A stretch of 64,000 nt of DNA from an uncultured Burkholderiales bacterium (GTDB lineage Bacteria > Pseudomonadota > Gammaproteobacteria > Burkholderiales > Thiobacillaceae). This document shows, in pieces, positions 1 through 64,000 of this stretch (its first letter is position 1; each line of letters opens with the position of its first letter). The notes under the pieces are model-generated. The model saw only the letters and a list, made by a program, of their open reading frames with translations, did not search any database and was not told the DNA's origin. The position numbers were made by a program, and so were the translations under genes. Location of the stretch: NCBI GenBank assembly GCA_937949525.1, contig CALEDT010000001.1, forward strand, positions 1 to 64,000. Reading direction: 5' to 3'.

Positions 1-49
1 CGAGAGCTTGGAACGCTTCCAACTGTTCCCGTGGCGGACTCCCGCTCAC
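1..49 (-). CDS. Start of a gene translationally coupled to the nucleotidyltransferase (cut by window edge)
   Basis: On the minus strand a GTG at 49-47 overlaps the TGA stop of the nucleotidyltransferase gene (GTGA arrangement) and opens a frame reading MSGSPPREQLEAFQAL before the window ends. Minimal nucleotidyltransferases of this class are usually paired with a small helical HEPN-type partner, either a substrate-binding protein or a toxin. The leucine/phenylalanine-rich helical start would suit such a partner. Only 16 codons are visible, so the existence of the gene is inferred from the coupling and its identity is a guess. Confidence 0.4.
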   Translation of the reverse strand, partial: MSGSPPREQLEAFQAL

Positions 50-345
50 AGCGGCACTCCGGTTCGTTTGGCGATGTCGTGGATCGTTGACGGCGGACTG
101 GCCTGGTCCAGCAGTACGACATCGACCGGCAGGCCCTGGAACTCCCGTTCCAGACGAGCGGCCAGGCGGGTCGCGAGTAACACACGGTTATCGATCGTCC
201 TGTCCACTTCCACCAGCAGGTCGATATCACCCCCTTTGAGCTGGTCGTCGGCCCTGGACCCGAACAGCCAGATGCGGGCGTCCGCGCCGATCAGGTCGGC
301 GGCGGTCTGGCGTATGGTGTTCAGTTGGTCCTGAGTTAGACGCAT
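46..345 (-). CDS. MNT-type minimal nucleotidyltransferase domain protein
   Basis: A 99-residue stand-alone nucleotidyltransferase of the MNT/KNTase fold. The signature GSRADDQ...GGDIDLLVEV (about residues 29-47) supplies the GS helix and the paired acidic metal ligands DxD. A third acidic position is expected near LPVDVVLLD at about 73-81. Proteins of this size transfer nucleotides to a partner and occur as antitoxins (MntA-like) or with a HEPN substrate-binding protein. Here the stop overlaps the GTG of a following gene that leaves the window, which supports a two-gene module. It lies 8 bp downstream of the regulator gene on the same strand. Target and substrate are unknown. Confidence 0.8.
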   Translation of the reverse strand: MRLTQDQLNTIRQTAADLIGADARIWLFGSRADDQLKGGDIDLLVEVDRTIDNRVLLATRLAARLEREFQGLPVDVVLLDQASPPSTIHDIAKRTGVPL

Positions 346-353
346 GTGCCGCT

Positions 354-680
354 CTAGGTTTGTTCCAGTTCTGCGCGCATGGCCTTGATCTCGGCGCGTA
401 GCGCCAGGTATTCCTGCTCCTTGCGGGCGAGGAAGTTGCGCGTGAGGCGGATCTTGGCGGCAATGCCTTCCGGGGTGAGCAGGTAGGCGTATTTGTGCTT
501 TTCTTCCGAATTCAGGAAGTTGCCGGCCTTGAGGTAGCCCTTGGCGAGCAGTGCCTTGATCAGGTAATTGGTCTTGCCCAGGCTGACGCCCAGGCGTTCG
601 GCCAGTTGGCGCTGGCTGATCTCCGGCTCTGCCTCGACGATCTTGAGGATGCGCAGGTGGGCTTGTTCGGCGGGGGTCAT
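354..680 (-). CDS. MarR-family EPS-associated transcriptional regulator
   Basis: A 108-residue winged-helix regulator. A helix-turn-helix segment ISQRQLAERLGVSLGKTNYL is followed by the wing and by a C-terminal coiled coil rich in Arg, Glu and Ala that probably dimerises. This compact layout is typical of the MarR-like regulators found near exopolysaccharide genes. The ATG at 680 is chosen because the reading frame upstream of it has no regulator-like sequence. It precedes the nucleotidyltransferase gene by 8 bp, so the two may be one transcript. No polysaccharide genes are in view, so its regulon is unknown. Confidence 0.75.
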   Translation of the reverse strand: MTPAEQAHLRILKIVEAEPEISQRQLAERLGVSLGKTNYLIKALLAKGYLKAGNFLNSEEKHKYAYLLTPEGIAAKIRLTRNFLARKEQEYLALRAEIKAMRAELEQT

Positions 681-1054
681 GCGGTTTGGGCAGGCTGCAG
701 GCACGCTACCGCCATGCCCGAATGCTCCATTCATTCAGCACAAGGCGCGGTGGCCCGCGTTCTGTTGGGTTGCCCGACACGGAAATGTGCCGGGCGGCTG
801 TTCATCATTTGAACGGATGGTACTGGGGGAAGGTGACAGTTTCAAGTTGGGGTTGTGGGGTTGGGATGGTGGGGCAGGGGGGTCATCGCATGCGTGGTGC
901 GGCAATCCGGGGGCGGCGAGCGCTGCGGCAAGCGGGCTCGTCATTGCGAGCGCAGCGTGGCAATCCAAGCGGGATCGCGGGGCGCTGCGGTGGCGCTGGA
1001 TTGCTGCGTCGGCTGCGCCTTCTTGCAATGACGGCGGGCGGGGCGATCTTGCGT
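681..1054. other. Gene-free interval between the MarR-like regulator and hypD
   Basis: About 375 bp with no convincing coding frame; the open frames crossing it are fragments or shadows. It lies downstream of hypD and upstream of the MarR-like gene, both on the minus strand. The only structure I see is the 95-bp palindromic repeat at 939-1033. G-rich sequence around 826-885 resembles neither a promoter nor a terminator that I can defend. hypE, which often follows hypD, is not here. Confidence 0.6.
939..1033. repeat. Palindromic REP-like element
   Basis: An imperfect inverted repeat about 95 bp long. The left arm starts cgtcattgcgagcgcagcg and ends ggcaatcca. The right arm starts tggattgctgcgtcg and ends cttgcaatgacg, which is the reverse complement of the left end. 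Arms of the form TCATTGCGAGC...GGCAATCCA are a familiar class of intergenic mobile palindrome in proteobacteria. A 36-bp element matching the right arm lies at 23469-23504. It probably folds as a long hairpin, and it could act as a transcription barrier behind hypCD. Confidence 0.65.
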
Positions 1055-2203
1055 TCAGTGCGGTGCGAGTTCGCCGGTAGCGGGTTCGCGTATGCCTTCG
1101 GCCCACCAGATGCGGCAGGCGCCTTCGTCCGAGACCATGCACGGACCGACCGGGTTGCGTGGCGTGCAGGCTTTGCCGTATAGGCGGCACTGGTTGGGGT
1201 AGAGGCGGCCCAGCACCACCTGGGCGCAGTCGCAGCCGGGCGGCATTTCGCCGGCTCGACGGCGGCCGGGCGCGGCGTGGTCGGGAAAGCGCAGGCGTGC
1301 GTCGTGTGCGGCGAACGCGGGTTTCAGTGCGTAGCCGGATTGCGGGATGATGCCGATGCCGCGCCAGTTGGCGTCGACCACGTCGAGGGTTTGCGCCAGC
1401 AGGCGGCGTGCGGTGGGGTTGCCGCCGGCGTGGGCGACTTCCTGGTAGCAGTTGTCCAGGAAGCGTTCGCCGCTGTGCAACTGGCGCAGCACGGAATAGA
1501 ACGCGGCCAGCAGCGACTCGGGCGTGAAGCCGGCGACGGCGGCCGGCAGGCCGTGCCGGTCGACCACGAAGCGCCATTCTTCCGGGCCCATGACGGTGGA
1601 GACGTGGCCGGGCGCAACCAGGGCGTCGAATCCCGGCGTGCCGGAGTCGAGCAGCATGGCCACCGCCGGCCAGGTGAGGCGGCCGGACAGCAGGACGGAC
1701 AGATTGGCCGGCGCACCTTCCGCCAGCATGGCGGCCACCGGCGCAGTGGTGGTTTCGAAGCCGGCGGCGAAGAACACCACTTCGCGTTCGGGATGCGCCA
1801 GCGCCAGCGCGCGGGCTTCGGATGGGCTGGCGATGGGACGCACGTCGGCGCCGGCGGCCTGGGCTTCCACCAGCGAACGCGGTTCGCCCTTGGGCACGTT
1901 GACCGGTACGCGCAGCATGTCGCCGAACGCCACCAGCAGCACACGCTCGCGCAGGGCGAGCTGGATGGCCTGGTAGACGTCTTCCTCCGGGCATACGCAG
2001 ACCGGGCAGCCGGGGCCGGGGATCAATTCGACGTTGGCCGGCAGCACGCCGCGCAGGCCGGCATGGGAGATGGAGCGTTCGTGCCCGCCGCACACGTTCA
2101 TCACCTTGACCGGGCGGTCGAGGCCCAGTGCATGGATGCGCTCCAGCCAGTGGCGCGCGGCCTGGTCGGCGGCGGTGGTTGGACCGGACATCGCGGGCGG
2201 CAT
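1055..2203 (-). CDS. hypD: Hydrogenase maturation factor HypD
   Basis: A 382-residue iron-sulfur scaffold protein for assembling the Fe(CN)2CO centre of [NiFe] hydrogenases. It receives cyanide from HypE/HypF while bound to HypC. Family motifs are present: NVCGGHE (about residues 36-42), PGPGCPVCVCP (about 62-72) and GFETTTAP (about 148-155). The C-terminal cysteines around CDCAQVV, NQCRLYGKAC and PCMVSDEGAC fit the [4Fe-4S] region. Length is normal. The start overlaps the hypC stop by one base (TGATG), so the pair is translationally coupled. hypE and hypF are not in the window and must lie elsewhere. Confidence 0.97.
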   Translation of the reverse strand: MPPAMSGPTTAADQAARHWLERIHALGLDRPVKVMNVCGGHERSISHAGLRGVLPANVELIPGPGCPVCVCPEEDVYQAIQLALRERVLLVAFGDMLRVPVNVPKGEPRSLVEAQAAGADVRPIASPSEARALALAHPEREVVFFAAGFETTTAPVAAMLAEGAPANLSVLLSGRLTWPAVAMLLDSGTPGFDALVAPGHVSTVMGPEEWRFVVDRHGLPAAVAGFTPESLLAAFYSVLRQLHSGERFLDNCYQEVAHAGGNPTARRLLAQTLDVVDANWRGIGIIPQSGYALKPAFAAHDARLRFPDHAAPGRRRAGEMPPGCDCAQVVLGRLYPNQCRLYGKACTPRNPVGPCMVSDEGACRIWWAEGIREPATGELAPH

Positions 2204-2433
2204 CAGTTGGGCGTCTCTTCCAGCACCTGGTCGAGCAGTTCCCAGGTGGAGCGCGCTTCCGCCTCGGTCAGCTTTTGCAGCGCGTAGCCCACGTGCACCA
2301 TGACGTAGTCGCCGACCACGGGCGGTTCATCCTGCATCATGAACAGCGAAACGTCACGGAACACGCCTTTGGCTTCGCAGCGCGCGGTATAGCCGTCGAT
2401 CGCGGTGATGCGCATGGGTATGGCGAGGCACAT
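2203..2433 (-). CDS. hypC: Hydrogenase assembly chaperone HypC
   Basis: A 76-residue member of the HypC/HupF family, recognised by the N-terminal MCLAIPMRI motif whose Cys2 binds the iron precursor, and by the beta-barrel segment VGDYVMVHVGYALQKL. HypC carries the Fe(CN)2CO moiety with HypD and then escorts the precursor of the hydrogenase large subunit. It is the first gene of the hypCD pair and is divergent from the hydrogenase structural operon. The roughly 174-bp spacer between them should hold both promoters. Confidence 0.96.
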   Translation of the reverse strand: MCLAIPMRITAIDGYTARCEAKGVFRDVSLFMMQDEPPVVGDYVMVHVGYALQKLTEAEARSTWELLDQVLEETPN

Positions 2434-2461
2434 GGCAGGCGTTTATGCGGGAAATGGCCCG

Positions 2462-2502
2462 AGTATAAGCCAGTGCGGTGTGCCCGGTCGGGTGTGCCCG
2501 AC
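2462..2502 (-). promoter_or_regulatory. Probable hypCD promoter with repeated putative operator
   Basis: Read on the minus strand, TATACT (2467-2462) is a good -10 hexamer about 28 bp before the hypC start. No good -35 is visible. In that space lie a 16-bp inverted repeat GTCGGG-TGTG-CCCGAC (2487-2502) and a 10-bp direct repeat ggtgtgcccg (2477-2486 and 2491-2500). A weak -35 covered by repeats suggests control by a DNA-binding protein, which is an inference. The remaining spacer towards 2571 is unusually A/T-rich. Confidence 0.4.
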
Positions 2503-2607
2503 GTTAAGAGGAAATGAAAAAAATTAAGAAAAATCAGCGCCATAAACGCCTATTCCGATCAATTTACGCAGTTGTTATTGCTGCACGTGCGAACTAAGCT
2601 GAACCGC

Positions 2608-3081
2608 ATGCGAACCCTGATATTGGGCATCGGCAACACCCTGCTCACCGACGAAGGCGTCGGCATTCATGTGCTCCATGCGCTCGCTCCGGCGCTGGAG
2701 GGGCGCCCGGACATCACCCTGCTGGACGGCGGCACGCTGTCATTCACGCTGGCCGGTCCAATCGAGGAGGCCGATGCGCTGATCGTGGTCGATGCCGCCA
2801 ACATCCAGGGGCCGCCGGGGGCGTGGAAGCTGTTCGAGGGCGAGGCGATGGACGCCTTCCTGCTCGGCAACCGCAAGTCCAGCGTGCACGAGGTGGGGCT
2901 CACCGATCTGCGCGCCATCGCGCTGCTGGCCGGTCATTGGCCGGACAGGCGTGCGTTGCTGGGCATACAGCCGCACACCGTGGATTGGGGCGAACAGCCC
3001 ACCGCCGCGGTCGCCGCAGCCATCGCGCCGGCCTGCGCCGCCATCGAAAACCTGCTCGCGAGCTGGAATCATGCCGCTTGA
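2608..3081 (+). CDS. hupD: [NiFe] hydrogenase maturation protease (HyaD/HupD family)
   Basis: A 157-residue endopeptidase that removes the C-terminal peptide of the hydrogenase large subunit after nickel insertion. It begins with the family motif LGIGNTLLTDEGVG (5-18). The nickel-sensing residues align with Glu16, Asp62 (VVDAA) and His94 (SSVHEVGL). Family alignment favours the ATG at 2608 over an upstream TTG at 2572, although no clear Shine-Dalgarno sequence precedes it. It is the first gene of the hydrogenase operon and overlaps hupH by 11 bp. Its likely substrate is HynL, whose DPCIACAVH processing motif is intact. Confidence 0.93.
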   Translation: MRTLILGIGNTLLTDEGVGIHVLHALAPALEGRPDITLLDGGTLSFTLAGPIEEADALIVVDAANIQGPPGAWKLFEGEAMDAFLLGNRKSSVHEVGLTDLRAIALLAGHWPDRRALLGIQPHTVDWGEQPTAAVAAAIAPACAAIENLLASWNHAA

Positions 3082-3511
3082 TGCCATTCCCATCGTCGCC
3101 GTGCATGGCGACGCACCCTCCGCCCAGGCGGGCCTGGTGCCGGGAGCGCTGTCCGGCAATGCGCCGGCGCTGTTGCGCGAGATTGCCGAGCATCTGCGCC
3201 GGTTGCTGGCCGGGGCGGAGCCGGCGGCCATCGATCTGCGCGCCATGCCGCTGACGCCGGCCGATCTGGACTGGCTGCGCGAGCGTCTGGGCAGCGGCGA
3301 GGTGAACGCCACGCTGCTGGCGGATGGCGAATCGACCATCGTCGAAACCGCCTGTCCGGGCGTGTGGTGGGTGACCCACCGCAACGACCGTGATGTCGTG
3401 GTGGCGGAGTTCATCGAGGTCACCTTCCTGCCGGAGCTGCTGAAGGCGCATCCCGAGGATGTTCAATTCGGATTAGAACATCTTGAATTGCTGATTTCTG
3501 ATCTAAGCTGA
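3071..3511 (+). CDS. hupH: HupH-like hydrogenase expression/formation protein
   Basis: A 146-residue protein matching the C-terminal domain of HupH/HyaF. The diagnostic stretch runs from LGSGEVNATLL through CPGVWWVTHRN to AEFIEVTFLPELLKAH. HupH proteins are often about twice this length with a duplicated domain, so this is a single-domain version. The family acts in maturation of the small subunit or its iron-sulfur clusters; the exact biochemistry is not settled. The start overlaps the protease gene by 11 bp, implying translational coupling. A 162-bp gap follows before hynS. Confidence 0.85.
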   Translation: MPLDAIPIVAVHGDAPSAQAGLVPGALSGNAPALLREIAEHLRRLLAGAEPAAIDLRAMPLTPADLDWLRERLGSGEVNATLLADGESTIVETACPGVWWVTHRNDRDVVVAEFIEVTFLPELLKAHPEDVQFGLEHLELLISDLS

Positions 3512-3673
3512 AACCATGTTCTCCAACGTGATGACCCGCTGCGTCACCGTGCCCGGTTTGCGGCGCCGGGGTGAAGCGCAGGCGCATGCAACATCTGTCA
3601 TGTCGCGCAGCCAACATTGCGTGCCGTCGTATTCGTCTTATTCGTCGCATTTGCAGCCAGGAGGCGAAGCATC

Positions 3674-4753
3674 ATGCAAGGACCTTTGATCGACACCCTC
3701 GTGCGGCAAGGCGTGAGCCGCCGCAGTTTCATGAAATACTGCGCCACGCTGGCCTCGCTGATGGCATTGCCGCCGGCTGCGGGACGCGCCATGGCGCAGG
3801 CCATGGCCGCTGCCCGCCGACCCTCGGTCATCTGGCTGCCGTTCCAGGAGTGTACGGGGTGCACCGAATCGATTACCCGCTCGCATTCGCCCAGCCTGGA
3901 AGGCATGATCTTCGACATGGTCTCGCTCGACTATCAGGAAACCCTGATGGCGGCTGCAGGCCACCAGGCGGAAGAGGCCCTGGAGAAGGCCATCGAGGAC
4001 AACAAGGGCCAGTTCCTGCTGATCATCGACGGCTCGGTCGCCACTGGCCTGGACGGTGCCTATTCGTGCATTGCCGGGCGCACCAATCTGGATCTGCTCA
4101 AGCACGTGGCGCCGCATGCGGCGGCGATCGTCGCGGTGGGTTCGTGCGCGGCGTTCGGTGGCATACCCAAGGCCAAGCCCAATCCGACCGGGGCGGTGGC
4201 GGTGTCCGACATCATCAAGGACAAGCCCATCGTCAACGTGCCCGGCTGTCCGCCCATCCCGGTGGTGATGACCGGCGTGCTGGCGCACTTCCTGACCTTC
4301 GGCAGCCTGCCGGAGCTGGACAGGTTGGGCCGGCCCAAGGCGTTCTACGGTGAGACCATCCACGATCGCTGCTACCGCCGGCCGTTCTACGACCAGGGCA
4401 AATTCGCCAAGACCTTCGACGATGAGGGCGCGCGCAAGGGCTGGTGCCTGTTCGAGCTGGGCTGCAAGGGGCCGGTGACCTACAACGCCTGCGCCACGGT
4501 GAAATGGAACGCGGGCACGTCCTGGCCGGTGGAGGGCGGTCACGGCTGTCTGGGCTGCTCCGAGCCGGATTTCTGGGACGGCGGCGGCTTCTACAAGGCG
4601 CTGTCCATGCCCGCCGATCCGTTGAAGATGGCCGCCACGGCGGCGGTGGTGGGTGCCGCGGCTGGCGTCGCCGCCAGCTTTGCCAACCGCGCCAAGAAGG
4701 GCGGGGCGAAGGCAGCACATGAAACCGTTACCCTGGCCGATCTGGAGAAATGA
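3674..4753 (+). CDS. hynS: Isp-type [NiFe] hydrogenase small subunit
   Basis: A 359-residue electron-transfer subunit. The Tat signal is SRRSFMKYC at about residues 15-23, followed by a hydrophobic core ending near AMAQA, so the enzyme is exported folded. Cluster ligands are visible in ECTGCTES, VGSCAAFGG, PGCPP, HDRCYRR, CLFELGCKGP and GHGCLGCSEP. The proximal motif is CTGC, not the CTCC of oxygen-tolerant group 1d enzymes. A C-terminal hydrophobic segment (about 316-338) would anchor it in the membrane. The ATG at 3674 has a strong site (aggaggcgaag). It is followed by isp1, as in Thiocapsa- and Allochromatium-type hydrogenases. Confidence 0.95.
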   Translation: MQGPLIDTLVRQGVSRRSFMKYCATLASLMALPPAAGRAMAQAMAAARRPSVIWLPFQECTGCTESITRSHSPSLEGMIFDMVSLDYQETLMAAAGHQAEEALEKAIEDNKGQFLLIIDGSVATGLDGAYSCIAGRTNLDLLKHVAPHAAAIVAVGSCAAFGGIPKAKPNPTGAVAVSDIIKDKPIVNVPGCPPIPVVMTGVLAHFLTFGSLPELDRLGRPKAFYGETIHDRCYRRPFYDQGKFAKTFDDEGARKGWCLFELGCKGPVTYNACATVKWNAGTSWPVEGGHGCLGCSEPDFWDGGGFYKALSMPADPLKMAATAAVVGAAAGVAASFANRAKKGGAKAAHETVTLADLEK

Positions 4754-4755
4754 CC

Positions 4756-5415
4756 ATGAACGAAATGCAATTCCTCACCTGGGTGCGCGGTCCCGGTCTG
4801 GACATCGCCGTCGGTATCTTCCTGCTCGGTGTGCTGTGGCGGCTGATCGAGATCTACTTGCTCGGGCGCAAGCAGGACGTCGCGCCCGGACGCCATCGTG
4901 AAGGCGCTTCCGGCCTGCATACGGTGTTCCGGCGTTCGGTGCCGCCGCCCGGCATGGTCAAGCGTTCGCCGGTCAGTTACATCGGCGGTTACATCTTCCA
5001 CATCGGCCTGGCGCTGATCGTGTTCTTCTTCATGCCGCACATCCTGTTCTTCAAGAGCGTGCTGGGCATTTCCTGGCCCGGGCTGCCGTCGCAGTTCATC
5101 GACCTGGTGACGGTGGTGACCATGGCGGCGATGGTGGTGGTGCTGTTCGATCGCATCAACAAGCCGGTCAAGCGCTATCTCAGCACCTTCCAGGACTGGT
5201 TTACCTGGACGCTGACCTTCCTGCCGCTGCTCACCGGCTGGCTGACGGTGCAGCATCTGCTGCTGCCGTACACCACCATGCTGGCATTGCACATCCTGTC
5301 GGTGGAGCTGCTGCTGATCTTCCTGCCTTTCACCAAACTGTTCCATGCGTTCACGGTGTTCGGCTCGCGCTGGTACATCGGCAAGATCAACGGTCATAGG
5401 GGAGTCCCGGTATGA
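4756..5415 (+). CDS. isp1: Isp1, NarI-like cytochrome b subunit of hydrogenase
   Basis: A 219-residue integral membrane protein with about five hydrophobic helices, resembling the gamma subunit of respiratory nitrate reductase. Histidines in the membrane segments (YIFHIG, FMPHILFF, VQHLLLP, LALHILSVE) are candidate haem b ligands. In this hydrogenase class Isp1 passes electrons between the small subunit and the quinone pool or Isp2. I prefer the ATG at 4756, seven bases after ggaga. The ATG at 4750, overlapping the hynS stop as ATGA, would be only one base from that site. Its end overlaps isp2. Confidence 0.93.
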   Translation: MNEMQFLTWVRGPGLDIAVGIFLLGVLWRLIEIYLLGRKQDVAPGRHREGASGLHTVFRRSVPPPGMVKRSPVSYIGGYIFHIGLALIVFFFMPHILFFKSVLGISWPGLPSQFIDLVTVVTMAAMVVVLFDRINKPVKRYLSTFQDWFTWTLTFLPLLTGWLTVQHLLLPYTTMLALHILSVELLLIFLPFTKLFHAFTVFGSRWYIGKINGHRGVPV

Positions 5416-6674
5416 GTGCCTCACTGCAAAAGGGCATCAATGCCCTCAAGGAAGTCATCGATGCCCCCGTCGCCAGCTATTTCAGCAGTTGCGTGCATTG
5501 CGGCCTGTGCGCGGAGGCCTGCCTGTTCTACGTGGAGACCGGCGATCCCAAGTACACGCCGATCCACAAGCTGGAGCCCTTGCGCCGTGTCTACGAGCAG
5601 GAATACACGCTGCTCGGCCGCCTGGCGAAGATGGTCGGGCTGTCCAAGCCGGTGACCGACGACGAACTGGAGTCATGGAAGGAGCTGGTATACGACAGTT
5701 GCACCATGTGCGGCCGCTGTTCCATGGTCTGCCCGGTGGGTAACGACATCGTCTACATGGTGCGCAAGCTGCGCGAGGGTATGGCCGTGTCCGGCCATGC
5801 GCCGGATGGCATCAAGGGCGCGACCAAACGCACGGTCGAGATCGGCGGGCCCATGGGCCTGAAATGGCCGGCCGTGGCCAACGTCATCAAGAAGGCCGAG
5901 GCGGCCACCGGCGAGGCCATCAACGTCGACAAACCCGGCGCGGACTACTTGGTGCTGTTGTCGTCCATGGAGATCGTCAACTATCCGGAGTACCTGGAAG
6001 CGCTGGTGAAGATCTTCAGGAAGGCGGGGCTCACTTTCACGCTGGCTTCGGATGCGTTCGAGGCGACCAACGCCGGCATCCAGATCGGCGCCTCCGACAT
6101 CGCCAAGGTGATCGTCTCGCGCATCGTCAATTCCGCCGAGAAACTGGGCGTGAAGTACGTGCTCTCGCCGGAATGCGGCCACGCCTACATGGCCATCCGT
6201 TGGGAGGGCCCGAACCTGATCGGGCGGCCCTACAAGTTCGAGGTGGTGCACGTGCTGGAACTGCTCGACGACCTGCGCAAGAAGGGCGTGCTCAAGGTCA
6301 AGGACAAGTTCAAGGATCCGCTGATCCTGCACGACCCGTGCCAGATCGTGCGCCGCGGCGGCGTGCTGGACGCGCCCGAGCCGCTGATCCAGAGCGTGGC
6401 GGAGAACTACATCCCGGTGGTCGACAAGCAGAAGTGGAACTGGTGTTGCGGCGGCGGCGGCGGTGCCTCGGCCATCCATACCGAGGAGGCGGAAGCGTTG
6501 CGTGCCAAGGCATTCGGCATCAAGAAGCGCCAGATCGAGCAGGCCGGCGTCGGCACCATGGTCACGTTCTGTGCCAACTGCCGCATCGTCATCGAGGAAG
6601 CCTTCGACCACTACGGCATGAACACCCAGTTGCTCGGCCTCACCGAACTGCTGGCGGAACACCTGGAGGACTGA
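5412..6674 (+). CDS. isp2: Isp2, HdrD-like iron-sulfur protein with CCG domains
   Basis: A 420-residue cytoplasmic iron-sulfur protein. The N-terminal half has two [4Fe-4S] motifs, CVHCGLCAEAC (27-37) and CTMCGRCSMVCP (about 97-108). The C-terminal half carries cysteine-rich CCG-type sequences, including PECGHAY, HDPCQIVRRGG, CCGGGG and CANC, as in heterodisulfide reductase HdrD. In hynS-isp1-isp2-hynL clusters Isp2 links the membrane complex to a cytoplasmic redox partner, proposed to involve sulfur or thiol/disulfide chemistry. The start overlaps the isp1 stop (ATGA), and hynL follows after 4 bp. Confidence 0.94.
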   Translation: MSASLQKGINALKEVIDAPVASYFSSCVHCGLCAEACLFYVETGDPKYTPIHKLEPLRRVYEQEYTLLGRLAKMVGLSKPVTDDELESWKELVYDSCTMCGRCSMVCPVGNDIVYMVRKLREGMAVSGHAPDGIKGATKRTVEIGGPMGLKWPAVANVIKKAEAATGEAINVDKPGADYLVLLSSMEIVNYPEYLEALVKIFRKAGLTFTLASDAFEATNAGIQIGASDIAKVIVSRIVNSAEKLGVKYVLSPECGHAYMAIRWEGPNLIGRPYKFEVVHVLELLDDLRKKGVLKVKDKFKDPLILHDPCQIVRRGGVLDAPEPLIQSVAENYIPVVDKQKWNWCCGGGGGASAIHTEEAEALRAKAFGIKKRQIEQAGVGTMVTFCANCRIVIEEAFDHYGMNTQLLGLTELLAEHLED

Positions 6675-6678
6675 ACAA

Positions 6679-8454
6679 ATGAGCACAGCCCAACGCGTCG
6701 TCGTCGATCCCATCACCCGCATCGAAGGCCATCTGCGCATCGAGGCGGAGACGGACGACAGCGGCAAGATCGTCAACGCCTATTCCGCCGGCACCATGGT
6801 GCGCGGCATCGAGATCATCCTCAGGGGACGCGATCCACGCGATGCCTGGGCCTTCGCCCAGCGTATCTGTGGCGTGTGCACGCTGGTGCACGGCATCGCC
6901 TCGGTGCGTGCGGTGGAGGACGCGCTGAAGTACGAGATTCCGGCCAACGCGCAACTCATCCGCAACCTGATGATCGCGGCACAGTACGTGCACGACCACG
7001 TCATGCACTTCTATCACCTGCACGCGCTCGACTGGGTGGATGTGGTGTCGGCGCTGAGCGCGGACCCCAAGGCCACGTCGGCGCTGGCGCAGAGCATCTC
7101 CAACTATCCCAAATCGTCACCGGGCTACTTCGCCGACGTGCAGAAGAAGGTCAAGACCTTCGTCGAACAGGGGCAGTTGGGTATCTTCGCCAATGCCTAC
7201 TGGGGCCATCCGGCGTACAAGCTGCCGCCGGAAGCCAACCTGATGGCGGTGGCACACTATCTGGAGGCGCTCGCCTGGCAGCGCGACGTGGTCAAGCTGC
7301 ACGCCATCTTCGGCGGCAAGAACCCGCACCCCAACTTCGTGGTCGGCGGCGTGCCCTCGGCCATCTCGGTGCAAACCGGCGGCGGACAGGGCAAGGGGCC
7401 GATGTTCCGCGGCGGCCAGGACGCCACCTCGCTGAACATGGTCGGCTTGCAGATCGTGCAGAACGTGATCAAGCAGATGCGCGACTTCGTCGATCAGGTG
7501 TACGTGCCGGACACACTGGCCATCGCCTCGTTCTACAAGGAATGGGGTGGCATGGGCGAGGGCCTGGGCAACTTCCTGACCTTCGGCGAGTTCCCGGCCA
7601 GGAGCATCTGGGACACCGAGTCGTTCATGATCCCGCGCGGCGCGATCCTGAATCGCGACCTGTCCACCGTCCACCCGGTCGACCTGTACGCCGACAACGA
7701 GGTGCAGGAATTCGTCAACCACTCCTGGTACAGGTACAGCGCCGGCGACGACGTCGGCCTGCACCCGCACAAGGGCGAGACCGAGTTCAACTACACCGGA
7801 CCGAAGCCGCCCTATGACCTGCTCGACGTCGAACAGAAGTATTCCTGGCTGAAGTCGCCGCGCTGGAAGGGCAACTCCATGGAGGTGGGGCCGTTGGCAC
7901 GCGTGCTGATGCTGTATGGCACGGGCCACAAGCAGACCCGGGAACTGGTGGACTTCACCCTCAAGCACCTAGACGTGCCGGTCGGCGCACTGTTCTCCAC
8001 GCTGGGGCGCACCGCCGCGCGCACGCTGGAAACCAAGATCATCGCCGACGCCATGCAGGGCTGGTACGACGACCTGATCGCCAACATCCGCGCCGGCGAC
8101 CTGCGCACCTTCAACGAGAAGCAGTGGGATCCGTCGACCTGGCCGAAGCGCGCGCTGGGCGTGGGCTTCATGGAGGCGCCGCGGGGCGCGTTGTCGCATT
8201 ACATCGTCATCGAGAACGGCCGCATCGCCAATTATCAGGCGGTGGTGCCCAGCACCTGGAACGCCGGCCCGCGCGATCCCAAGGGGGTGCCCGGCGCCTA
8301 TGAGGCGGCGTTGCAGCACAACCACGTGATGCACGACCCGCACAAGCCGATCGAGATCCTGCGCACCATCCACAGTTTCGATCCCTGCATCGCCTGTGCG
8401 GTGCACGTGACCGATCCGGATGGCGAGGAACTGGTGCAGGTGAAGGTCAAATAA
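6679..8454 (+). CDS. hynL: Isp-type [NiFe] hydrogenase large subunit
   Basis: The 591-residue catalytic subunit, which splits or makes H2 at its Ni-Fe site. The N-terminal ligand motif RICGVC supplies Cys64 and Cys67. The C-terminal motif DPCIACAVH supplies Cys570 and Cys573. Processing after His576 would release a 15-residue tail. VDPITRIEGHLR near the N-terminus is also typical of the family. All catalytic residues are present and the length is normal. A ggagg sequence precedes the ATG. Small and large genes are separated by isp1-isp2, which defines group 1e. The protein lacks its own signal peptide and would be co-exported with HynS. Confidence 0.97.
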   Translation: MSTAQRVVVDPITRIEGHLRIEAETDDSGKIVNAYSAGTMVRGIEIILRGRDPRDAWAFAQRICGVCTLVHGIASVRAVEDALKYEIPANAQLIRNLMIAAQYVHDHVMHFYHLHALDWVDVVSALSADPKATSALAQSISNYPKSSPGYFADVQKKVKTFVEQGQLGIFANAYWGHPAYKLPPEANLMAVAHYLEALAWQRDVVKLHAIFGGKNPHPNFVVGGVPSAISVQTGGGQGKGPMFRGGQDATSLNMVGLQIVQNVIKQMRDFVDQVYVPDTLAIASFYKEWGGMGEGLGNFLTFGEFPARSIWDTESFMIPRGAILNRDLSTVHPVDLYADNEVQEFVNHSWYRYSAGDDVGLHPHKGETEFNYTGPKPPYDLLDVEQKYSWLKSPRWKGNSMEVGPLARVLMLYGTGHKQTRELVDFTLKHLDVPVGALFSTLGRTAARTLETKIIADAMQGWYDDLIANIRAGDLRTFNEKQWDPSTWPKRALGVGFMEAPRGALSHYIVIENGRIANYQAVVPSTWNAGPRDPKGVPGAYEAALQHNHVMHDPHKPIEILRTIHSFDPCIACAVHVTDPDGEELVQVKVK

Positions 8455-8467
8455 GGAAGGGGAAGGG

Positions 8468-8486
8468 CGACGAAGCGTCGGGTTTT
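8468..8486 (+). terminator. Weak terminator-like hairpin between hydrogenase and V-ATPase operons
   Basis: cgacg-aag-cgtcg forms a five-pair stem followed by ggtttt. It lies in the only 60 bp separating hynL from the first ATPase gene. The stem is short and the T-run has four bases, so partial read-through is likely. This is a sequence-only inference. Confidence 0.3.
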
Positions 8487-8514
8487 CGCCTCGTCCCCTG
8501 ACGCCCACGCTGCC

Positions 8515-8832
8515 ATGGACGATCCACTCAAACGATTACTGGAAGCCGAGGCTCGGGCGCGCGCCATCATCGATGCCGCGAGCCAGGAGCGGCAGCGCCA
8601 GATCGAGGAGGCGCTGGCCAATGCGCACGAGGCCGAGGCGCGTTTCGAAGCCGGGCGCGCGGGCTTGCGTGCGCCGTTTCTGAGCGAGGCGCACAGCCGT
8701 GCCGAGCAGGCCGTGGCCGAGTTGGCCCGCAAGTACGAAGAGCGTCAGCGCAGCCTGCGCGATCTGGCTGCGCGTCATGAGCGGGAGGCGGTGGACGCCG
8801 CGTTGCATCTGCTGCTCGATCCCGCGCTTTGA
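8515..8832 (+). CDS. V-type ATPase peripheral-stalk subunit (G/H type)
   Basis: A 105-residue, strongly helical protein rich in Ala, Arg and Glu with heptad-like spacing throughout, as expected of the coiled-coil G/H subunit that pairs with subunit E in the peripheral stalk. Sequence in this family is poorly conserved. The call therefore rests on composition, length, and position as first gene of the complete V-type ATPase operon. Together with subunit E it would hold the A3B3 head against subunit I. The next gene starts 25 bp downstream. Confidence 0.75.
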   Translation: MDDPLKRLLEAEARARAIIDAASQERQRQIEEALANAHEAEARFEAGRAGLRAPFLSEAHSRAEQAVAELARKYEERQRSLRDLAARHEREAVDAALHLLLDPAL

Positions 8833-8856
8833 TCGCCCACGCCGGCCGAGGACGCG

Positions 8857-9885
8857 ATGTCGGCCTATCTCAACACCCGGGTCAGCCTGTTCAGCGGCCG
8901 GCTGTGGCATGCCGAGGATTATGACGCGCTGATGCAGGTGGCCGACGAGGACATCGGCGATGCCCTGAACCGGCGCGGCCTGCCACAACTGGCGCGGGGA
9001 TTCGACAACCGTGATCCGCTGTCGCTGGAGCAGCGCATCATCGCCGAGGTGCTGGACGAGACGCGCGTGCTGTTGCGCCCGCTGCACGGCGCCGAGCGGG
9101 CATTCCTGATCTACTGGACCGAGCGTTTCGAGGTCACCAACCTGAAGACGCTGCTGCGCGGCAAGATGACCGGCGAACGGCCGGCGGCGCTGCTGGCGCG
9201 GCTGACGCCGATGGGCGCTTTCGGCCGTCTCGACGCGCAGACGCTGGCCCATGCCGAGGATGTCGTCGAACTGCTGCGGCGTCTGGAGGCGGGGCCGTAT
9301 GCCGGCATCGTGCGTCAGGCACGGCGTGCGTTCGAGGACAGCCGCGATCCGTTCATGCTCGACGCCGCGCTCGACCGGCACTATTACGAAGGTCTGGTCC
9401 GGCGGGCGCAGCCGCTGGAGGACGCACTGGGCGCGCCCATGCGCAAGCTGATGGGGGCCTTGATCGACCGCATCAACCTGGTCTGGCTGCTGCGCTATCG
9501 CTTCAACTATAACCTGCCGCCGGCGCAGGTGTATTTCCTGCTGGTGGCCTCGCGCTATGCCCTGCCGTCGGCGATGCTGCGCGAGCTGGCGGCGCTGGGC
9601 AGCTTCGACGCGGTGCTGGGGGCGTTGCCGGCGCCGATGCGTGCGCGTCTGGCCGATACCACCGACATCGCCGCGCTGTTCGCACGCATGGACGGTTCGG
9701 CCGCCGAGCTGGCCGGGCGCATCCTGCGTTCCGGGGCGCCGCCGCTGGCGCGCGCCTTCGCCTATCTGCTGTTGCGCGAGCGCGATCTGCGTGCCGTGCG
9801 CGCCATCCTGCGCGGACGTCATCTGGGTCTGCCGGCGGACGACATCCGCCTGGCGATCGCCCATGATCCCGGAGGCAACGCCTGA
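8857..9885 (+). CDS. ntpC: V-type ATPase subunit C (AC39/V0d family)
   Basis: A 342-residue, almost entirely helical protein of the V0d/AC39 family, the funnel-shaped socket that joins the central rotor shaft to the membrane c-ring. Family-like segments include MSAYLNTRVS at the start, ERFEVTNLKTLLR near residue 90 and the central RINLVWLLRYRFNYNL. Its stop overlaps the ATG of subunit I by one base (TGATG), so the two are translationally coupled. Length is in the normal range. Confidence 0.88.
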   Translation: MSAYLNTRVSLFSGRLWHAEDYDALMQVADEDIGDALNRRGLPQLARGFDNRDPLSLEQRIIAEVLDETRVLLRPLHGAERAFLIYWTERFEVTNLKTLLRGKMTGERPAALLARLTPMGAFGRLDAQTLAHAEDVVELLRRLEAGPYAGIVRQARRAFEDSRDPFMLDAALDRHYYEGLVRRAQPLEDALGAPMRKLMGALIDRINLVWLLRYRFNYNLPPAQVYFLLVASRYALPSAMLRELAALGSFDAVLGALPAPMRARLADTTDIAALFARMDGSAAELAGRILRSGAPPLARAFAYLLLRERDLRAVRAILRGRHLGLPADDIRLAIAHDPGGNA

Positions 9886-11771
9886 TGTTCCGCGCCGAAC
9901 CGCTCTACCGCGTGCAGATCATGGTGCTGGCCAGCGAGGCTCAGGACATGGCGCTGGAGCTGGCACGCTTCGGCGTGTTCAGCCCGGCGCGCTTCGAGGA
10001 TCAGACGCTGCCCGAGAACCCTGCCGACGCCTACCGCGAAGCCTGGCTGGAGGCGGAGTCGCGGCTGGCCAAGCTGGCGGAGCGGTGCGGCCTCACCGAG
10101 CCGCCGGAAGTGCCGGCGGATGCGGTGCCGCCGTCGCTCACCGATCTGATCGGCCTGAACAACTGGCTCGGCAACGTGTGGAGCACCTGTCTGTCCGCGA
10201 CCGAGAGCGAAACCCGCATCCAGGAAGAGCTGCGCCATCTCGATGCGCTGGAGGAGACGCTGGACAAGCTGGCCCGGCTGGATGTCGACCTGGCGCACCT
10301 GCTGCGCGCCGACGGTCTGCTGGCGGTGCACATCGGCAGCCTGCCCAGCGCGGCGGTGAAGCGCGTGACCGAGGCGCTGGCCATGACCGGCTCGCTGGTG
10401 TCGTTGTTCGACCACGTCGGCGACCAGACCTACGCGGTGATCGCCGGGCCGCGCGAACGGGACGCCGAGGTGCGCGGCGTGCTGGCCCAGGCCGGCTGGC
10501 GGGAACTGCCGGTGCCGGTGGAACTGCGTACCCATCCCGACGCCGCGCGCGCGTGGCTGGCGCAGATGCGGCGTGAGGTGGAGGCGCGCTCCGGCGCGGA
10601 GTGCGCGGCGATCGACGCCCTGCGCGCCCAGTTCCGGCCGCGTCTGGAGGGCGCGCGCCTGAGCCTGATCCTGGCGCGCCCGCTGGCTGAGGCGGCGCTG
10701 GTGGGCGTGCGCGGCCGCGGCGGGCTGGCCTGCCTGACCGGCTGGATACCGCGACGCCAGTTGGAGGCGCTGCGCAGCGCGCTGGACGCGCGCTTCCACG
10801 GCCGCTACTGGCTGCAAACCGCGGAGCCGGCCCGGCATGAGGCGAGCAAGGTGCCGTCCCTGGTACGGCATCCCGCCTGGTTGCGGCCGTTCGCGCCGCT
10901 GGTCAAGGCTTACGGCGTGCCGCGCTACGGCGAGTTCGATCCGACCCTGCCGTTCGCCTTCACCTATCTGTTGTTGTTCGGCGCCATGTTCGGCGACATC
11001 GGCCACGGTGGCGTGATCCTGTTGCTGGCAGTGGCGCTGCGGCGTTTCCTCGGCCGCTTCGTCTGGGTGGGCGTCAGCGCCGGTGCGGTGTCCATGCTGT
11101 TCGGCCTGCTGTACGGCAGCGTGTTCGGCTATGAGGATCTGTTCGAGCCGGTCTGGCTGTCGCCGCTGCATCATCCGACGCATGTATTGACGCTGGCAGT
11201 GACGTTCGGCGTCGGCTTCATCAGCCTGACGCTGTTGATCAATGCGCGCAACCGCCTGGTGGCGGGTCAGGGGGCGCATGCCCTGTTCGATTCCGGCGGC
11301 CTGGCCGGGCTGGTGTTCTATCTCGGCGCGGTGGCCGGTCTGGCCAGTCTGGCCGGCGCGCTGGACCTGGCCACGCCGGCATGGAGCGTGGCGGCGATCG
11401 GGCTGGTCACGGTGGTGGTCTACAAGTGGGCGGAGTCCCATGCCGGGCTGGGCGAACGCATACTGGTGACGCTGATCGAGGCGCTGGAGACCGGCATCAA
11501 CCTGTTCGCCAACACGCTGTCGTTCATGCGCGTGGCGGCGTTCAGCCTCAACCACGTGGCACTGGCGCTGGCCGTGTTCACGCTGGCGCAGGGTCTGTCA
11601 TTCGCCGGGCACTGGATCACCATCGTGCTCGGCAACGTCGTCATCATCGTGCTGGAGGGCGCCATCGTCGCCATCCAGGCGCTGCGTCTGATGTACTACG
11701 AGGGTTTCTCGCGCTTCTACAGCGGTGACGGCCGTGAATTCGTGCCGTTGCGGCTGGTCGGGGCCAAATGA
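9885..11771 (+). CDS. ntpI: V-type ATPase subunit I (membrane stator, ion channel)
   Basis: A 628-residue two-part protein. About the first 340 residues are soluble and helical and should bind the peripheral stalks. The C-terminal half carries about seven to eight membrane helices starting near FAFTYLLLFGAMFGDIGHGG, the most recognisable motif of V0a/subunit I. This half forms the ion half-channels against the proteolipid ring. TLSFMRVAAFSLNH near the C-terminus matches the functionally important Arg-containing helix region. It lies between subunits C and K, as expected for a membrane-sector gene. Confidence 0.95.
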   Translation: MFRAEPLYRVQIMVLASEAQDMALELARFGVFSPARFEDQTLPENPADAYREAWLEAESRLAKLAERCGLTEPPEVPADAVPPSLTDLIGLNNWLGNVWSTCLSATESETRIQEELRHLDALEETLDKLARLDVDLAHLLRADGLLAVHIGSLPSAAVKRVTEALAMTGSLVSLFDHVGDQTYAVIAGPRERDAEVRGVLAQAGWRELPVPVELRTHPDAARAWLAQMRREVEARSGAECAAIDALRAQFRPRLEGARLSLILARPLAEAALVGVRGRGGLACLTGWIPRRQLEALRSALDARFHGRYWLQTAEPARHEASKVPSLVRHPAWLRPFAPLVKAYGVPRYGEFDPTLPFAFTYLLLFGAMFGDIGHGGVILLLAVALRRFLGRFVWVGVSAGAVSMLFGLLYGSVFGYEDLFEPVWLSPLHHPTHVLTLAVTFGVGFISLTLLINARNRLVAGQGAHALFDSGGLAGLVFYLGAVAGLASLAGALDLATPAWSVAAIGLVTVVVYKWAESHAGLGERILVTLIEALETGINLFANTLSFMRVAAFSLNHVALALAVFTLAQGLSFAGHWITIVLGNVVIIVLEGAIVAIQALRLMYYEGFSRFYSGDGREFVPLRLVGAK

Positions 11772-11813
11772 TCTGCGCGATCGCGGTTTGGGTGTGTCTT
11801 ACAGGAGAAGAAC

Positions 11814-12254
11814 ATGAGTGGGCTCATTGCATTGTTGGGTTTGTCGGTCGTCGCCACCATTGCCGCCGGCGTGTGGCTGGAACTGCGGCCGCGCCGTCTG
11901 CCCTCGCCGGCGTGGCTCAAGGGCGGGCTGCTGGCCAATCTGCTGCTGTTCGGCCTGGCGTTGGCCGGCACCCTGTTGCTGGGTGTGCAGGAAGTGCTGG
12001 CGGCGGCACCGGAGGCGGGCGGTGCCGTGGAGATATCCATCGGCACCGGTCTGGCGCTGATCGGCGTCGGCCTGCCCACTGCGCTGGCCGCCATCGGCGC
12101 GGGCATCGCGCTGGGGCCGGTGGGTTCGGCGGCGCTGGCGGTGATCGCGGAAAAGCCGGAGATGTTCGGCCGCACGCTGATCTACATGGGCCTGGCCGAA
12201 GGCATCGCGATCTACGGTCTGGTCATGTCCATCCTGCTGTTGGGCAAGGTGTGA
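11814..12254 (+). CDS. ntpK: V-type ATPase proteolipid subunit K
   Basis: A 146-residue, very hydrophobic protein with about four membrane helices. It forms the rotor ring that carries the transported ion. The C-terminal hairpin is a clear c-type unit, ending GLAEGIAIYGL with the ion-binding Glu. The linker AEKPEMFGR between the last two helices is also typical. The first two helices look less like a second c-unit and contain no equivalent membrane carboxylate, giving one binding site per four helices. Whether it carries H+ or Na+ cannot be settled by eye. A strong site (aggagaag) precedes the ATG. Confidence 0.92.
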   Translation: MSGLIALLGLSVVATIAAGVWLELRPRRLPSPAWLKGGLLANLLLFGLALAGTLLLGVQEVLAAAPEAGGAVEISIGTGLALIGVGLPTALAAIGAGIALGPVGSAALAVIAEKPEMFGRTLIYMGLAEGIAIYGLVMSILLLGKV

Positions 12255-12285
12255 TGGCTGGATGTCGGGTTCGGGAGATGCGGTC

Positions 12286-12630
12286 ATGACACGCGAGACC
12301 AGTGCGCCGAGCGCCGGCGCGCGCCTGGTGGTGCTGGGCAGTGCCGGACTGACCGAGGGTTTCAGCCTGATCGGCGCCGAGGTGCATACCGATGCCGATG
12401 CCGCCAAGGTCGAGGACGTGCTGGCGCGCCTGGTCAAGGACAACGCCGAGGCGCTGGTGCTGCTGGAATCGCATCTGGCCCATGCCGGCGGCGCCACGCT
12501 CGACCGGCTGCGTAACGAGGGCGGCCGTATCGTCGTCACCGAATTGCCTCCGTTGGCCGCACCACGTGACTACAGCCCGGCGGTGGACGACGTGGTGCGC
12601 GCGGTGCTGGGGCCGGAGGCCATGAAGTGA
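12286..12630 (+). CDS. V-type ATPase subunit F
   Basis: A 114-residue small alpha/beta protein fitting subunit F of the central shaft. It has an N-terminal strand LVVLGSAGLTEGFSLIGAEV, a central LVLLES strand and IVVTELPP near residue 88. Subunit F binds subunit D and can adjust ATPase activity. I use the ATG at 12286, preceded by gggaga at about eight bases, over an in-frame ATG at 12262. It follows subunit K within the operon. Confidence 0.85.
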   Translation: MTRETSAPSAGARLVVLGSAGLTEGFSLIGAEVHTDADAAKVEDVLARLVKDNAEALVLLESHLAHAGGATLDRLRNEGGRIVVTELPPLAAPRDYSPAVDDVVRAVLGPEAMK

Positions 12631-12694
12631 GCGGGTGGCCGGCGCGCCGGTGCCCGGTGGTGACGCACGCTTGACGCGCGCTTTGGAGAAGCAC

Positions 12695-13345
12695 ATGGAA
12701 GCGGAAGCACAAGTCAGCCAACTGGAGCAGGCGCTGTTGCGTCAGGCCGAAACCCTGGCGCGCGAACATCTGCACAATGCGGAATCGGCGCGCTTGCGCA
12801 TCGCCAACGAGACGGCGGAACGTCTGAAACTGCTGGAGGAGCGCGAGATCCTCAGCGCCAAGGCGGAAGCGGAACGGCTGGTGCGGCGCCATACGCAGGC
12901 GGCGGAGACCCGTCTGGCCGGTGAGCTGGACCGCATGCGCTGGGCGCTGACCGAGGCCACGCTGGCCCAGGTGCGCGTGGCGTTCCAGGCCTTGGTCAGG
13001 GATGACGCGCGCTATCTGGCGGTGCTGGAGGACTGGCTGGCCGCTGCCGCCCGCGCCTTGCCCGAGGGCGACCTGGTGGTGGAGGCGCGCGCCGAGGATC
13101 AGCCGCTGCTACGGCCGGTCTGGGACGAGTTGTGCCGGCGCGCGGCACCCGGACGCAGCGTGGCATTGCAGGTGCTGGAACAGGCCAGCGAGGGCGGCCT
13201 GCGCGTGTGCACCGCCGACGGTCGGGCACGCCTGGATCAGACCTTCGAGGCGCGCAGCGCGCGCCTGGCCGAAGAACTGGCGCGCGTGGCCATGGAACGG
13301 CTGTTCGCCAGCGCGCCCGATCTGGGAACGCTGGTGTATGGGTGA
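12695..13345 (+). CDS. ntpE: V-type ATPase peripheral-stalk subunit E
   Basis: A 216-residue protein with a long N-terminal coiled coil (about residues 1-100, rich in Glu, Ala, Arg and Leu) and a globular C-terminal domain ending ARLAEELARVAMERLF. This is the subunit E design. It pairs with the G/H-type protein encoded by the first gene of the operon. The ATG at 12695 has ggag seven bases upstream and is preferred to the in-frame GTG at 12635. The next gene, subunit A, starts about 50 bp downstream. Confidence 0.85.
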   Translation: MEAEAQVSQLEQALLRQAETLAREHLHNAESARLRIANETAERLKLLEEREILSAKAEAERLVRRHTQAAETRLAGELDRMRWALTEATLAQVRVAFQALVRDDARYLAVLEDWLAAAARALPEGDLVVEARAEDQPLLRPVWDELCRRAAPGRSVALQVLEQASEGGLRVCTADGRARLDQTFEARSARLAEELARVAMERLFASAPDLGTLVYG

Positions 13346-13398
13346 GGGATAGGGCAACGGCAACCCGGATTCGTGGTCCGGGAACGCAGGGAACGCAA

Positions 13399-15197
<1,799 letters not shown>

Positions 15198-15201
<4 letters not shown>

Positions 15202-16586
15202 AGAACATCGAATTCCGTACCGCCGCCTCCGCCCAGGGCGGTCTGGTGGTGATGGCCGGGGTGCCCGGCGTTTCGGCCGGTTCGCGCGTGTCGCTGCGCG
15301 ACCACATGGGGCGTCTGCGCAACGGTCTGGTGATCCGTTCGGCGGACGATGCCGTGCTGGTGGAAGTGTTCGAAGGCACGGACGAACTGGACTTGGAGCG
15401 CACCTGGGTGCGCTTTCTCGACGAGCCGTTCCGGCTGCCGGTGTCGCGCGACATCATGGGCCGCGTGTTCAACGGCGCCGGCCAGCCGCGCGACGGCCGA
15501 CCGCCGATCATTTCCGCCGACCGCCGCGACGTCAACGGCGAGCCGCTCAATCCGGCGGCGCGCGCCTATCCGCGGGAATTCATCCAGACCGGCATTTCCG
15601 CCATCGACGGCATGAATGCGCTGACGCGCGGCCAGAAGCTGCCGGTGTTCTCCGGCGGCGGCCTGCCGCACAACCGCGTCGCCGCGCAGATCGTGCGTCA
15701 GGCCAAGCTGTTGGGCGAGGATGCCGCCGAGTTCGTCGTGGTGTTCGCGGCATTCGGCGCCTCGCATGCCGACGCCCGCTTCTTCCAGGAGAGCTTCGAA
15801 GACAGCGGCGTGCTCAACAAGGTGGTGATGTTCCTGAACCTGGCCGACGAGCCGGTGATCGAGCGCCTGCTGACGCCACGCGCCGCGCTCACCGCCGCCG
15901 AGTATCTGGCCTTCGACCTGGATTACCACGTGCTGGTGGTGATGACCGACATGACCGCCTACGCCGAGGCGCTGCGCGAAGTGGCGGTGCTGCGCGGCGA
16001 CGTGCCGGCGCGCAAGGGCTATCCCGGCTATCTGTATTCCGATCTGGCGGAGATCTATGAGCGTGCCGGCCGCATCAAGCACCGGCGCGGCTCCATCACC
16101 ATGATCCCGGTGCTGTCCATGCCCTCGGACGACATCACCCACCCGATTCCCGATCTGACCGGCTACATCACCGAGGGGCAGATCGTGCTGTCGCGCGAAC
16201 TGGCCAACCAGGGCGTGTACCCGCCGGTGGCGGTGCTGCCGTCGCTGTCGCGCCTGATGAAGGATGGCGTGGGCAAGAACTTCACGCGCGAGGACCACCC
16301 CCACGTCGCCAGCCAGTTGTTCGCCAGCTATGCCAAAGCGCTGGAGGTACGTGGACTGGCGGCCATCATCGGCGCCGAGGAATTGTCCGAGGGCGACCGC
16401 CGCTACCTGCGCTTCGCCGAGCAGTTCGAGCGCCGCTTCATCGGCCAGGGCGAGGACGAGGACCGCAGCGTGTTCGAGACGCTCAACCTGGCCTGGGATC
16501 TGCTGTCCATGCTGCCGCCGGAAGCGCTGATCCGCGTCAGCGAGGATGAACTGGCCAAGTACCACAAGTGGCAGGGGGCCGAATGA
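15198..16586 (+). CDS. ntpB: V-type ATPase regulatory subunit B
   Basis: A 462-residue non-catalytic nucleotide-binding subunit that alternates with subunit A in the hexameric head. Where subunit A has a P-loop, this protein has FSGGGLPHNRVAAQI, the degenerate version typical of subunit B. IQTGISAIDGMNALTRGQKLP, shortened here, lies just before it. SMPSDDITHPIPDLTGYITEG is the expected C-terminal landmark region (quoted in part: PSDDITHPIPDLTGY). It starts on the subunit A stop (ATGA) and ends on the subunit D start (ATGA). Length is normal. Confidence 0.97.
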
Positions 16587-17203
16587 AGAGCCGCCTGTCC
16601 GTCCCCCCTACCAAGAGCGCACTGTTGCAGGTCGGGCGCCAGGTGCGCTTCCTGGAACAGGGGCGCGAGATGCTGGAGAAGAAGCGCGATCTGCTCACGC
16701 GCCTGGTGTACGAGCGTCTGGCTCAGTATCGCGCCTTGCGCGCGCAGACCGTGCGCGAACTGGCTGAGGCCTATCACTGGCTGGGCATCGTGCAGATGCG
16801 CATGGGCGGGCAGATGCTGCGCCAGGCGTCGGTGGGTCTGAGGCCGGCGGTGGCGCTCAAGGTGGTGGCCCGCTCCAGCGTCGGCGTGGAGTATCCCAGT
16901 GTATCGGCGGAACCCCTGCCGTTGCAGCCGGTGGGCCTGATGTGGACCGATGTCAGCTTCGACGAGGCGCGCATGCGTCTGCGCCAGCTCACGGTCACGC
17001 TGGCGCGCCTGGGCGAGGCGGAGAACGCGCTGTGGCGGCTGCTGGCCGCCAGCCGGAAGACGCAGAAACGGGTCAATGCGCTGAAATACAACATCATTCC
17101 GCGCTATCAGGCGACCGTGCGTCACATCCGCGCCGCGCTGGAGGAGGACGAGCGCAACACGCTGTTCCAGATCAAGGTGTTGCGCGCCAGGGCGCAAGGC
17201 TGA
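16583..17203 (+). CDS. ntpD: V-type ATPase central-shaft subunit D
   Basis: A 206-residue helical protein with the antiparallel coiled coil of subunit D, the rotor axle inside the A3B3 head. Diagnostic segments are PPTKSALL near the N-terminus, LEQGREMLEKKRDLL, and the C-terminal TQKRVNALKYNIIPRY, one of the best conserved parts of the family. The start overlaps subunit B by four bases. It is the last gene of the operon. The order is G/H-C-I-K-F-E-A-B-D, so the enzyme appears complete. Confidence 0.95.
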   Translation: MKSRLSVPPTKSALLQVGRQVRFLEQGREMLEKKRDLLTRLVYERLAQYRALRAQTVRELAEAYHWLGIVQMRMGGQMLRQASVGLRPAVALKVVARSSVGVEYPSVSAEPLPLQPVGLMWTDVSFDEARMRLRQLTVTLARLGEAENALWRLLAASRKTQKRVNALKYNIIPRYQATVRHIRAALEEDERNTLFQIKVLRARAQG

Positions 17204-17225
17204 GTCGATGCCGATGCGCCAAAGC

Positions 17226-17255
17226 ACGACGGCCTGCATCGCTGCAGGCCGTCGT
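17226..17255. terminator. Hairpin between V-ATPase operon and tRNA pair
   Basis: A perfect 13-pair inverted repeat, acgacggcctgca-tcgc-tgcaggccgtcgt, sits between the end of subunit D (plus strand) and the 3' end of tRNA-Cys (minus strand). Only short T-rich sequence follows on either side (gctttgg), so termination may be inefficient or factor-dependent. Its position serves both converging transcripts. Confidence 0.55.
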
Positions 17256-17262
17256 CAGGCTT

Positions 17263-17336
17263 TGGAGGCGCGTGCCGGAGTCGAACCGACCTTCACGGAT
17301 TTGCAATCCGGTGCATAACCGCTTTGCTAACGCGCC
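17263..17336 (-). tRNA. cysT: tRNA-Cys(GCA)
   Basis: The minus strand reads a 74-nt tRNA. It begins GGCGCGTTAGCAAAGCGG, has TTGCAAA in the anticodon loop (anticodon GCA) and GGTTCGACTCC in the T arm, and ends GCGCC-TCCA with an encoded CCA. It closely resembles the enterobacterial cysteine tRNA. The top pair of the anticodon stem appears to be a C/U mismatch. It follows tRNA-Gly, giving the conserved pgsA-glyW-cysT order. Confidence 0.95.
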
Positions 17337-17364
17337 GTGGCAAATCGTACTTTCGAAAGACAAA

Positions 17365-17388
17365 GGGGAAAGCTTGACGGCTTTCCCC
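17365..17388. other. Hairpin in the spacer between the two tRNA genes
   Basis: ggggaaagc-ttgacg-gctttcccc is a perfect nine-pair inverted repeat in the 58-bp spacer between tRNA-Gly and tRNA-Cys. In a shared precursor it could be a processing signal for RNase entry, or a partial terminator. No T-run follows on the minus strand. Confidence 0.45.
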
Positions 17389-17394
17389 GGAAGC

Positions 17395-17470
17395 TGGAGC
17401 GGGAAACGAGGCTCGAACTCGCGACCTCAACCTTGGCAAGGTTGCGCTCTACCAACTGAGCTATTCCCGC
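17395..17470 (-). tRNA. glyW: tRNA-Gly(GCC)
   Basis: The minus strand reads a 76-nt tRNA. It begins GCGGGAATAGCTCAGTTGG, has TTGCCAA in the anticodon loop (anticodon GCC) and GAGTTCGAGCCTC in the T arm, and ends TCCCGC-TCCA. All stems pair well. It lies about 40 bp downstream of pgsA and is probably transcribed with it or from a promoter in that spacer. Confidence 0.96.
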
Positions 17471-17510
17471 GTCGAAGTGGATGCGCATTATAAGTGCTGT
17501 CACCGGGCTG

Positions 17511-18089
17511 TCAACTCGCGGGCTGATTTTTCAACGCGCGCCAAGCCATGAACAGGTAGTGCAGCATGGACCACAAGGTCAGCAAGGCGGCCAGATACAG
17601 CAGCAGGCGACCGACCTGGCCGGTGTGGGACCAGCCTAGGATGGGTTCGTGATACAGCAGCATCAGGATGGCGATCATCTGCGCCGTGGTCTTCAACTTG
17701 CCGATGAACGACACCGCGACGTTGCCGGCGCGGCCGACCTTGGCCATCCACTCGCGCAGCGCGCTGATGGCGATTTCGCGGCCGATGATGATCAGCGCCA
17801 CGTCGACGCCGGCGCGGTCGAGGTCGACCAGCACGATCAGCGCGGCGGCCACCATCAGCTTGTCCGCCACCGGATCGAGGAAGGCGCCGAACGCCGACAT
17901 CTGGTTGAGCCGGCGCGCGAGCCAGCCGTCCAGCCAGTCGGTCACCGCCGCCAGCGCGAAGATCAGCGTCGCCGTCAGGTTGATGGTCTCTTTGGGCAGC
18001 CAGCCGTCGGGCAGGTAGAACACCGCCACGAACAGCGGAATCAGCAGGATGCGCAGCCAGGTCAGGCTGTTGGGCAGGTTGAGCGGCAT
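17511..18089 (-). CDS. pgsA: CDP-diacylglycerol-glycerol-3-phosphate 3-phosphatidyltransferase
   Basis: A 192-residue inner-membrane enzyme making phosphatidylglycerol phosphate, the committed step to phosphatidylglycerol and cardiolipin. The CDP-alcohol phosphotransferase motif DG(x)2AR(x)8G(x)3D(x)3D is complete: Asp54-Gly55, Ala58-Arg59, Gly68, Asp72 and Asp76, with Asp51 just before. NLPNSLTWLRI at the start is also characteristic. Several hydrophobic helices follow. The start overlaps the uvrC stop by one base, so it is coupled to uvrC, as in many proteobacteria. Confidence 0.96.
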   Translation of the reverse strand: MPLNLPNSLTWLRILLIPLFVAVFYLPDGWLPKETINLTATLIFALAAVTDWLDGWLARRLNQMSAFGAFLDPVADKLMVAAALIVLVDLDRAGVDVALIIIGREIAISALREWMAKVGRAGNVAVSFIGKLKTTAQMIAILMLLYHEPILGWSHTGQVGRLLLYLAALLTLWSMLHYLFMAWRALKNQPAS

Positions 18090-19894
18090 CAGTGCAGTTC
18101 CCGGTAGATGCGCTCGGCCAGCGCGCGGCTGATGCCGTCCACGCGTGCCAGTTCCTCGATGCCGGCGTCGATCACGCCGCGCAAGCCGCCGAAGGTCTGC
18201 AACAGTCTCTGCCGCCGTTTGGCACCGACGCCGGGAATGTCTTGCAGGCTGGATTGCGTGCGCGCCTTGGCCCGGCGTGCGCGGTGTCCGGTGATGGCGA
18301 AGCGGTGTGCCTCGTCGCGCACCTGCTGGATCAGGTGCAGGGCCGGGTGATCCGGCGGCAGTCGCAGTGGCTCGACCTCGCCGGGCAGGAACAGTTGTTC
18401 CAGGCCGGGTTTGCGCTCCACCCCCTTGGCCACGCCCAGCATGGGCAGGTGGGCGAGGCCGAGTTCACCCAGCACGTCCATGGCGACATGCAACTGGCCC
18501 TTGCCGCCATCGATCAACACCAGGTGGGGTAGCACGCCTTCTCCTGTCTGTGCCAGCTTGGCGTAGCGTCGCGTCAGCGCTTCGCGCAGGGCCGCGTAGT
18601 CGTCGCCGGGGGTGGGGTTGGCGACATTGTAGCGGCGATACTGCGCCGGCTGCATGGCGCCCTGGTCGAACACCACGCAGGACACCGTGGTGGCCTCGCC
18701 CATGGTGTGGCTGACGTCGAAGCACTCGATGCGGGCGATGCCCTCTTCGCCCAGCGCCTCGTTCAGCGCGGCCAGACGCGCGGCCTGGTGCTCGCGCTGG
18801 CCCTCGCGCGTGGCCAACGCGAGCTGCGCGTTCTTCAGCGCCATTTCCAGCCATACCCGACGTTCCTCGCGCGGCTGCGTGATCACGCGTACCGGGCGTG
18901 CGGCCTGTTCGCTCAACCAGTCGCCAAGCCCCTCGACCTCGGCGTTGAGAATCAGGGTCGGCGGCACCGGCCGGCCGACATAGTGCTGGCCGGCGAAGGC
19001 CTCCAGCAGCGACGCCAGGTCGGCATCCTCGGCATGGCTGGGAAAGAACGCCCGCCCGCCGAGCGCGCGGCCGCCGCGCACCATGGCCAGGTAGACGCAG
19101 GCGACGCCGCCGTGCAGTACGCCGGCGATGACGTCGCAATCCTGGGTCGAGCGGCTTTCCACGAACTGGCGCGCGCGCACCTGCGACAGCGCCTGGATCT
19201 GATCGCGATACAACGCGGCCAGTTCGTAGTGCTGCGCGGCCGCGGCGGCACGCATGCGCGCGTTCAGCGCATCCAGCAGTTCGTTGTCCTTGCCGGCCAG
19301 GAACAGCGCGGCGTTGTCGGCGTCGCGCGCGTAGGCCTCGGCGCTGACCTTGCCGACGCAGGGTGCGCTGCAACGGCGGATCTGATGCAGCAGACAGGGG
19401 CGCGAGCGGTTGTTGAACACCGTGTCCTCACAGGTACGCAGGCGGAACACCTTCTGCAGGATGTGGATGCTCTCGCGCACGGAATGCGAGTTGGGGAACG
19501 GCCCGAACACGCGATGGGTGCGGTCCGGCGTGCCGCGGAAGAAGCCCAGTCGCGGCCAGGCATGACCGGACAGCAGCAGATAGGGGTAGGACTTGTCGTC
19601 GCGGAACAGGATGTTGTACTTGGGCGCCAGTTCCTTGATCAGGTTGTTCTCCAGCAACAACGCCTCGCCCTCGGTGCGCGTCACCGTGGTGTGGATGTCG
19701 CGGATGCGCGCCACCATCAGGCGAATGCGCGGGCTGAGGTCGCCTTTCTGGAAATAGCTGGAGACACGCTTCTTCAGGTCGCGCGCCTTGCCCACGTACA
19801 GCACGGTGCCGTCGGCGTCGAGCATGCGATAGACGCCGGGCAGGCCGGGCAGGCCGGCGAGCAGTGGTTTGGGGTCGAACTCGGAGGCAGTCAT
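18089..19894 (-). CDS. uvrC: Excinuclease ABC subunit C
   Basis: A 601-residue nucleotide-excision-repair nuclease that cuts on both sides of a lesion. It has an N-terminal GIY-YIG domain (GVYRMLDADGTVLYVGKA, about residues 20-37), a central UVR/cysteine region, a C-terminal RNase H-like nuclease domain (IECFDVSHTMGEATTVS; LVLIDGGKGQL) and a final helix-hairpin-helix pair (IPGVGAKRRQRLL). The ATG at 19894 gives the normal UvrC start; upstream in-frame sequence lies inside the neighbouring gene. A 16-bp gap separates it from the tautomerase gene, and pgsA is coupled downstream. Confidence 0.97.
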   Translation of the reverse strand: MTASEFDPKPLLAGLPGLPGVYRMLDADGTVLYVGKARDLKKRVSSYFQKGDLSPRIRLMVARIRDIHTTVTRTEGEALLLENNLIKELAPKYNILFRDDKSYPYLLLSGHAWPRLGFFRGTPDRTHRVFGPFPNSHSVRESIHILQKVFRLRTCEDTVFNNRSRPCLLHQIRRCSAPCVGKVSAEAYARDADNAALFLAGKDNELLDALNARMRAAAAAQHYELAALYRDQIQALSQVRARQFVESRSTQDCDVIAGVLHGGVACVYLAMVRGGRALGGRAFFPSHAEDADLASLLEAFAGQHYVGRPVPPTLILNAEVEGLGDWLSEQAARPVRVITQPREERRVWLEMALKNAQLALATREGQREHQAARLAALNEALGEEGIARIECFDVSHTMGEATTVSCVVFDQGAMQPAQYRRYNVANPTPGDDYAALREALTRRYAKLAQTGEGVLPHLVLIDGGKGQLHVAMDVLGELGLAHLPMLGVAKGVERKPGLEQLFLPGEVEPLRLPPDHPALHLIQQVRDEAHRFAITGHRARRAKARTQSSLQDIPGVGAKRRQRLLQTFGGLRGVIDAGIEELARVDGISRALAERIYRELH

Positions 19895-19910
19895 GCGCGG
19901 GCCGCCGCGG

Positions 19911-20099
19911 TCAGTCCTCCTCGTCCAGCAACTGGCCGGCAATCGCCCAGTTCTCGTCCGGCAGTTCCTCGAAGGCGATGTAGGTGTAGCGCCGGGGCTT
20001 GAGCGCGTGGCGCTCCAGCGTGTCGGTGATCTCCTCGGCGATGTGCTTCTTCTGCTCGCGGGTCAGATTGCCGGCGAGCTTGATGGTGACGACGGGCAT
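19911..20099 (-). CDS. 4-oxalocrotonate tautomerase-family protein
   Basis: A 62-residue protein beginning MPVVTIKLAGNLTREQK. The Pro after the initiator Met is the catalytic base of the tautomerase superfamily once Met is removed. Such proteins assemble into hexamers and interconvert keto and enol acids; the substrate here is unknown. A strong aggagg site lies before the ATG. The gene overlaps the 3' end of the uracil-DNA glycosylase gene by 37 bp in another frame. It sits in a run of repair and housekeeping genes with no aromatic catabolism nearby, so a degradative role is not supported. Confidence 0.85.
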   Translation of the reverse strand: MPVVTIKLAGNLTREQKKHIAEEITDTLERHALKPRRYTYIAFEELPDENWAIAGQLLDEED

Positions 20100-20743
20100 G
20101 TGCATTCCTCCTGACGGATACGGGTGAATACGGCGCGGAACATGTCCGGCGTGAGGCGCCGGGTCTGGGTGTTGTAGCGGCTGCAATGATAGCTGTCGTA
20201 CAACCGCCGGCCGCCGACCGGGTGGCATGCGCCATGGGCAAAGGGGTGCGCCGCGGCGCGGGCATCCAGGGCCATCAGGACCGCGCGGTGGGCGATCTGG
20301 CCCAACGCCAGCAATGCGGCATCGGCCGGCAACCCCGCCAGTTCGGCGCGCAGCCAGGCGTTGCAGCGTCTGATCTCGCCGTTGTCCGGCTTGTTGGCCG
20401 GCGGCACGCATTTGACCGCATTGCTGATACGGCAGCCGATAAGGCGCAGGCCGTCGTCTGCGGCGCTGGAGGCCGGCGCGCTGGCATAGCCGAACTCATA
20501 CAGCGTGCGATACAGCAGTTCGCCGGCATAGTCGCCGGTGAACGGCCGGCCGGTGCGGTTGGCGCCGTGCAGTCCCGGCGCCAGGCCGACGATGAGCAGG
20601 CGTGGCGCCGGATCGCCGAAGGCCGGCACGGGCCGGCAGAAATACGCGGGATGACGCGCGCGCGTGGCCTCCAGGAACGCCGCCAGACGCGGGCAGGCGC
20701 GGCAGGCGGTCAGCTCCGCCGCCGCCGGGTCGGGGCCGCTCAA
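20063..20743 (-). CDS. Uracil-DNA glycosylase family 5 (UDGb-type)
   Basis: A 226-residue base-excision-repair enzyme. The N-terminal CRACPRL and later Cys residues in NAVKCVPP and IRRCNAWL match the four-Cys [4Fe-4S] site of family 4/5 enzymes. The active-site loop GLAPGLHGANRTGRPFTGD and the C-terminal SYHCSRYNTQTRRLT identify family 5 rather than family 4. These enzymes remove uracil and some deaminated purines from DNA. The start overlaps the DUF2863 gene stop by four bases. The last 37 bp overlap the tautomerase gene. Confidence 0.88.
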   Translation of the reverse strand: MSGPDPAAAELTACRACPRLAAFLEATRARHPAYFCRPVPAFGDPAPRLLIVGLAPGLHGANRTGRPFTGDYAGELLYRTLYEFGYASAPASSAADDGLRLIGCRISNAVKCVPPANKPDNGEIRRCNAWLRAELAGLPADAALLALGQIAHRAVLMALDARAAAHPFAHGACHPVGGRRLYDSYHCSRYNTQTRRLTPDMFRAVFTRIRQEECTCPSSPSSSPAI

Positions 20744-21900
20744 TGCAACTGGGCCGGCGTGCCCTGCAGGTCCTCCGGCATCTCGGTATGCACGTTCTCG
20801 CCGTCCGCGTTGGGGAACAGCGGCGCGCCGCAGTCATCGCAGTATTCCAGCGGCATGCGCGTGTCCAGGATGCGCACTTCGCCGACGCCGGCGTCCTTCA
20901 ACAGGGCTTCGATCTCGCCGCCGATGTCGCTGTGCTCGTCGTCGTCGCCCAGCAGCGGCCAGGTGACGCCGTGCACCACCTGGTCATTGCCGGCCATGCC
21001 GAAACCCACGCGCCATTCCTCCAGCCAGCGGTCGTAATAGGGTGCGGCCACCGCGCGGATCTGCCGCGCCTGCGCGCCGAACAGGGTTTGCAGATAGGCC
21101 ACTGCGGCACGCAGCGCGAACGGCCGCGTCTCCCGGTCGGCCTGACGCCAGGCGGCGAAATAGGCGTCCGGCAGCAGCACCTCGATGCTGCAACCGGGCA
21201 ATAGCGCACGCAGACTGGGCGCGCCCTGCGCGCGCCATGCGTCCAACGCCGCCTCGCGCGTGCCGTCCGGCTCGTTCCAGCGGAACAACGGTCGGCCGCG
21301 CGGCGTGCGCACGCAGGCCATGACATAGCGCACGTCGGAGACGAAGGGTTGGCTTTCCGGCAGTTCCCGGCCATCGATCGGCAGATCCCGGCCGCTGGCC
21401 GCCGCTGCCGCCAGCGCATCGGTGAACGCGCGGGTTTCCACATAACCCTGCGGCAGTTGATCCGGGCTGTACAGATGATCGGCAAAACAGACTTCGGCGT
21501 CCGCGCTCAACACGTGCGCGCGCAACTGCGCGCGCAAGGCGTCGCGCGTCGGCGCCGGCAGTTCGCGCGCCGGTATGGTGTAGCGCGACCACGCCAGGAT
21601 GGGCAGCGCGATCAGCAGCGCGGCATGGTCGGCGTCGTGGACGATCTCGCAACCGGCCTCGATCAGGTCGGCCAGCTCGTCGTAGCCGCGGCTGCCGCTC
21701 TCGTGCAGCTTGTCCAGCGCCTGGTTCAGGGCTTCGTCGTCGCCGGCGCGCAACAGTTTGTCGATCAGCAGGGTCATTTCCTGTTCCCACCAGGCATCCT
21801 CGATGCGGCTGCCGGAATCGGCCAGACCCTGGGCCAGGCGGGCGAGACGTTCGGCGTCACGGGAAGGGCGATGGCGCCCATGCAATCGGCGGCGTTTCAT
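20740..21900 (-). CDS. DUF2863 family protein
   Basis: A 386-residue soluble protein of unknown function. It begins MKRRRLHGRHRPSRDAERLA and continues as a mixed alpha/beta protein. A C-terminal segment LEYCDDCGAPLFPNADGE contains a CxxC pair that may bind zinc. The family is, to my knowledge, mainly reported from Betaproteobacteria, so it is weak taxonomic evidence. It is first in the minus-strand run DUF2863-UDG-tautomerase-uvrC-pgsA, and its stop overlaps the UDG start. No function should be assumed beyond this association with DNA-repair genes. Confidence 0.75.
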   Translation of the reverse strand: MKRRRLHGRHRPSRDAERLARLAQGLADSGSRIEDAWWEQEMTLLIDKLLRAGDDEALNQALDKLHESGSRGYDELADLIEAGCEIVHDADHAALLIALPILAWSRYTIPARELPAPTRDALRAQLRAHVLSADAEVCFADHLYSPDQLPQGYVETRAFTDALAAAAASGRDLPIDGRELPESQPFVSDVRYVMACVRTPRGRPLFRWNEPDGTREAALDAWRAQGAPSLRALLPGCSIEVLLPDAYFAAWRQADRETRPFALRAAVAYLQTLFGAQARQIRAVAAPYYDRWLEEWRVGFGMAGNDQVVHGVTWPLLGDDDEHSDIGGEIEALLKDAGVGEVRILDTRMPLEYCDDCGAPLFPNADGENVHTEMPEDLQGTPAQLH

Positions 21901-22093
21901 GATGGTGTCCTTGGTTCTTGCCAGGCAGCGAATGATCGAATCTGGAGTGGCGGATGGTCCCATGATTCCCGGCGGATGGCCACGCCCGCGACCCGCCGGA
22001 AGCGCGCCGGGCTTGCAGTCGTTGCGCAGTGCGCCCGCTCGGCTATAACGCGGGAATGCTCCCCGCATATCGACCCACACCAAGGAGGAAGCC

Positions 22094-23443
22094 ATGAGCG
22101 AGCCCATCGTCATCCTGCATGGCTGGAGCGACAAATCCGCCTCGTTCGTCAAGCTGGCCGCGTTCCTCAAGCGTCATCTGGGCACGGCGCCGACCGCGAT
22201 CGATCTGGCCGACTGGGTGTCCATGGAGGACGACATCCGCTATGCGGACCTGGCGGAAGGCATGCAACGGGCCTGGCGTGCGCACGGGTTGCCCACCGGC
22301 CCGAGGACGGTGAACGTCGTCGTACACAGTACCGGCGCGTTGGTCACGCGCGAGTGGATGACGCGCCATTTCACGCCGGCGACGGTGCCGATCAGGCGCT
22401 TGCTGATGTTGGCACCGGCCAACTTCGGCTCGCCGCTGGCGCACAAGGGGCGCAGTTTCCTCGGCCGCGCGGTCAAGGGCTGGGGCAACGAGGGCTTCGA
22501 AACCGGGCGCGAACTGCTCAAGGGCCTGGAATTGGCCTCGCCCTATACCTGGGGCCTGGCCGAGCGGGATCTGTTCGTCGCCACGCCGTGGTACGGCGCC
22601 GGCGGCATACTGGCCACGGTATTGGTCGGCAACGAGGGCTATGGCGGCCTGCGCGCCATCGCCAACGAGACCGGTTCGGACGGTACCGTGCGCATCAGCA
22701 CCGCCAACCTCAACGCGCTGAAAATCGAGGTGCGCCTGGACGAGGCGCAGACCCCGGTGCAGCCCACGCTGCAAGTGTCCAATGGCGCCATCGGTTTCGG
22801 CATCGTGGCGGGCGCCAACCACGGCAGCATCACGCTGGGCGAAGTGCGCCGGCCGGACCCGGCCAATCCGCTGGAACGCCTGATCCTGCGTGCACTCACG
22901 GTGTCCGATGCCGATTACGCAGTGACCGGCACGTCTTTTTCGTGGCAGCAGGAGATCGAGCGGGTGACCGGCGCGACGGCGACGACGTCGGCGCGCATGC
23001 AGACCGCGGTGCTGCGCGTGCGCGACAACCTGGGCAACGCGGTTCGCGACTACTTCGTCGAGTTCTACCGCACGGCCGATACGGACCATGCCTTCGAGCA
23101 GGCGCTGTATACCCGCGTGCTGAAGTCCGTGCATCCCTATGATGACGACCCTTCCTACCGCGCGCTCTACCTGGACGTCGCTGAGCTGGCCGCGCTGCGC
23201 GCCGCGCGCGACACCGCGATCCAGCAGTTGTTCATCAGCGTGATGGCGCAGCCGGTCTATCTGGAGCGCACCCGCAAGAGCCAGCCGGTGGGTTATGCGC
23301 CGGTGAGCGAGAGCCGCAGCGGCGGCATCAAGCTGACACGCAGGCAGATGGACGTCGTCTTCCAGCCGCACCGGACCGCGCTGATCGACATCGAGTTGAC
23401 GCGCCAGCTCAGCGACGAGGTGTTCAAGCTGAAATCGGCCTGA
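22094..23443 (+). CDS. Alpha/beta-hydrolase (lipase-like) with long C-terminal extension
   Basis: A 449-residue protein. The N-terminal 200 or so residues look like an alpha/beta hydrolase: ILHGWSDK gives the oxyanion-hole HG, and VVVHSTGALV holds Ser79 in an HSTG elbow (a variant of GHSxG). APANFGSPLAHKG resembles secondary-structure landmarks of lipases. The region after about residue 230 is not recognisable to me; it looks beta-rich, with QPTLQVSNGAIGFGIVAG and a repeated-looking VLRVRDNLGN. No signal peptide is present, so it should be cytoplasmic. A strong aaggaggaa site precedes the ATG. Substrate unknown. Confidence 0.75.
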   Translation: MSEPIVILHGWSDKSASFVKLAAFLKRHLGTAPTAIDLADWVSMEDDIRYADLAEGMQRAWRAHGLPTGPRTVNVVVHSTGALVTREWMTRHFTPATVPIRRLLMLAPANFGSPLAHKGRSFLGRAVKGWGNEGFETGRELLKGLELASPYTWGLAERDLFVATPWYGAGGILATVLVGNEGYGGLRAIANETGSDGTVRISTANLNALKIEVRLDEAQTPVQPTLQVSNGAIGFGIVAGANHGSITLGEVRRPDPANPLERLILRALTVSDADYAVTGTSFSWQQEIERVTGATATTSARMQTAVLRVRDNLGNAVRDYFVEFYRTADTDHAFEQALYTRVLKSVHPYDDDPSYRALYLDVAELAALRAARDTAIQQLFISVMAQPVYLERTRKSQPVGYAPVSESRSGGIKLTRRQMDVVFQPHRTALIDIELTRQLSDEVFKLKSA

Positions 23444-23468
23444 TCGGCGCACGCCGTCGGGTGCGTCT

Positions 23469-23504
23469 CGTCATTGCCGCGTCGCTGCATGCCGTGCAAT
23501 GACG
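23469..23504. repeat. Solo REP-like hairpin related to the 939-1033 element
   Basis: cgtcattgc and gcaatgacg form nine-pair arms around an 18-nt loop containing cgcgtcgctgc. The sequence is very close to the right arm of the 939-1033 palindrome (attgctgcgtcggctgc...gcaatgacg). It lies between the convergent ends of the hydrolase and CDF transporter genes, a usual place for REP-type elements, and could help terminate both. Confidence 0.6.
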
Positions 23505-23521
23505 CCGGGGCGTCCGAACGC

Positions 23522-24427
23522 TTACTTGAGCTCCGGTTGCAGCGTGACGTGGCGGATGCCATGGATCCGGTCCAGGCGTTCCCGGCTGGCGTGCAGGATG
23601 TGGTCCCAGTCGTCGAAGCTGTCCAGCTCCAAGTGGCCGGACAGCGCGATCTGACCCGACGACAGGGTCCAGATGTGCAGGTCGTGCACGCGCCGCACGC
23701 CGGCGATGTCGCCCAGGTCCGCCGCTACCCGCTCCAGGCTGATGTGCGCCGGCACGCCTTCCATCAGCACGTGCAGGCTCTCGCGCAGCAGGCGCAGCGC
23801 GGAGATCAGGATCAGGCCGGCGACCAGCAGCGACAGGATGGGGTCGATGGGATAGAAGCCGGTGGTCCAGATCACCACGCCGGCCGCCAGTGCGGCGATG
23901 GAGCCGAGCAGGTCGCCGATCACGTGCAGCAGCGCAGCGCGTGTGTTCAGGCTGTCGCCGCCATGGCGCAGCAGCCACAGCACGATCAGGTTCACGCCCA
24001 GGCCGATGGCCGCCACCACCATCACCATGCCGCCCATGACCGGGCGCGGTTCGCGTAGCCGCTCGATCGCCTCATAGGCGATGTAGCCGATCAGCGCCAG
24101 CATCAACAGGCTGTTGAACAGCGCGGCCAACACCTCCAGGCGTACCAGACCGTAGGTGTGGCGCGTCGACGGCGGCTTGCGCGCCAGCCAGGCGGCCAGC
24201 GCCGCCAGTCCCAGCGCGGTGGAGTCGGTGAGCATGTGGCCGGCATCGGCCAGCAGCGCCAGCGAGCCCGACCACACGCCGGCGACCGCTTCCACCAGCG
24301 CGAAGCCGAGCGTGAAGAACAGCGCCTTGAACAGCGCCGCACCGCCGTGTTCGTGGCCGACGTGGTGGCGCACGTGGTCGATGCCGCGATCGACCGAGAC
24401 CCGACCGCCGTCGACGCGTTGCGTCAT
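23522..24427 (-). CDS. Cation diffusion facilitator (CzcD/ZitB-like) metal efflux protein
   Basis: A 301-residue inner-membrane transporter with six predicted helices and a C-terminal cytoplasmic metal-binding domain. The transport-site motifs HMLTD (His64, Asp68) and HVIGD (His168, Asp172) are intact and suggest Zn2+ or a similar ion. The N-terminus is His-containing (DHVRHHVGHEHGG). The start ATG overlaps the nagZ stop (ATGA), so it is the third gene of acpS-nagZ-CDF. That linkage of cell-wall recycling with metal efflux has no obvious functional explanation. Confidence 0.92.
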   Translation of the reverse strand: MTQRVDGGRVSVDRGIDHVRHHVGHEHGGAALFKALFFTLGFALVEAVAGVWSGSLALLADAGHMLTDSTALGLAALAAWLARKPPSTRHTYGLVRLEVLAALFNSLLMLALIGYIAYEAIERLREPRPVMGGMVMVVAAIGLGVNLIVLWLLRHGGDSLNTRAALLHVIGDLLGSIAALAAGVVIWTTGFYPIDPILSLLVAGLILISALRLLRESLHVLMEGVPAHISLERVAADLGDIAGVRRVHDLHIWTLSSGQIALSGHLELDSFDDWDHILHASRERLDRIHGIRHVTLQPELK

Positions 24428-25539
24428 ACGCGCTCCGCTCCGCCGGCGTCGCCGGACGGCAGGGGTGCGGTGGGGTCGTCCAGCGCCAGTTGCGTGTCGG
24501 TCTGGCCCAGTCCGGCGATGTGGCGCAGCGCCGCGGCGTAGCGCGCGCTTTCCAGCAGCGCCATGCGTGAAGGCGGGTGCGGCCGCCCGTGCATGCGCGC
24601 GAAACGGATCAGCGACATCGGCGTCGGCGGCCAGGCCAGGTGACGCAGTACCTGGTCGGCCAGATCCGGGCGGTTGCACACCAGCACCATGTCGCAGCCG
24701 GCCGCCAGCGCCACGCGCGCCCGGGCGGTCACGTCGCCGGCCACGCTGGCGCCCTCCATGGTCAGATCGTCGCTGAAGATCACACCCTCGAAGCCCAGTT
24801 CGCCGCGCAGGATCTCGCTCAGCCAGCGGTGCGAGAAGCCGGCCGGCTGAGAGTCCACGCGCGGATAGACGACATGCGCCGGCATCACGCCGGCGAGACC
24901 CAGATCGATGAGCTGGCGGAAGGGCAGCAGATCGGCGAACTCCAGATCGGACAGCGTGCGCTCGTCCACCGGCACGGCGACGTGAGAGTCCGCCGCGACG
25001 TAGCCATGCCCGGGAAAATGCTTGCCCACCGCGCTCATGCCCGCTTCCTGCATGCCCAGCACCAGCGCGTGCGCCAGCTCGCTCACCGCCTGCGGATTGC
25101 GGTGCAGCGCGCGATCGCCGATCACCGTGCTGCCGCCGTAATCCAGGTCCAGCACCGGCGCGAAGCTGAAATCCACGCCGGCCGCGCGCAGTTCGGCGGC
25201 CAGCACGTAACCGGCGTCGCGCGCCAGACGGCGGGCGCGTTGCGGGTGGTCGTCCCACAACGTGCCCAGCGTGCGCATGGGCGGCAGCACGGTGAAACCG
25301 GTGCGGAAGCGCTGCACGCGGCCGCCCTCGTGATCGACCCCGATCAACAGGTGCGGGCTGCGCAGCGCATGGATGTCCTGGCACAACGCGGCCAACTGTT
25401 CCGGATCCCGGTAATTGCGGCTGAACAGGATTACCCCGCCGACCAGCGGATGGGTCAGGCGCGCGCGTTCGGCCGGGTCCAGGGCATGGCCGGCGACGTC
25501 GCACATCACCGGTCCCAGGGGCAGATGGAGCATACTCAC
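24424..25539 (-). CDS. nagZ: Beta-N-acetylhexosaminidase NagZ
   Basis: A 371-residue cytoplasmic GH3 enzyme. It removes N-acetylglucosamine from anhydro-muropeptides during cell-wall recycling. The GH3 signature KHFPGHGYVAADSH (about 173-186) supplies the general acid His/Asp dyad on its flexible loop. FSDDLTM (about 255-261) holds the nucleophilic Asp. GPVMCDVAGHAL at the N-terminus is typical. The longest frame starts with GTG at 25539, overlapping the acpS stop; an ATG two codons later (25533) is equally possible. The CDF gene is coupled downstream. Confidence 0.96.
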   Translation of the reverse strand: MSMLHLPLGPVMCDVAGHALDPAERARLTHPLVGGVILFSRNYRDPEQLAALCQDIHALRSPHLLIGVDHEGGRVQRFRTGFTVLPPMRTLGTLWDDHPQRARRLARDAGYVLAAELRAAGVDFSFAPVLDLDYGGSTVIGDRALHRNPQAVSELAHALVLGMQEAGMSAVGKHFPGHGYVAADSHVAVPVDERTLSDLEFADLLPFRQLIDLGLAGVMPAHVVYPRVDSQPAGFSHRWLSEILRGELGFEGVIFSDDLTMEGASVAGDVTARARVALAAGCDMVLVCNRPDLADQVLRHLAWPPTPMSLIRFARMHGRPHPPSRMALLESARYAAALRHIAGLGQTDTQLALDDPTAPLPSGDAGGAERV

Positions 25540-25916
25540 GCCCGTTCCATCACGACGAAGGCCACGGCGTATTCGACCTCGTCGGACACGCTCAGATGGG
25601 CCGGGCCCAGTTCCCGCGCGCGCAGCCAGGCCTGCAATTCCGGTGCATAGGCGAAACCGGGCCGGCCGCGCGCGTCATGGGTCACACTGATGGCGGAAAA
25701 CGTCACCGGCGTACGCATGCCGGTACCCAGTGCCTTAGCCAGCGCCTCCTTGGCGGCGAAACGCTTGGCCAGGAAGCGTGTCTTGTCCGCAGCCTGCGCG
25801 TACTCCCCCCATTCCTCCGGGGCCAGCACGCGCTGGGCCAGCCTGCCGCCGTAGCGGGTATGCAACTGGGCGATGCGCTGCGTGGCGACGATGTCGGTGC
25901 CGATGCCGTGGATCAA
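25536..25916 (-). CDS. acpS: Holo-[acyl-carrier-protein] synthase
   Basis: A 126-residue enzyme transferring the phosphopantetheine arm of CoA to acyl carrier protein. IHGIGTDIVATQRI at the start and AKRFAAKEALAKALGTG in the middle supply the conserved metal- and CoA-binding Asp and Glu. No ATG gives the correct N-terminus. The frame runs open upstream without family sequence, and a TTG at 25916 places the start exactly where AcpS normally begins, so I take TTG. The order acpS-nagZ is common in proteobacteria, usually preceded by pdxJ, which is not here. Confidence 0.9.
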   Translation of the reverse strand: MIHGIGTDIVATQRIAQLHTRYGGRLAQRVLAPEEWGEYAQAADKTRFLAKRFAAKEALAKALGTGMRTPVTFSAISVTHDARGRPGFAYAPELQAWLRARELGPAHLSVSDEVEYAVAFVVMERA

Positions 25917-26071
25917 GGGATGGGTCTCGTGTGGCCTGTTGCGCGCAATGATAGCCTCAGGGCGGCGGCCTGCGCGGTCTGGATTTCCGCGCGCCGTTCC
26001 CGTTTTTGCATCACCCCGGATGCCGGATGTCGTGGCCATGCAGGCAAACGTTTACCCGGCCATGGCCCGGC

Positions 26072-26077
26072 TATAAA
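26072..26077 (+). promoter_or_regulatory. Candidate -10 element for the OmpA-repeat gene
   Basis: TATAAA at 26072-26077 lies 55 bp before the ATG in an otherwise GC-rich spacer, with a poor tttacc 15 bp upstream as -35. The leader that follows (26081-26131) is strikingly A/T-rich and contains aacaaa-ttttt-gttt, which can pair. A strong, possibly regulated transcript of an envelope protein would fit. Confidence 0.4.
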
Positions 26078-26131
26078 ATGCTGGCTAACAACAAATTTTT
26101 GTTTTATTTGAGTTTTTTGAAAGGGATCGCG

Positions 26132-27586
26132 ATGCAGCTGAAGCACCTCACCCTCGCCCTGGCGGTCATCGGACTGCCGGCGCACGCCGCCATCGGCACC
26201 ACCGACATCCCCACCTTCGCCGGCCAGGCGGCGGCGCGCGCGGCCACGCCGCAGACGCCGGAGCAGTGGCTGGAACGCATGACCGACTTCACTCGCAACC
26301 TGTCGGCGTTCAAGGATCCCAAGGTGTTCGTACCCTGGGCCAATGCCGTCACCGAACCGGGTTTCTATGTCGCCATGCTCAGCGGCATGATGGATCCCGG
26401 CGGCTGGCTGAACATGATGAACAGCATGGCGCATCCCGACGCGGTGCGTAACGTCGTGCAGTTCGCCGATCCGGAGATCTACATGCGCTGGGCGGCGGCG
26501 AGCGCGGATCCCAATTTCTATACCGCTCTGCTGACGCAGTTGTCGGATCCCGGCAAGCTGATGCGTTGGGCCATGCTGCCGATCGATCCCAAACTGTGGA
26601 ACCTGCTGCTCAGCACGCTGAACCCCAATACCTACATCCGCTGGGGCATGTCGCCCATGGACCCACGCGCCTGGAACCTGGCGGGCACGGTGGCCAACCC
26701 GGCGCTGTATACCGGCATGCTCGGTGCCGTCATCAATCCGTATGCCTATGGCCAGGGCGCCAGCAGTTGGCTGACCTGGAAACCGGCGGCCAGCGTGCAG
26801 GGCGCGGGCAGCTTCAGCATGTGGGATCCCGTCGCCATGCTGGGCAATCTGGTGGGTTACATTCCGGGCGTGAATCCGGCCAGCCTGCCGGGCTTGCCCA
26901 GCCTGGGACTGCCTGATCTGACCAAACTGACCATGCCCACGCTGACGTTGCCGACCTTGCCGGCGCTGCCCGCGGCGCCGGTGATGCCGAGCGCCATGCC
27001 GGCCGCACCGGCCGCCGTCGAGCCGGAACCGGTCAAGGAAGTCCAACCCGCGCCGCAGGTGGTCGCTCCGTCGGCTCCGGCACCCGTCGCTGCTCCGGCA
27101 CCCGTCGCTGCTCCGGCACCCGTCGTTGCTCCGGCACCCGTCGTTGCTCCGGCACCCGTCGTTGCTCCGGCACCCGTCGCCGCGCCGGAGGCGCCGGCTC
27201 CGGACAAGATCGTGCTGGCCGGGGACGCGCTGTTCCAGACCGGCAAGTCCGGCATCCGTGACCTGTCGCGCGAGGGCAAACAGCGTCTGGACGAAGTCGT
27301 CGCCAAGCTGAAGAAGATGGGGCAGATCGAGCAGATCAAGGTCGTCGGCCATGCCGACCCGACCGGCAACGCCGCCGCCAATCAGCGGCTGTCCGAGGCG
27401 CGTGCGCGCTCGATCAAGTCCTATCTGGTGGCCAAGGGCGTCAAACCCGGCGTGATCATGACCAGCGGTCTCGGCGATACCCAGCCGGTCGTGCATTGCG
27501 ACGCTTCGATGCCGCGCGAGCACCTGCGCGAATGCCACGCGCCCAACCGCCGCGTGGAGATCGAAGTCATCGCCAGGGATCGTTGA
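26132..27586 (+). CDS. OmpA-family protein with DP-type tandem repeats and a PAPV linker
   Basis: A 484-residue exported protein. A signal peptide (MQLKHLTLALAVIGLPAHA) is followed by a region (about 62-214) of twelve units 12-13 residues long. Each starts with [DNEH]P, usually has an aromatic at position 5, and is followed by a helix-like stretch (for example DPEIYMRWAAASA and DPNFYTALLTQLS). A hydrophobic middle part precedes six copies of a six-residue Ala-Pro-Ala-Pro-Val repeat (315-350). The C-terminal 110 residues form an OmpA/MotB peptidoglycan-binding domain (VVGHADPTGNAAANQRLSEARA). The last part would bind peptidoglycan; the role of the repeat is unknown. Confidence 0.85.
   Translation: MQLKHLTLALAVIGLPAHAAIGTTDIPTFAGQAAARAATPQTPEQWLERMTDFTRNLSAFKDPKVFVPWANAVTEPGFYVAMLSGMMDPGGWLNMMNSMAHPDAVRNVVQFADPEIYMRWAAASADPNFYTALLTQLSDPGKLMRWAMLPIDPKLWNLLLSTLNPNTYIRWGMSPMDPRAWNLAGTVANPALYTGMLGAVINPYAYGQGASSWLTWKPAASVQGAGSFSMWDPVAMLGNLVGYIPGVNPASLPGLPSLGLPDLTKLTMPTLTLPTLPALPAAPVMPSAMPAAPAAVEPEPVKEVQPAPQVVAPSAPAPVAAPAPVAAPAPVVAPAPVVAPAPVVAPAPVAAPEAPAPDKIVLAGDALFQTGKSGIRDLSREGKQRLDEVVAKLKKMGQIEQIKVVGHADPTGNAAANQRLSEARARSIKSYLVAKGVKPGVIMTSGLGDTQPVVHCDASMPREHLRECHAPNRRVEIEVIARDR
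27074..27181 (+). repeat. Six 18-bp tandem repeats inside the OmpA-family gene
   Basis: Six consecutive copies of an 18-bp unit gctccggcacccgtcgyt run from 27074 to 27181 and encode the Ala-Pro-Ala-Pro-Val-(Ala/Val) linker. Copies differ only at the last codon (gct or gtt) and in the final unit, so copy number could change by slippage without shifting the frame. Confidence 0.9.
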
Positions 27587-27599
27587 GCCCGGCTGGAAA

Positions 27600-27626
27600 C
27601 CGGCCCCGGATCGGATCCGGGGCCGG
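27600..27626. terminator. Strong hairpin after the OmpA-family gene
   Basis: ccggccccggatc-g-gatccggggccgg gives a nearly perfect stem of about 13 pairs (27600-27612 with 27614-27626), 14 bp past the stop. No T-run follows, so it is either a factor-assisted terminator or an mRNA-stabilising end. It also faces the convergent small ORF beyond 27706. Confidence 0.55.
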
Positions 27627-27705
27627 GTCCGGCGTGACTGCATCGGTTCGGCCCGCGATGCGGGCCTGCCCCGGTCTCGTCAGCGGTAAACCGCGGTTTT
27701 CAGGT

Positions 27706-27975
27706 TCAATCCTCCGCCATGGTGTCGTCGCCGCCGACGCGTTGCCAACTGTTCTCGTTCAGCGCCACGCGGTAGCGTGCCCAACGGCGGAATTCTCTCA
27801 GCGCGCAACGACCGGTCTTGCGCCGGCAGGTGCCGGCGACGCCTTTGAACGTCACCTCCGGCTCGCTGCCGCCGTCCGGTGACTCGCACGTCAGTACCAG
27901 GCGCACGCCCCAGTTACGGCCGTAGGCGCCGTTGCTGTAATACAGGCCGGGTTCGATGGCGAGCGGCGTGGACAT
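27706..27975 (-). CDS. Small protein encoded after cbbO (unknown function)
   Basis: An 89-residue soluble protein that I do not recognise. It begins MSTPLAIEPGLYYSNGAYGR, looks beta-rich, and has Cys residues near positions 30, 50 and 57 and a basic stretch RRKTGRCALREFRRWARYR. It starts six bases after the cbbO stop on the same strand, so it is almost certainly the third gene of a cbbQ-cbbO operon. The tight spacing suggests a role linked to the CbbQO machine, perhaps as an adaptor; that is inference only. Confidence 0.6.
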   Translation of the reverse strand: MSTPLAIEPGLYYSNGAYGRNWGVRLVLTCESPDGGSEPEVTFKGVAGTCRRKTGRCALREFRRWARYRVALNENSWQRVGGDDTMAED

Positions 27976-27981
27976 GGCGGC

Positions 27982-30096
27982 TCAACGGGTGATGCGGCGG
28001 TAGATATCGGATACCTTGAACGGCAGTTCGGCGACATCGTCGAGGATGACATAGCGCGCGGCGCCGTACATGTGCGGCAGGTAGTCGCGCGCTTCGCGGT
28101 CGATGGTGACGCAGAACGGATGCACGCCGGCGCGGCGCGCTTCCAACAGCGCCATGCGCGTGTCCTCGATGCCGTACTGGCCGCGGTAGCCGTCGAAGTA
28201 GTCGTCCGGACGGCCGTCCGACAGCGTCACCAGCACCCGGGTGCGCGCTTCCACTTTTTTCAACAGATCGGTCAGGTGGCGGATGGCGAAGCCCATGCGC
28301 GTGTATTCCTGCGCGCGGATGCCGGAAATGCGCGCCTTGACCACGTCGCCGTAGCTTTCCTCGAAGGTCTTGATGCGGTACAGCTCGCAGCGTTTGCGCG
28401 TGGTGCCGGAAAACCCGTAGATGGCATAGCGGTCGCCCAGCCGTTCCAGCGCCTCGCACAGCAGGATCAGCGCCTCGCGCTCGGCCTCGTTGATCCAGCC
28501 GCGTGTGCTGCCGCTCATGTCGACCATGAAGGCGACGGCGATGTTGCGCTCGGCGCGGTGCAGACGCACGAACAGGCGGTCCGACATCTCGCTGCCGTCG
28601 CGCGCGTCGGCCATGGCTTCCACCAGCGCGTCGATGTCGACGTCGTCGCCATAGGGCTGGCGCTTGAGCAGCCGGTTCTCGTCGCGCATCGCCTCGAATG
28701 CGCGGTGCAGGTGCTTGACCAGACCGGCGTGCTTGTCCAGCGTGGCACGGGCAAAGTCGTCGAACACCGGCGCGACTTCCTTCTCGCGCATCACGCACCA
28801 GTTCTTGCGGTAATGCTGGCGGCCCATGTCCCATTCCGGATAGAACAGCGCGCCCTGTTCGTGATAGGTGCCCTGCCACACGGCGTCCGGATCGACCGGC
28901 TGCTCGCCGAGCAGGCTGGCGTCGTATTCGCCGTCGCCCGCCGGTACCAGGTAGTCGTGCGGGATTTCGCCGAAATCCAGCCAGACCGAGGTCAGCAGTT
29001 GGCGCACGTCCTCCGGCGGTGCCACCGGCGCGCCGTCCAGGGTCAGTTCCAGCTCCAGGCGGCCGTCGCTGTCATCCACCTCGGCCTCGAATGCGGGCGG
29101 CTGCGCGGCATCGGCGGTGTCCGACTGCGGCTGGTGACGTGACTGTTCTTCCAGCAGTTCCGCCAGCTTCACGCGCAGCCGCGCCTTCTCCTTGTCGCGC
29201 CGCGCGATGAACGCGCCGGCCACCGCGTCCGGGCGCAATTCCCCCTGGAAGCACCAGGCGGCAAAGTCCGGCAACTGGTAGGCGTCGCCGAGCAGGCGCA
29301 GGCTGTCTTCGATGCTCGCATCCGGTTCGCCCAGGCGGCGCGCGAAACGCTGCCACGCGGGCGGCAGCACATCGCCCAGCGCCGTTTTCAGCCGTTCCAT
29401 GTCGCGGTGGAGACCCGGCAGTTCGCGTTCGATGCACGCCGATAGCCGCAACGTTTCCAGGGCGTTGAGCTGCGCCAGCGCGCGCGACGGATGCGGGAAA
29501 GCGGCGCAGGCCTCGATCAGATCGACGCGGAAGGTGCCGAACCGGGTTTGCGCCCACAGCAACGCGACCATGGCCTTGGCCAGGCGGAAGTTGTCGTCCA
29601 TGTCGGGCAGCCGCGCGATCACCGCCGGCAGATAGATTTTGTCGGTGTCGGTGTGCACGGCCTCGCCCTGGACGATGGCCAACTTGCGTCCGGACAGTCC
29701 GCGCACGAAATTGCCCAGCACGCCGGCGACGTCCTCGAACAGCACGCCGGCGGTCAGCTCCAGTTGCTTATCGGCGAAGTTCTCCACCTGTTCGACGGCC
29801 TGCAACGCCGGGCGCAGGCCGACGCGGTCGTAGGTGTCGCAGGCGAACACCGCCCACGCCTCCATCTGCCGCCGGCCCATGCTGGCCAGCAGCTTGGGTG
29901 CGCGCCGGCCGAACTGCCAGCCCAGTTCCAGATGGGTGGTGGCGATACGCTTGATCCAGCCCAGGATGAAGTCGCAGTCCTCGCGCGACAGTCCGGCCAG
30001 TTCGCGCGCCAGGCCCTCCACCTTGTGGAAGGTCAGATCGGCTTCCAGCCAGTCTTCCAGCAGCGCGGCGAGTTCGGCGGCGCGGGCCTCGGACAT
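27982..30096 (-). CDS. cbbO: CbbO/NorD-type von Willebrand factor A protein
   Basis: A 704-residue partner of the CbbQ AAA+ ATPase. The C-terminal VWA domain contains the metal-ion adhesion motif DMSGSTRG (about residue 513) with downstream YGFSGTTRK and LSDGRPDDY. The N-terminal region (LTFHKVEGLARELAGLS; LGWQFGRRAPKLLASMG) matches the CbbO N-domain. CbbO binds inhibited RuBisCO and recruits the CbbQ ring, which remodels the active site. The NorD subfamily is similar, so NO-reductase activation is an alternative. No RuBisCO or nor genes are in the window. It follows cbbQ by 11 bp. Confidence 0.85.
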   Translation of the reverse strand: MSEARAAELAALLEDWLEADLTFHKVEGLARELAGLSREDCDFILGWIKRIATTHLELGWQFGRRAPKLLASMGRRQMEAWAVFACDTYDRVGLRPALQAVEQVENFADKQLELTAGVLFEDVAGVLGNFVRGLSGRKLAIVQGEAVHTDTDKIYLPAVIARLPDMDDNFRLAKAMVALLWAQTRFGTFRVDLIEACAAFPHPSRALAQLNALETLRLSACIERELPGLHRDMERLKTALGDVLPPAWQRFARRLGEPDASIEDSLRLLGDAYQLPDFAAWCFQGELRPDAVAGAFIARRDKEKARLRVKLAELLEEQSRHQPQSDTADAAQPPAFEAEVDDSDGRLELELTLDGAPVAPPEDVRQLLTSVWLDFGEIPHDYLVPAGDGEYDASLLGEQPVDPDAVWQGTYHEQGALFYPEWDMGRQHYRKNWCVMREKEVAPVFDDFARATLDKHAGLVKHLHRAFEAMRDENRLLKRQPYGDDVDIDALVEAMADARDGSEMSDRLFVRLHRAERNIAVAFMVDMSGSTRGWINEAEREALILLCEALERLGDRYAIYGFSGTTRKRCELYRIKTFEESYGDVVKARISGIRAQEYTRMGFAIRHLTDLLKKVEARTRVLVTLSDGRPDDYFDGYRGQYGIEDTRMALLEARRAGVHPFCVTIDREARDYLPHMYGAARYVILDDVAELPFKVSDIYRRITR

Positions 30097-30107
30097 GGGG
30101 GGTCGGG

Positions 30108-30938
30108 TCAGAACACCGAGGACGACAGTTCCTGGATGGCCGCGAGCATGTCGGCGTCGTCGGTCACCGCCTGCGCCACCGCACCGCGACAGGCCGCGAC
30201 CGGATCGATGCCGCCATTGATCAGCTTGCCGGCGTGCACCAGCAGGCGGGTCGAAGCGCCTTCCTCCAGGCCGCTGCCCTTCAGGTTGCGCGTCATGCGC
30301 GCGAACTTCACCAGTTTGTCGGCCATGGCCGCGTCCACCCCGGATTCGCTGGCGACGATACGCCGCTCCAGTTCCGCGGTCGGGTAGTCGAACTCCAGCG
30401 CGACGAAGCGCTGTCGCGTCGATTGCTTGAGATCCTTGAGCACGCTCTGGTAGCCGGGGTTGTAGGAGATCGCCAGGCAGAAGTCGTCCGGCGCTTCCAG
30501 CAACTGCCCAAGCTTTTCCATCGGCAGCGTGCGGCGGTCATCGGCCAGCGGATGAATCACCACCATGGTGTCCTTGCGCGCCTCGACGATTTCGTCGAGA
30601 TAGCAGATGCCGCCGACGCGTACCGCGCGGGTCAATGGCCCATCGACCCAGACGGTCTCGCCGCCCTTGACCAGATAACGGCCGACCAGGTCGGACGCGG
30701 TGAGATCGTCATGGCACGATACCGTGATCAGCGGGCGTTGCAGGCGCCAAGCCATGTACTCCATGAAACGGGTCTTGCCGCAGCCGGTCGGGCCTTTCAG
30801 CAGGATCGGCAGCTTGTGCCGGTAGGCCGCCTCGAAGATGGCGATTTCGTTGCCGACGGCTTCGTAATAGGGTTGTTTGCGGATGTAGTGCTCTTCGGGA
30901 GCGAGGGCGTGGGCGTCCAAGGAAGACCTCTGGGTCAT
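30108..30938 (-). CDS. cbbQ: CbbQ/NorQ-type MoxR AAA+ ATPase
   Basis: A 276-residue AAA+ motor of the MoxR clade. Walker A is GPTGCGKT (about 48-55), Walker B is [11 protein letters not shown] (about 107-117), and [21 protein letters not shown] supplies the sensor and arginine-finger region (quoted in part: [14 protein letters not shown]). [13 protein letters not shown] at the start is typical of CbbQ. Hexamers of CbbQ with one CbbO act as RuBisCO activase in chemoautotrophs. The ATG at 30938 is the first giving the correct N-terminus. It is divergent from miaA across 175 bp. Confidence 0.88.
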
Positions 30939-31113
30939 GCGTGGGGTGCGAGCCGTGATTGTCGCCGAGGGGGCGAGCGGTGCAACCCTGTCGAAGACAT
31001 GGGATCGTGGCGTGGAGGGGACCGGACGGTGGAGCGCCGGCGGCGGGTACGGGATCGATGGTCGCCGCGCGCCGACGGGCGTGTTGGGCGCGAGCGCAGG
31101 ATAATGCCATTCC

Positions 31114-32067
31114 ATGTCCATCGCGCCCGTTCCCGTCATCACCCTCATGGGGCCCACTGCCAGCGGCAAGACCGATGTCGCGGCCTGGTTGGTGCAGCGC
31201 TTTCCGCTGGAGATCGTCAGCGTCGATTCCGCCCTGGTGTATCAGGGCATGGACATCGGCACCGCCAAGCCGGACGCGGCCTTGCTGGCGCGCGCGCCGC
31301 ACCATCTGATCGACCTGCTGCCGCCCACCGAGGCCTACTCGGCGGGACGCTTCCGCGCCGACGCGACGCGGGTGATGCAGGACATCGTCGCGCGCGGCCG
31401 TACGCCGCTGCTGGTCGGCGGCACGATGCTGTATTTCCGCGCACTGATCGACGGCCTGGACGATCTGCCACCGGCCGATGCGGCGTTGCGCGCCGAACTG
31501 GATGCGCGTGCCGCGCGCGAGGGCTGGCCCGCGCTGCATGCCGAACTGGCCCGCCGCGACCCCGCAGCCGCAGCCCGGCTGGCGCCCAACGACGCGCAGC
31601 GCATCCAGCGCGCGCTGGAGCTGTGCCTCGTCACCGGCGGCAGTGCTTCGCACCTGCTGGGCCGCGCGGCCGCTGCGGCCGGTCCGGCCTGGCGATGGCA
31701 CCCGTTCGCGCTGTTCCCGCAGGATCGGGCCTGGTTGCATGCGCGCATCGGCCAGCGCTTCCAGCGCATGCTGGCCGACGGGCTGGTGGACGAACTGCGC
31801 GGTTTGCGCGCCCGCCACCCGCTCAGCGCCGAATTGCCGTCCATGCGCTGCGTCGGTTACCGCCAGGCCTGGCGCTTCCTGGAGGGCGAGATCGATGCCG
31901 CCGCACTGGCGGCGCAAGGCACGGCGGCGACGCGGCAACTCGCCAAGCGCCAGCTCACCTGGTTGCGCAGTTGGCCGGGCGTCACGCCGCTGGACTGCGC
32001 GCACCAGGCGGCGGACCGGCTGGCCGGCGTGCTGGCCCGGCGGATCGAGGCGATACTTGCGCCTTAA
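31114..32067 (+). CDS. miaA: tRNA dimethylallyltransferase
   Basis: A 317-residue enzyme that adds a dimethylallyl group to A37 of tRNAs reading UNN codons. The P-loop GPTASGKT lies at 13-20, followed by [21 protein letters not shown], shortened here to [17 protein letters not shown], which binds substrate tRNA and isoprenoid. [13 protein letters not shown] and the C-terminal CVGYRQAW and [13 protein letters not shown] are also typical. Length is normal. The upstream spacer is shared with divergent cbbQ. hfq, a common neighbour in other genera, is absent. Confidence 0.97.
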
Positions 32068-32123
32068 TGCGCTCCGGCGTGCGCACGGTGGGACAATGAC
32101 GCCCCGCCTCGTCGTGTCCCACC

Positions 32124-32969
32124 ATGTTCAGCTACCGTCACGCCTTCCATGCCGGCAACCATGCCGATGTGCTCAAGCACTTCGTGCTGGTCCGCCTGCT
32201 GCGCCACCTGACCGCCAAGGACAAGCCGTTCTGGTACATCGACACCCATGCCGGCGCCGGTGCCTATGGGCTGGACGCGGGCTATGCCAGCAAGAATGCG
32301 GAGCATCGGGATGGCATAGCCCGCCTGTGGACGCGCACCGACCTGCCGCCGCCGCTGGCCGATTACGTCGACCTGATCCGCGCGGTCGATCCACGCGGTA
32401 CGCCGACGCTGTATCCCGGATCGCCGTATATCGCCTGGAAGCTGCTGCGCCCGCAGGATCGCCTGCGCCTGTTCGAACTGCACCCCACCGATGTCGATCT
32501 GCTGGGCAAGACCTTCAAGGATGCCGGCCGACGCGTGCAGGTGACGCTGGGCGACGGTTACGCCGAGCTGAAGGCGCTGCTGCCACCGCCGCCGCGGCGC
32601 GCGTTGGTGCTGATCGATCCTTCCTACGAGGACAAACGCGACTACACGCGCGTGCCGGAGGCATTGCGCGATGCGTTGCGCCGCTTCGCCACCGGTGTCT
32701 ATGCCGTCTGGTATCCGCTGCTGCCGCGCGTGGAAGCGCGCCGCCTGCCGGAGCGCCTGCGCGCGCTCGCCGGCGGCGACTGGCTGGAGGTGACGCTCAA
32801 CGTGCGCAATCCGCTGCCCGGCGCCTTCGGCATGCACGGCTCGGGCATGTTCGTCGTCAACCCGCCGTGGAGGCTGCGCGCCGAACTGGAAGCCTGCCTG
32901 CCGACCCTGCGCGATGCGCTGGCCCAGGACGATGGCGCGGCGTATCACCTCGACGGCGTGACCCGTTGA
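32124..32969 (+). CDS. rlmJ: 23S rRNA (adenine(2030)-N6)-methyltransferase RlmJ
   Basis: A 281-residue SAM-dependent methyltransferase. The N-terminus MFSYRHAFHAGNHADVLKH is a family hallmark. WYIDTHAGAGAY (about 37-48) forms part of the SAM site, and LIDPSYED (163-170) is the catalytic DPPY-type motif with Ser in place of the second Pro, a variant I recall in relatives. It modifies A2030 of 23S rRNA. It lies 57 bp after miaA in the same direction, so both are RNA-modification genes and may be co-transcribed. Confidence 0.94.
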   Translation: MFSYRHAFHAGNHADVLKHFVLVRLLRHLTAKDKPFWYIDTHAGAGAYGLDAGYASKNAEHRDGIARLWTRTDLPPPLADYVDLIRAVDPRGTPTLYPGSPYIAWKLLRPQDRLRLFELHPTDVDLLGKTFKDAGRRVQVTLGDGYAELKALLPPPPRRALVLIDPSYEDKRDYTRVPEALRDALRRFATGVYAVWYPLLPRVEARRLPERLRALAGGDWLEVTLNVRNPLPGAFGMHGSGMFVVNPPWRLRAELEACLPTLRDALAQDDGAAYHLDGVTR

Positions 32970-33029
32970 CCCGTCGCCGCGGCGTTCATCCGGGGGATTT
33001 CTGAACACTGCCGTCCAAGGAGCCTAGAC

Positions 33030-33992
33030 ATGCTGCCCACACTGCGCCCCGTGATGCACCACGATCACGGCATCCACACCGTCGACGCCGGCTACGTGCG
33101 CGCCGGCCTGGCCGCCGTACACCTGATCGTGCAGGACGGCCAAGTGGCGCTGTTCGATACCGGCACGCGCCATTCCGTGCCGGGCGTGCTGGCGGCGCTG
33201 TGTGATCTGGGTCTGGGACCGGAGGCGGTGGAGTGGATACTCGCCAGCCATGTGCATCTGGACCATGCCGGCGGCGCCGGCGCGTTGCTGGCCGTGTGCC
33301 CCAACGCGCGCCTGGTGGCCCACCCCAAGGGGGCGCGTCATCTGATCGACCCGGCCAAGCTGGTCGCCGGCACGCAGGCCGTGTATGGCGAGCAGGCGTT
33401 CCGGGCACTGTACGGCGAGGTGACACCGGCACCCGCAGAACGGGTGATCGAGGCGGAGGACGGTCACACCATCGACTTCCATGGCCGCACCTTGCGTTTC
33501 TTCGATACCCCCGGCCATGCGCGCCATCATTACTGCGTGCACGACAGCGTCAGCAACGCCATCTTCACCGGCGATACCTTCGGCATCTCCTACCGCGAAT
33601 TCGACGTGGATGGCCGACCCTTCATCTTCCCCACCACCACGCCGGTGCAGTTCGAGCCCGAGGCGTTGCATGCCTCCATCGATCGCTTGATGTCGCTGGC
33701 GCCGGAAGCCGCCTATCTCACGCACTACGGCCGCGTCACCGGCCTGGCGTCATTGGCGGCGCAGTTGCACACGCTGATCGATGCGTTCGTGCGTCTGGCG
33801 CGCGATGTCACCGGTCAGGGCGAGGCGCGGCACGAGGGGCTGAAGCGGGCGTTGGAGCGCTGTTTGCTCGAGGCCGCGCGCGCGCACGGCTGCACGCTGC
33901 CGGACGCGCGCATGCGGGCCCTGCTGGCGGGGGACGTCGAGCTGAACGCGCAGGGCCTGCTGGTATGGCGGGATCGCGCCAGCGAGGCTTGA
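33030..33992 (+). CDS. Metallo-beta-lactamase-fold hydrolase
   Basis: A 320-residue protein with the metal-binding motif HVHLDHAGG (about 73-81), a third His in DTPGHARHH (about 158) and Asp in FTGDTFG (about 178). These are the zinc or iron ligands of the MBL fold. THYGRV at about 231 would supply the last His. A C-terminal helical extension of roughly 80 residues is present. The family includes glyoxalase II-like thioesterases, lactonases and flavodiiron-related enzymes; I cannot choose among them. A good aaggag site precedes the ATG. It converges with hypB. Confidence 0.85.
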   Translation: MLPTLRPVMHHDHGIHTVDAGYVRAGLAAVHLIVQDGQVALFDTGTRHSVPGVLAALCDLGLGPEAVEWILASHVHLDHAGGAGALLAVCPNARLVAHPKGARHLIDPAKLVAGTQAVYGEQAFRALYGEVTPAPAERVIEAEDGHTIDFHGRTLRFFDTPGHARHHYCVHDSVSNAIFTGDTFGISYREFDVDGRPFIFPTTTPVQFEPEALHASIDRLMSLAPEAAYLTHYGRVTGLASLAAQLHTLIDAFVRLARDVTGQGEARHEGLKRALERCLLEAARAHGCTLPDARMRALLAGDVELNAQGLLVWRDRASEA

Positions 33993-34020
33993 GGGTCGCC
34001 CGGGCCGGCAGGCCGCGCGG

Positions 34021-35076
34021 TCAGTTCTCCGCCAGGCGCGCCTCCAGTTCCGCGATGCGCCGGCGCAGCGCGGCCACCTCGTCCTGCCGCCGCGCGCGCG
34101 CCGCGGCCAGGCCCGCGCGCAGCCAGTCCAGCCAGGCCGCCATGCCCTCGCCGCTGGTCGCCGACACGTGCAGGATGCGCAGGCGGGGATTGACGCGGCG
34201 CGCGTAGTCCTCGCAACGCGTGACATCGAAGGCGACGTGCGGCAGCAGGTCGACCTTGTTCAGCAGCATCAGGCTGGCGGCGTGGAACATGTCCGGGTAC
34301 TTGAGCGGCTTGTCCTCGCCTTCGGTGACCGACAGGATCACCACCTTGTCTGCCTCGCCCAGGTCGAATGCCGCCGGGCAGACCAGGTTGCCGACGTTCT
34401 CGATCATCAGCAGGCTGTCCTGCGCCGGACGCAGGCGCTCGACCGCATGGCCGACCATGTGCGCGTCCAGGTGGCAGCCCTTGCCGGTGTTGACCTGGAT
34501 GGCCGGCGCACCGGTGGCGCGGATGCGGTCGGCGTCCTGACTCGTCTGCTGGTCGCCCTCCACCACGGCGATCGGCAGTTCGCCCCGCAACGCCTCGATG
34601 GTGCGCACCAGCAGCGTGGTCTTGCCGGAACCGGGGCTGGACACCAGGTTGACGGCGAAGATGCCGCGTTCCCCGAACACGCGCCGGTTGTCGGTGGCAT
34701 AGGCATCGTTCTTGCCGAGGATGTCGCGCTCGATGCGCACCATGCGCTCCTGGCTCAGGCCGGGTGCGTGCGCGTGGGCCGGACCCAGGCCGTAGTGCAG
34801 GTCGCCGGCATGGTCATGATCGTGCGCCGGGACGAGACCATGCGCGTCATGGCCGTGCAGTTCCCGTTCGTCGTGCGCGTGATCATGGTCGATGTGCGCA
34901 TGGCTGTGCGCGTGCCCATGGGCATGGCGGTGCACGGTACCGTCGGCGTGGACGTGTTCGTGCGCATGTTCGTGAACGTGTTCGTGCGCATGTTCCTGCG
35001 CGTGTTCGTGGCGATGCGTGTGCGCCTCACCTTCGATGCGTGTTTCACCCTGGCCGCAACCGCATACCGTACACAT
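34021..35076 (-). CDS. hypB: Hydrogenase nickel-incorporation GTPase HypB, His-rich
   Basis: A 351-residue SIMIBI-class GTPase that delivers nickel with HypA. It begins with the high-affinity nickel motif CTVCGCG (2-8). A His-rich tract of about 31 histidines (residues 19-103) follows and probably stores nickel. The GTPase domain has the P-loop SSPGSGKTT (146-154), Cys201-His202, Cys233 and NKVD (273-276). A C-terminal coiled coil of about 40 residues (from roughly [12 protein letters not shown]) is longer than usual. hypA lies 21 bp upstream on the same strand; hypCD are 32 kb away in this window. Confidence 0.97.
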
Positions 35077-35097
35077 GATGATGTCCTTTCCAAAAGA

Positions 35098-35439
35098 CTA
35101 TTCCAGCAGCAAGTCCTTGACCCGCATGTCCCGGCCGGCAGTGGCCGTGACCTGGTAGGCGCCGCAGCGCGGGCAGGGGTCGTAGAGCTGCGCGATCTCG
35201 ACTTCGGCCGCACAGGCCAGGCACCAGCCGCGTCCCGGCAGGCGTTCGATCGACACGCGGGCGTCGGCCGCGACGCTGTCGTGCAGGATCGCGTCCAGGC
35301 AGAACCGCAACGCGTCAACCTCGACGCCGGCCAGTGCGCCGATCTCCAGCGTGATCTCCAGCACGCGCGAGGCGCCTTGCGCGCGCGCGGTGTCCTCGAC
35401 GATGTCCAGGATGCCCTCGGCGAGGGACATTTCATGCAT
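35098..35439 (-). CDS. hypA: Hydrogenase nickel-incorporation protein HypA
   Basis: A 113-residue nickel metallochaperone that works with HypB on the hydrogenase large-subunit precursor. The N-terminal MHEMSLAEGI supplies the nickel-binding His2, and two CxxC motifs (Cys73/Cys76 and Cys89/Cys92) form the structural zinc site. Length is standard. It is the first gene of hypAB. A palindrome in the upstream spacer may be its operator. Confidence 0.97.
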   Translation of the reverse strand: MHEMSLAEGILDIVEDTARAQGASRVLEITLEIGALAGVEVDALRFCLDAILHDSVAADARVSIERLPGRGWCLACAAEVEIAQLYDPCPRCGAYQVTATAGRDMRVKDLLLE

Positions 35440-35491
35440 GGTGATGGCCGACTACGACCCGACCCGGTCAATGCGGCTACTCTACACCGTT

Positions 35492-35510
35492 CCATCACCT
35501 ACGGTGATGG
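35492..35510. promoter_or_regulatory. Perfect palindrome in the hypA/patatin intergenic region
   Basis: ccatcacc-tac-ggtgatgg is an exact eight-pair inverted repeat in the 150-bp spacer between divergent hypA and the patatin gene. It lies about 50-70 bp before hypA, just upstream of a possible -10 on the minus strand (TAGAGT near 35478-35483). The position would suit an operator for hypAB. No T-run follows, so a terminator is less likely. Confidence 0.4.
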
Positions 35511-35539
35511 TCTGGGTACGGCGGTGCTACCATTGCCGC

Positions 35540-35560
35540 GCGGGCGACAGCGTCGCCCGC
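35540..35560. other. GC-rich hairpin in the patatin gene leader
   Basis: gcgggcga-cagcg-tcgcccgc forms an eight-pair stem starting 50 bp before the patatin ATG. It could insulate the gene from transcription started upstream, or influence its translation. Confidence 0.4.
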
Positions 35561-35589
35561 ATCGGACAGCAATACAGGGGAGCCTCCAT

Positions 35590-36456
35590 ATGACGCTACA
35601 GGCCACGGTCGGCGACGTCGCGCCAACCCGTATCGTGCCGGTGTTGGCCGGTGGCGGTACGCGTCTGCCGGCCCATGTCGGCGTGCTCGCCGCGTTGCAC
35701 GATCTGGGCTACCAGTATCGCCATCTCGTCGGCGTTTCCGGGGGCAGTGTGGTGGCGTCACTCGCGGCCGCCGGGGTCGGCATCGAACGGCTGGGCCAGT
35801 TGTTCCGCGACATCGACTTCGGCCGCTTCCGCGGCCATTCGCTGGTCAATCTGCTGATGCGTGGCGGTCTGTCCGACGGTCGCGTATTCGAGCGCTGGCT
35901 GCACGAGGAACTGGGCGGCGCCCGCTTCGCCGATCTGCCCGTCGATCTGCACGTCGTCGCCACCGATGTGCGCTCCGCCCAGCCGGTGGTGTTCGACCGT
36001 CACACCAGCCCCGACCTGCCGGTGGCGCGCGCGGTGCTGTATTCCATCTCCATACCGCTGCTGTTCCCGTTCCACCATCACGACCGTCATGTGCTGGTGG
36101 ATGGCAGCATCCTCGCCGAGGACGGCCTGTTCCGCGACTGGGCCGGCGATCACACGCCGGTGGTGTGCTTCCGGCTGCGCGACAACCGCATCGCCAACGA
36201 GCATCCCGCACGCCGTGTGCTGCCGCTGGCCGACTATCTGTTCATGCTGATCCGCACCTTCATGACCACGTTGTCCCGCGAGTATCTGAGCGAGGCGCTC
36301 TGGCTTAACACCGTGCTGATCGAAACCGAGGGCATGTCGCCGCTGGAATTCCACATGACGCCGGAACAGAAGAACCGCCTGTATCAGACCGGCTATGCCG
36401 CCACGCGCGACTACCTGCCGGTCAAGCTGGCGCGCATGGCGCAGGCGGTGCGCTAG
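35590..36456 (+). CDS. Patatin-like phospholipase
   Basis: A 288-residue acyl hydrolase of the patatin family. GGGTRLPAHVGVL (21-33) is the oxyanion-hole glycine motif, with a shorter than usual G-G-G-x-R. GVSGGS (48-53) holds the nucleophile Ser50, and VDGS (170-173) supplies the catalytic Asp171. No signal peptide is visible, so it acts in the cytoplasm or at the inner face of the membrane, probably on phospholipid or polyhydroxyalkanoate-like esters. It is divergent from hypAB. The following Uma2 gene starts 31 bp later on the same strand. Confidence 0.9.
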   Translation: MTLQATVGDVAPTRIVPVLAGGGTRLPAHVGVLAALHDLGYQYRHLVGVSGGSVVASLAAAGVGIERLGQLFRDIDFGRFRGHSLVNLLMRGGLSDGRVFERWLHEELGGARFADLPVDLHVVATDVRSAQPVVFDRHTSPDLPVARAVLYSISIPLLFPFHHHDRHVLVDGSILAEDGLFRDWAGDHTPVVCFRLRDNRIANEHPARRVLPLADYLFMLIRTFMTTLSREYLSEALWLNTVLIETEGMSPLEFHMTPEQKNRLYQTGYAATRDYLPVKLARMAQAVR

Positions 36457-36487
36457 AATCGTGCCGGCACGCACAGGAAACACCGCC

Positions 36488-37057
36488 ATGACACTTGCAC
36501 AGCGCACGCCTCGCCTGAGCGTCGCGGAATACCTGGACATGGAGGCCGCCGCCAGCGTCAAGCACGAATATCTGGACGGCGAGGTCTACGCCATGTCCGG
36601 TGCCAGCGAGCGCCACAACCGCATCGCCGGTAATGCCTTCTTTCATTTCCGCGCCGCAGCGCGCGGCGGCACCTGCGGCGTCTACATCGCCGACATGAAA
36701 CTGCGCGTGGACGCCAGCAACAGCTTTTACTATCCCGACGTGATGATGGCCTGCCAGGCGGACGACGACCACCCGTTGTACAAGCGCGCGCCGTGCATTC
36801 TGGTGGAGGTGCTGTCGCCCTCCACCGCTGCCATCGACCGGCGCGAGAAGTGGCTGGCCTATCGCCAACTGCCCAGCCTCACCGCCTATCTGCTGGTTGA
36901 TGCCGAACGGCGTGCGGTTGAATACTACCAGCGCGACGAAACCGGCGCCTGGCGGCAGGGGGTCATGGACGAAAACGAAGTGGTCACCTTCCGCTGCGGT
37001 GCGCTCGCCATCGCATTGTCGCTCGACGATCTGTACGAGGACGTGCGTTTTTCCTGA
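36488..37057 (+). CDS. Uma2-family (DUF820) PD-(D/E)xK nuclease-like protein
   Basis: A 189-residue protein of the Uma2 family. EYLDGEVYAMSGASERHNRI at the start is the family signature. The restriction-nuclease-like catalytic set appears as Asp84 (YYPDVMM), Glu107 in ILVEVLS and Lys121 in DRREKW. Uma2 proteins are abundant in cyanobacteria and scattered elsewhere, often in many copies. Their target is not established. An aggaaa site precedes the ATG at 36488. It is probably co-transcribed with the patatin gene; no toxin-antitoxin partner is evident. Confidence 0.88.
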   Translation: MTLAQRTPRLSVAEYLDMEAAASVKHEYLDGEVYAMSGASERHNRIAGNAFFHFRAAARGGTCGVYIADMKLRVDASNSFYYPDVMMACQADDDHPLYKRAPCILVEVLSPSTAAIDRREKWLAYRQLPSLTAYLLVDAERRAVEYYQRDETGAWRQGVMDENEVVTFRCGALAIALSLDDLYEDVRFS

Positions 37058-37144
37058 CACCCCGCCCGCGGCCGGGGACGTGCCCCCACCGACCGCATGG
37101 TTGCCCGGCATGTGCGCGCCCGGTATAGTCCGGCCCGCCATCGT

Positions 37145-37301
37145 CCCCGTGGGAGAGCGTTCCGCCGGTGCGGAACCGCCGAAGGCGCAAGCCACCCAAT
37201 ACCGCTCAGGCACCCAGGACCGCGGGGATCGGGCAACTCTGGAGAGTGCCGCGGACGCGGCCACCGATGGGGCAAATCTCTCAGGTACCGGGACGGAGGG
37301 G
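37145..37301 (+). promoter_or_regulatory. Tandem glycine riboswitch
   Basis: Two gcvT-type aptamers in a row. The first (about 37145-37230) has gggagag, gccgaaggcgcaa and ctcaggca followed by ggac, closed by cccc/gggg. The second (about 37231-37301) has ggagag, ccaccgatggggcaa and ctctcaggtaccgggac followed by gaggggt. Both conserved cores are complete and spaced as in cooperative glycine sensors. About 50 bp separate the end from the lipA start. Glycine binding should switch on the lipA-gcv operon downstream. The region from 37058 to 37144 holds the presumed promoter, which I could not pinpoint. Confidence 0.93.
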
Positions 37302-37354
37302 TGAAACGGGGCGCACCGGCGCCGCGCGCCGATCAACCATCGATCCATCATCCG

Positions 37355-38254
37355 ATGCACGCCGAAACCCGCAACGTCGCCCGCATGCCGGTCTGGATAC
37401 GCCAGAATCTGGGCCGCGATGTGCATTTCCCGATCACCGCGCGCGCCGTGCACGGCCATCGCCTGCACACCGTATGCGAGGAGGCGCGCTGCCCCAATCG
37501 CGGCGAATGCTGGAGCCGCGGCACCGCCACCTTCATGTTGCTGGGCGACACCTGCACGCGCGCCTGCGCTTTTTGCTCGGTGAAGACTGGCCGGCCGGCG
37601 CCGGCGGACGTCGAGGAGCCGCGGCGTGTCGCCCAGGCCTGCATCGATCTGCAATTGGATTTCGTCGTGCTGACTTCGGTCAACCGCGATGACCTCGACG
37701 ACGGCGGTGCCGGCGCCTTCGCCGCCAGCCTGCGTGCGCTGCGCACCCGACGCGGCGACATCGGCGTCGAGTTTCTCACCCCGGACTTCCGCGGCGTACA
37801 GCTCGCCGCCGCCGCGCTGTTCGCGGCCACCCTGCACGATCTGCCGGCCGCGGCACGGCGCGACCTGATCTGGGGCCACAACGTCGAGACCGTGCCACGG
37901 CTGTACCGCACCGCGCGCAAGGGGGCCCGCTACCAGCGCTCGCTCGATCTGCTGCACCTGGCCGCGCGCCAGCCCGGCGTCGAGGCCAAGTCGGCGTTGA
38001 TGCTGGGTTTGGGCGAGACGCGCGCCGAGGTGCTGGCCACGCTGGCCGACCTGCGCGCCGTGGGCGTGAGCCGGCTGGCGCTGGGCCAGTATCTGCGTCC
38101 CGGTGTGGACAGTCTGCCGGTGGCGGAATATCTGCCGCCGCAGGTGTTCGCCGATTACGAACTCGAAGCGCGCGCCATGGGCTTCACCTGGGTCAAGGCC
38201 GGGCCCCTGGTGCGCAGTTCCTATCACGCCGACGAGGTGCAAAGGCATGGCTGA
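37355..38254 (+). CDS. lipA: Lipoyl synthase
   Basis: A 299-residue radical-SAM enzyme inserting two sulfurs into the octanoyl group of lipoyl domains. The auxiliary cluster motif is Cys41-EEAR-Cys46-PNRGE-Cys52, and the radical-SAM cluster is Cys67-TRA-Cys71-AF-Cys74. The RSSYHADE end carries the conserved RSSY. The ATG at 37355 is the only one giving a normal LipA N-terminus. It is first behind the glycine riboswitch and overlaps gcvT by 8 bp. The likely task is lipoylation of GcvH when glycine is abundant. lipB is not adjacent, so this may be a second, dedicated copy. Confidence 0.95.
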
Positions 38255-39332
38255 ACTGAAACAAACCCCGCTCAACGCGCGTCACCGCGAGGCCCATGCC
38301 AGGCTGGTCGATTTTTCCGGCTGGGAAATGCCGTTGCACTACGGTTCGCAGGTCGAGGAACACCACGCGGTGCGCACCGACGCCGGCATGTTCGACGTAT
38401 CGCACATGCTGCCGGTGGACCTGCGGGGCGAGGGTGCGCGCGCCTTCCTGGCGCGCCTCTTGGCCAACGACGTCGACAAGCTCAAGACCAGCGGCCACGC
38501 GCTGTATTCCTGCATGCTGCACGAGGGCGGCGGTGTGATCGACGACCTGATCGTCTATTTCCTGCACGAGTCCTGGTTCCGGCTGGTGCTCAATGCCGGC
38601 TGTGCCGACAAGGATCTGGCCTGGATCGAAACCTGGCGCGACCGGCTCGCGCCCGAGCTGCAGGTGTTGCCGCGGCGCGATCTGGCCATGATCGCAGTGC
38701 AGGGGCCGCAGGCGCCGGCGCGCCTGTGGCAGGCCATGCCCGGCACGCGCGAGCTGGCCGAGCCGCTCAAGCCGTTCAACGCGGTGGCGGTGGGCGAGAT
38801 GCTGGTGGCGCGCACCGGCTACACCGGCGAGGACGGTTTCGAGATCATGCTGCCGGCCAAGCCCGCACCCTACTTCTGGCAGGCCCTGCTCGAGGCCGGC
38901 GTGCGTCCCTGCGGTCTGGGCGCACGCGATACGCTGCGCCTGGAGGCCGGCATGAACCTGTACGGCCAGGACATGGACGAATCGACCACGCCGTTCGAAT
39001 CCGGTCTGGGCTGGACCGTCGCGCTCGCCGGCGAGCGCGACTTCATCGGCCGCGACGCGCTGCTGCGCTTGCCGCGCGCGCGTGATCTGGTCGGGCTCAA
39101 GCTGCTCGAACGCGGCGTGCTGCGTGCGCATCAGCCGGTGTTCACCCATCTGGGTGAGGGTGAGATCACCAGCGGCGGCTTCGCGCCGACGTTGAATGCC
39201 TCCATCGCCTTCGCGCGCGTGCCGGCCGGCGTGGCGCCGGGTGACACCGTGGAGGTGGAGATCCGCGCGCGGCGGCTCAAGGCCGCGGTGGTCAAACCGC
39301 CGTTCGCGCGCCACGGCCGCGCCCTGGTGTAA
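38247..39332 (+). CDS. gcvT: Glycine cleavage system T protein (aminomethyltransferase)
   Basis: A 361-residue enzyme moving the methylene group from lipoylated GcvH to tetrahydrofolate and releasing ammonia. [19 protein letters not shown] near the start, [20 protein letters not shown] and [17 protein letters not shown] are the standard landmarks. [14 protein letters not shown] follows. Length is normal. The start lies within the last codons of lipA, so translation is coupled. gcvH follows 52 bp later with its own strong site. Confidence 0.97.
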
Positions 39333-39384
39333 AGTCGGCGCATTTCCCTCCCAACGTGACCGTATCGCCATAGGAGTACCCACG

Positions 39385-39777
39385 ATGTCCAATATCCCCG
39401 CCGACCTGCGCTACGCCAAAAGCCATGAATGGGCGCGCCTGGAGGCCGACGGCAGCGTCACCGTCGGCATCACGCATCACGCCCAGGAACTGCTGGGCGA
39501 CATGGTGTTCGTGGAAAACCCGACGGTCGGCCGCAGGCTCGCGGCCGGCGAGGAATGCGCGGTGGTGGAATCGGTCAAGGCTGCCTCGGACGTGTACGCG
39601 CCCATCGCCGGCGAGGTGGTGGCGAGCAATGCCGAGGTGGAGCGCGCGCCGGAGATCATCAACCACGACGCCTACGCCGCCTGGATGTTCCGGGTGAAGC
39701 CCGACGATGCCGCCGAACTCGACAACCTGATGGATGCCGACGCCTATCGGGCGTTCGTCGATGCCGAAACCCACTGA
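39385..39777 (+). CDS. gcvH: Glycine cleavage system H protein
   Basis: A 130-residue lipoyl carrier shuttling intermediates between the P, T and L proteins. It has [15 protein letters not shown] at the start and the lipoylation site ESVKAASD with Lys65. A taggag sequence precedes the ATG. Its modification would be completed by the LipA encoded at the head of the same operon. The L protein (dihydrolipoamide dehydrogenase) is shared with other complexes and not in the operon. Confidence 0.97.
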
Positions 39778-39848
39778 CCGGGGCTTGGAGCGGCGCGCCG
39801 CTGCCGGCCGTTCCCTGTTTGCATTCCGCCATCACTGATTGCCGAGCC

Positions 39849-41240
39849 ATGCCTTTCATCCCGCATACCCAGGCCGACATCGACGCCATGCTGGCGAGCA
39901 TCGGCGCGCCTTCGCTCGATGCGCTGTTCGACGAGATACCGGCCGAACTGATGTGCGCCGGCCTGCCCGGCCTGCCCGACGGCCTGTCCGAGATGGCGGT
40001 GACCCGTCTGGCGCAGGAGCGCGCCGGGCGCGACGGCCATTACACCTGCTTCGTCGGCGCCGGTGCCTACGAGCACCACATCCCGGCCGCAGTCTGGCAG
40101 ATCGTCACGCGCGGCGAGTTCTACTCCGCCTACACGCCCTACCAGGCCGAAGCCAGCCAGGGTACGCTGCAACTGCTGTATGAATTCCAGAGCATGATGG
40201 TCGGGCTCACCGGCCTGGACATCGCCAACGCCTCGTTGTACGACGGCGCCACCGCGCTGGCCGAGGCCGTGCTGATGGCAGTGCGCGCCGACAAGGCCGG
40301 ACGCCGCCGCGTGCTGGTGCCGGCCAGCGTGCATCCGCGCTATGTCGCCGTGGCGCGCGCCACCGTGCGCCATCAGGGCATCGAACTGGTCAGCGTGCCG
40401 TGGTGCCCGCAACACGGTCATACCCGCGTGGAGACGCTGGACGCGCTGGCTGCCTCCGGTGCCGCCGCGCTGGTGGTGCCGCAGCCCAATTTCTTCGGCG
40501 TGCTGGAACCGGTGGATGCGCTGGTGGATTGGGCGCACGCGCAGGGCATGTTGGCCATCGCCGTGGTCAACCCGCTGGCGCTGGCGCTGCTGCGGCCGCC
40601 GGGCGAGTGGGGCGGGCGCGGCGCCGACATCTGCGTCGGCGACGGGCAGCCGCTGGGCGTGCCGCTGTCGTCCGGCGGACCTTACTTCGGTTTCATGACC
40701 GCGCGCCAGGCGCTGGCCCGGCAGATGCCCGGCCGCATCGTCGGCCGCACCGTCGACTTCGACGGCCGGCCCGGCTATGCACTGACGTTGCAGGCGCGTG
40801 AACAGCACATCCGCCGCTCCAAGGCCACCTCCAACATCTGCACCAACCAGGGCCTGCTGGTCACCGCCGCCACCATCCACATGGCGCTGCTGGGGCCGCA
40901 GGGCCTGAAGGACGTCGCGCTGGCATCGCATGCCAACACGCGCGCGCTGGGCGAGCGTCTGGCGGCCATCGATGGCGTGCAACGGGTGTTCGCCGCACCG
41001 TTCTTCCACGAGCTGGTGCTGCGCCTGAGCGCGCCGGTCGACGACGTGCTGCGCGCCCTGCGCGCGCAAGGCATCCTGGGCGGGTACGCGCTGGCGCGCG
41101 ACTACCCGGGACTGGCCGACTGCCTGCTGGTGTGCGCCACGGAGACGCGCAGCGAACAGGATATCGACACCTACGCGCAACAACTGGCGCGTATCCTCAG
41201 CCGGCGCCGCGAGGCGCCACCCTGCGCTTACAAGTCCTGA
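39849..41240 (+). CDS. gcvPA: Glycine dehydrogenase (decarboxylating) subunit 1
   Basis: A 463-residue N-terminal half of the P protein, in the two-gene form. [39 protein letters not shown] and [12 protein letters not shown] (each quoted at 20 residues or fewer) identify the family. It forms a heterotetramer with GcvPB; the PLP Lys is in the other subunit. Split P proteins are common in thermophiles and Gram-positives and occur in some sulfur-oxidising proteobacteria; enteric bacteria have a single gene. Unusually, tpx separates it from gcvPB. Confidence 0.95.
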
Positions 41241-41266
41241 CCCCCAACCCCAAAGGAGATACAGAC

Positions 41267-41779
41267 ATGGCAACGGTGACCCTGGGCGGCGAGCCCATTT
41301 CCGTCGGTGGCAACTTCCCGCGCGTGGGCGATTCCGCGCATTCCTTCATGCTGGTGGACAAGGATCTCAAGGACGTTTCGCTGTCATCCTTCTGGGGCAA
41401 GCGCAAGGTGCTGAACATCGTGCCCAGCCTGGACACGCCGGTGTGTGCCGAATCCACGCGCAAGTTCAACGCCGCCGCCGGCAGCCTGCCCAACACCGTG
41501 GTACTGGTGATCTCCGCCGATCTGCCGTTCGCGCAGAACCGCTTCTGCGGCGCCGAGGGCCTGAACAACGTCATCACGCTGTCGACCCTGCGCGGCCGCG
41601 ACTTCCACAAGGACTATGGCGTGATGATCATGGACCCGCCGCTGGCCGGTCTGACCGCGCGCGCGGTGATCGTGCTGGACGAGAACGACAAGGTGGTCTG
41701 GTCCGAGTTGGTGCCCGAGATCAAGCAGGAGCCCAACTACGAAGCCGCCCTGGCCGCCGCGCGCGGCGAACCGCTGTAA
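41267..41779 (+). CDS. tpx: Thiol peroxidase (Tpx, atypical 2-Cys peroxiredoxin)
   Basis: A 170-residue peroxiredoxin reducing hydrogen and alkyl peroxides with thioredoxin. The peroxidatic Cys60 lies in [14 protein letters not shown] and the resolving Cys94 in NRFCGAEG, as in Escherichia coli Tpx. [16 protein letters not shown] near the start is typical. A strong aaaggagat site precedes the ATG. It interrupts the gcvPA-gcvPB pair with only 26 bp on the left, so it must be part of the glycine-controlled operon. No structural feature explains this placement. Confidence 0.96.
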
Positions 41780-41856
41780 CACCGCGAAGCGGGCGCCGGG
41801 CGCGGCAAGCCACCGCCCGCCCGGCGCTCCACCCGCCCGTCTGCCACTGCCTCAGC

Positions 41857-43305
41857 ATGCTCATCTTCGAACACGCTCAAGCCGGCCGCCGCGCCCATGC
41901 GCAGGCGCCGCAAGCGGCCGCTCCGGCCGACGATCTGCCGGCCGATGCGCTGCGGCGCATCGCGCCGCCGCTGCCCGAAGTCTCCGAACTGGACGTGGTG
42001 CGGCATTACACCGGCCTGTCACGCAAGAACTTTAGCATCGACACCCAGTTCTACCCGCTCGGCTCCTGCACCATGAAGTACAACCCGCGCGCGTGCAACA
42101 GCCTGGCCATGCTGCCGCAGTTCCTCGCGCGCCATCCGCTGGCCGATGCCGACAGCGGCCAGGGATTCCTCGCTTGTCTGCACGAGCTGCAGGAGATGTT
42201 GAAGGAAGTCACCGGCATGGCGGCGGTGAGCATGGCGCCCATGGCCGGCGCGCACGGCGAGTTCGCTGGCGTGGCCATGATCCGCGCCTATCACGATGCG
42301 CGCGGCGACGGCGCACGGCGCGAGATCATCGTGCCGGACGCCGCGCATGGCACCAACCCCGCCACCGCCACCATGTGCGGTTACACGGTGCGCGAGATTC
42401 CCACCGACCGGGACGGCAACGTCGATCTGGCCGCGCTGGCCGCGGCGGTCGGCCCACACACCGCCGGGCTGATGCTGACCAACCCGTCCACACTGGGCGT
42501 TTTCGAGCCGGGCATCGTCGAGATCCAGCGCATCGTGCATGCCGCCGGCGGTCTCACCTACTACGACGGCGCCAATCTCAACGCCATCCTCGGCCGCGTG
42601 CGCCCCGGCGACATGGGCTTCGACGTGATCCACATGAACCTGCACAAGACCTTTTCGACGCCGCACGGCGGCGGCGGTCCCGGTGCTGGTCCGGTGGGCG
42701 TGTCCGAGCGTCTGCGCCCCTATCTGCCCATTCCCTATGTGCTCGAGGAACGCGGCGCGTTCCGCTGGGCCGAGGAGGCCGACTGCCCGGACAGCATCGG
42801 CCGCATGAGCGCCTTCGGCGGCAACATGGGCGTGCTGCTGCGCGCCTGGGTTTACGCGCGCATGCTGGGCGGCGCCGGCATGCGCCGGGTGGCGGATTTC
42901 GCCACGCTCAACGCCAACTATCTGGCGGCGGAACTGGCGCGCGCCGGATTCGAACTGGCCTACCCGCGCCGGCGCGCCAGCCACGAGTTCATCGTCACGC
43001 TGAAGAAGCTGAAGGAACAGACCGGCGTGAGTGCGATGGACTTCGCCAAGCGTCTGCTGGATTACGGCTTCCACGCCCCCACCACGTATTTCCCGCTGCT
43101 GGTGCCGGAGTGTCTGTTGATCGAGCCGACCGAAACCGAGAGCCGGCAGACGCTGGATGCCTTCGTGCGCGCCATGGTCGCGGTGCGGCGCGAGGCGGAG
43201 AGCCAGCCGGAACGGGTGAAGACGGCGCCGCACAAGCTGCCGGTGCGCCGCCTGGATGACGTCAAGGCCGCGCGCGAACTGGACCTGGCCTGGAAGCCGG
43301 CGTGA
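41857..43305 (+). CDS. gcvPB: Glycine dehydrogenase (decarboxylating) subunit 2
   Basis: A 482-residue C-terminal half of the P protein, carrying the PLP-binding Lys in [37 protein letters not shown] and [14 protein letters not shown] (cofactor and glycine binding) are present. It decarboxylates glycine with GcvPA and loads the aminomethyl group on GcvH. The start at 41857 is the first ATG in frame with family sequence; a 77-bp spacer separates it from tpx. Its stop overlaps the dgkA GTG. Confidence 0.96.
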
Positions 43306-43709
43306 GCCTGGCGCCGCAGGATCCGCGCAGCGACGCGGCCGGGGAGAGCCCGCACAAGGGCAAGACCGGCCTGCGTCGCATCTGGAACGCGCTGTTCTAC
43401 TCCCTCGACGGTTTCCGCGCCGCCTGGCGGCACGAGGATGCGTTTCGTCAGGAAGTGCTGCTGGCCGTCGTGCTGGTGCCGCTGGCGCTGGTGCTGGGCC
43501 AAAGCGGCCTGGAACGGGCGCTGCTGATCGCCAGCCTGGTGCTGGTGCTGATCGTCGAGTTGCTCAATTCCGCGGTCGAGGCGACGGTGGATCGCGTCTC
43601 GCTGGAGAACCACCATCTGGCCAAGCGTGCCAAGGACATCGGCAGCGCCGCGGTGCTGATCTCGCTGCTCAACGTGCCGGTGGTGTGGGGGCTGGTACTG
43701 CTGGGCTGA
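43302..43709 (+). CDS. dgkA: Diacylglycerol kinase
   Basis: A 135-residue small membrane kinase that phosphorylates diacylglycerol, returning it to phospholipid synthesis. Three membrane helices are apparent. The diagnostic [16 protein letters not shown] with its catalytic Glu and the metal ligand in HEDAFRQE are intact, and [16 protein letters not shown] completes the motif. It starts with GTG inside the gcvPB stop (GTGA), so it is translated as the last gene of the glycine operon. It converges with rpoH 27 bp later. Confidence 0.94.
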
Positions 43710-43736
43710 CGCGGCGGCGCGCCAGCCCGATGGGCA

Positions 43737-44588
43737 TCAGGCGACCAGCGCCGCCTTCATCTTCTGCAGCGCCTTGGCTTCGATCTGGCGCACGCGTTCG
43801 GCGGAAATGCCATACACCGCGGCCAGTTCATGCAGCGTCGCGGCGTTGTCCTCGGCCAGCCAGCGCGCCTCGACGATGTGGCGGCTGCGCGCATCCAGCG
43901 TCGCCAGCGCGCGGGTCAGCCCTTCGCTGGCCAGTTTCTCGCGTTCCGCGACTTCCAGATGCTGGGTCGGCTCGGCGTTGGGGGCGGCCAGATAGGCAAT
44001 GGGCGCAAAAGTCTCTTCCTCGTCGTCCACGCTCGGATCGAGCGACACGTCCTGGCCGTACATGCGCGTCTCCATCTCGCGCACGTCGTGCTCCTCGACG
44101 TTCAGCGCCTGCGCCATGGCCTGCACCTCGCCGGCGGTGAGCGCGCCGCTGCCCTGCTTCATGCCGCGCAGGTTGAAGAACAGCTTGCGTTGCGCCTTGG
44201 TGGTCGCCACCTTGACCAGGCGCCAGTTCTTCAGGATGAACTCGTGGATCTCCGCCTTGATCCAGTGCACCGCGAACGACACCAGACGCACGCCGCGGTC
44301 CGGATCGTAGCGCTTCACGGCCTTCATCAGGCCGACATTGCCTTCCTGGATCAGATCGGCGTGGGGCAGGCCATACCCCAGATAACCGCGCGCGATCGCC
44401 ACCACCAAGCGCAGGTGCGACAGCACCAACTGACGCGCCGCATCCAGATCGCCCTGGTCACGGAAGCGCACGGCAAGTTCATGTTCCTGTTCGGCGGTCA
44501 ACAACGGAAAGCGGTTCACGGCCTGGACGTAACTCTCGATGCTGCCCAGCGTGGAGGGTACGGGGAAGTCGAGGGCATGAGCGGTCAT
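43737..44588 (-). CDS. rpoH: RNA polymerase sigma factor RpoH (sigma-32)
   Basis: A 283-residue heat-shock sigma factor. Region 2 is YLGYGLPHADLIQEGNVGL with VSFAVHWIKAEIHEFILKNW after it (both at most 20 residues). The RpoH box QRKLFFNLR, specific to sigma-32, is at about 138-146. Region 4 ends with AAVYGISAERVRQIEAKAL for -35 recognition. An aggagat site precedes the ATG. Its promoter region carries a CIRCE operator, so transcription is probably repressed by HrcA when chaperonin is free. Its length and box leave little doubt. Confidence 0.97.
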   Translation of the reverse strand: MTAHALDFPVPSTLGSIESYVQAVNRFPLLTAEQEHELAVRFRDQGDLDAARQLVLSHLRLVVAIARGYLGYGLPHADLIQEGNVGLMKAVKRYDPDRGVRLVSFAVHWIKAEIHEFILKNWRLVKVATTKAQRKLFFNLRGMKQGSGALTAGEVQAMAQALNVEEHDVREMETRMYGQDVSLDPSVDDEEETFAPIAYLAAPNAEPTQHLEVAEREKLASEGLTRALATLDARSRHIVEARWLAEDNAATLHELAAVYGISAERVRQIEAKALQKMKAALVA

Positions 44589-44621
44589 ACGGGCATCTCC
44601 TGTATCCAGTTTGCTGTAATG

Positions 44622-44648
44622 CTAGCACTCGACCGCGGAGAGTGCCAA
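44622..44648 (-). promoter_or_regulatory. CIRCE operator over the rpoH promoter
   Basis: The plus strand reads ctagcactc, nine bases, gagtgccaa. This matches the CIRCE consensus TTAGCACTC-N9-GAGTGCTAA at all but two end positions, with the exact nine-base spacer. On the rpoH strand TTGGCA can serve as -35 and TAGCAT as -10 (18-bp spacer), so bound HrcA would block the promoter. It lies 34 bp before the rpoH start. HrcA itself is not in the window. Confidence 0.9.
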
Positions 44649-44895
44649 AAGTTTCCGGGTGATTTGACCGGGCAACGATCGGGTCGCGCAGCAGGTTTTT
44701 CGGGGCGCCTGCAAACGATCCGACCTGCCGACGGCGCCTGCCCGGCCCTGCTGATTCGGGGAGATTCCGTGTTGGCTAGACCGTTGACGGCCGGCTGCGC
44801 ACGCCCAATCGGTGGGCCGGACGTCAGGGATGAACCACGGCCGGGCGCGTTGTGCTGAAATGCGATCCGCACTTTGCCACCGATTCAGGAATACC

Positions 44896-45921
44896 ATGCC
44901 CGCGCGTCTGTTGATCGCCCTCCTCATTCTGGCCCTGTCGGGTTGCGCCACCCACGTCGACCGCCTCGACGTTCGGCTCGGCCTGGTGCCGCCGATCGAG
45001 CCGGCGACGCCCGGCGCGGCGGTGGCGGCGGCCATGCGTGCCGATTTCGAAGCCGGCCTGGCGGCGCTGGCGCGGGATGATCTCGACACCGCCATCGACG
45101 CTTGGCGCCGCCATGTGGCTGCGGCACCAAGGGTCGATCCGCAGGTGCGCGCGGTGCGCGGTTATCTGACGCTGCTGGAGCGCGAGCGTGCCATCCGTCA
45201 TGCGCGCGCCGTGGCGGCGCGCGAGGCGACGCTGGCCGACCGCGTGGGCGACCGCCTCGACGTCGCGGTGCTGCCGTTTGCGTTGACCCGCGCGCATGCC
45301 GACGATACCCGGCCGTTCAACGATGCCATCCTCGCCATGGTGGCCAGCGATCTGGCGCGCGTGCCCGGACTGCGTCTGCTCGAACGGCGACGCATCGATG
45401 CATTGCTGCAGGAACTCAAACTGTCCGCCGCCGATCTCGTTGACCCGGCCACCGCGTTGCGCGGTGGCCGGCTGCTGGGGGCCGGCAGCATCGTGGTCGG
45501 CACGGTATACAGCGGCGCGCCGCCCGATCCGGTCTACACCGGCGAGGGCGAGTATTCGATCAGCGTCAGCGTCAGCGACGTGGCCGAGGGCCGGCTGTTG
45601 GGCGTGCAGGAGGCTTACGGCCAGCGCGAGAATTTCTTCGAATTGCAAAAACGCATCGTCCACGGCGTGCTCGACATCCTCGGGGTGACCGAGCGGCCGG
45701 CGGACATCGACCGCATCCATACGCGCAACTGGAATGCCTACGCGCAGTTCACGCTGGGACTGCAATACCTCGCCGAGCAGCGTTACCCGCAGGCGCGCGC
45801 GGCGTTCGCGCTGGCGCTGCGTTTCGATCCGGAATTCACGCTGGCTGAGGAATACCACCTGGATACGCCCGAGCGCCTGCTCAGTGTCGACGAGATCCGC
45901 GTCGCCGCCACGCGTCGATGA
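44896..45921 (+). CDS. CsgG-like outer-membrane lipoprotein
   Basis: A 341-residue lipoprotein with lipobox LALSGC (Cys17 after a short hydrophobic signal). The first part is helical with a TPR-like stretch (LAALARDDLDTAIDAWRRHV). The middle, from DRLDVAVLPFALT (about 121) to GRLLGVQEAYGQ (about 253), resembles the CsgG/FlgO fold, including ADLVDPATALRGGRLLGAGS. A second TPR-like repeat is near the C-terminus (NAYAQFTLGLQYLAEQRYPQ). Without curli genes nearby, a CsgG secretion role is not implied; it may be an envelope assembly or sensing protein. An aggaa site precedes the ATG. Confidence 0.75.
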   Translation: MPARLLIALLILALSGCATHVDRLDVRLGLVPPIEPATPGAAVAAAMRADFEAGLAALARDDLDTAIDAWRRHVAAAPRVDPQVRAVRGYLTLLERERAIRHARAVAAREATLADRVGDRLDVAVLPFALTRAHADDTRPFNDAILAMVASDLARVPGLRLLERRRIDALLQELKLSAADLVDPATALRGGRLLGAGSIVVGTVYSGAPPDPVYTGEGEYSISVSVSDVAEGRLLGVQEAYGQRENFFELQKRIVHGVLDILGVTERPADIDRIHTRNWNAYAQFTLGLQYLAEQRYPQARAAFALALRFDPEFTLAEEYHLDTPERLLSVDEIRVAATRR

Positions 45922-45964
45922 CGGGGTGTGGTCTGTCGTCATCGCCGGAGTCGTGATCAGTCCC

Positions 45965-46432
45965 TCATGGGCGGGTGACGATGTCGTCGCGCTGGCTCGC
46001 CAGCAGCGCGAGCAGTTCCGCGCGTTCGCGCGCGGGCACCTGAAACCGGTCCAGCGTCCGTTCGACGTTTTCCATCACCGCCTGGAAATCTGCCGGGCCG
46101 ATGGCCATGTCACGGTGGCCGGCGCGCATCGGCCGGCCGGTGTAGTGGCACGGCCCGCCGGTCTCGACGCAGATGAAGTCGGCCAGCCAGCGTTTGAACT
46201 TGGCGCGGTTGGTCTGTCTGAAATGGCGCTCGATGCGGGGGTCGACCACGATGCGGTCGACCAGGTCGCTGGTCACTGCTTCGATGGCGGGCAGACTTCC
46301 CAGCCGTTCGTACAGCGTTTCCGGCGCCAGTATGCGCTGCGGCGCACAGCCTTGAAGACTGCAGACCAGCAGCAGCGTGATGCCATGGGCATATGCGCGG
46401 CGGAGCCCGGTCGGTGTGCGGAGCGCGCGCAT
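45965..46432 (-). CDS. Group 1 truncated haemoglobin, predicted lipoprotein
   Basis: A 155-residue protein with an N-terminal hydrophobic segment ending LQGC (Cys29, a somewhat unusual lipobox). A truncated-globin domain follows. LYERLGSLPAIEAVTSDLVD forms the start, ADFICVETGGPCHYTGR the E-F region, and His106 in MRAGHRDMAI is the proximal haem ligand. ADFQAVMENV follows as in GlbN-type globins. Such globins bind O2 or NO and are normally cytoplasmic. Here export to the periplasmic side is predicted. It starts seven bases after the RR-GGDEF-EAL gene, so it is in that operon. Confidence 0.85.
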   Translation of the reverse strand: MRALRTPTGLRRAYAHGITLLLVCSLQGCAPQRILAPETLYERLGSLPAIEAVTSDLVDRIVVDPRIERHFRQTNRAKFKRWLADFICVETGGPCHYTGRPMRAGHRDMAIGPADFQAVMENVERTLDRFQVPARERAELLALLASQRDDIVTRP

Positions 46433-46439
46433 ATTGGTC

Positions 46440-48608
46440 TCAGGCCGCCTGGCGCGCCAGGATCTCGGTGGCGCGTTCGGCGACGACCGCGCGGCTGAAC
46501 AGGTAGCCCTGATAGGCGTCGCAATCCAGCTCGCGCAGGCAGGCGAGCTGGCTATCGGTTTCCACGCCTTCGGCCACCACGTGCAGCTTGAGTCCCTTGG
46601 CCATCGCGGCGATGCCCGCGACGATGTTGCCGTCGTGTTGGCCGTTGTCCAGGTCGTGGACGAAACTGCGGTCGATCTTGAGCGTGTGCACCGGCAGCTT
46701 GCGCAGATAGGCCAGCGACGAGTAACCGGTGCCGAAGTCGTCAATGGAGATGTCCACGCCCAAGTCGGCCAGTTGGCGCAGTTTGGCCACGGCGCCATCC
46801 AGGTCGCGCATCAGCGTGCTCTCCGTGATCTCGATCTCCAGCCCTTCGCCGTCGATCTGGTTGTCGCGCAGACAGCGGCGGAACTTCTCCAGGAAATGCG
46901 GATGCTCGATCTGCCGCGCCGACAGGTTGACGGACATGGTCGCGGCCGGCAGATGCGCCTCGCGCCACAGCCGGGCCTGACGGCAGGCCGTGGCCAGCAC
47001 CCATTCGCTGAGCGGCGTGATCAGCCCGGACTCCTCGGCGATGGGGATGAACTCGTCCGGCGACACCACGCCGCGGCTCGGGTGATTCCAGCGCACCAGC
47101 GCCTCCATGCCGCGGATACGCTGGTTGCGCACCGAGACCTGTGGCTGGTAGTAGACCTCGAACTGCCGGCCGTCGAGCGCATGGCGCATCTCGTTCTCCA
47201 TGGCCAGTCGGCCGGTGAAGGCCTGATGCATGTCCTGGGTGAAGAACTTGAAATCGTTGCGGCCATGATCCTTGGCGTTGTACATGGCGATGTCGGCGTG
47301 CTTGATCAGCGTCTCGATGGTCTCGCCGTCGTCCGGGTGGATGGCGATGCCGATGCTCATGCCCACGTACAGTTCATGGCCCTCGACCGTGAACGGCTGT
47401 TCGAGCGCGCCGAGGATCTTCTGGGCGATGAAGGCGGCGCTGTCGCGCGAGCGGATCTGCGGCAGCAGCACCATGAATTCGTCGCCGCCAATACGCGCCA
47501 GGGTGTCGCCCTCGCGCAGGCAGCCGCGCAGGCGTTGCGCCACGGCCTGCAACAGGCCGTCGCCGACCAGATGGCCGAGGGTGTCGTTGACCACCTTGAA
47601 GCGGTCCATGTCGAGGAACAGCGTGGCCAGGATCTGCCCGTGGCGTTTGGCGTGCGCCAGCGCCTGGCCCAGACGGTCCTTGAACAGCGCGCGGTTGGGC
47701 AGGCCGGTGAGCAGGTCGTGGTAGGCCTGGAAGGCGATGGTGGCCTCGGCCATTTTGCGCGCGGTGATGTCGCGGGCGATGCCGTAGGAGCCGAGAAACT
47801 CGCCCATGCCCTTGCCGGCATCGGCTGGCGGCTGGTACATGCCCAAGGACGATAGCTCCACCGTGACGGTCTGTTCCGGGTGCTCGTGCGTCAGGCCGGA
47901 CAGCAGGTCGTCCTTGCGTCGCAACCGCAACTCGTGGTTGCGCGTCGCGCGGTCGCCGGCACGCCGTTCGTCCAGGTGGTGGCGTGCGTTGTCGTGCTCG
48001 TCCGGCGGCACGATGCCGAGGTAATGATGGCCGACCAGTTCCTCCGGGTGGTAACCGAGCATGCGCCGCACAGCGCTGTTCAGGTAGGTGAAACGGCCGT
48101 CGGCGTCGAGGGTATAGATCAGGTCGGGCGAGACGTTGATCAGCAGGCGGTGCCAATGCTCGGACTGTTCCAGTTCCCGGCGCATGCGGGCGTTCTCCCG
48201 CTCCAGCGCCAGTTTTTGCGCGGCGTTGCGCAGCGTCCGGATCAACTCGTCCGGTTCGCAGGGTTTGCGCAGGTAATCGTAGGCGCCCAGGCGCAGGGCC
48301 TGGATGGCGCCGTCGATACGGTCGTCGCCGCTCATGACGATGACGCGGCAGGCGGGCTGGTGTTCGCGCAGGTAGGCCAGGATGTCTTCGCCATCGGTAT
48401 CGGGCAGACGCAGATCCAGCAGCACCAGATCGTACTCCCGGCGCGCCAGCAGGCCGTAGGCCTGAGCGCCGCTGGCGGCGAGGTCGATGCGGGGCAGGTA
48501 CGGCGCCAACAGTTGACGCGTGCTCGCCAGGTAGCGCGGTTCATCCTCGACGATCAGCAGGCTGGGTGTCGGCTGGGTCGAACGGGCTACGGTCTCACCG
48601 GGCATCAT
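46440..48608 (-). CDS. Response regulator-PAS-GGDEF-EAL protein
   Basis: A 722-residue c-di-GMP signalling protein. The receiver domain (about 15-130) has Asp65 as phospho-acceptor and Lys115. A PAS domain (about 150-285) follows. GGDEF (374-378) is intact with an RxxD I-site at 365-368. EAL is EALVRW at 502-507, followed by DDFGTGYSSLAYL and AEGVETDSQ. Both catalytic domains look active, so the output direction cannot be predicted. It is encoded directly after the HDOD-kinase gene, its probable partner, and before the truncated haemoglobin gene. It has no membrane segment. Confidence 0.93.
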   Translation of the reverse strand: MMPGETVARSTQPTPSLLIVEDEPRYLASTRQLLAPYLPRIDLAASGAQAYGLLARREYDLVLLDLRLPDTDGEDILAYLREHQPACRVIVMSGDDRIDGAIQALRLGAYDYLRKPCEPDELIRTLRNAAQKLALERENARMRRELEQSEHWHRLLINVSPDLIYTLDADGRFTYLNSAVRRMLGYHPEELVGHHYLGIVPPDEHDNARHHLDERRAGDRATRNHELRLRRKDDLLSGLTHEHPEQTVTVELSSLGMYQPPADAGKGMGEFLGSYGIARDITARKMAEATIAFQAYHDLLTGLPNRALFKDRLGQALAHAKRHGQILATLFLDMDRFKVVNDTLGHLVGDGLLQAVAQRLRGCLREGDTLARIGGDEFMVLLPQIRSRDSAAFIAQKILGALEQPFTVEGHELYVGMSIGIAIHPDDGETIETLIKHADIAMYNAKDHGRNDFKFFTQDMHQAFTGRLAMENEMRHALDGRQFEVYYQPQVSVRNQRIRGMEALVRWNHPSRGVVSPDEFIPIAEESGLITPLSEWVLATACRQARLWREAHLPAATMSVNLSARQIEHPHFLEKFRRCLRDNQIDGEGLEIEITESTLMRDLDGAVAKLRQLADLGVDISIDDFGTGYSSLAYLRKLPVHTLKIDRSFVHDLDNGQHDGNIVAGIAAMAKGLKLHVVAEGVETDSQLACLRELDCDAYQGYLFSRAVVAERATEILARQAA

Positions 48609-48674
48609 GCGCTGCCTCGATCGGTCGGGTGTGGCGATTTAGATGGCTGGCGTGGAAACAGTCAAGCGGAAATG

Positions 48675-50597
48675 TTACAGGGGGAACGTTACATCGAACG
48701 TCGTGCCGTTGGCGTCACTGCGCCAGCGGATGGCACCCGCCAGCGCCTGCGTCAGGGACTTGACGATGGACAGGCCGAGGCCGGCGTGGCCGTCGCCCTT
48801 GGTGGATTCGATCGGCGTGAACAGGCGCGGGCGCACCTCGGCGGGGATGCCGGGGCCGGTATCGCTGACCGTGATCTGCAGTTGGCGTGTCTGCTGGTGA
48901 TCGGTGAGCAGACCGGTTTCCCAGCGGATCAGGCCGCCCGCGGGTGTGGCTTCCTGGGCGTTGAGCTGCAGGTTCAGCAGGATCTGCTTGAGTTTGTCGG
49001 CATCGCGCGCCAGCTTGGGCAGGTCGGGCGCCAACCGGGTCTCGACGCGCAGCCCCTTGCTGCGCCAGGTGGCCTCGGTTGCCTTGATCAGATCCTCGAC
49101 CAGCGCGTTGACGTCGCATTCCGCGCCGCCCTGGTCCGCCTCCGTCCCGCCGGTGGCCAGGTTGCGCAGGATGCGCACGATGCGGTCGAGCTCCTCGCGC
49201 ATGATGCGCAGCTCGTCGGCGATGGGCGCATCGTCACCCAGCTTGGCGCGCAGGATGGCGAGATAGTTCTTGACCACGCCGAGCGGGTTGCTGATCTCGT
49301 GGGTGGCACGCCGCACCCGGCCGGCCAGGGCCGATTCGCCTTCGTGCGCCGCGGCGATGCGCGCGGCACCGGCGGACGGCAGGACGATCTCGCCCAGACG
49401 GCGATAGTGATGCGGATGCGCGGTGATGCGTGCCAGTGCCGCACGGCCGCCGCGCACCAGCAGCACGCCGACCGGATCGCCGGCACCGATCGGGATCGCC
49501 GCCAGGCCTTCGGCACCGGCTTGACGGATGAGTTGGAGATCGAGCACCGCCGCGTCGGCCGGTGCGTCCAGCGTCACCACCACCGGCGCGCGGGTCAGCA
49601 GTGCCCACGCGGCGGCGGCGGTACTGCCTTCCGGCTTGAGATACAGCGGCGGTGCAGGTTCGGCGCGCAGCGGCTGTGCGCGCAACGTACCATCGGCCAC
49701 GTTCATGCGCAGGTAGATGGCGTGCCCCAGCCCATCCTCGCCGGCCAGATCGTCGGCCAGCCGGGCGATGGCGCTGTCCTGGTCGCGCGCCGCGCAGGTG
49801 GCCAGCAGCTCCAGGCGCGCCATGCGGCCGAGCTCGTGGGCGATCTCCGCCAGCGGATACAGGCCGATGTCGGCGGCGATGCGGTCGACATCGCGCGCCA
49901 TGGCCAGATGGATCTCGCGCATGGCCTCGCCATCCAGCGGTGCCGCCAGCAGCAGCGCGTCGGCATGGGGCAGCGCGGGTATCCAGGCCGGGAAGTTCAT
50001 GGTCTGGCGATGCGCCGCGATCGCCAGGCGCACCAGCGGTGCGGCGTCCACCAGGCGTTGCGCGGGGGTCTCCAGGTAGCGCGGCGCGTCAGCGATGAAA
50101 CTGTCTAGCGCCAGCGCGTCCAGCGCCGCCTGGGCGGCGCCGCTTTCCACCGGCCGGGCAAAGCGCGGCAGCCAGCACATCAGACCGGCCAGCCAGGCTT
50201 CGTCCTCGCCCGGATAGTGGCTACGCAGCGCCAGTGCCTGACAGAACGCGGCGGTGGCCAACGCCTTGCGCCAGTAGGTTTCCAGATTTTCCGCGGACGC
50301 GGCGGGTTGCGTCAGTTGCTGGGCGGCGAGCGCGACCACGCGGCTCTTCAGCGTGGTGGTGTCCAGGGTGGCGATGCGCGCGCGCAGGCGCATGCCGGCG
50401 AGATTCACCCCCGGCTGCGCGTGCGCCAGGGCTTGCAGGGCCAGCAGCGCGAGCGCGGGATCGAGCAGGAACAGACGGGCCGCTTCGTCACCGACCACAC
50501 GCGCACCTGCGAGCTCGCCCAGCAGCCGGGTGAGGACACCGGGATGGCTGGCGAACGGCAGCTCGGGAGAGGGAGGCACTGCGCGCGTGTCGGGCAT
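48675..50597 (-). CDS. HDOD-domain sensor histidine kinase (soluble)
   Basis: A 640-residue kinase without membrane helices. Residues about 15-260 resemble an HDOD domain (LETYWRKALATAAFCQALAL; EDEAWLAGLMCWLP). A GAF-like region (about 270-410) follows. The kinase core has His433 in ATHEISNPLG, the N-box LLNLQLNAQEA (Asn542/546), DTGPGIP (Asp579) and GLGLSIVKSL. HDOD plus histidine kinase is an uncommon but known architecture; the signal is intracellular. The response-regulator gene follows after 66 bp. About 200 bp upstream separate it from darP. Confidence 0.88.
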   Translation of the reverse strand: MPDTRAVPPSPELPFASHPGVLTRLLGELAGARVVGDEAARLFLLDPALALLALQALAHAQPGVNLAGMRLRARIATLDTTTLKSRVVALAAQQLTQPAASAENLETYWRKALATAAFCQALALRSHYPGEDEAWLAGLMCWLPRFARPVESGAAQAALDALALDSFIADAPRYLETPAQRLVDAAPLVRLAIAAHRQTMNFPAWIPALPHADALLLAAPLDGEAMREIHLAMARDVDRIAADIGLYPLAEIAHELGRMARLELLATCAARDQDSAIARLADDLAGEDGLGHAIYLRMNVADGTLRAQPLRAEPAPPLYLKPEGSTAAAAWALLTRAPVVVTLDAPADAAVLDLQLIRQAGAEGLAAIPIGAGDPVGVLLVRGGRAALARITAHPHHYRRLGEIVLPSAGAARIAAAHEGESALAGRVRRATHEISNPLGVVKNYLAILRAKLGDDAPIADELRIMREELDRIVRILRNLATGGTEADQGGAECDVNALVEDLIKATEATWRSKGLRVETRLAPDLPKLARDADKLKQILLNLQLNAQEATPAGGLIRWETGLLTDHQQTRQLQITVSDTGPGIPAEVRPRLFTPIESTKGDGHAGLGLSIVKSLTQALAGAIRWRSDANGTTFDVTFPL

Positions 50598-50755
50598 TGC
50601 CTAAAGTATTCAGGTCGGGGATGAGGGGTATGTAACGCAAGCAATTCACGTGCCACAAGCGTCGAGTAGGCGCGACAGCGGCGATGGCGACGCTGCGCGC
50701 CCGCTTGCGGGTTGCGGCCGGGCGCACATCAGGGTCACTCCCGACTGAAAAGTGT

Positions 50756-50785
50756 AAAAAAAACCGACAGTCCGTCCCGTGGCGG
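50756..50785 (-). terminator. Likely intrinsic terminator of darP
   Basis: On the minus strand an imperfect stem ccgcca/tgtcgg around a ten-base loop is followed by eight T residues (plus-strand A-run 50756-50763). It lies just past the darP stop. The T-run is the longest in this part of the window, supporting a rho-independent end before the kinase gene's own promoter. Confidence 0.5.
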
Positions 50786-50797
50786 AGCAGTTACTGT

Positions 50798-51319
50798 TTA
50801 CTGGCCGGGCTCGGCCGGACTCCCCGCCGTCTCGCGCAGTATGCGGAACAGCGCCCGGCTGGCGCGCGGCGGTTTGCCCTCGGCCGCTTCGCGCCGGGCG
50901 TTGCGGATCAACTGGCGCAGCGCCTGGGCATCGCCGCCGGGATGAAGCGCCAGCCAGTCGGTGAGCGCGCCGTCGTCCGCCAGCAGGCGTTCACGCCATC
51001 GTTCCAGTGCGTGGAAGGCGGCCTTGGCCTCAGCCGATTCGCCGCGCAGTTCCGCCAGTTGCGCGACGATGGGCGCGGCGTCGACCTCGCGCATGAGCCG
51101 GCCGATGTACTGCATCTGCCGGCGCAGCGCGCCGTGGCTGCTGATGCGCCGGGCCTCCAGCACGGCGGCGCGCAGCGCGTCGGGCAGTTCCAGGCGCGCC
51201 AGGCGCTCGGACGACAGCTTCACCAGTTCGGCACCGACATCCTGCAACGCGGTGCTGTCGCGTTTGCGTTGCGATTTGCTCGGTGCCGCCGGCATGTGCT
51301 CGGATTCGGGGTCATGCAT
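50798..51319 (-). CDS. darP: DarP/YjgA ribosome-associated protein (DUF615)
   Basis: A 173-residue basic, helical protein of the YjgA/DUF615 family, which binds late 50S assembly intermediates. PSKSQRKRDSTALQDVGAEL (13-32) is the characteristic N-terminus, and RRQMQYIGRLMREVD (about 86-100) is also conserved. It is divergent from pmbA over about 70 bp, as in enteric bacteria. A second in-frame ATG at residue 9 is a possible alternative start. Confidence 0.93.
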   Translation of the reverse strand: MHDPESEHMPAAPSKSQRKRDSTALQDVGAELVKLSSERLARLELPDALRAAVLEARRISSHGALRRQMQYIGRLMREVDAAPIVAQLAELRGESAEAKAAFHALERWRERLLADDGALTDWLALHPGGDAQALRQLIRNARREAAEGKPPRASRALFRILRETAGSPAEPGQ

Positions 51320-51388
51320 GCGCTGCGTGAAGCTCGTGTGACGGGATTGGTATCATAGCCGCTTTGCCGCCTGACCCCGGATCGCGCC

Positions 51389-52729
51389 GTGCCCCATTCC
51401 CCCTTCGCCTACAGCCGCGCCGCACTCGATGGACTCGCCGCGCAAGTGCTCGATCTCGCCCGCGCCGCCGGCGCCAGCGCCGCGGATGCTGAGATCTCGG
51501 AAGGCAGCGGCCTGACCGTGGCGGTACGCCACGGCGAGGTCGAGACCATCGAGCACAATCGCGACAAGGGCATCGGTGTGACGGTCTACCTGGGGCAGCG
51601 CCGCGGCCATGCCTCCAGTAGCGACTTCTCCGCCGACGCGCTGGCGCGCACGGTGTACAAGGCGGTGAGCATCGCCCGCTATACCGCCGAGGACGATTGC
51701 GCCGGCCTGGCCGAAGCGGAGTTGCTGGCGCGCGAGCAGCCGGATCTCGATCTGTTCCATCCCTGGGACATCGACGTCGCCAGCGCAGGCGAGCTGGCGC
51801 GCGCCTGCGAGGCGGCGGCGTTCGCGGCGGACGCACGCATCGTCAATTCCGAGGGCGCCTCCTTGTCCAGTCAGGTGTCGCAGTTCGTCTACGCCAACAG
51901 CCTGGGTTTCCTCGGCGGCTATCCCAGCAGCCGCCACACCCTTTCGTGCGCGGTGATCGCCGAGGACAACGATGCCATGCAGCGCGATTACTGGTACACC
52001 ACGGCGCGCGCGCCCGCCGACCTGGCCGACGGCGCGGCGGTGGGGCGGCGCGCCGGCGAGCGCGCCGCGCGCCGTCTGAACGGCCGCAAACTGGCAACCC
52101 GGCAGTGCCCAGTGCTGTTCGAGGCACCGGTGGCCACCGGGCTGATCGCCAGCTTCGTGTCGGCGGTGTCGGGCGGACACCTGTACCGCCGGTCGTCGTT
52201 CCTGCTCGACAGTCTGGGCACCCAGGTGTTTCCGTCGTTCTTCCAGCTTCAGGAGCGCCCGTTCCTGAAGCGCGGCTTGGCTTCGGCACCGTTCGATTCC
52301 GAGGGGGTGGCGACGCGTGAGCGCGATGTCGTCGCCGATGGCGTGGTCAACGGTTATTTCCTCGGCAGCTACAGCGCGCGCAAGCTGGGTATGCACAGCA
52401 CCGGCAATGCCGGCGGCAACCACAACCTGATCGTGCCGTCCACCGGCGAGGATTTCGCCGCGCTGTTGCGCAAGCTGGACACCGGTCTGCTGGTGACCGA
52501 ACTGCTGGGCCACGGCCTCAACATGGTCACTGGCGATTATTCGCGCGGCGCCGCAGGGTTCTGGGTGGAGAACGGCGTCATCGCCTACCCGGTGGAGGAG
52601 ATCACCGTCGCCGGCAATCTGCGCGACATGTTCCGCGGCATCGTCGCCATCGGCAGCGATGTCGAGACGCGCGGGTCGCGCCGGGTCGGCTCCATCCTGA
52701 TCGAGCGCATGACCGTGGCGGGTGATTGA
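51389..52729 (+). CDS. pmbA: Metalloprotease PmbA/TldE
   Basis: A 446-residue member of the TldD/PmbA family, which with TldD forms a heterodimeric protease processing modified peptides and labile antitoxins. The N-terminal half has TVAVRHGEVETIEHNRDKGI (20 residues); the C-terminal part has LGMHSTGNAGGNHNLIVPST and VTELLGHGLNMVTGDYSRGA. PmbA lacks the HExxxH site of TldD, which is also absent here. The start is a GTG, since no ATG fits the N-terminus. Its stop overlaps the TRAP small-permease ATG by one base. Confidence 0.92.
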   Translation: MPHSPFAYSRAALDGLAAQVLDLARAAGASAADAEISEGSGLTVAVRHGEVETIEHNRDKGIGVTVYLGQRRGHASSSDFSADALARTVYKAVSIARYTAEDDCAGLAEAELLAREQPDLDLFHPWDIDVASAGELARACEAAAFAADARIVNSEGASLSSQVSQFVYANSLGFLGGYPSSRHTLSCAVIAEDNDAMQRDYWYTTARAPADLADGAAVGRRAGERAARRLNGRKLATRQCPVLFEAPVATGLIASFVSAVSGGHLYRRSSFLLDSLGTQVFPSFFQLQERPFLKRGLASAPFDSEGVATRERDVVADGVVNGYFLGSYSARKLGMHSTGNAGGNHNLIVPSTGEDFAALLRKLDTGLLVTELLGHGLNMVTGDYSRGAAGFWVENGVIAYPVEEITVAGNLRDMFRGIVAIGSDVETRGSRRVGSILIERMTVAGD

Positions 52730-53283
52730 TGCGCGGGTGGTTGGCCTTCGCGGGTGTTGTCGACCGCGTCAACGAGGCCATCGGCCGGGCGGTCAAGTGG
52801 CTGGTGCTGGCCGCCACGCTGATCGCCGCCGGCAATGCCTTGCTGCGTTACGGCTTCGATCTCGGCGCCAACGCCTGGCTGGAAGCGCAGTGGTATCTGT
52901 TCGCGGCCATCGTGCTGCTGGGCGCGGGCTATACGCTCAAGCACGACGGCCACGTGCGCGTCGACCTGTTCTATGCGCGTGGCTCGCAGCGCATGCGCGC
53001 TTGGGTCGACCTGGCCGGCACGCTGCTGTTCCTGCTGCCGCTGGCCGGCCTGTTGGTCTGGCTGAGCTGGGGTTTCTTCGTCGAATCCTGGCGCATCGGC
53101 GAGACCTCGCCCGATGCCGGCGGCCTGTCGCGCTGGCCGTTGAAGCTGCTCTTGCCGATGGGCTTCGCGTTGTTGTTCCTGCAAGGGGTGGCGGAGTCCA
53201 TCCGCCGTATCGCCCAGTTGCGCGGCGACTTGCCGTTCACGCCGCCACCCGCCGACGGCGGCCGTGCCGGCGAGGTGGTGTGA
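52729..53283 (+). CDS. dctQ: TRAP transporter small permease (DctQ-like)
   Basis: A 184-residue membrane protein with four hydrophobic helices, the small permease of a tripartite ATP-independent periplasmic transporter. Landmarks are ALLRYGF near residue 40, AQWYLFAAIVLLGAGYTLK and HVRVDLFYARGS. The ATG at 52729 overlaps the pmbA stop (TGATG). It is followed 30 bp later by the large permease. No DctP-type substrate-binding protein is found in the neighbourhood, so the substrate is unknown; organic acids are the usual cargo. Confidence 0.9.
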   Translation: MRGWLAFAGVVDRVNEAIGRAVKWLVLAATLIAAGNALLRYGFDLGANAWLEAQWYLFAAIVLLGAGYTLKHDGHVRVDLFYARGSQRMRAWVDLAGTLLFLLPLAGLLVWLSWGFFVESWRIGETSPDAGGLSRWPLKLLLPMGFALLFLQGVAESIRRIAQLRGDLPFTPPPADGGRAGEVV

Positions 53284-53313
53284 CGTGCGTCATGGCTTGA
53301 GGAGGGTGGGGCG

Positions 53314-54711
53314 GTGACTCCGGAATGGCTCGCGCCGCTGATGCTGCTGGGCCTGGTGGCCTTCCTGCTGCTCGGCTATCCGGTGGCGTTCGCGCTCGCG
53401 GCCAACGGCCTGCTGTTCGCGCTGGCCGGCATGGGCCTTGGCCTGTTCGGTTTCGACCAACTGCTGGCGCTGCCGGAGCGGGTGTTCGGCATCCTCGGCA
53501 ACGGCACGCTGCTGGCCATCCCGTTCTTCACCTTCATGGGCCTGGTGCTGGAGCGCAGCGGCATGGCGGAGGAACTGCTCGACACCATGGGGCAGTTGTT
53601 CGGCGCGATGCGCGGCGGCCTGGCTTACGCGGTGGTGGTGGTGGGCGCGCTGCTGGCGGCGACCACCGGCGTGGTGGCGGCTTCGGTGATCGCCATGGGT
53701 CTGATCTCCCTGCCCATCATGCTACGTTACGGCTATGACCGGCGCATCGCCACCGGTGTCATCGCCGCCTCGGGCACGCTGGCGCAGATCATCCCGCCGT
53801 CGCTGGTGCTGATCGTGCTGGCGGATCAGCTCGCGGTGTCGGTGGGCGACATGTATCGCGGCGCGCTGCTGCCCAGTCTGCTGTTGGCGGGGGCCTACCT
53901 GCTGTTCGTGTTCGTGCTCACCGTGGTGCGGCCGGCGGCGGTGCCGGCGCTGCCGCCGGCCGCGCGCACGCTGCATGGCGGTGCGCTGGCGCGGCGGGTG
54001 CTGGTGTCCATGCTGCCGCCGCTGGCGCTGATCTTCCTGGTGCTGGGCACCATTCTGCTGAGCATCGCCACGCCCACCGAGGGCGGCGCCATGGGCGCGC
54101 TGGGCGCGCTGCTGCTGGCCTGGGCCAAGGGGCGGCTGCGCGGCCCGGTGCTGGCTCAGGCGCTGGACAGCACGGCGCGTCTGACCAGCTTCGTGGTGTT
54201 CATCCTGATCGGCTCCACCGTGTTCGCGCTGGTGTTCCGCCTGCTCGACGGCGACCTGTGGCTGGAGCACCTGCTGACCGGCCTGCCGGGCGGTGCGCTG
54301 GGATTTCTGATCGTGGTCAGCCTGGTGGTTTTCCTGCTGGCGTTCTTTCTGGATTTCTTCGAGATCGCCTTCATCGTCGTACCGCTGCTGGCGCCGGTGG
54401 CGCACAAGCTCGGCATCGATCTGGTGTGGTTCGGCGTGTTGCTGGGCATCAACATGCAGACTTCTTTCCTGTCGCCGCCGTTCGGCTTCTCGTTGTTCTA
54501 CCTGCGCAGCGTGGCGCCGCGCACGGTCAGCACCGCCGACATCTATCGCGGCGTGGTGCCGTTCCTGGCGATCCAGGTGTGCATGGTGGGGCTGGTGTTG
54601 GCCTTTCCCGGCCTGGTGTTGCACGCGCCCGAGGCGGTGTCGGGCGGCGTGTTCGAGATTCCGCTGGAGGGGCTCGATACCGACGATTTCCTGCCGCCGG
54701 AGTGGCGCTGA
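53314..54711 (+). CDS. dctM: TRAP transporter large permease (DctM-like)
   Basis: A 465-residue membrane protein with about 12 helices, the Na+-coupled translocating subunit of a TRAP transporter. LGYPVAFALAANGLLFAL near the start, IPFFTFMGLVLERSG, ASGTLAQIIPPSLVLIVLAD (20) and the C-terminal INMQTSFLSPPFGFSLFYLR (20) are typical. It starts with GTG behind a strong gaggaggg site. The pair dctQ-dctM lacks a substrate-binding gene here, which may be encoded elsewhere. It converges with the cytochrome c gene. Confidence 0.93.
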   Translation: MTPEWLAPLMLLGLVAFLLLGYPVAFALAANGLLFALAGMGLGLFGFDQLLALPERVFGILGNGTLLAIPFFTFMGLVLERSGMAEELLDTMGQLFGAMRGGLAYAVVVVGALLAATTGVVAASVIAMGLISLPIMLRYGYDRRIATGVIAASGTLAQIIPPSLVLIVLADQLAVSVGDMYRGALLPSLLLAGAYLLFVFVLTVVRPAAVPALPPAARTLHGGALARRVLVSMLPPLALIFLVLGTILLSIATPTEGGAMGALGALLLAWAKGRLRGPVLAQALDSTARLTSFVVFILIGSTVFALVFRLLDGDLWLEHLLTGLPGGALGFLIVVSLVVFLLAFFLDFFEIAFIVVPLLAPVAHKLGIDLVWFGVLLGINMQTSFLSPPFGFSLFYLRSVAPRTVSTADIYRGVVPFLAIQVCMVGLVLAFPGLVLHAPEAVSGGVFEIPLEGLDTDDFLPPEWR

Positions 54712-54739
54712 CCACCCGCTGCGCGAGCGGTCGGTTCGA

Positions 54740-55045
54740 TCAGTTCAGCGACAAGATCCACTTGGCCAGCGCGGGCGCGTCGCTGGCAGCCTTGGGTTGC
54801 GGCGGCATCGGCACCTTGCCGTACTTGCCCTTGACGCCCTTGGTGATGGCTTCGGCCAAGGTTTTCTCGGCATCCGCCTGGCCCTTGTTCTTGGCGGCGA
54901 TCTCCTTCCAGGTCGGCCCCATCATCTTCTTGTCCATGGCGTGGCAGGTGGTGCATTTGTGCTGGGTGGCGAGCTCCGCGCTGGCGAGGGCGGTGCCGGA
55001 CAGCAGCACGGATGTGGCGAGGGCGGCGGCGAGGGCGAGCTTCAT
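54740..55045 (-). CDS. Class I cytochrome c
   Basis: A 101-residue exported monohaem cytochrome. A signal peptide (to about residue 22, ending ALASA) is followed by the haem site CTTCH (31-35). The axial Met is probably in KVPMPPQ near residue 79, and MMGPTWKEIAAK is typical of cytochrome c551/c552-like proteins. I prefer the ATG at 55045, which has aaagga seven bases before it, over 55060. The promoter carries a near-ideal FNR-like box. It could accept electrons from sulfur or nitrogen oxidation chains; no partner is adjacent. Confidence 0.92.
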   Translation of the reverse strand: MKLALAAALATSVLLSGTALASAELATQHKCTTCHAMDKKMMGPTWKEIAAKNKGQADAEKTLAEAITKGVKGKYGKVPMPPQPKAASDAPALAKWILSLN

Positions 55046-55100
55046 GGCTTTTCCTTTCATGGGCTGCGTGAATGAAACAGGACTTGCAAGTCTTTAACGG

Positions 55101-55141
55101 AGTATAGGGGCATCGGTTGACGCGGCTTTGACTTGCGTCAA
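55101..55141 (-). promoter_or_regulatory. FNR/Anr-type promoter of the cytochrome c gene
   Basis: A perfect palindrome ttgac-ttgc-gtcaa (55128-55141) matches the FNR-family pattern TTGAy-N4-rTCAA. On the minus strand TATACT (55106-55101) is a good -10 with no good -35. The palindrome centre lies about 40.5 bp upstream of the start site this predicts (near 55094), the class II activator position. A further perfect 12-bp palindrome gacttgcaagtc (55081-55092) sits just past the start site. Oxygen- or NO-responsive control is therefore likely, though not proven. Confidence 0.65.
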
Positions 55142-55158
55142 TCCGCGCCTGCGCAGGG

Positions 55159-55971
55159 CTACCACTGCACCACGTGCACGTGGCTCAGGCTGCGCCCGAG
55201 GAATCGCTCGCCGATGGTCTGGAAACGCAACGGCACGTCGGTCACCCAATAGTGGTATTCCGGCGCGGCGCGCGACGGCGTATGCAGGCCGCGCGCCCCG
55301 AGCAGTTGCGCAGCCTGTTCGGCCATGGCTTCGGCGGAATCGACCAGGGTTACATCCGGACCCGCTTCGTCCTGCAACAGGGGTTTGAGCAGCGGGTAAT
55401 GGGTGCAGCCCAACACCAGCGTATCGATGCGTTCGGCCAGCACCGGTCTGAGATACTCGCGCGCGGTCAGGCGCGTCACCGGATGGTCCAGCCAGCCTTC
55501 CTCCACCAGCGGCACCAGCAGCGCGCAGGCCTGCGAGGTCAGCCGCACGTCGGCATCGATGCCATGGATGGCGCGCGCGTAGGCATTGCTGTTGATGGTG
55601 GTGGGCGTGCCGATGACGCCGATGCGGCGGCTGCGCGAGGCCGCCAGGGCCGACACCGCGCCGGCTTCGATGACGTCGAGCACCGGTGTGGGCGACAGGT
55701 CGCGCACCACCTGTGCGGCCACTGCCGCCATGGTGTTGCAGGCGATGATCAGCAGCTTGACCCGCTTCTCCAGTAGGAATTCGGCGATCTGCGTGGTGTA
55801 GTGCGCGATGGTCTGCACCGACTTGACGCCATAGGGCACGCGCGCGGTATCGCCGAAGTAGTGGATCGATTCGAACGGCAGGCGCTCCATCAGCGCACGT
55901 ACGACGGTGAGCCCGCCGACGCCCGAGTCGAACACGCCGATCGGGCTCAAGGGGTTGGGGTCAGCGGGCAT
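55159..55971 (-). CDS. murI: Glutamate racemase
   Basis: A 270-residue enzyme making D-glutamate for peptidoglycan. IGVFDSGVGGLTVVRAL (11-27) and the two catalytic cysteines, Cys78 in IIACNTM and Cys189 in LGCTHYP, are intact. PYGVKS near residue 46 is also conserved. Length is normal. It is 27 bp downstream of queG on the same strand and precedes the cytochrome promoter region. Confidence 0.96.
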   Translation of the reverse strand: MPADPNPLSPIGVFDSGVGGLTVVRALMERLPFESIHYFGDTARVPYGVKSVQTIAHYTTQIAEFLLEKRVKLLIIACNTMAAVAAQVVRDLSPTPVLDVIEAGAVSALAASRSRRIGVIGTPTTINSNAYARAIHGIDADVRLTSQACALLVPLVEEGWLDHPVTRLTAREYLRPVLAERIDTLVLGCTHYPLLKPLLQDEAGPDVTLVDSAEAMAEQAAQLLGARGLHTPSRAAPEYHYWVTDVPLRFQTIGERFLGRSLSHVHVVQW

Positions 55972-55998
55972 GACGGGAGGATCGTTGGTGGGCGCGGA

Positions 55999-57090
55999 TC
56001 ATGGCGCGGGTGGCTGCTGGGCGAGCGCCCATTGTACGTGTTCGCGCACCAGCGCCGACCGGTGGTCGGCACGCGCGTGCAGCGCCGCGCGCAGCGCCAT
56101 GGCATCCGCCGCGCCGGTGGCCGGATGCGCCAAGGCGTTGCCCAACGCCACGGCGAGATTGCGCAGCCAGCGTTCGTGGCCGATCCGACGGATGGGCGAA
56201 CCCTGCAACCGATCGAGAAAGGTCGTTTCCTGCCATGCGAACAGTGCCACCAGCGTCGCCCGATCCAGGCCGTTGCGCGGCTGGAAATCCGGCTCGGTGA
56301 CCGGGCGCGCGAAGCGGTTCCAGGGGCAGACCAACTGGCAGTCGTCGCAGCCGTAGATGCGGTTGCCCAGCATCGGGCGCAGTTCCAGCGGAATGGCGCC
56401 GCGATGCTCGATGGTCAGGTAGGAGATGCAGCGGCGCGCATCCAGCCGGTAGGGCGCGACGATGGCGGCGGTCGGGCAGACGTCGATGCAGGCGCTGCAG
56501 GTGCCGCAGTGATTCGACGTCGGCGCATCGGGCGGAAAGGGCAGATCGACGTACAGCTCGCCGAGAAAGAACCAGGAGCCGGTCCGTTCCAGCAGCAGCG
56601 TGTGTTTGCCGCGCCAGCCCAACCCGGCGCCCTGGGCCAGCGCCACCTCCATCACCGGCGCGCTGTCGGCGAAGGCGCGGAACGCGAACGGGCCGATCGC
56701 TTGCGTCAGGCGCTCGGCCAGGCGCGCCAGCCGTTGGCGCACGATGCGGTGGTAGTCACGCCCCAGCGCGTAGCGCGAGGCATAGGCGCGCGTCGGCGCG
56801 GCCAGGGTCGTGTGCGCGTCGGCGGCGGTCGGCAGGTAGTCGAGCCTGGCGCTGATGACGCCGACGGTGCCCGGCACCAGCCGGTCGGGGTGAGCGCGGT
56901 CGGCGCCATGCCGCGCCATATAATCCATGTCGCCATGACAGCCCGCCGCCAGCCAGTCCATGAGTGCCCGTTCCGCCCCCTCCAGACGGGTGGAGGCAAA
57001 GCCGATCGCGGCGAAGCCCAGTTCCCGGCCCCATTGCCGGATCGATGGTTTCAGCGCTTGCAGGCTCTCGGGAGTGGGTTCGCCGGGCAT
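55999..57090 (-). CDS. queG: Epoxyqueuosine reductase QueG
   Basis: A 363-residue cobalamin-dependent iron-sulfur enzyme catalysing the last step of queuosine formation in tRNA. The two [4Fe-4S] motifs CGTCSACIDVCP (about 185-196) and CDDCQLVCPWNRF (about 238-250) are complete. HGDMDYMARH near residue 55 and YALGRDYHRIVR are family landmarks. The ATG at 57090 gives a normal start. It is divergent from tsaE with only 14 bp between starts, so the promoters must overlap coding sequence. The adjacency of queG and tsaE, both tRNA-modification genes, is common in proteobacteria. Confidence 0.96.
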   Translation of the reverse strand: MPGEPTPESLQALKPSIRQWGRELGFAAIGFASTRLEGAERALMDWLAAGCHGDMDYMARHGADRAHPDRLVPGTVGVISARLDYLPTAADAHTTLAAPTRAYASRYALGRDYHRIVRQRLARLAERLTQAIGPFAFRAFADSAPVMEVALAQGAGLGWRGKHTLLLERTGSWFFLGELYVDLPFPPDAPTSNHCGTCSACIDVCPTAAIVAPYRLDARRCISYLTIEHRGAIPLELRPMLGNRIYGCDDCQLVCPWNRFARPVTEPDFQPRNGLDRATLVALFAWQETTFLDRLQGSPIRRIGHERWLRNLAVALGNALAHPATGAADAMALRAALHARADHRSALVREHVQWALAQQPPAP

Positions 57091-57104
57091 GACGGGATGA
57101 TAGC

Positions 57105-57563
57105 GTGAGCCTGTGCGTCGATCTGCCCGACGAAGCGGCGACGCTGGCGCTGGGTGCACGCCTGGGCGCCGTGCTGGCCCCCGGTCTGAACATCTGGCTG
57201 CGCGGCCACCTCGGTGCCGGCAAAACCACGCTGACGCGCGGCGTGCTGCGCGGACTCGGTTTTGCTGGCAGAGTCAAGAGTCCGACCTATACTTTGGTTG
57301 AACTTTATGCTTTATCGAGGTTTAATCTATATCACTTTGATTTGTTTCGGTTTGCCGATCCGGATGAATGGCATGACGCGGGCTTTCGCGAATACTTCAA
57401 CGCCGCCAGCGTGTGCTTGGTGGAATGGCCGGACAAGGCGCGCGGCGCCGTGCCGGCGCCGGATTTGTGCATCGACCTGGACATCCTGGACCATGGCCGG
57501 GTCGCGCACATCGAGGCAATGACGGAGGAGGGACGGGCATGCATCGCGCGTATGGGTACCTGA
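57105..57563 (+). CDS. tsaE: tRNA threonylcarbamoyladenosine biosynthesis ATPase TsaE
   Basis: A 152-residue P-loop protein required for the t6A37 modification of tRNA with TsaB and TsaD. Walker A GHLGAGKT is at 34-41. VKSPTYTLVE (about 57-66) and NLYHFDLFRF (about 74-83) are diagnostic. The start is GTG, since no ATG fits. The codons between about 57285 and 57360 are strikingly A/T-rich compared with both flanks, though the protein there is the best conserved part. It overlaps the amidase gene by 25 bp; the order tsaE-amiC is conserved in many proteobacteria. Confidence 0.94.
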   Translation: MSLCVDLPDEAATLALGARLGAVLAPGLNIWLRGHLGAGKTTLTRGVLRGLGFAGRVKSPTYTLVELYALSRFNLYHFDLFRFADPDEWHDAGFREYFNAASVCLVEWPDKARGAVPAPDLCIDLDILDHGRVAHIEAMTEEGRACIARMGT

Positions 57564-58756
57564 TCGGTCTGCTGCTGATGCTGCTGGCGGGCGCGGCTGC
57601 CGCCACGGTCACCGCCACGCGCGTGTGGCCTTCGCCCGAATACACCCGCATCACGCTGGAACTGGCCGCGGAAGTCGGCCACAAGCATTTCACGCTGACC
57701 GGCCCGGACCGGCTGGTGCTGGACTTGGAGGGCGTGGAACCGGTGGCGGCGCTGACCGAACTGGCCGGCAAGGTGGCTGCCAACGATCCCTACATCGCCG
57801 GCATCCGCGTGGCGCGCAATCGCCCCGGCGTGACGCGTGTCGTGGTCGAGCTGAAGACGGCGGTGCGGCCGCAGGTGTTCACGCTGCGTCCGATGGGGGA
57901 ATACGGCCATCGCCTGGTCATGGACCTGTACCCGGCCTCGCTCGACGCCATCGAACGCCAGGTGGAGAACGCGATCGCCCAGGCCGGCGGCAGCACCGCC
58001 GGCAGTGCCCAGGCGGGCGGCGCCCGGTCGGCGTACACGCGGCTGATCACCATCGCCATCGATGCCGGCCACGGCGGCGAGGATCCCGGCGCGATCGGCG
58101 CGCGCGGCACGCGCGAGAAGGACGTGACGCTGTCCATCGCCCGCCGGCTCAAGGCCATGATCGACAAGCAGGACAACATGCGCGCGGTGCTGACGCGCGA
58201 TGGCGACTATTTCGTCGCGCTGCACGAACGGGTCAACCGCGCGCGCCGCGCCAACGCCGATCTGTTCGTGTCGGTGCATGCGGACGCCTGGGTGCGGCCG
58301 GATGCGCGCGGCTCGTCCGTGTATGCCCTGTCGGAGCGCGGCGCCACCTCCGCGGCCGCACAATGGCTGGCCAAGCGCGAGAACGACGCCGACCTGATCG
58401 GCGGCGTCAACCTCGCAGTGCGCGACCGCTATCTGAAGCAGACCTTGATCGACCTGTCGCAGACCGCGCAGATCGCCGACAGCCTGATCGTCGGCCGCGA
58501 GGTACTGGAGGAACTGGGCGGCATCAACCGGCTGCACAAGCCGCGCGTCGAGCAGGCCGGTTTCGCCGTGCTCAAGGCACCGGACATTCCCTCCATCCTG
58601 GTGGAGACCGCCTTCATCTCCAACCCGGAGGAGGAGAAGCGGCTCAACGACGAGGCCTACCAGGACAAGATGGCGGCCGCCATCGTCAACGGCATCAAGC
58701 GCTATTTCGAGCGCAACCCGCCGCTGGCGCGCGACCGGCCGGCGCGCAATCTCTGA
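57539..58756 (+). CDS. amiC: N-acetylmuramoyl-L-alanine amidase with AMIN domain
   Basis: A 405-residue periplasmic amidase that splits daughter cells by cutting peptide stems from peptidoglycan. A signal peptide (to about residue 22) precedes an AMIN septum-targeting domain (about 25-130; YTRITLELAAEVGHKHFTL). The Amidase_3 catalytic domain follows, with zinc ligands in DAGHGGEDPGA, REKDVTL and VSVHAD, and the catalytic Glu in LVETAFISN. Its start lies inside the tsaE gene. The family includes AmiA/B/C; AMIN supports AmiC or AmiB. Confidence 0.93.
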   Translation: MHRAYGYLIGLLLMLLAGAAAATVTATRVWPSPEYTRITLELAAEVGHKHFTLTGPDRLVLDLEGVEPVAALTELAGKVAANDPYIAGIRVARNRPGVTRVVVELKTAVRPQVFTLRPMGEYGHRLVMDLYPASLDAIERQVENAIAQAGGSTAGSAQAGGARSAYTRLITIAIDAGHGGEDPGAIGARGTREKDVTLSIARRLKAMIDKQDNMRAVLTRDGDYFVALHERVNRARRANADLFVSVHADAWVRPDARGSSVYALSERGATSAAAQWLAKRENDADLIGGVNLAVRDRYLKQTLIDLSQTAQIADSLIVGREVLEELGGINRLHKPRVEQAGFAVLKAPDIPSILVETAFISNPEEEKRLNDEAYQDKMAAAIVNGIKRYFERNPPLARDRPARNL

Positions 58757-58766
58757 CGCCTCGGTC

Positions 58767-58789
58767 CACGGCGGCCCGATGTCGCCGTG
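58767..58789. terminator. Hairpin between convergent amiC and DUF302 genes
   Basis: cacggcg-gcccgatgt-cgccgtg gives a seven-pair stem in the 51-bp space between two converging stops. No T-run follows on either side, so efficiency is doubtful. Confidence 0.35.
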
Positions 58790-58807
58790 CGCGCCGCGCC
58801 GGAGCGG

Positions 58808-59554
58808 TCACAGGTCGCCGTTGGCGCCCGCCAGCATGATCTCTTCCATCTTGTTGCGGATTTCGATGGCGCCGCGCGCGAGGTCCGAGGTGATGCCCAA
58901 GGCCTGTTCGTAGCCCGTGACCCAGTCCAGATTCCAGTCCAGCATCATCACCCAGATATTCTTGTCGGCATCCTCCATGACCGCGATGCGGCAGGGCAGG
59001 AATACCAGGAACTCCGGACTGATCCTGAGCAGGTCGCGGCCGACGGCGATGTCGCAGAAGCTGTGCACCTCGATGCGCGGCGCCTCGAAGTCGTTCAGCA
59101 CCGCCTGGAAATCCTTGTACATCAGGTTGCTGCCGACGTACTTGAAGTTGAGCTGGTTGGCGCGCAGCATCATCGATTCCAGCACCTCGTCGAAGCTCAG
59201 GCCGGGCTTCGCCTTGACCTTGTGTGCCGCCCAGTTCATCGCGTCCGCCATGCTCATGCGGAACACGTTGGTCATCAACGGCATCATCATCTGCATCATC
59301 TGCCGCTTGGTTTCCTGTGGAATCGGCGGCCGCATGGTGTAGGGCTTGGTAGACGCCGGGCGCGGCGCACCGATCAGCGGCAGCGGCATGCCGGCGAATG
59401 GCAGGGACAGCGACGGCGCGACCGGGCGCGGCACCATCTGCAGGTAGGGGTTGGGTGCGCCGGGTGGGGTGATGCTGTAGACCTGCTGGGCGTTCGCGCC
59501 GCTGCCGAGCACGCACGCGGCGACGGCCGCGGCGAGGCGGAATGGGTGCTTCAT
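58808..59554 (-). CDS. DUF302-domain exported protein
   Basis: A 248-residue protein with an N-terminal signal peptide (MKHPFRLAAAVAACVLGSGA, cleaved near ANA) and a DUF302 domain in the second half. Landmarks are APRIEVHSFCDIAVGRDLL, LVFLPCRIAVMED and MLDWNLDWVTGYEQAL. The middle is Met- and Pro-rich (RQMMQMMMPLMT). DUF302 proteins are frequent in sulfur-oxidising bacteria but have no settled role. A strong aggagaga site precedes the ATG. The DsbA-like gene lies 153 bp upstream in the same direction. Confidence 0.8.
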   Translation of the reverse strand: MKHPFRLAAAVAACVLGSGANAQQVYSITPPGAPNPYLQMVPRPVAPSLSLPFAGMPLPLIGAPRPASTKPYTMRPPIPQETKRQMMQMMMPLMTNVFRMSMADAMNWAAHKVKAKPGLSFDEVLESMMLRANQLNFKYVGSNLMYKDFQAVLNDFEAPRIEVHSFCDIAVGRDLLRISPEFLVFLPCRIAVMEDADKNIWVMMLDWNLDWVTGYEQALGITSDLARGAIEIRNKMEEIMLAGANGDL

Positions 59555-59707
59555 GTCTCTCTCCTGTATGCGTGTGCCGTGCCGGCGCGCGGAGTGCGAT
59601 GCGCCCCGACAGGCGCAAGGGTATTCCATGTCGGGTTCACGGCCAATCCCCATGCGTGGCATGGACCTGATCGGCGTCAATGTCCGCACCAGCGGATTTC
59701 CGGACGC

Positions 59708-60448
59708 TCAGCCTCGCGCCGCGCGCACGCGCGCGATCAGGTCGTCGGCGATGATCAGCAAGTCTTCCAGCCGGCGAGCTTGACGACCCACGACGGCGTA
59801 ACGACCGTCGATGGTCAGCAGCGGTACACCCTCCACCCGGTAATCGCGCGCGAGCTGGTCGGCGCGGGCGATGCGGCTCTGCATGGCGAAGCCGTCGAAC
59901 TGGGCCGCAAAGCGTTGTGCATCGATGCCGTTGCGCGCTGCCCAGGCGGTGATCTCGGCTTCGCTGTTCAACGGTTCGCGCCGGGTGTGGATGGCATCGA
60001 ACACCGCCTGATCCAGGCGCGCCAGCTCACCCAGGCTGTCCAGCGTGTAGTAGAGCCGGGCCAGATTGCGCCAGGCGGCGCGGCCGAAGGTCACCGGCAC
60101 GCGCCGGAAGGCCACGTCGGCCGGCAGCGCGTGTTCCCAGGCGCCGATCAGCGGGTTGAAGTTGGCGCAGTGCACGCAGCCATAGGAGAAGAATTCCAGC
60201 ACCTCGATGCGGCCGGGGCTTTCGCCCGGCTGAGGCGGGTCGATGGCCACCCAGTCGATGCCCTCCCCGGGAGCGCCGCCGCCCGTGGTACGGGTGCCGC
60301 CGGTGCCGCCTGCGACGGGGCTGGCCGGTGCAACCGGTGCGGATGGCTGCTCGGCGCCGCAGGCCGTCAGCAAAGCGCCGGCGGCGCCGGCGAGCAGGTG
60401 GCGGTGGAAGCGCCGGCGTCCGGCGTCGATCGGTATTGCATGTCTCAT
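59708..60448 (-). CDS. DsbA-like thiol:disulfide interchange lipoprotein
   Basis: A 246-residue protein with an N-terminal signal ending in lipobox LLTAC (Cys30), a low-complexity Gly/Thr/Ala linker (about 35-62) and a thioredoxin-fold DsbA domain. The active site is YGCVHC (Cys91, Cys94), the cis-Pro is in EGVPLLTIDGRY, and the helical insert lies between. Periplasmic DsbA is usually soluble; a lipidated version would be membrane-attached. The start overlaps the stop of the large GGDEF-EAL gene by four bases, so they are co-transcribed. CcmG-like function is an alternative. Confidence 0.88.
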   Translation of the reverse strand: MRHAIPIDAGRRRFHRHLLAGAAGALLTACGAEQPSAPVAPASPVAGGTGGTRTTGGGAPGEGIDWVAIDPPQPGESPGRIEVLEFFSYGCVHCANFNPLIGAWEHALPADVAFRRVPVTFGRAAWRNLARLYYTLDSLGELARLDQAVFDAIHTRREPLNSEAEITAWAARNGIDAQRFAAQFDGFAMQSRIARADQLARDYRVEGVPLLTIDGRYAVVGRQARRLEDLLIIADDLIARVRAARG

Positions 60449-63400
60449 GTCGGGGTCTCTCCAGTGGGTCCCGGGTGGTGGATGTCCGCATCGCTCGCGC
60501 CGGCGCGCCACTTGGCCAGGAAGTCGCGCCACGGCATCGGATGGTCGAACCGATGGCCCTGAAAGACGTCGCAGCCGCGGATGGCCAGGAATTCGCGCTG
60601 GGCTTCGGACTCGACGCCCTCGGCGACGACGCGCAGGCCGAGGTGACGGGCGACCGAAAGGATGGTTTCGACCAGGGCCGCGTCGTTGGCGTCGTCGGGC
60701 GCGTCCTGCACGAACGTGCGGTCGATCTTCAGTTCATTGAGCGGCAGGCGTTTCAGATAGGCCAAAGACGAGTAGCCGGTGCCGAAGTCATCGACCGAGA
60801 AATGGATGCCGAGCGCGCTCAACTGTGCCATCTTGGCGATGGTGTCGTGGATGTCCTCGATCATCAGACTTTCCGTGACTTCCAGCACCAGGCTGGTCGG
60901 GTCGGCGCCGGCCGCAGCCAGCACGTCGCGTACATGCGCGACGAAGCCGGATTGGCGAAACTGGCGGGGGCTGAGGTTCACCGCCAGGCGCAGTGCCAGG
61001 CGCGCGTCCTGCAATGCGCGCAGCAGCGTGGCGGCTTCCGCCAGAACCCAATCGCCCAGGGCGACGATCAGTCCCGATTCCTCGGCTACCGGAATGAACG
61101 CCGCGGGAGGAATCAGCCCGCGCTCGGGATGGCGCCAGCGGACCAGTGCCTCGGCGCCGACCAACCGGCCGTGCCGGTCGATCTGGGGTTGCAGGTACAG
61201 GCACAGTTCGCGCGCCGCGATGGCGCGATGCAGATCCTGCTCCAGCGCGAGGCGCGCACGCACATGCTCCTGCATGGCCGTTTCGAAATAGATCACCGCG
61301 TTGCGCCCCGCTTCCTTGGCGCGGTACATCGCCGTGTCGGCTTCGCGCAGCAGGTCGTCCTCGCGTTCGCCATTCTTGGGGAACACCGTGATGCCGATGC
61401 TGGCGCCGATGTGGTAATCGACTCCGTCCACATCGAACGGCGTGCGCAGCACACCACGGATCTTGTCGGCCACCGCCAAGGCCAGGCGCGCCGCGGCTTC
61501 ATGCGTGTTGGCCAGTTCCACCAGCAACACCACGAACTCGTCGCCGCCCAACCGCGCGACGGTGTCCTCATTGCGCAGGAAGCGCTTCAGGCGTTCGCCT
61601 ACCTGGCGCAACACGGCATCGCCGACTTCATGGCCACGGGCATCGTTGACGCGCTTGAACTGGTCGAGGTCGATGAACATCAGTGCGCCGACGTGGCCGC
61701 CGCGACGGGCCACCGCCAGTGCCTGTGACAGGCGGTCCATCATCAGACGCCGGTTGGGCAGACCGGTGAGCGCGTCGAAATAGGCCAGGCGGTGGATCTC
61801 GGCCTCGGCGCGTTTGCGCTCGCTGACGTCGCGCACCAGTACTACCGCTTCGTCGCTCGTACCCAGACGGTTGATGCGCGCCTCGAACCAGCGGCTGCCG
61901 TCGGGCATGGGCAGCGCGTATTCATAAGTGGACGGTTCGCCGCTGGCGCGGCTCTGCGCCAATGCCGCCTGATAACGGGCCACGGCCTCGCTCGGCAGCA
62001 GCTCATGGAGCGGACGTCCCAGGAACTCTTCCGGGGGCAGGTAGAGTTCGCCGATGTCACGCGCCTTGTAGTCGGTGATGACACCCTGCGCATCGATGCG
62101 GAAGAACAGGTCGGGCAACGCGCGGAAGATCGCCTCCAGTTCCTCACGGCGCTGCGCCATCTCGGCCTCCATGCGGCGGCGGTCGGTGATGTCCAGGCAA
62201 TGGCCGATGTAGCCGACGTATTCGCCGTGACTGTCATAGCGTGGCATGCCTTCGTCCAGCAGCCAGCGGTACTCGCCGTCGTGGCGACGCAGGCGGTAGA
62301 CCAGACTGAAGCGCTCGCGCCGTTGCAGTGCGGCCCGGTACTGGCGCAGGCAGTCACCGAGGTCGTCGGGGTGTACGCCCTCTGTCCAGCCGTCACCCAA
62401 TTCCTCGGACAGGCTGCGGCCGGTGAAATCCAGCCACACCTGGTTGAAGGAATCGCACCGGCCTTGGGTATCCGCCGTCCAGATCAGGGCCTGCCCGGAG
62501 TTGGCGAGCGTGCGGAAATGCTGTTCGCTCTCGCGTAGCGCCTCGCGCAGCGTGTATTCGCGGGTCACGTCGCGAAACACCATCACCACGCCGAACATCT
62601 GGCCCTGCCCGTCCCGGATCGGCGCGGCACTGTCGGCGATGTGACGGCGCGTGCCGTCGCGCGCGATCAGCACGGTGTGGTTGCCGAGCCCGACCACCGC
62701 GCCGTCGGCCAGCGCGCGTTCCACCGGTATGTCCGCCGGCTCGCCGCTGCGGGCGTCGACGATGCGGAACACATTGGCCACGGGCTGGCCGCGCGCTTCG
62801 GCAAGGCTCCATCGGGTCAGTTCCTCGGCCACTGGATTCATCAGCGTGATCTGGCCGGCGAGGTCGGTGGCGATCAAGGCATCGCCAATCGAATGCAGTG
62901 TCACCGCAAGCTGTTCCTCACTGGCACGCAGATTGCTAATGGCGGTATCGAGCCGTCGCGCCATGGTGTTGAAAGCACGGCCCAGGTCCGCGACCTCCGC
63001 CAGGCCGGCGATCGGTGCGGACGACGAGAAATCGCCCAGCGCCGCACGCCGGCTTGCGTCCCGCAGTCCCTGCAGAGGGCGGGCGACCAGGCGATGCAGC
63101 GCCCAGCCCATGAGCAGGGCCAGCACCACGGTGGCCGCCAGCTCCGGCGCGCGTGCCCGCAGTACCTGGGTGCGGATCTGCGCGCGCTGCGCGCCGAGGT
63201 CGTAGGCCAGAAAGATCACGCCGTTGCGCGGGTCGCGCAGCGCTTCGTCCGGTGCCGGCGGGGCGTAGGGCACCAGCACGGTCGCGTGCGTCCCATTGTC
63301 GGTCCCGGTGTGATGCGGCCGGCCGCCGGCTGCGACGCGCGCGAACGTCGAACCGTCGAAACCGGGCAGGACCAGCGTGGCCGGGCGTCCTTTCCATTCC

Positions 63401-63711
63401 GAGCGGTTGGCGAGCAGCACCCGACCCTGCGGATCGAGCACGGCGACCACACGCAGACGCGGGTCGGTCGCGGCATGCGTGACATCGGCTTCGACACGGC
63501 GCGGGTCGGTCGCCAGATCGCGCGTCGCCGCACGCGCCAGGCGTGCGCCCAGCGCGACCATGTCGGTGCGCGCCTGGGTCATGGTTTGGTGGGTGCGCTG
63601 CCAGAACGCGTTGGCCATGGACAGTCCGAGGATCGTCGCGACCAACAGCAACAGCGTCAGCGGCAGCGCGAGACGCAACGGGACGCGGGCGAGCAAGGTC
63701 TCGGTGCTCAT
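60445..63711 (-). CDS. Membrane sensor with HAMP, PAS repeats, GGDEF and EAL domains
   Basis: A 1088-residue inner-membrane protein. Helices at about 12-34 and 190-210 enclose a periplasmic sensory domain. HAMP (about 210-265) and three PAS domains (about 265-640) follow, the second beginning ESEQHFRTLANSGQALIWTA (20). GGDEF is intact (RLGGDEF) with the I-site RNED just before. EAL is EALVRWRHP, with DDFGTGYSSLAYLKR and AEGVESEAQ. Both enzymatic halves look functional. The start overlaps the upstream ORF by four bases and the stop overlaps the DsbA-like gene. Confidence 0.92.
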   Translation of the reverse strand: MSTETLLARVPLRLALPLTLLLLVATILGLSMANAFWQRTHQTMTQARTDMVALGARLARAATRDLATDPRRVEADVTHAATDPRLRVVAVLDPQGRVLLANRSEWKGRPATLVLPGFDGSTFARVAAGGRPHHTGTDNGTHATVLVPYAPPAPDEALRDPRNGVIFLAYDLGAQRAQIRTQVLRARAPELAATVVLALLMGWALHRLVARPLQGLRDASRRAALGDFSSSAPIAGLAEVADLGRAFNTMARRLDTAISNLRASEEQLAVTLHSIGDALIATDLAGQITLMNPVAEELTRWSLAEARGQPVANVFRIVDARSGEPADIPVERALADGAVVGLGNHTVLIARDGTRRHIADSAAPIRDGQGQMFGVVMVFRDVTREYTLREALRESEQHFRTLANSGQALIWTADTQGRCDSFNQVWLDFTGRSLSEELGDGWTEGVHPDDLGDCLRQYRAALQRRERFSLVYRLRRHDGEYRWLLDEGMPRYDSHGEYVGYIGHCLDITDRRRMEAEMAQRREELEAIFRALPDLFFRIDAQGVITDYKARDIGELYLPPEEFLGRPLHELLPSEAVARYQAALAQSRASGEPSTYEYALPMPDGSRWFEARINRLGTSDEAVVLVRDVSERKRAEAEIHRLAYFDALTGLPNRRLMMDRLSQALAVARRGGHVGALMFIDLDQFKRVNDARGHEVGDAVLRQVGERLKRFLRNEDTVARLGGDEFVVLLVELANTHEAAARLALAVADKIRGVLRTPFDVDGVDYHIGASIGITVFPKNGEREDDLLREADTAMYRAKEAGRNAVIYFETAMQEHVRARLALEQDLHRAIAARELCLYLQPQIDRHGRLVGAEALVRWRHPERGLIPPAAFIPVAEESGLIVALGDWVLAEAATLLRALQDARLALRLAVNLSPRQFRQSGFVAHVRDVLAAAGADPTSLVLEVTESLMIEDIHDTIAKMAQLSALGIHFSVDDFGTGYSSLAYLKRLPLNELKIDRTFVQDAPDDANDAALVETILSVARHLGLRVVAEGVESEAQREFLAIRGCDVFQGHRFDHPMPWRDFLAKWRAGASDADIHHPGPTGETPT

Positions 63712-64000
63712 GCGGGCAGCAGACCGGGGTAAGCGAGGCCGGCCACCCCGGTCTCGCGCGGCAGCAGCCGTTCACGCCACATCAGCGCCGCCAGCTCCGC
63801 GGCTACCGCCTCCAATTGCGCCGGCGTGTGCATGAGCCACCGGCGATTGGCCTCTAGGTCGGGCTGTTCCAGTTCGGCCAGCGCATCGGCCACCTCATCC
63901 GCGCTCAGGCCGAGCCGTTGCGCCATGCGCGGGTGGGCGTCGGCCGGATGCTCGCGCAACCAGTCCAGCACGCGGAAATGCGCGGCCACCAGTTGGCGCG
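63708..64000 (-). CDS. Winged-helix-like protein, 5' end cut by window
   Basis: The frame is open to the end of the window on the minus strand; the first in-window start is a GTG at 63989, giving 93 residues. VLDWLREHPADAHPRMAQRL and GLSADEVADALAELE form a likely helix-turn-helix, followed by LEAVAAELAALMWRERLLPR. No catalytic motif is visible. The gene may extend past the window. Its stop overlaps the large sensor gene (four bases), so it is the upstream member of that operon. Function unknown. Confidence 0.5.
   Translation of the reverse strand, partial: RQLVAAHFRVLDWLREHPADAHPRMAQRLGLSADEVADALAELEQPDLEANRRWLMHTPAQLEAVAAELAALMWRERLLPRETGVAGLAYPGLLPA

Follow-up and report, generated by a model that had tools for sequence, protein, structure and literature searches.

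The gene at 26132..27586 of the window (the whole stretch of 64,000 nucleotides that was analysed) encodes an exported protein in which twelve units of 12 or 13 residues, each with a proline in second position, precede a C-terminal OmpA domain. To judge from the sequences, the repeat defines a conserved, multi-copy family of exported proteins without a curated family model; its members are read as tandem-repeat proteins of short helices, and there is a fair chance that their function is new. Our best explanation, to which we give somewhat less than an even chance, is that of a new periplasmic helical-repeat family that would hold or carry zero-valent sulfur, the OmpA-fused copy being tethered to peptidoglycan.

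Architecture of the window gene

The gene is organised as follows, residue 62 corresponding to base 26315 and the stop codon ending at 27586:

26132..27586, plus strand: whole gene, exported DP-repeat protein with a C-terminal OmpA domain (484 aa, ATG at 26132; from the open frame and relatives)
26132..26188, plus strand: Sec-type signal peptide MQLKHLTLALAVIGLPAHA, with a probable cleavage site placed by eye
26189..26314, plus strand: N-terminal segment ahead of the regular units, holding a TDFTRN stretch (from alignments)
26315..26773, plus strand: twelve units of 12-13 residues, with D/N/E/H-P at positions 1-2 and mostly bulky or aromatic residues at positions 5 and 8
26774..27199, plus strand: irregular tail that closes the repeat domain, followed by the Pro/Ala/Val-rich linker (from the translated sequence)
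27200..27583, plus strand: OmpA domain with its flanks (the Pfam match spans about 27233-27502)

The unit starts given in a preliminary description of this DNA (residues 62, 75, 88, 101, 113, 126, 139, 152, 164, 177, 189 and 202) are exact by translation; its end base, 26774, overshoots residue 214 by one base. Less regular sequence flanks the units, namely a segment at about residues 41-60 before them and the motifs WDPVAM and NPAS after residue 214. The coupling of the repeat to an OmpA domain through a Pro-rich linker, claimed in the same description, is borne out by the translation and by PF00691, which matches with 68.7 bits (E 5.9e-19) against a curated cut-off of 27.2 and thus places the C-terminal domain among those of OmpA-family proteins; the match covers residues 370-459 in the numbering of P0001, which has two extra residues at its start. 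The Asp of GHAD and the Arg of LSEARA stand at positions that we take to be those of the peptidoglycan-binding residues in OmpA domains. Both the letters and the length of the tail and linker part vary among 19 OmpA-fused relatives, and the region coding for the linker contains, by eye, an 18-base tandem repeat at 27080-27187 of the window, giving APVVAP-like units.

That the window protein carries twelve 12/13-residue units opened by D/N/E/H-P, as first described, is confirmed by its sequence and by shuffling: the longest chain of prolines at 12/13 spacing within residues 22-260 numbers 12, a length never reached in 20,000 composition shuffles, whose maximum was 7. When residues 61-216 are matched against themselves, a lag of 13 gives 25 matches against 9.3 (z 5.3), and the count is also raised at lags of 25 (z 5.2), 26 (z 3.9), 38 (z 3.2) and 51 (z 6.4); the peaks at 13, 25 and 51 indicate a 25-residue double unit superimposed on the unit pattern.

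Conservation and predicted fold of the units

Position-by-position conservation was scored over an unevenly sampled alignment of 57 proteins from the window's GTDB family or from L038, a Thiobacillaceae MAG; it comprises 20 OmpA-fused sequences (the window protein and 19 relatives whose OmpA part was judged by eye) and 37 others, rows beginning L001, L007, L008 and L039 having been excluded as duplicates or as too distant. None of the twelve units, scored at its position 1, is missing from more than one of the 57 rows. Of 681 unit cells, 674 have proline at position 2, and all have D, N, E, H, Q, S or T at position 1. Bulky residues (F, W, Y, L, I, M or V) fill position 5, mainly with aromatic side chains, in 97% of cells, which makes it the most conserved bulky site, and position 8 in 90%; they account for 63%, 57% and 67% at positions 9, 12 and 13, while at positions 3, 7, 10 and 11 polar or small residues prevail (2 to 18% bulky). 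At positions 4 and 6 both kinds are frequent, with bulky residues in 56% and 47% of cells, which blurs the amphipathic pattern. As read from these sequences, the profile fits, without proving, an amphipathic helix opened by a D/N-P cap.

The helix-like character suspected in the preliminary description reappears in two AlphaFold runs on two-sequence alignments, in which a short helix follows nearly every xP; at mean pLDDT values of 36.0 and 40.8, the predicted models are compatible with helical units but prove nothing about the fold, including the short solenoid suggested in that description.

Searches against known families

The preliminary description had placed the pattern in no repeat family known to it, and none is named in the Pfam, NCBIfam or PDB sequence searches either. 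Pfam gives no other domain in the N-terminal half of the window protein, and none of the 25 NCBIfam models listed for this protein exceeds its cut-off. Among the named repeat families of Pfam (TPR, HEAT, Sel1, LRV and others), only LRV_2 (PF25591) matches any of the seven proteins of the window genome, at E 1.2; this match is not significant and covers residues 32-50, outside the units, although LRV_2 presumably resembles the window's repeat in having short repeat units. For the repeat, NCBIfam yields one match (E 0.19), the PDB sequence search no significant solved chain (best E 0.27 and 0.72), and PHROGs three families, none of them hit by more than one of the nine members searched (best E 0.0056). 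Two further matches, both on Met-rich distant relatives, were set aside as likely effects of composition: JmjN, at 23.7 bits below its cut-off of 26, and GerD on L123, at 31.5 bits just above its cut-off of 29.5 with no single stretch passing. Among the open-access papers listed as matches, none could be recognised from its title or the start of its abstract as dealing with the repeat.

Spread of the family

The window genome itself contains seven matches: the window gene, one copy each on contigs C51, C59, C41 and C9, and two adjacent copies on C29, one of which is partial (query residues 32-147). A profile (A1) built from these seven and used to search related genomes finds the repeat domain in 52 of the 117 genomes of the window's GTDB family, spread over 9 of its 12 genera, with 2 to 10 matches per genome. 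L038 is the one clear named relative; it shares 53% identity with the C51 copy, which served as query, and 46% with the domain of the window protein. The window's GTDB family is probably Thiobacillaceae. Farther out, the order sample of 399 genomes gives matches in 7, five of them in the window's own genus and one of these the window genome; the class and phylum samples give them in 8 of 369 and 2 of 120 genomes, both counts including the window genome. Since the order and class searches scored no more than 6 or 7 candidates in any one genome, absence from these samples is weak evidence. Ten genomes beyond the family (G299, G438, G517, G547, G590, G596, G687, G713, G826 and G956), spanning eight GTDB families and at least two classes, carry weaker matches.

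An origin from phages or plasmids was considered and rejected. One protein query and three patterns found no match in viral contigs, and one protein query found none in plasmids, the queries in both cases being relatives, not the window copy.

The OmpA-fused clade and its surroundings

In a midpoint-rooted FastTree phylogeny of the repeat domain, all 20 sequences with an OmpA fusion group in a single clade (support 0.974), and within the sampled set the simplest reading is thus a single fusion, kept since. Copies lacking the OmpA domain are common, making up 37 of the 57 aligned rows, and the long frame L117 has no OmpA part. A gene for an H+-pyrophosphatase-like protein lies within a few kb at 13 of the 19 fetched OmpA-fused loci, and a CbbO-like gene is near at least 6 of the 19; these genes were recognised by eye from gene starts, Pfam having been applied to the window's own neighbours and to one pyrophosphatase fragment. 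The neighbours of the window gene are:

27982..30096, minus strand: VWA-domain protein, CbbO-like (PF13519)
30108..31025, minus strand: CbbQ/NirQ/NorQ-type AAA ATPase (PF07728 and PF08406)
25536..25907, minus strand: 4'-phosphopantetheinyl transferase, AcpS-like (PF01648)
24424..25539, minus strand: glycosyl hydrolase family 3 protein, NagZ-like (PF00933)

These neighbours, CbbQ/CbbO-like on one side and AcpS-/NagZ-like on the other, do not suggest a function for the window gene. Elsewhere in the window, at 3617-8454, gene starts read by eye outline an uptake-hydrogenase-like operon with small and large subunits and their partners.

Distant relatives and their neighbours

The twelve-unit spacing, whose persistence in homologues the preliminary description had made decisive, holds in part: the unit places are kept in the 57 aligned proteins and are only partly retained farther out. 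Long proline chains at 12/13 spacing occur in 4 of 16 distant proteins (24 prolines in L091, 24 in L092, 15 in L123 and 11 in L124); nine others have chains of only 3 to 8, and the remaining three show a 9/10 spacing instead, in chains of 10 to 13. Strict periodicity thus fades with distance, and the 9/10 spacing may represent a sister repeat class. Methionine makes up 6 to 30% of these 16 proteins (19% in L091, 30% in L092), and only 7.8% of the window's repeats.

Sulfur genes lie beside repeat genes in 4 of the 10 distant genomes. In G956, the gene order on contig C2 (L123) is Sulf_transp (PF04143), DrsE_2 (PF13686), two Toluene_X/FadL genes (PF03349), a gene for a CxxCH protein, the repeat gene and DUF302 (PF03625); from Sulf_transp to DUF302, these genes form a compact cluster (L123, 1195-10249) that has the look of a sulfur-uptake module. 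A second repeat gene of G956 stands beside a rhodanese gene and about 6 kb from a gene that by eye is AprA-like, for which Pfam returns FAD_binding_2 and Succ_DH_flav_C, and the third, best-matching copy, on contig C4, adjoins molybdate-ABC-like genes recognised by eye. In G299 (L091), a Sulf_transp gene precedes the repeat gene and a DUF302 gene follows it; G438 has, by eye, the same arrangement, with a thioredoxin-like gene (AhpC-TSA) between the transporter and the repeat gene. In G517 (L085), SoxZ (PF08770) and SoxY (PF13501) have four such genes in their vicinity, two found by the profile and two more, rich in Met/NP, by eye; the farthest is about 5.5 kb from SoxZ. A gene that by eye is Sulf_transp-like is present as well. 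The stretch L085 9078-11590, close to soxYZ, encodes Met-rich proteins with 9-residue units of the NPATYMxWM type and a Met/NP-rich protein of 331 aa (10595-11590) with 27% Met and a CAACH haem motif. In the other six distant genomes, no sulfur gene was recognised in the stretches examined, some of which are short contigs. The same holds for the window genome: judged by eye from the starts of genes, the stretches read around its copies, on six contigs, showed no recognisable sulfur gene.

The named Gammaproteobacteria MAG L039 contains CxxCH genes and DUF302, together with a Met-rich gene built of 9-residue units. DUF302 recurs beside repeat genes, with a Pfam match at L091, L039 and L123 and by eye at L092, where the DUF302-like fragment has no Pfam match; this recurrence suggests a shared role for DUF302 and the repeat genes.

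Co-occurrence with Sox and Dsr

A SoxZ match is present in all ten distant genomes, and DsrA exceeds its cut-off in nine, all but G596. DsrA matches below the cut-off are unspecific, controls such as E. coli giving them too. In the class sample, taken without the window genome, 6 of the 7 repeat-bearing genomes have DsrA over cut-off, compared with 105 of the 361 others (Fisher p 0.0036, kinship ignored); for SoxZ over cut-off the figures are 7 of 7 and 187 of 361 (Fisher p 0.011, kinship ignored), G713, with E 7.6e-16, being counted among those that pass. The seven genomes belong to five families, and the absences of the repeat in this sample, where at most seven candidates per genome were scored, are uncertain. 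Within the window's family neither link appears: the repeat is present in 46 of the 104 genomes with a SoxZ match and in 6 of the 13 without, and in 42 of the 94 with DsrA over cut-off and 10 of the 23 without. Many genomes in these counts are incomplete. In G000, four truncated SoxZ matches of equal score lie at contig ends on C1 (67881-68006), C2, C15 and C42; the assembly probably breaks there at several near-identical sox copies.

These counts bear directly on an account in which sulfur plays no part: the repeat would be an envelope spacer or scaffold, a helical rod of fixed length that connects peptidoglycan with the outer membrane or displays a partner, and its occurrence in sulfur bacteria would merely reflect the lineages that were sampled. 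The fixed places of the units in the aligned proteins, the OmpA anchor with its Pro-rich linker, the frequent proximity of OmpA-fused genes to H+-pyrophosphatase-like or CbbQ/CbbO-like genes and the lack of a Sox or Dsr link within the window's family all agree with such a rod. Against it stand the OmpA-less copies, common even in an alignment of uneven sampling, and the relatives in the eight other families, every one of which is in a genome with SoxZ, with sulfur genes nearby in four of ten. We regard this account as a serious but doubtful alternative. The surface scaffold proposed in the preliminary description is likewise possible; yet the OmpA-fused proteins make up a single clade within a larger family whose distant relatives point to sulfur metabolism.

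A candidate role in handling periplasmic sulfur

In the explanation that we prefer, the repeat family would act in the periplasm of sulfur oxidisers that use Sox and Dsr. We infer that each unit forms a short amphipathic helix with a D/N-P cap and packs against its neighbours through the bulky residues at positions 5, 8, 9 and 12-13; the aromatic and Met side chains of these helices would then form a hydrophobic, sulfur-friendly surface. Helices lined with Tyr, Trp and Met may thus bind zero-valent sulfur, as polysulfane or S8, the obvious insoluble ligand in the periplasm, the protein serving either as a carrier from the outer membrane to YeeE-like importers or as a coat on sulfur deposits. 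The OmpA-fused window copy would be the form that tethers this sulfur-binding surface to peptidoglycan. In favour of a sulfur role are the fixed units of the 57 proteins, the long Met-rich chains of L091 and L092, the SoxZ and DsrA matches of the distant genomes and the sulfur genes beside repeat genes in four of them. Against it count the lack of a Sox or Dsr link inside the window's family, the stretches in the window genome and in six distant genomes where no sulfur gene was recognised, the molybdate-ABC-like surroundings of the best-matching G956 copy, the modest Met content of the window's repeats, the mixed positions 4 and 6 and the low confidence of both models. The set of genes in G956, with its FadL-like channels, repeat protein, DUF302, Sulf_transp and DsrE2, would fit a relay from the outer membrane to the cytoplasm; that FadL-like channels could pass sulfur is a suggestion of this analysis alone, and passages of PMC4287430 and PMC10531304 offer no support for sulfur uptake through FadL or the outer membrane, dealing instead with fatty-acid export (FadLD) and Omp40.

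The closest parallel on the import side comes from Hyphomicrobium, for which part of PMC11582611 reports that the YeeE-like protein SoxT1A delivers sulfur into the cytoplasm. Some distant repeat genes likewise adjoin Sulf_transp genes, in one genome together with DsrE2, whereas the neighbour of soxT1A in that account is a periplasmic thioredoxin and not a repeat protein (PMC11582611). On the side of sulfur deposits, the parallel is with SgpA-SgpD of the sulfur oxidiser Allochromatium vinosum. As described in part of PMC10386293, SgpA-C are proteins of extreme hydrophobicity, a Sec signal peptide is predicted for SgpD, whose helices consist of its repeats, and all four proteins have regularly spaced prolines; the window family shares with them repetitiveness and regular prolines, and with SgpD export. 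By that description, with which alone the comparison is made, the prolines of SgpD mostly follow a P-x2-P pattern instead of the 12/13 spacing, and SgpA-D coat sulfur deposits (PMC10386293), which for the window family is no more than a proposal.

A coat on sulfur deposits of the kind attributed to SgpA-D (PMC10386293) is nearly as good a version of our explanation as the relay. Its strict form, in which the repeat proteins would be sulfur-globule coat proteins with no carrier role and a convergent counterpart of SgpA-D, overlaps with this version. Besides the regular prolines and repeat-built helices, the presence of several matches per genome would suit a coat. The different proline spacing of SgpD, as the same part of PMC10386293 describes it, sets the two groups apart, and neighbours of importer type suit a carrier better, so a role as coat and nothing else seems unlikely to us.

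The methionines allow yet another account, in which helices rich in Met would serve as a metal or electron-transfer partner, by binding copper or by docking to cytochromes of the periplasm. Apart from a Met content of up to 30% in relatives, it can draw on the haem motif of the Met/NP-rich protein of L085 and another in L039, on CxxCH-coding genes near repeat genes at L003 (seen in L094), L039, L083 and L123, and on cbb3-assembly-like genes seen by eye near the L084 copy; with the modest Met content of the window copy, a position 5 that is mainly aromatic and CxxCH genes that are common in such genomes, we consider it improbable.

Sulfur import into the cytoplasm is called poorly understood in part of PMC11582611, where the sulfur species that is transported is said to need further investigation. 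The repeat family, whose distant relatives sit in Sox/Dsr genomes, some of them beside importers, FadL-like channels and DsrE2, supplies a concrete candidate for the periplasmic part of such an import route, and its regular 12/13-residue unit adds a repeat that no searched library names. In its most specific form, which is possible but doubtful, the proposal is that of an undescribed class of periplasmic proteins whose chain of proline-capped Tyr/Trp/Met helices, each of 12/13 residues, would solvate zero-valent sulfur and move it from FadL-like entry to YeeE-like importers in Sox/Dsr bacteria, with an OmpA-anchored form held on the cell wall.
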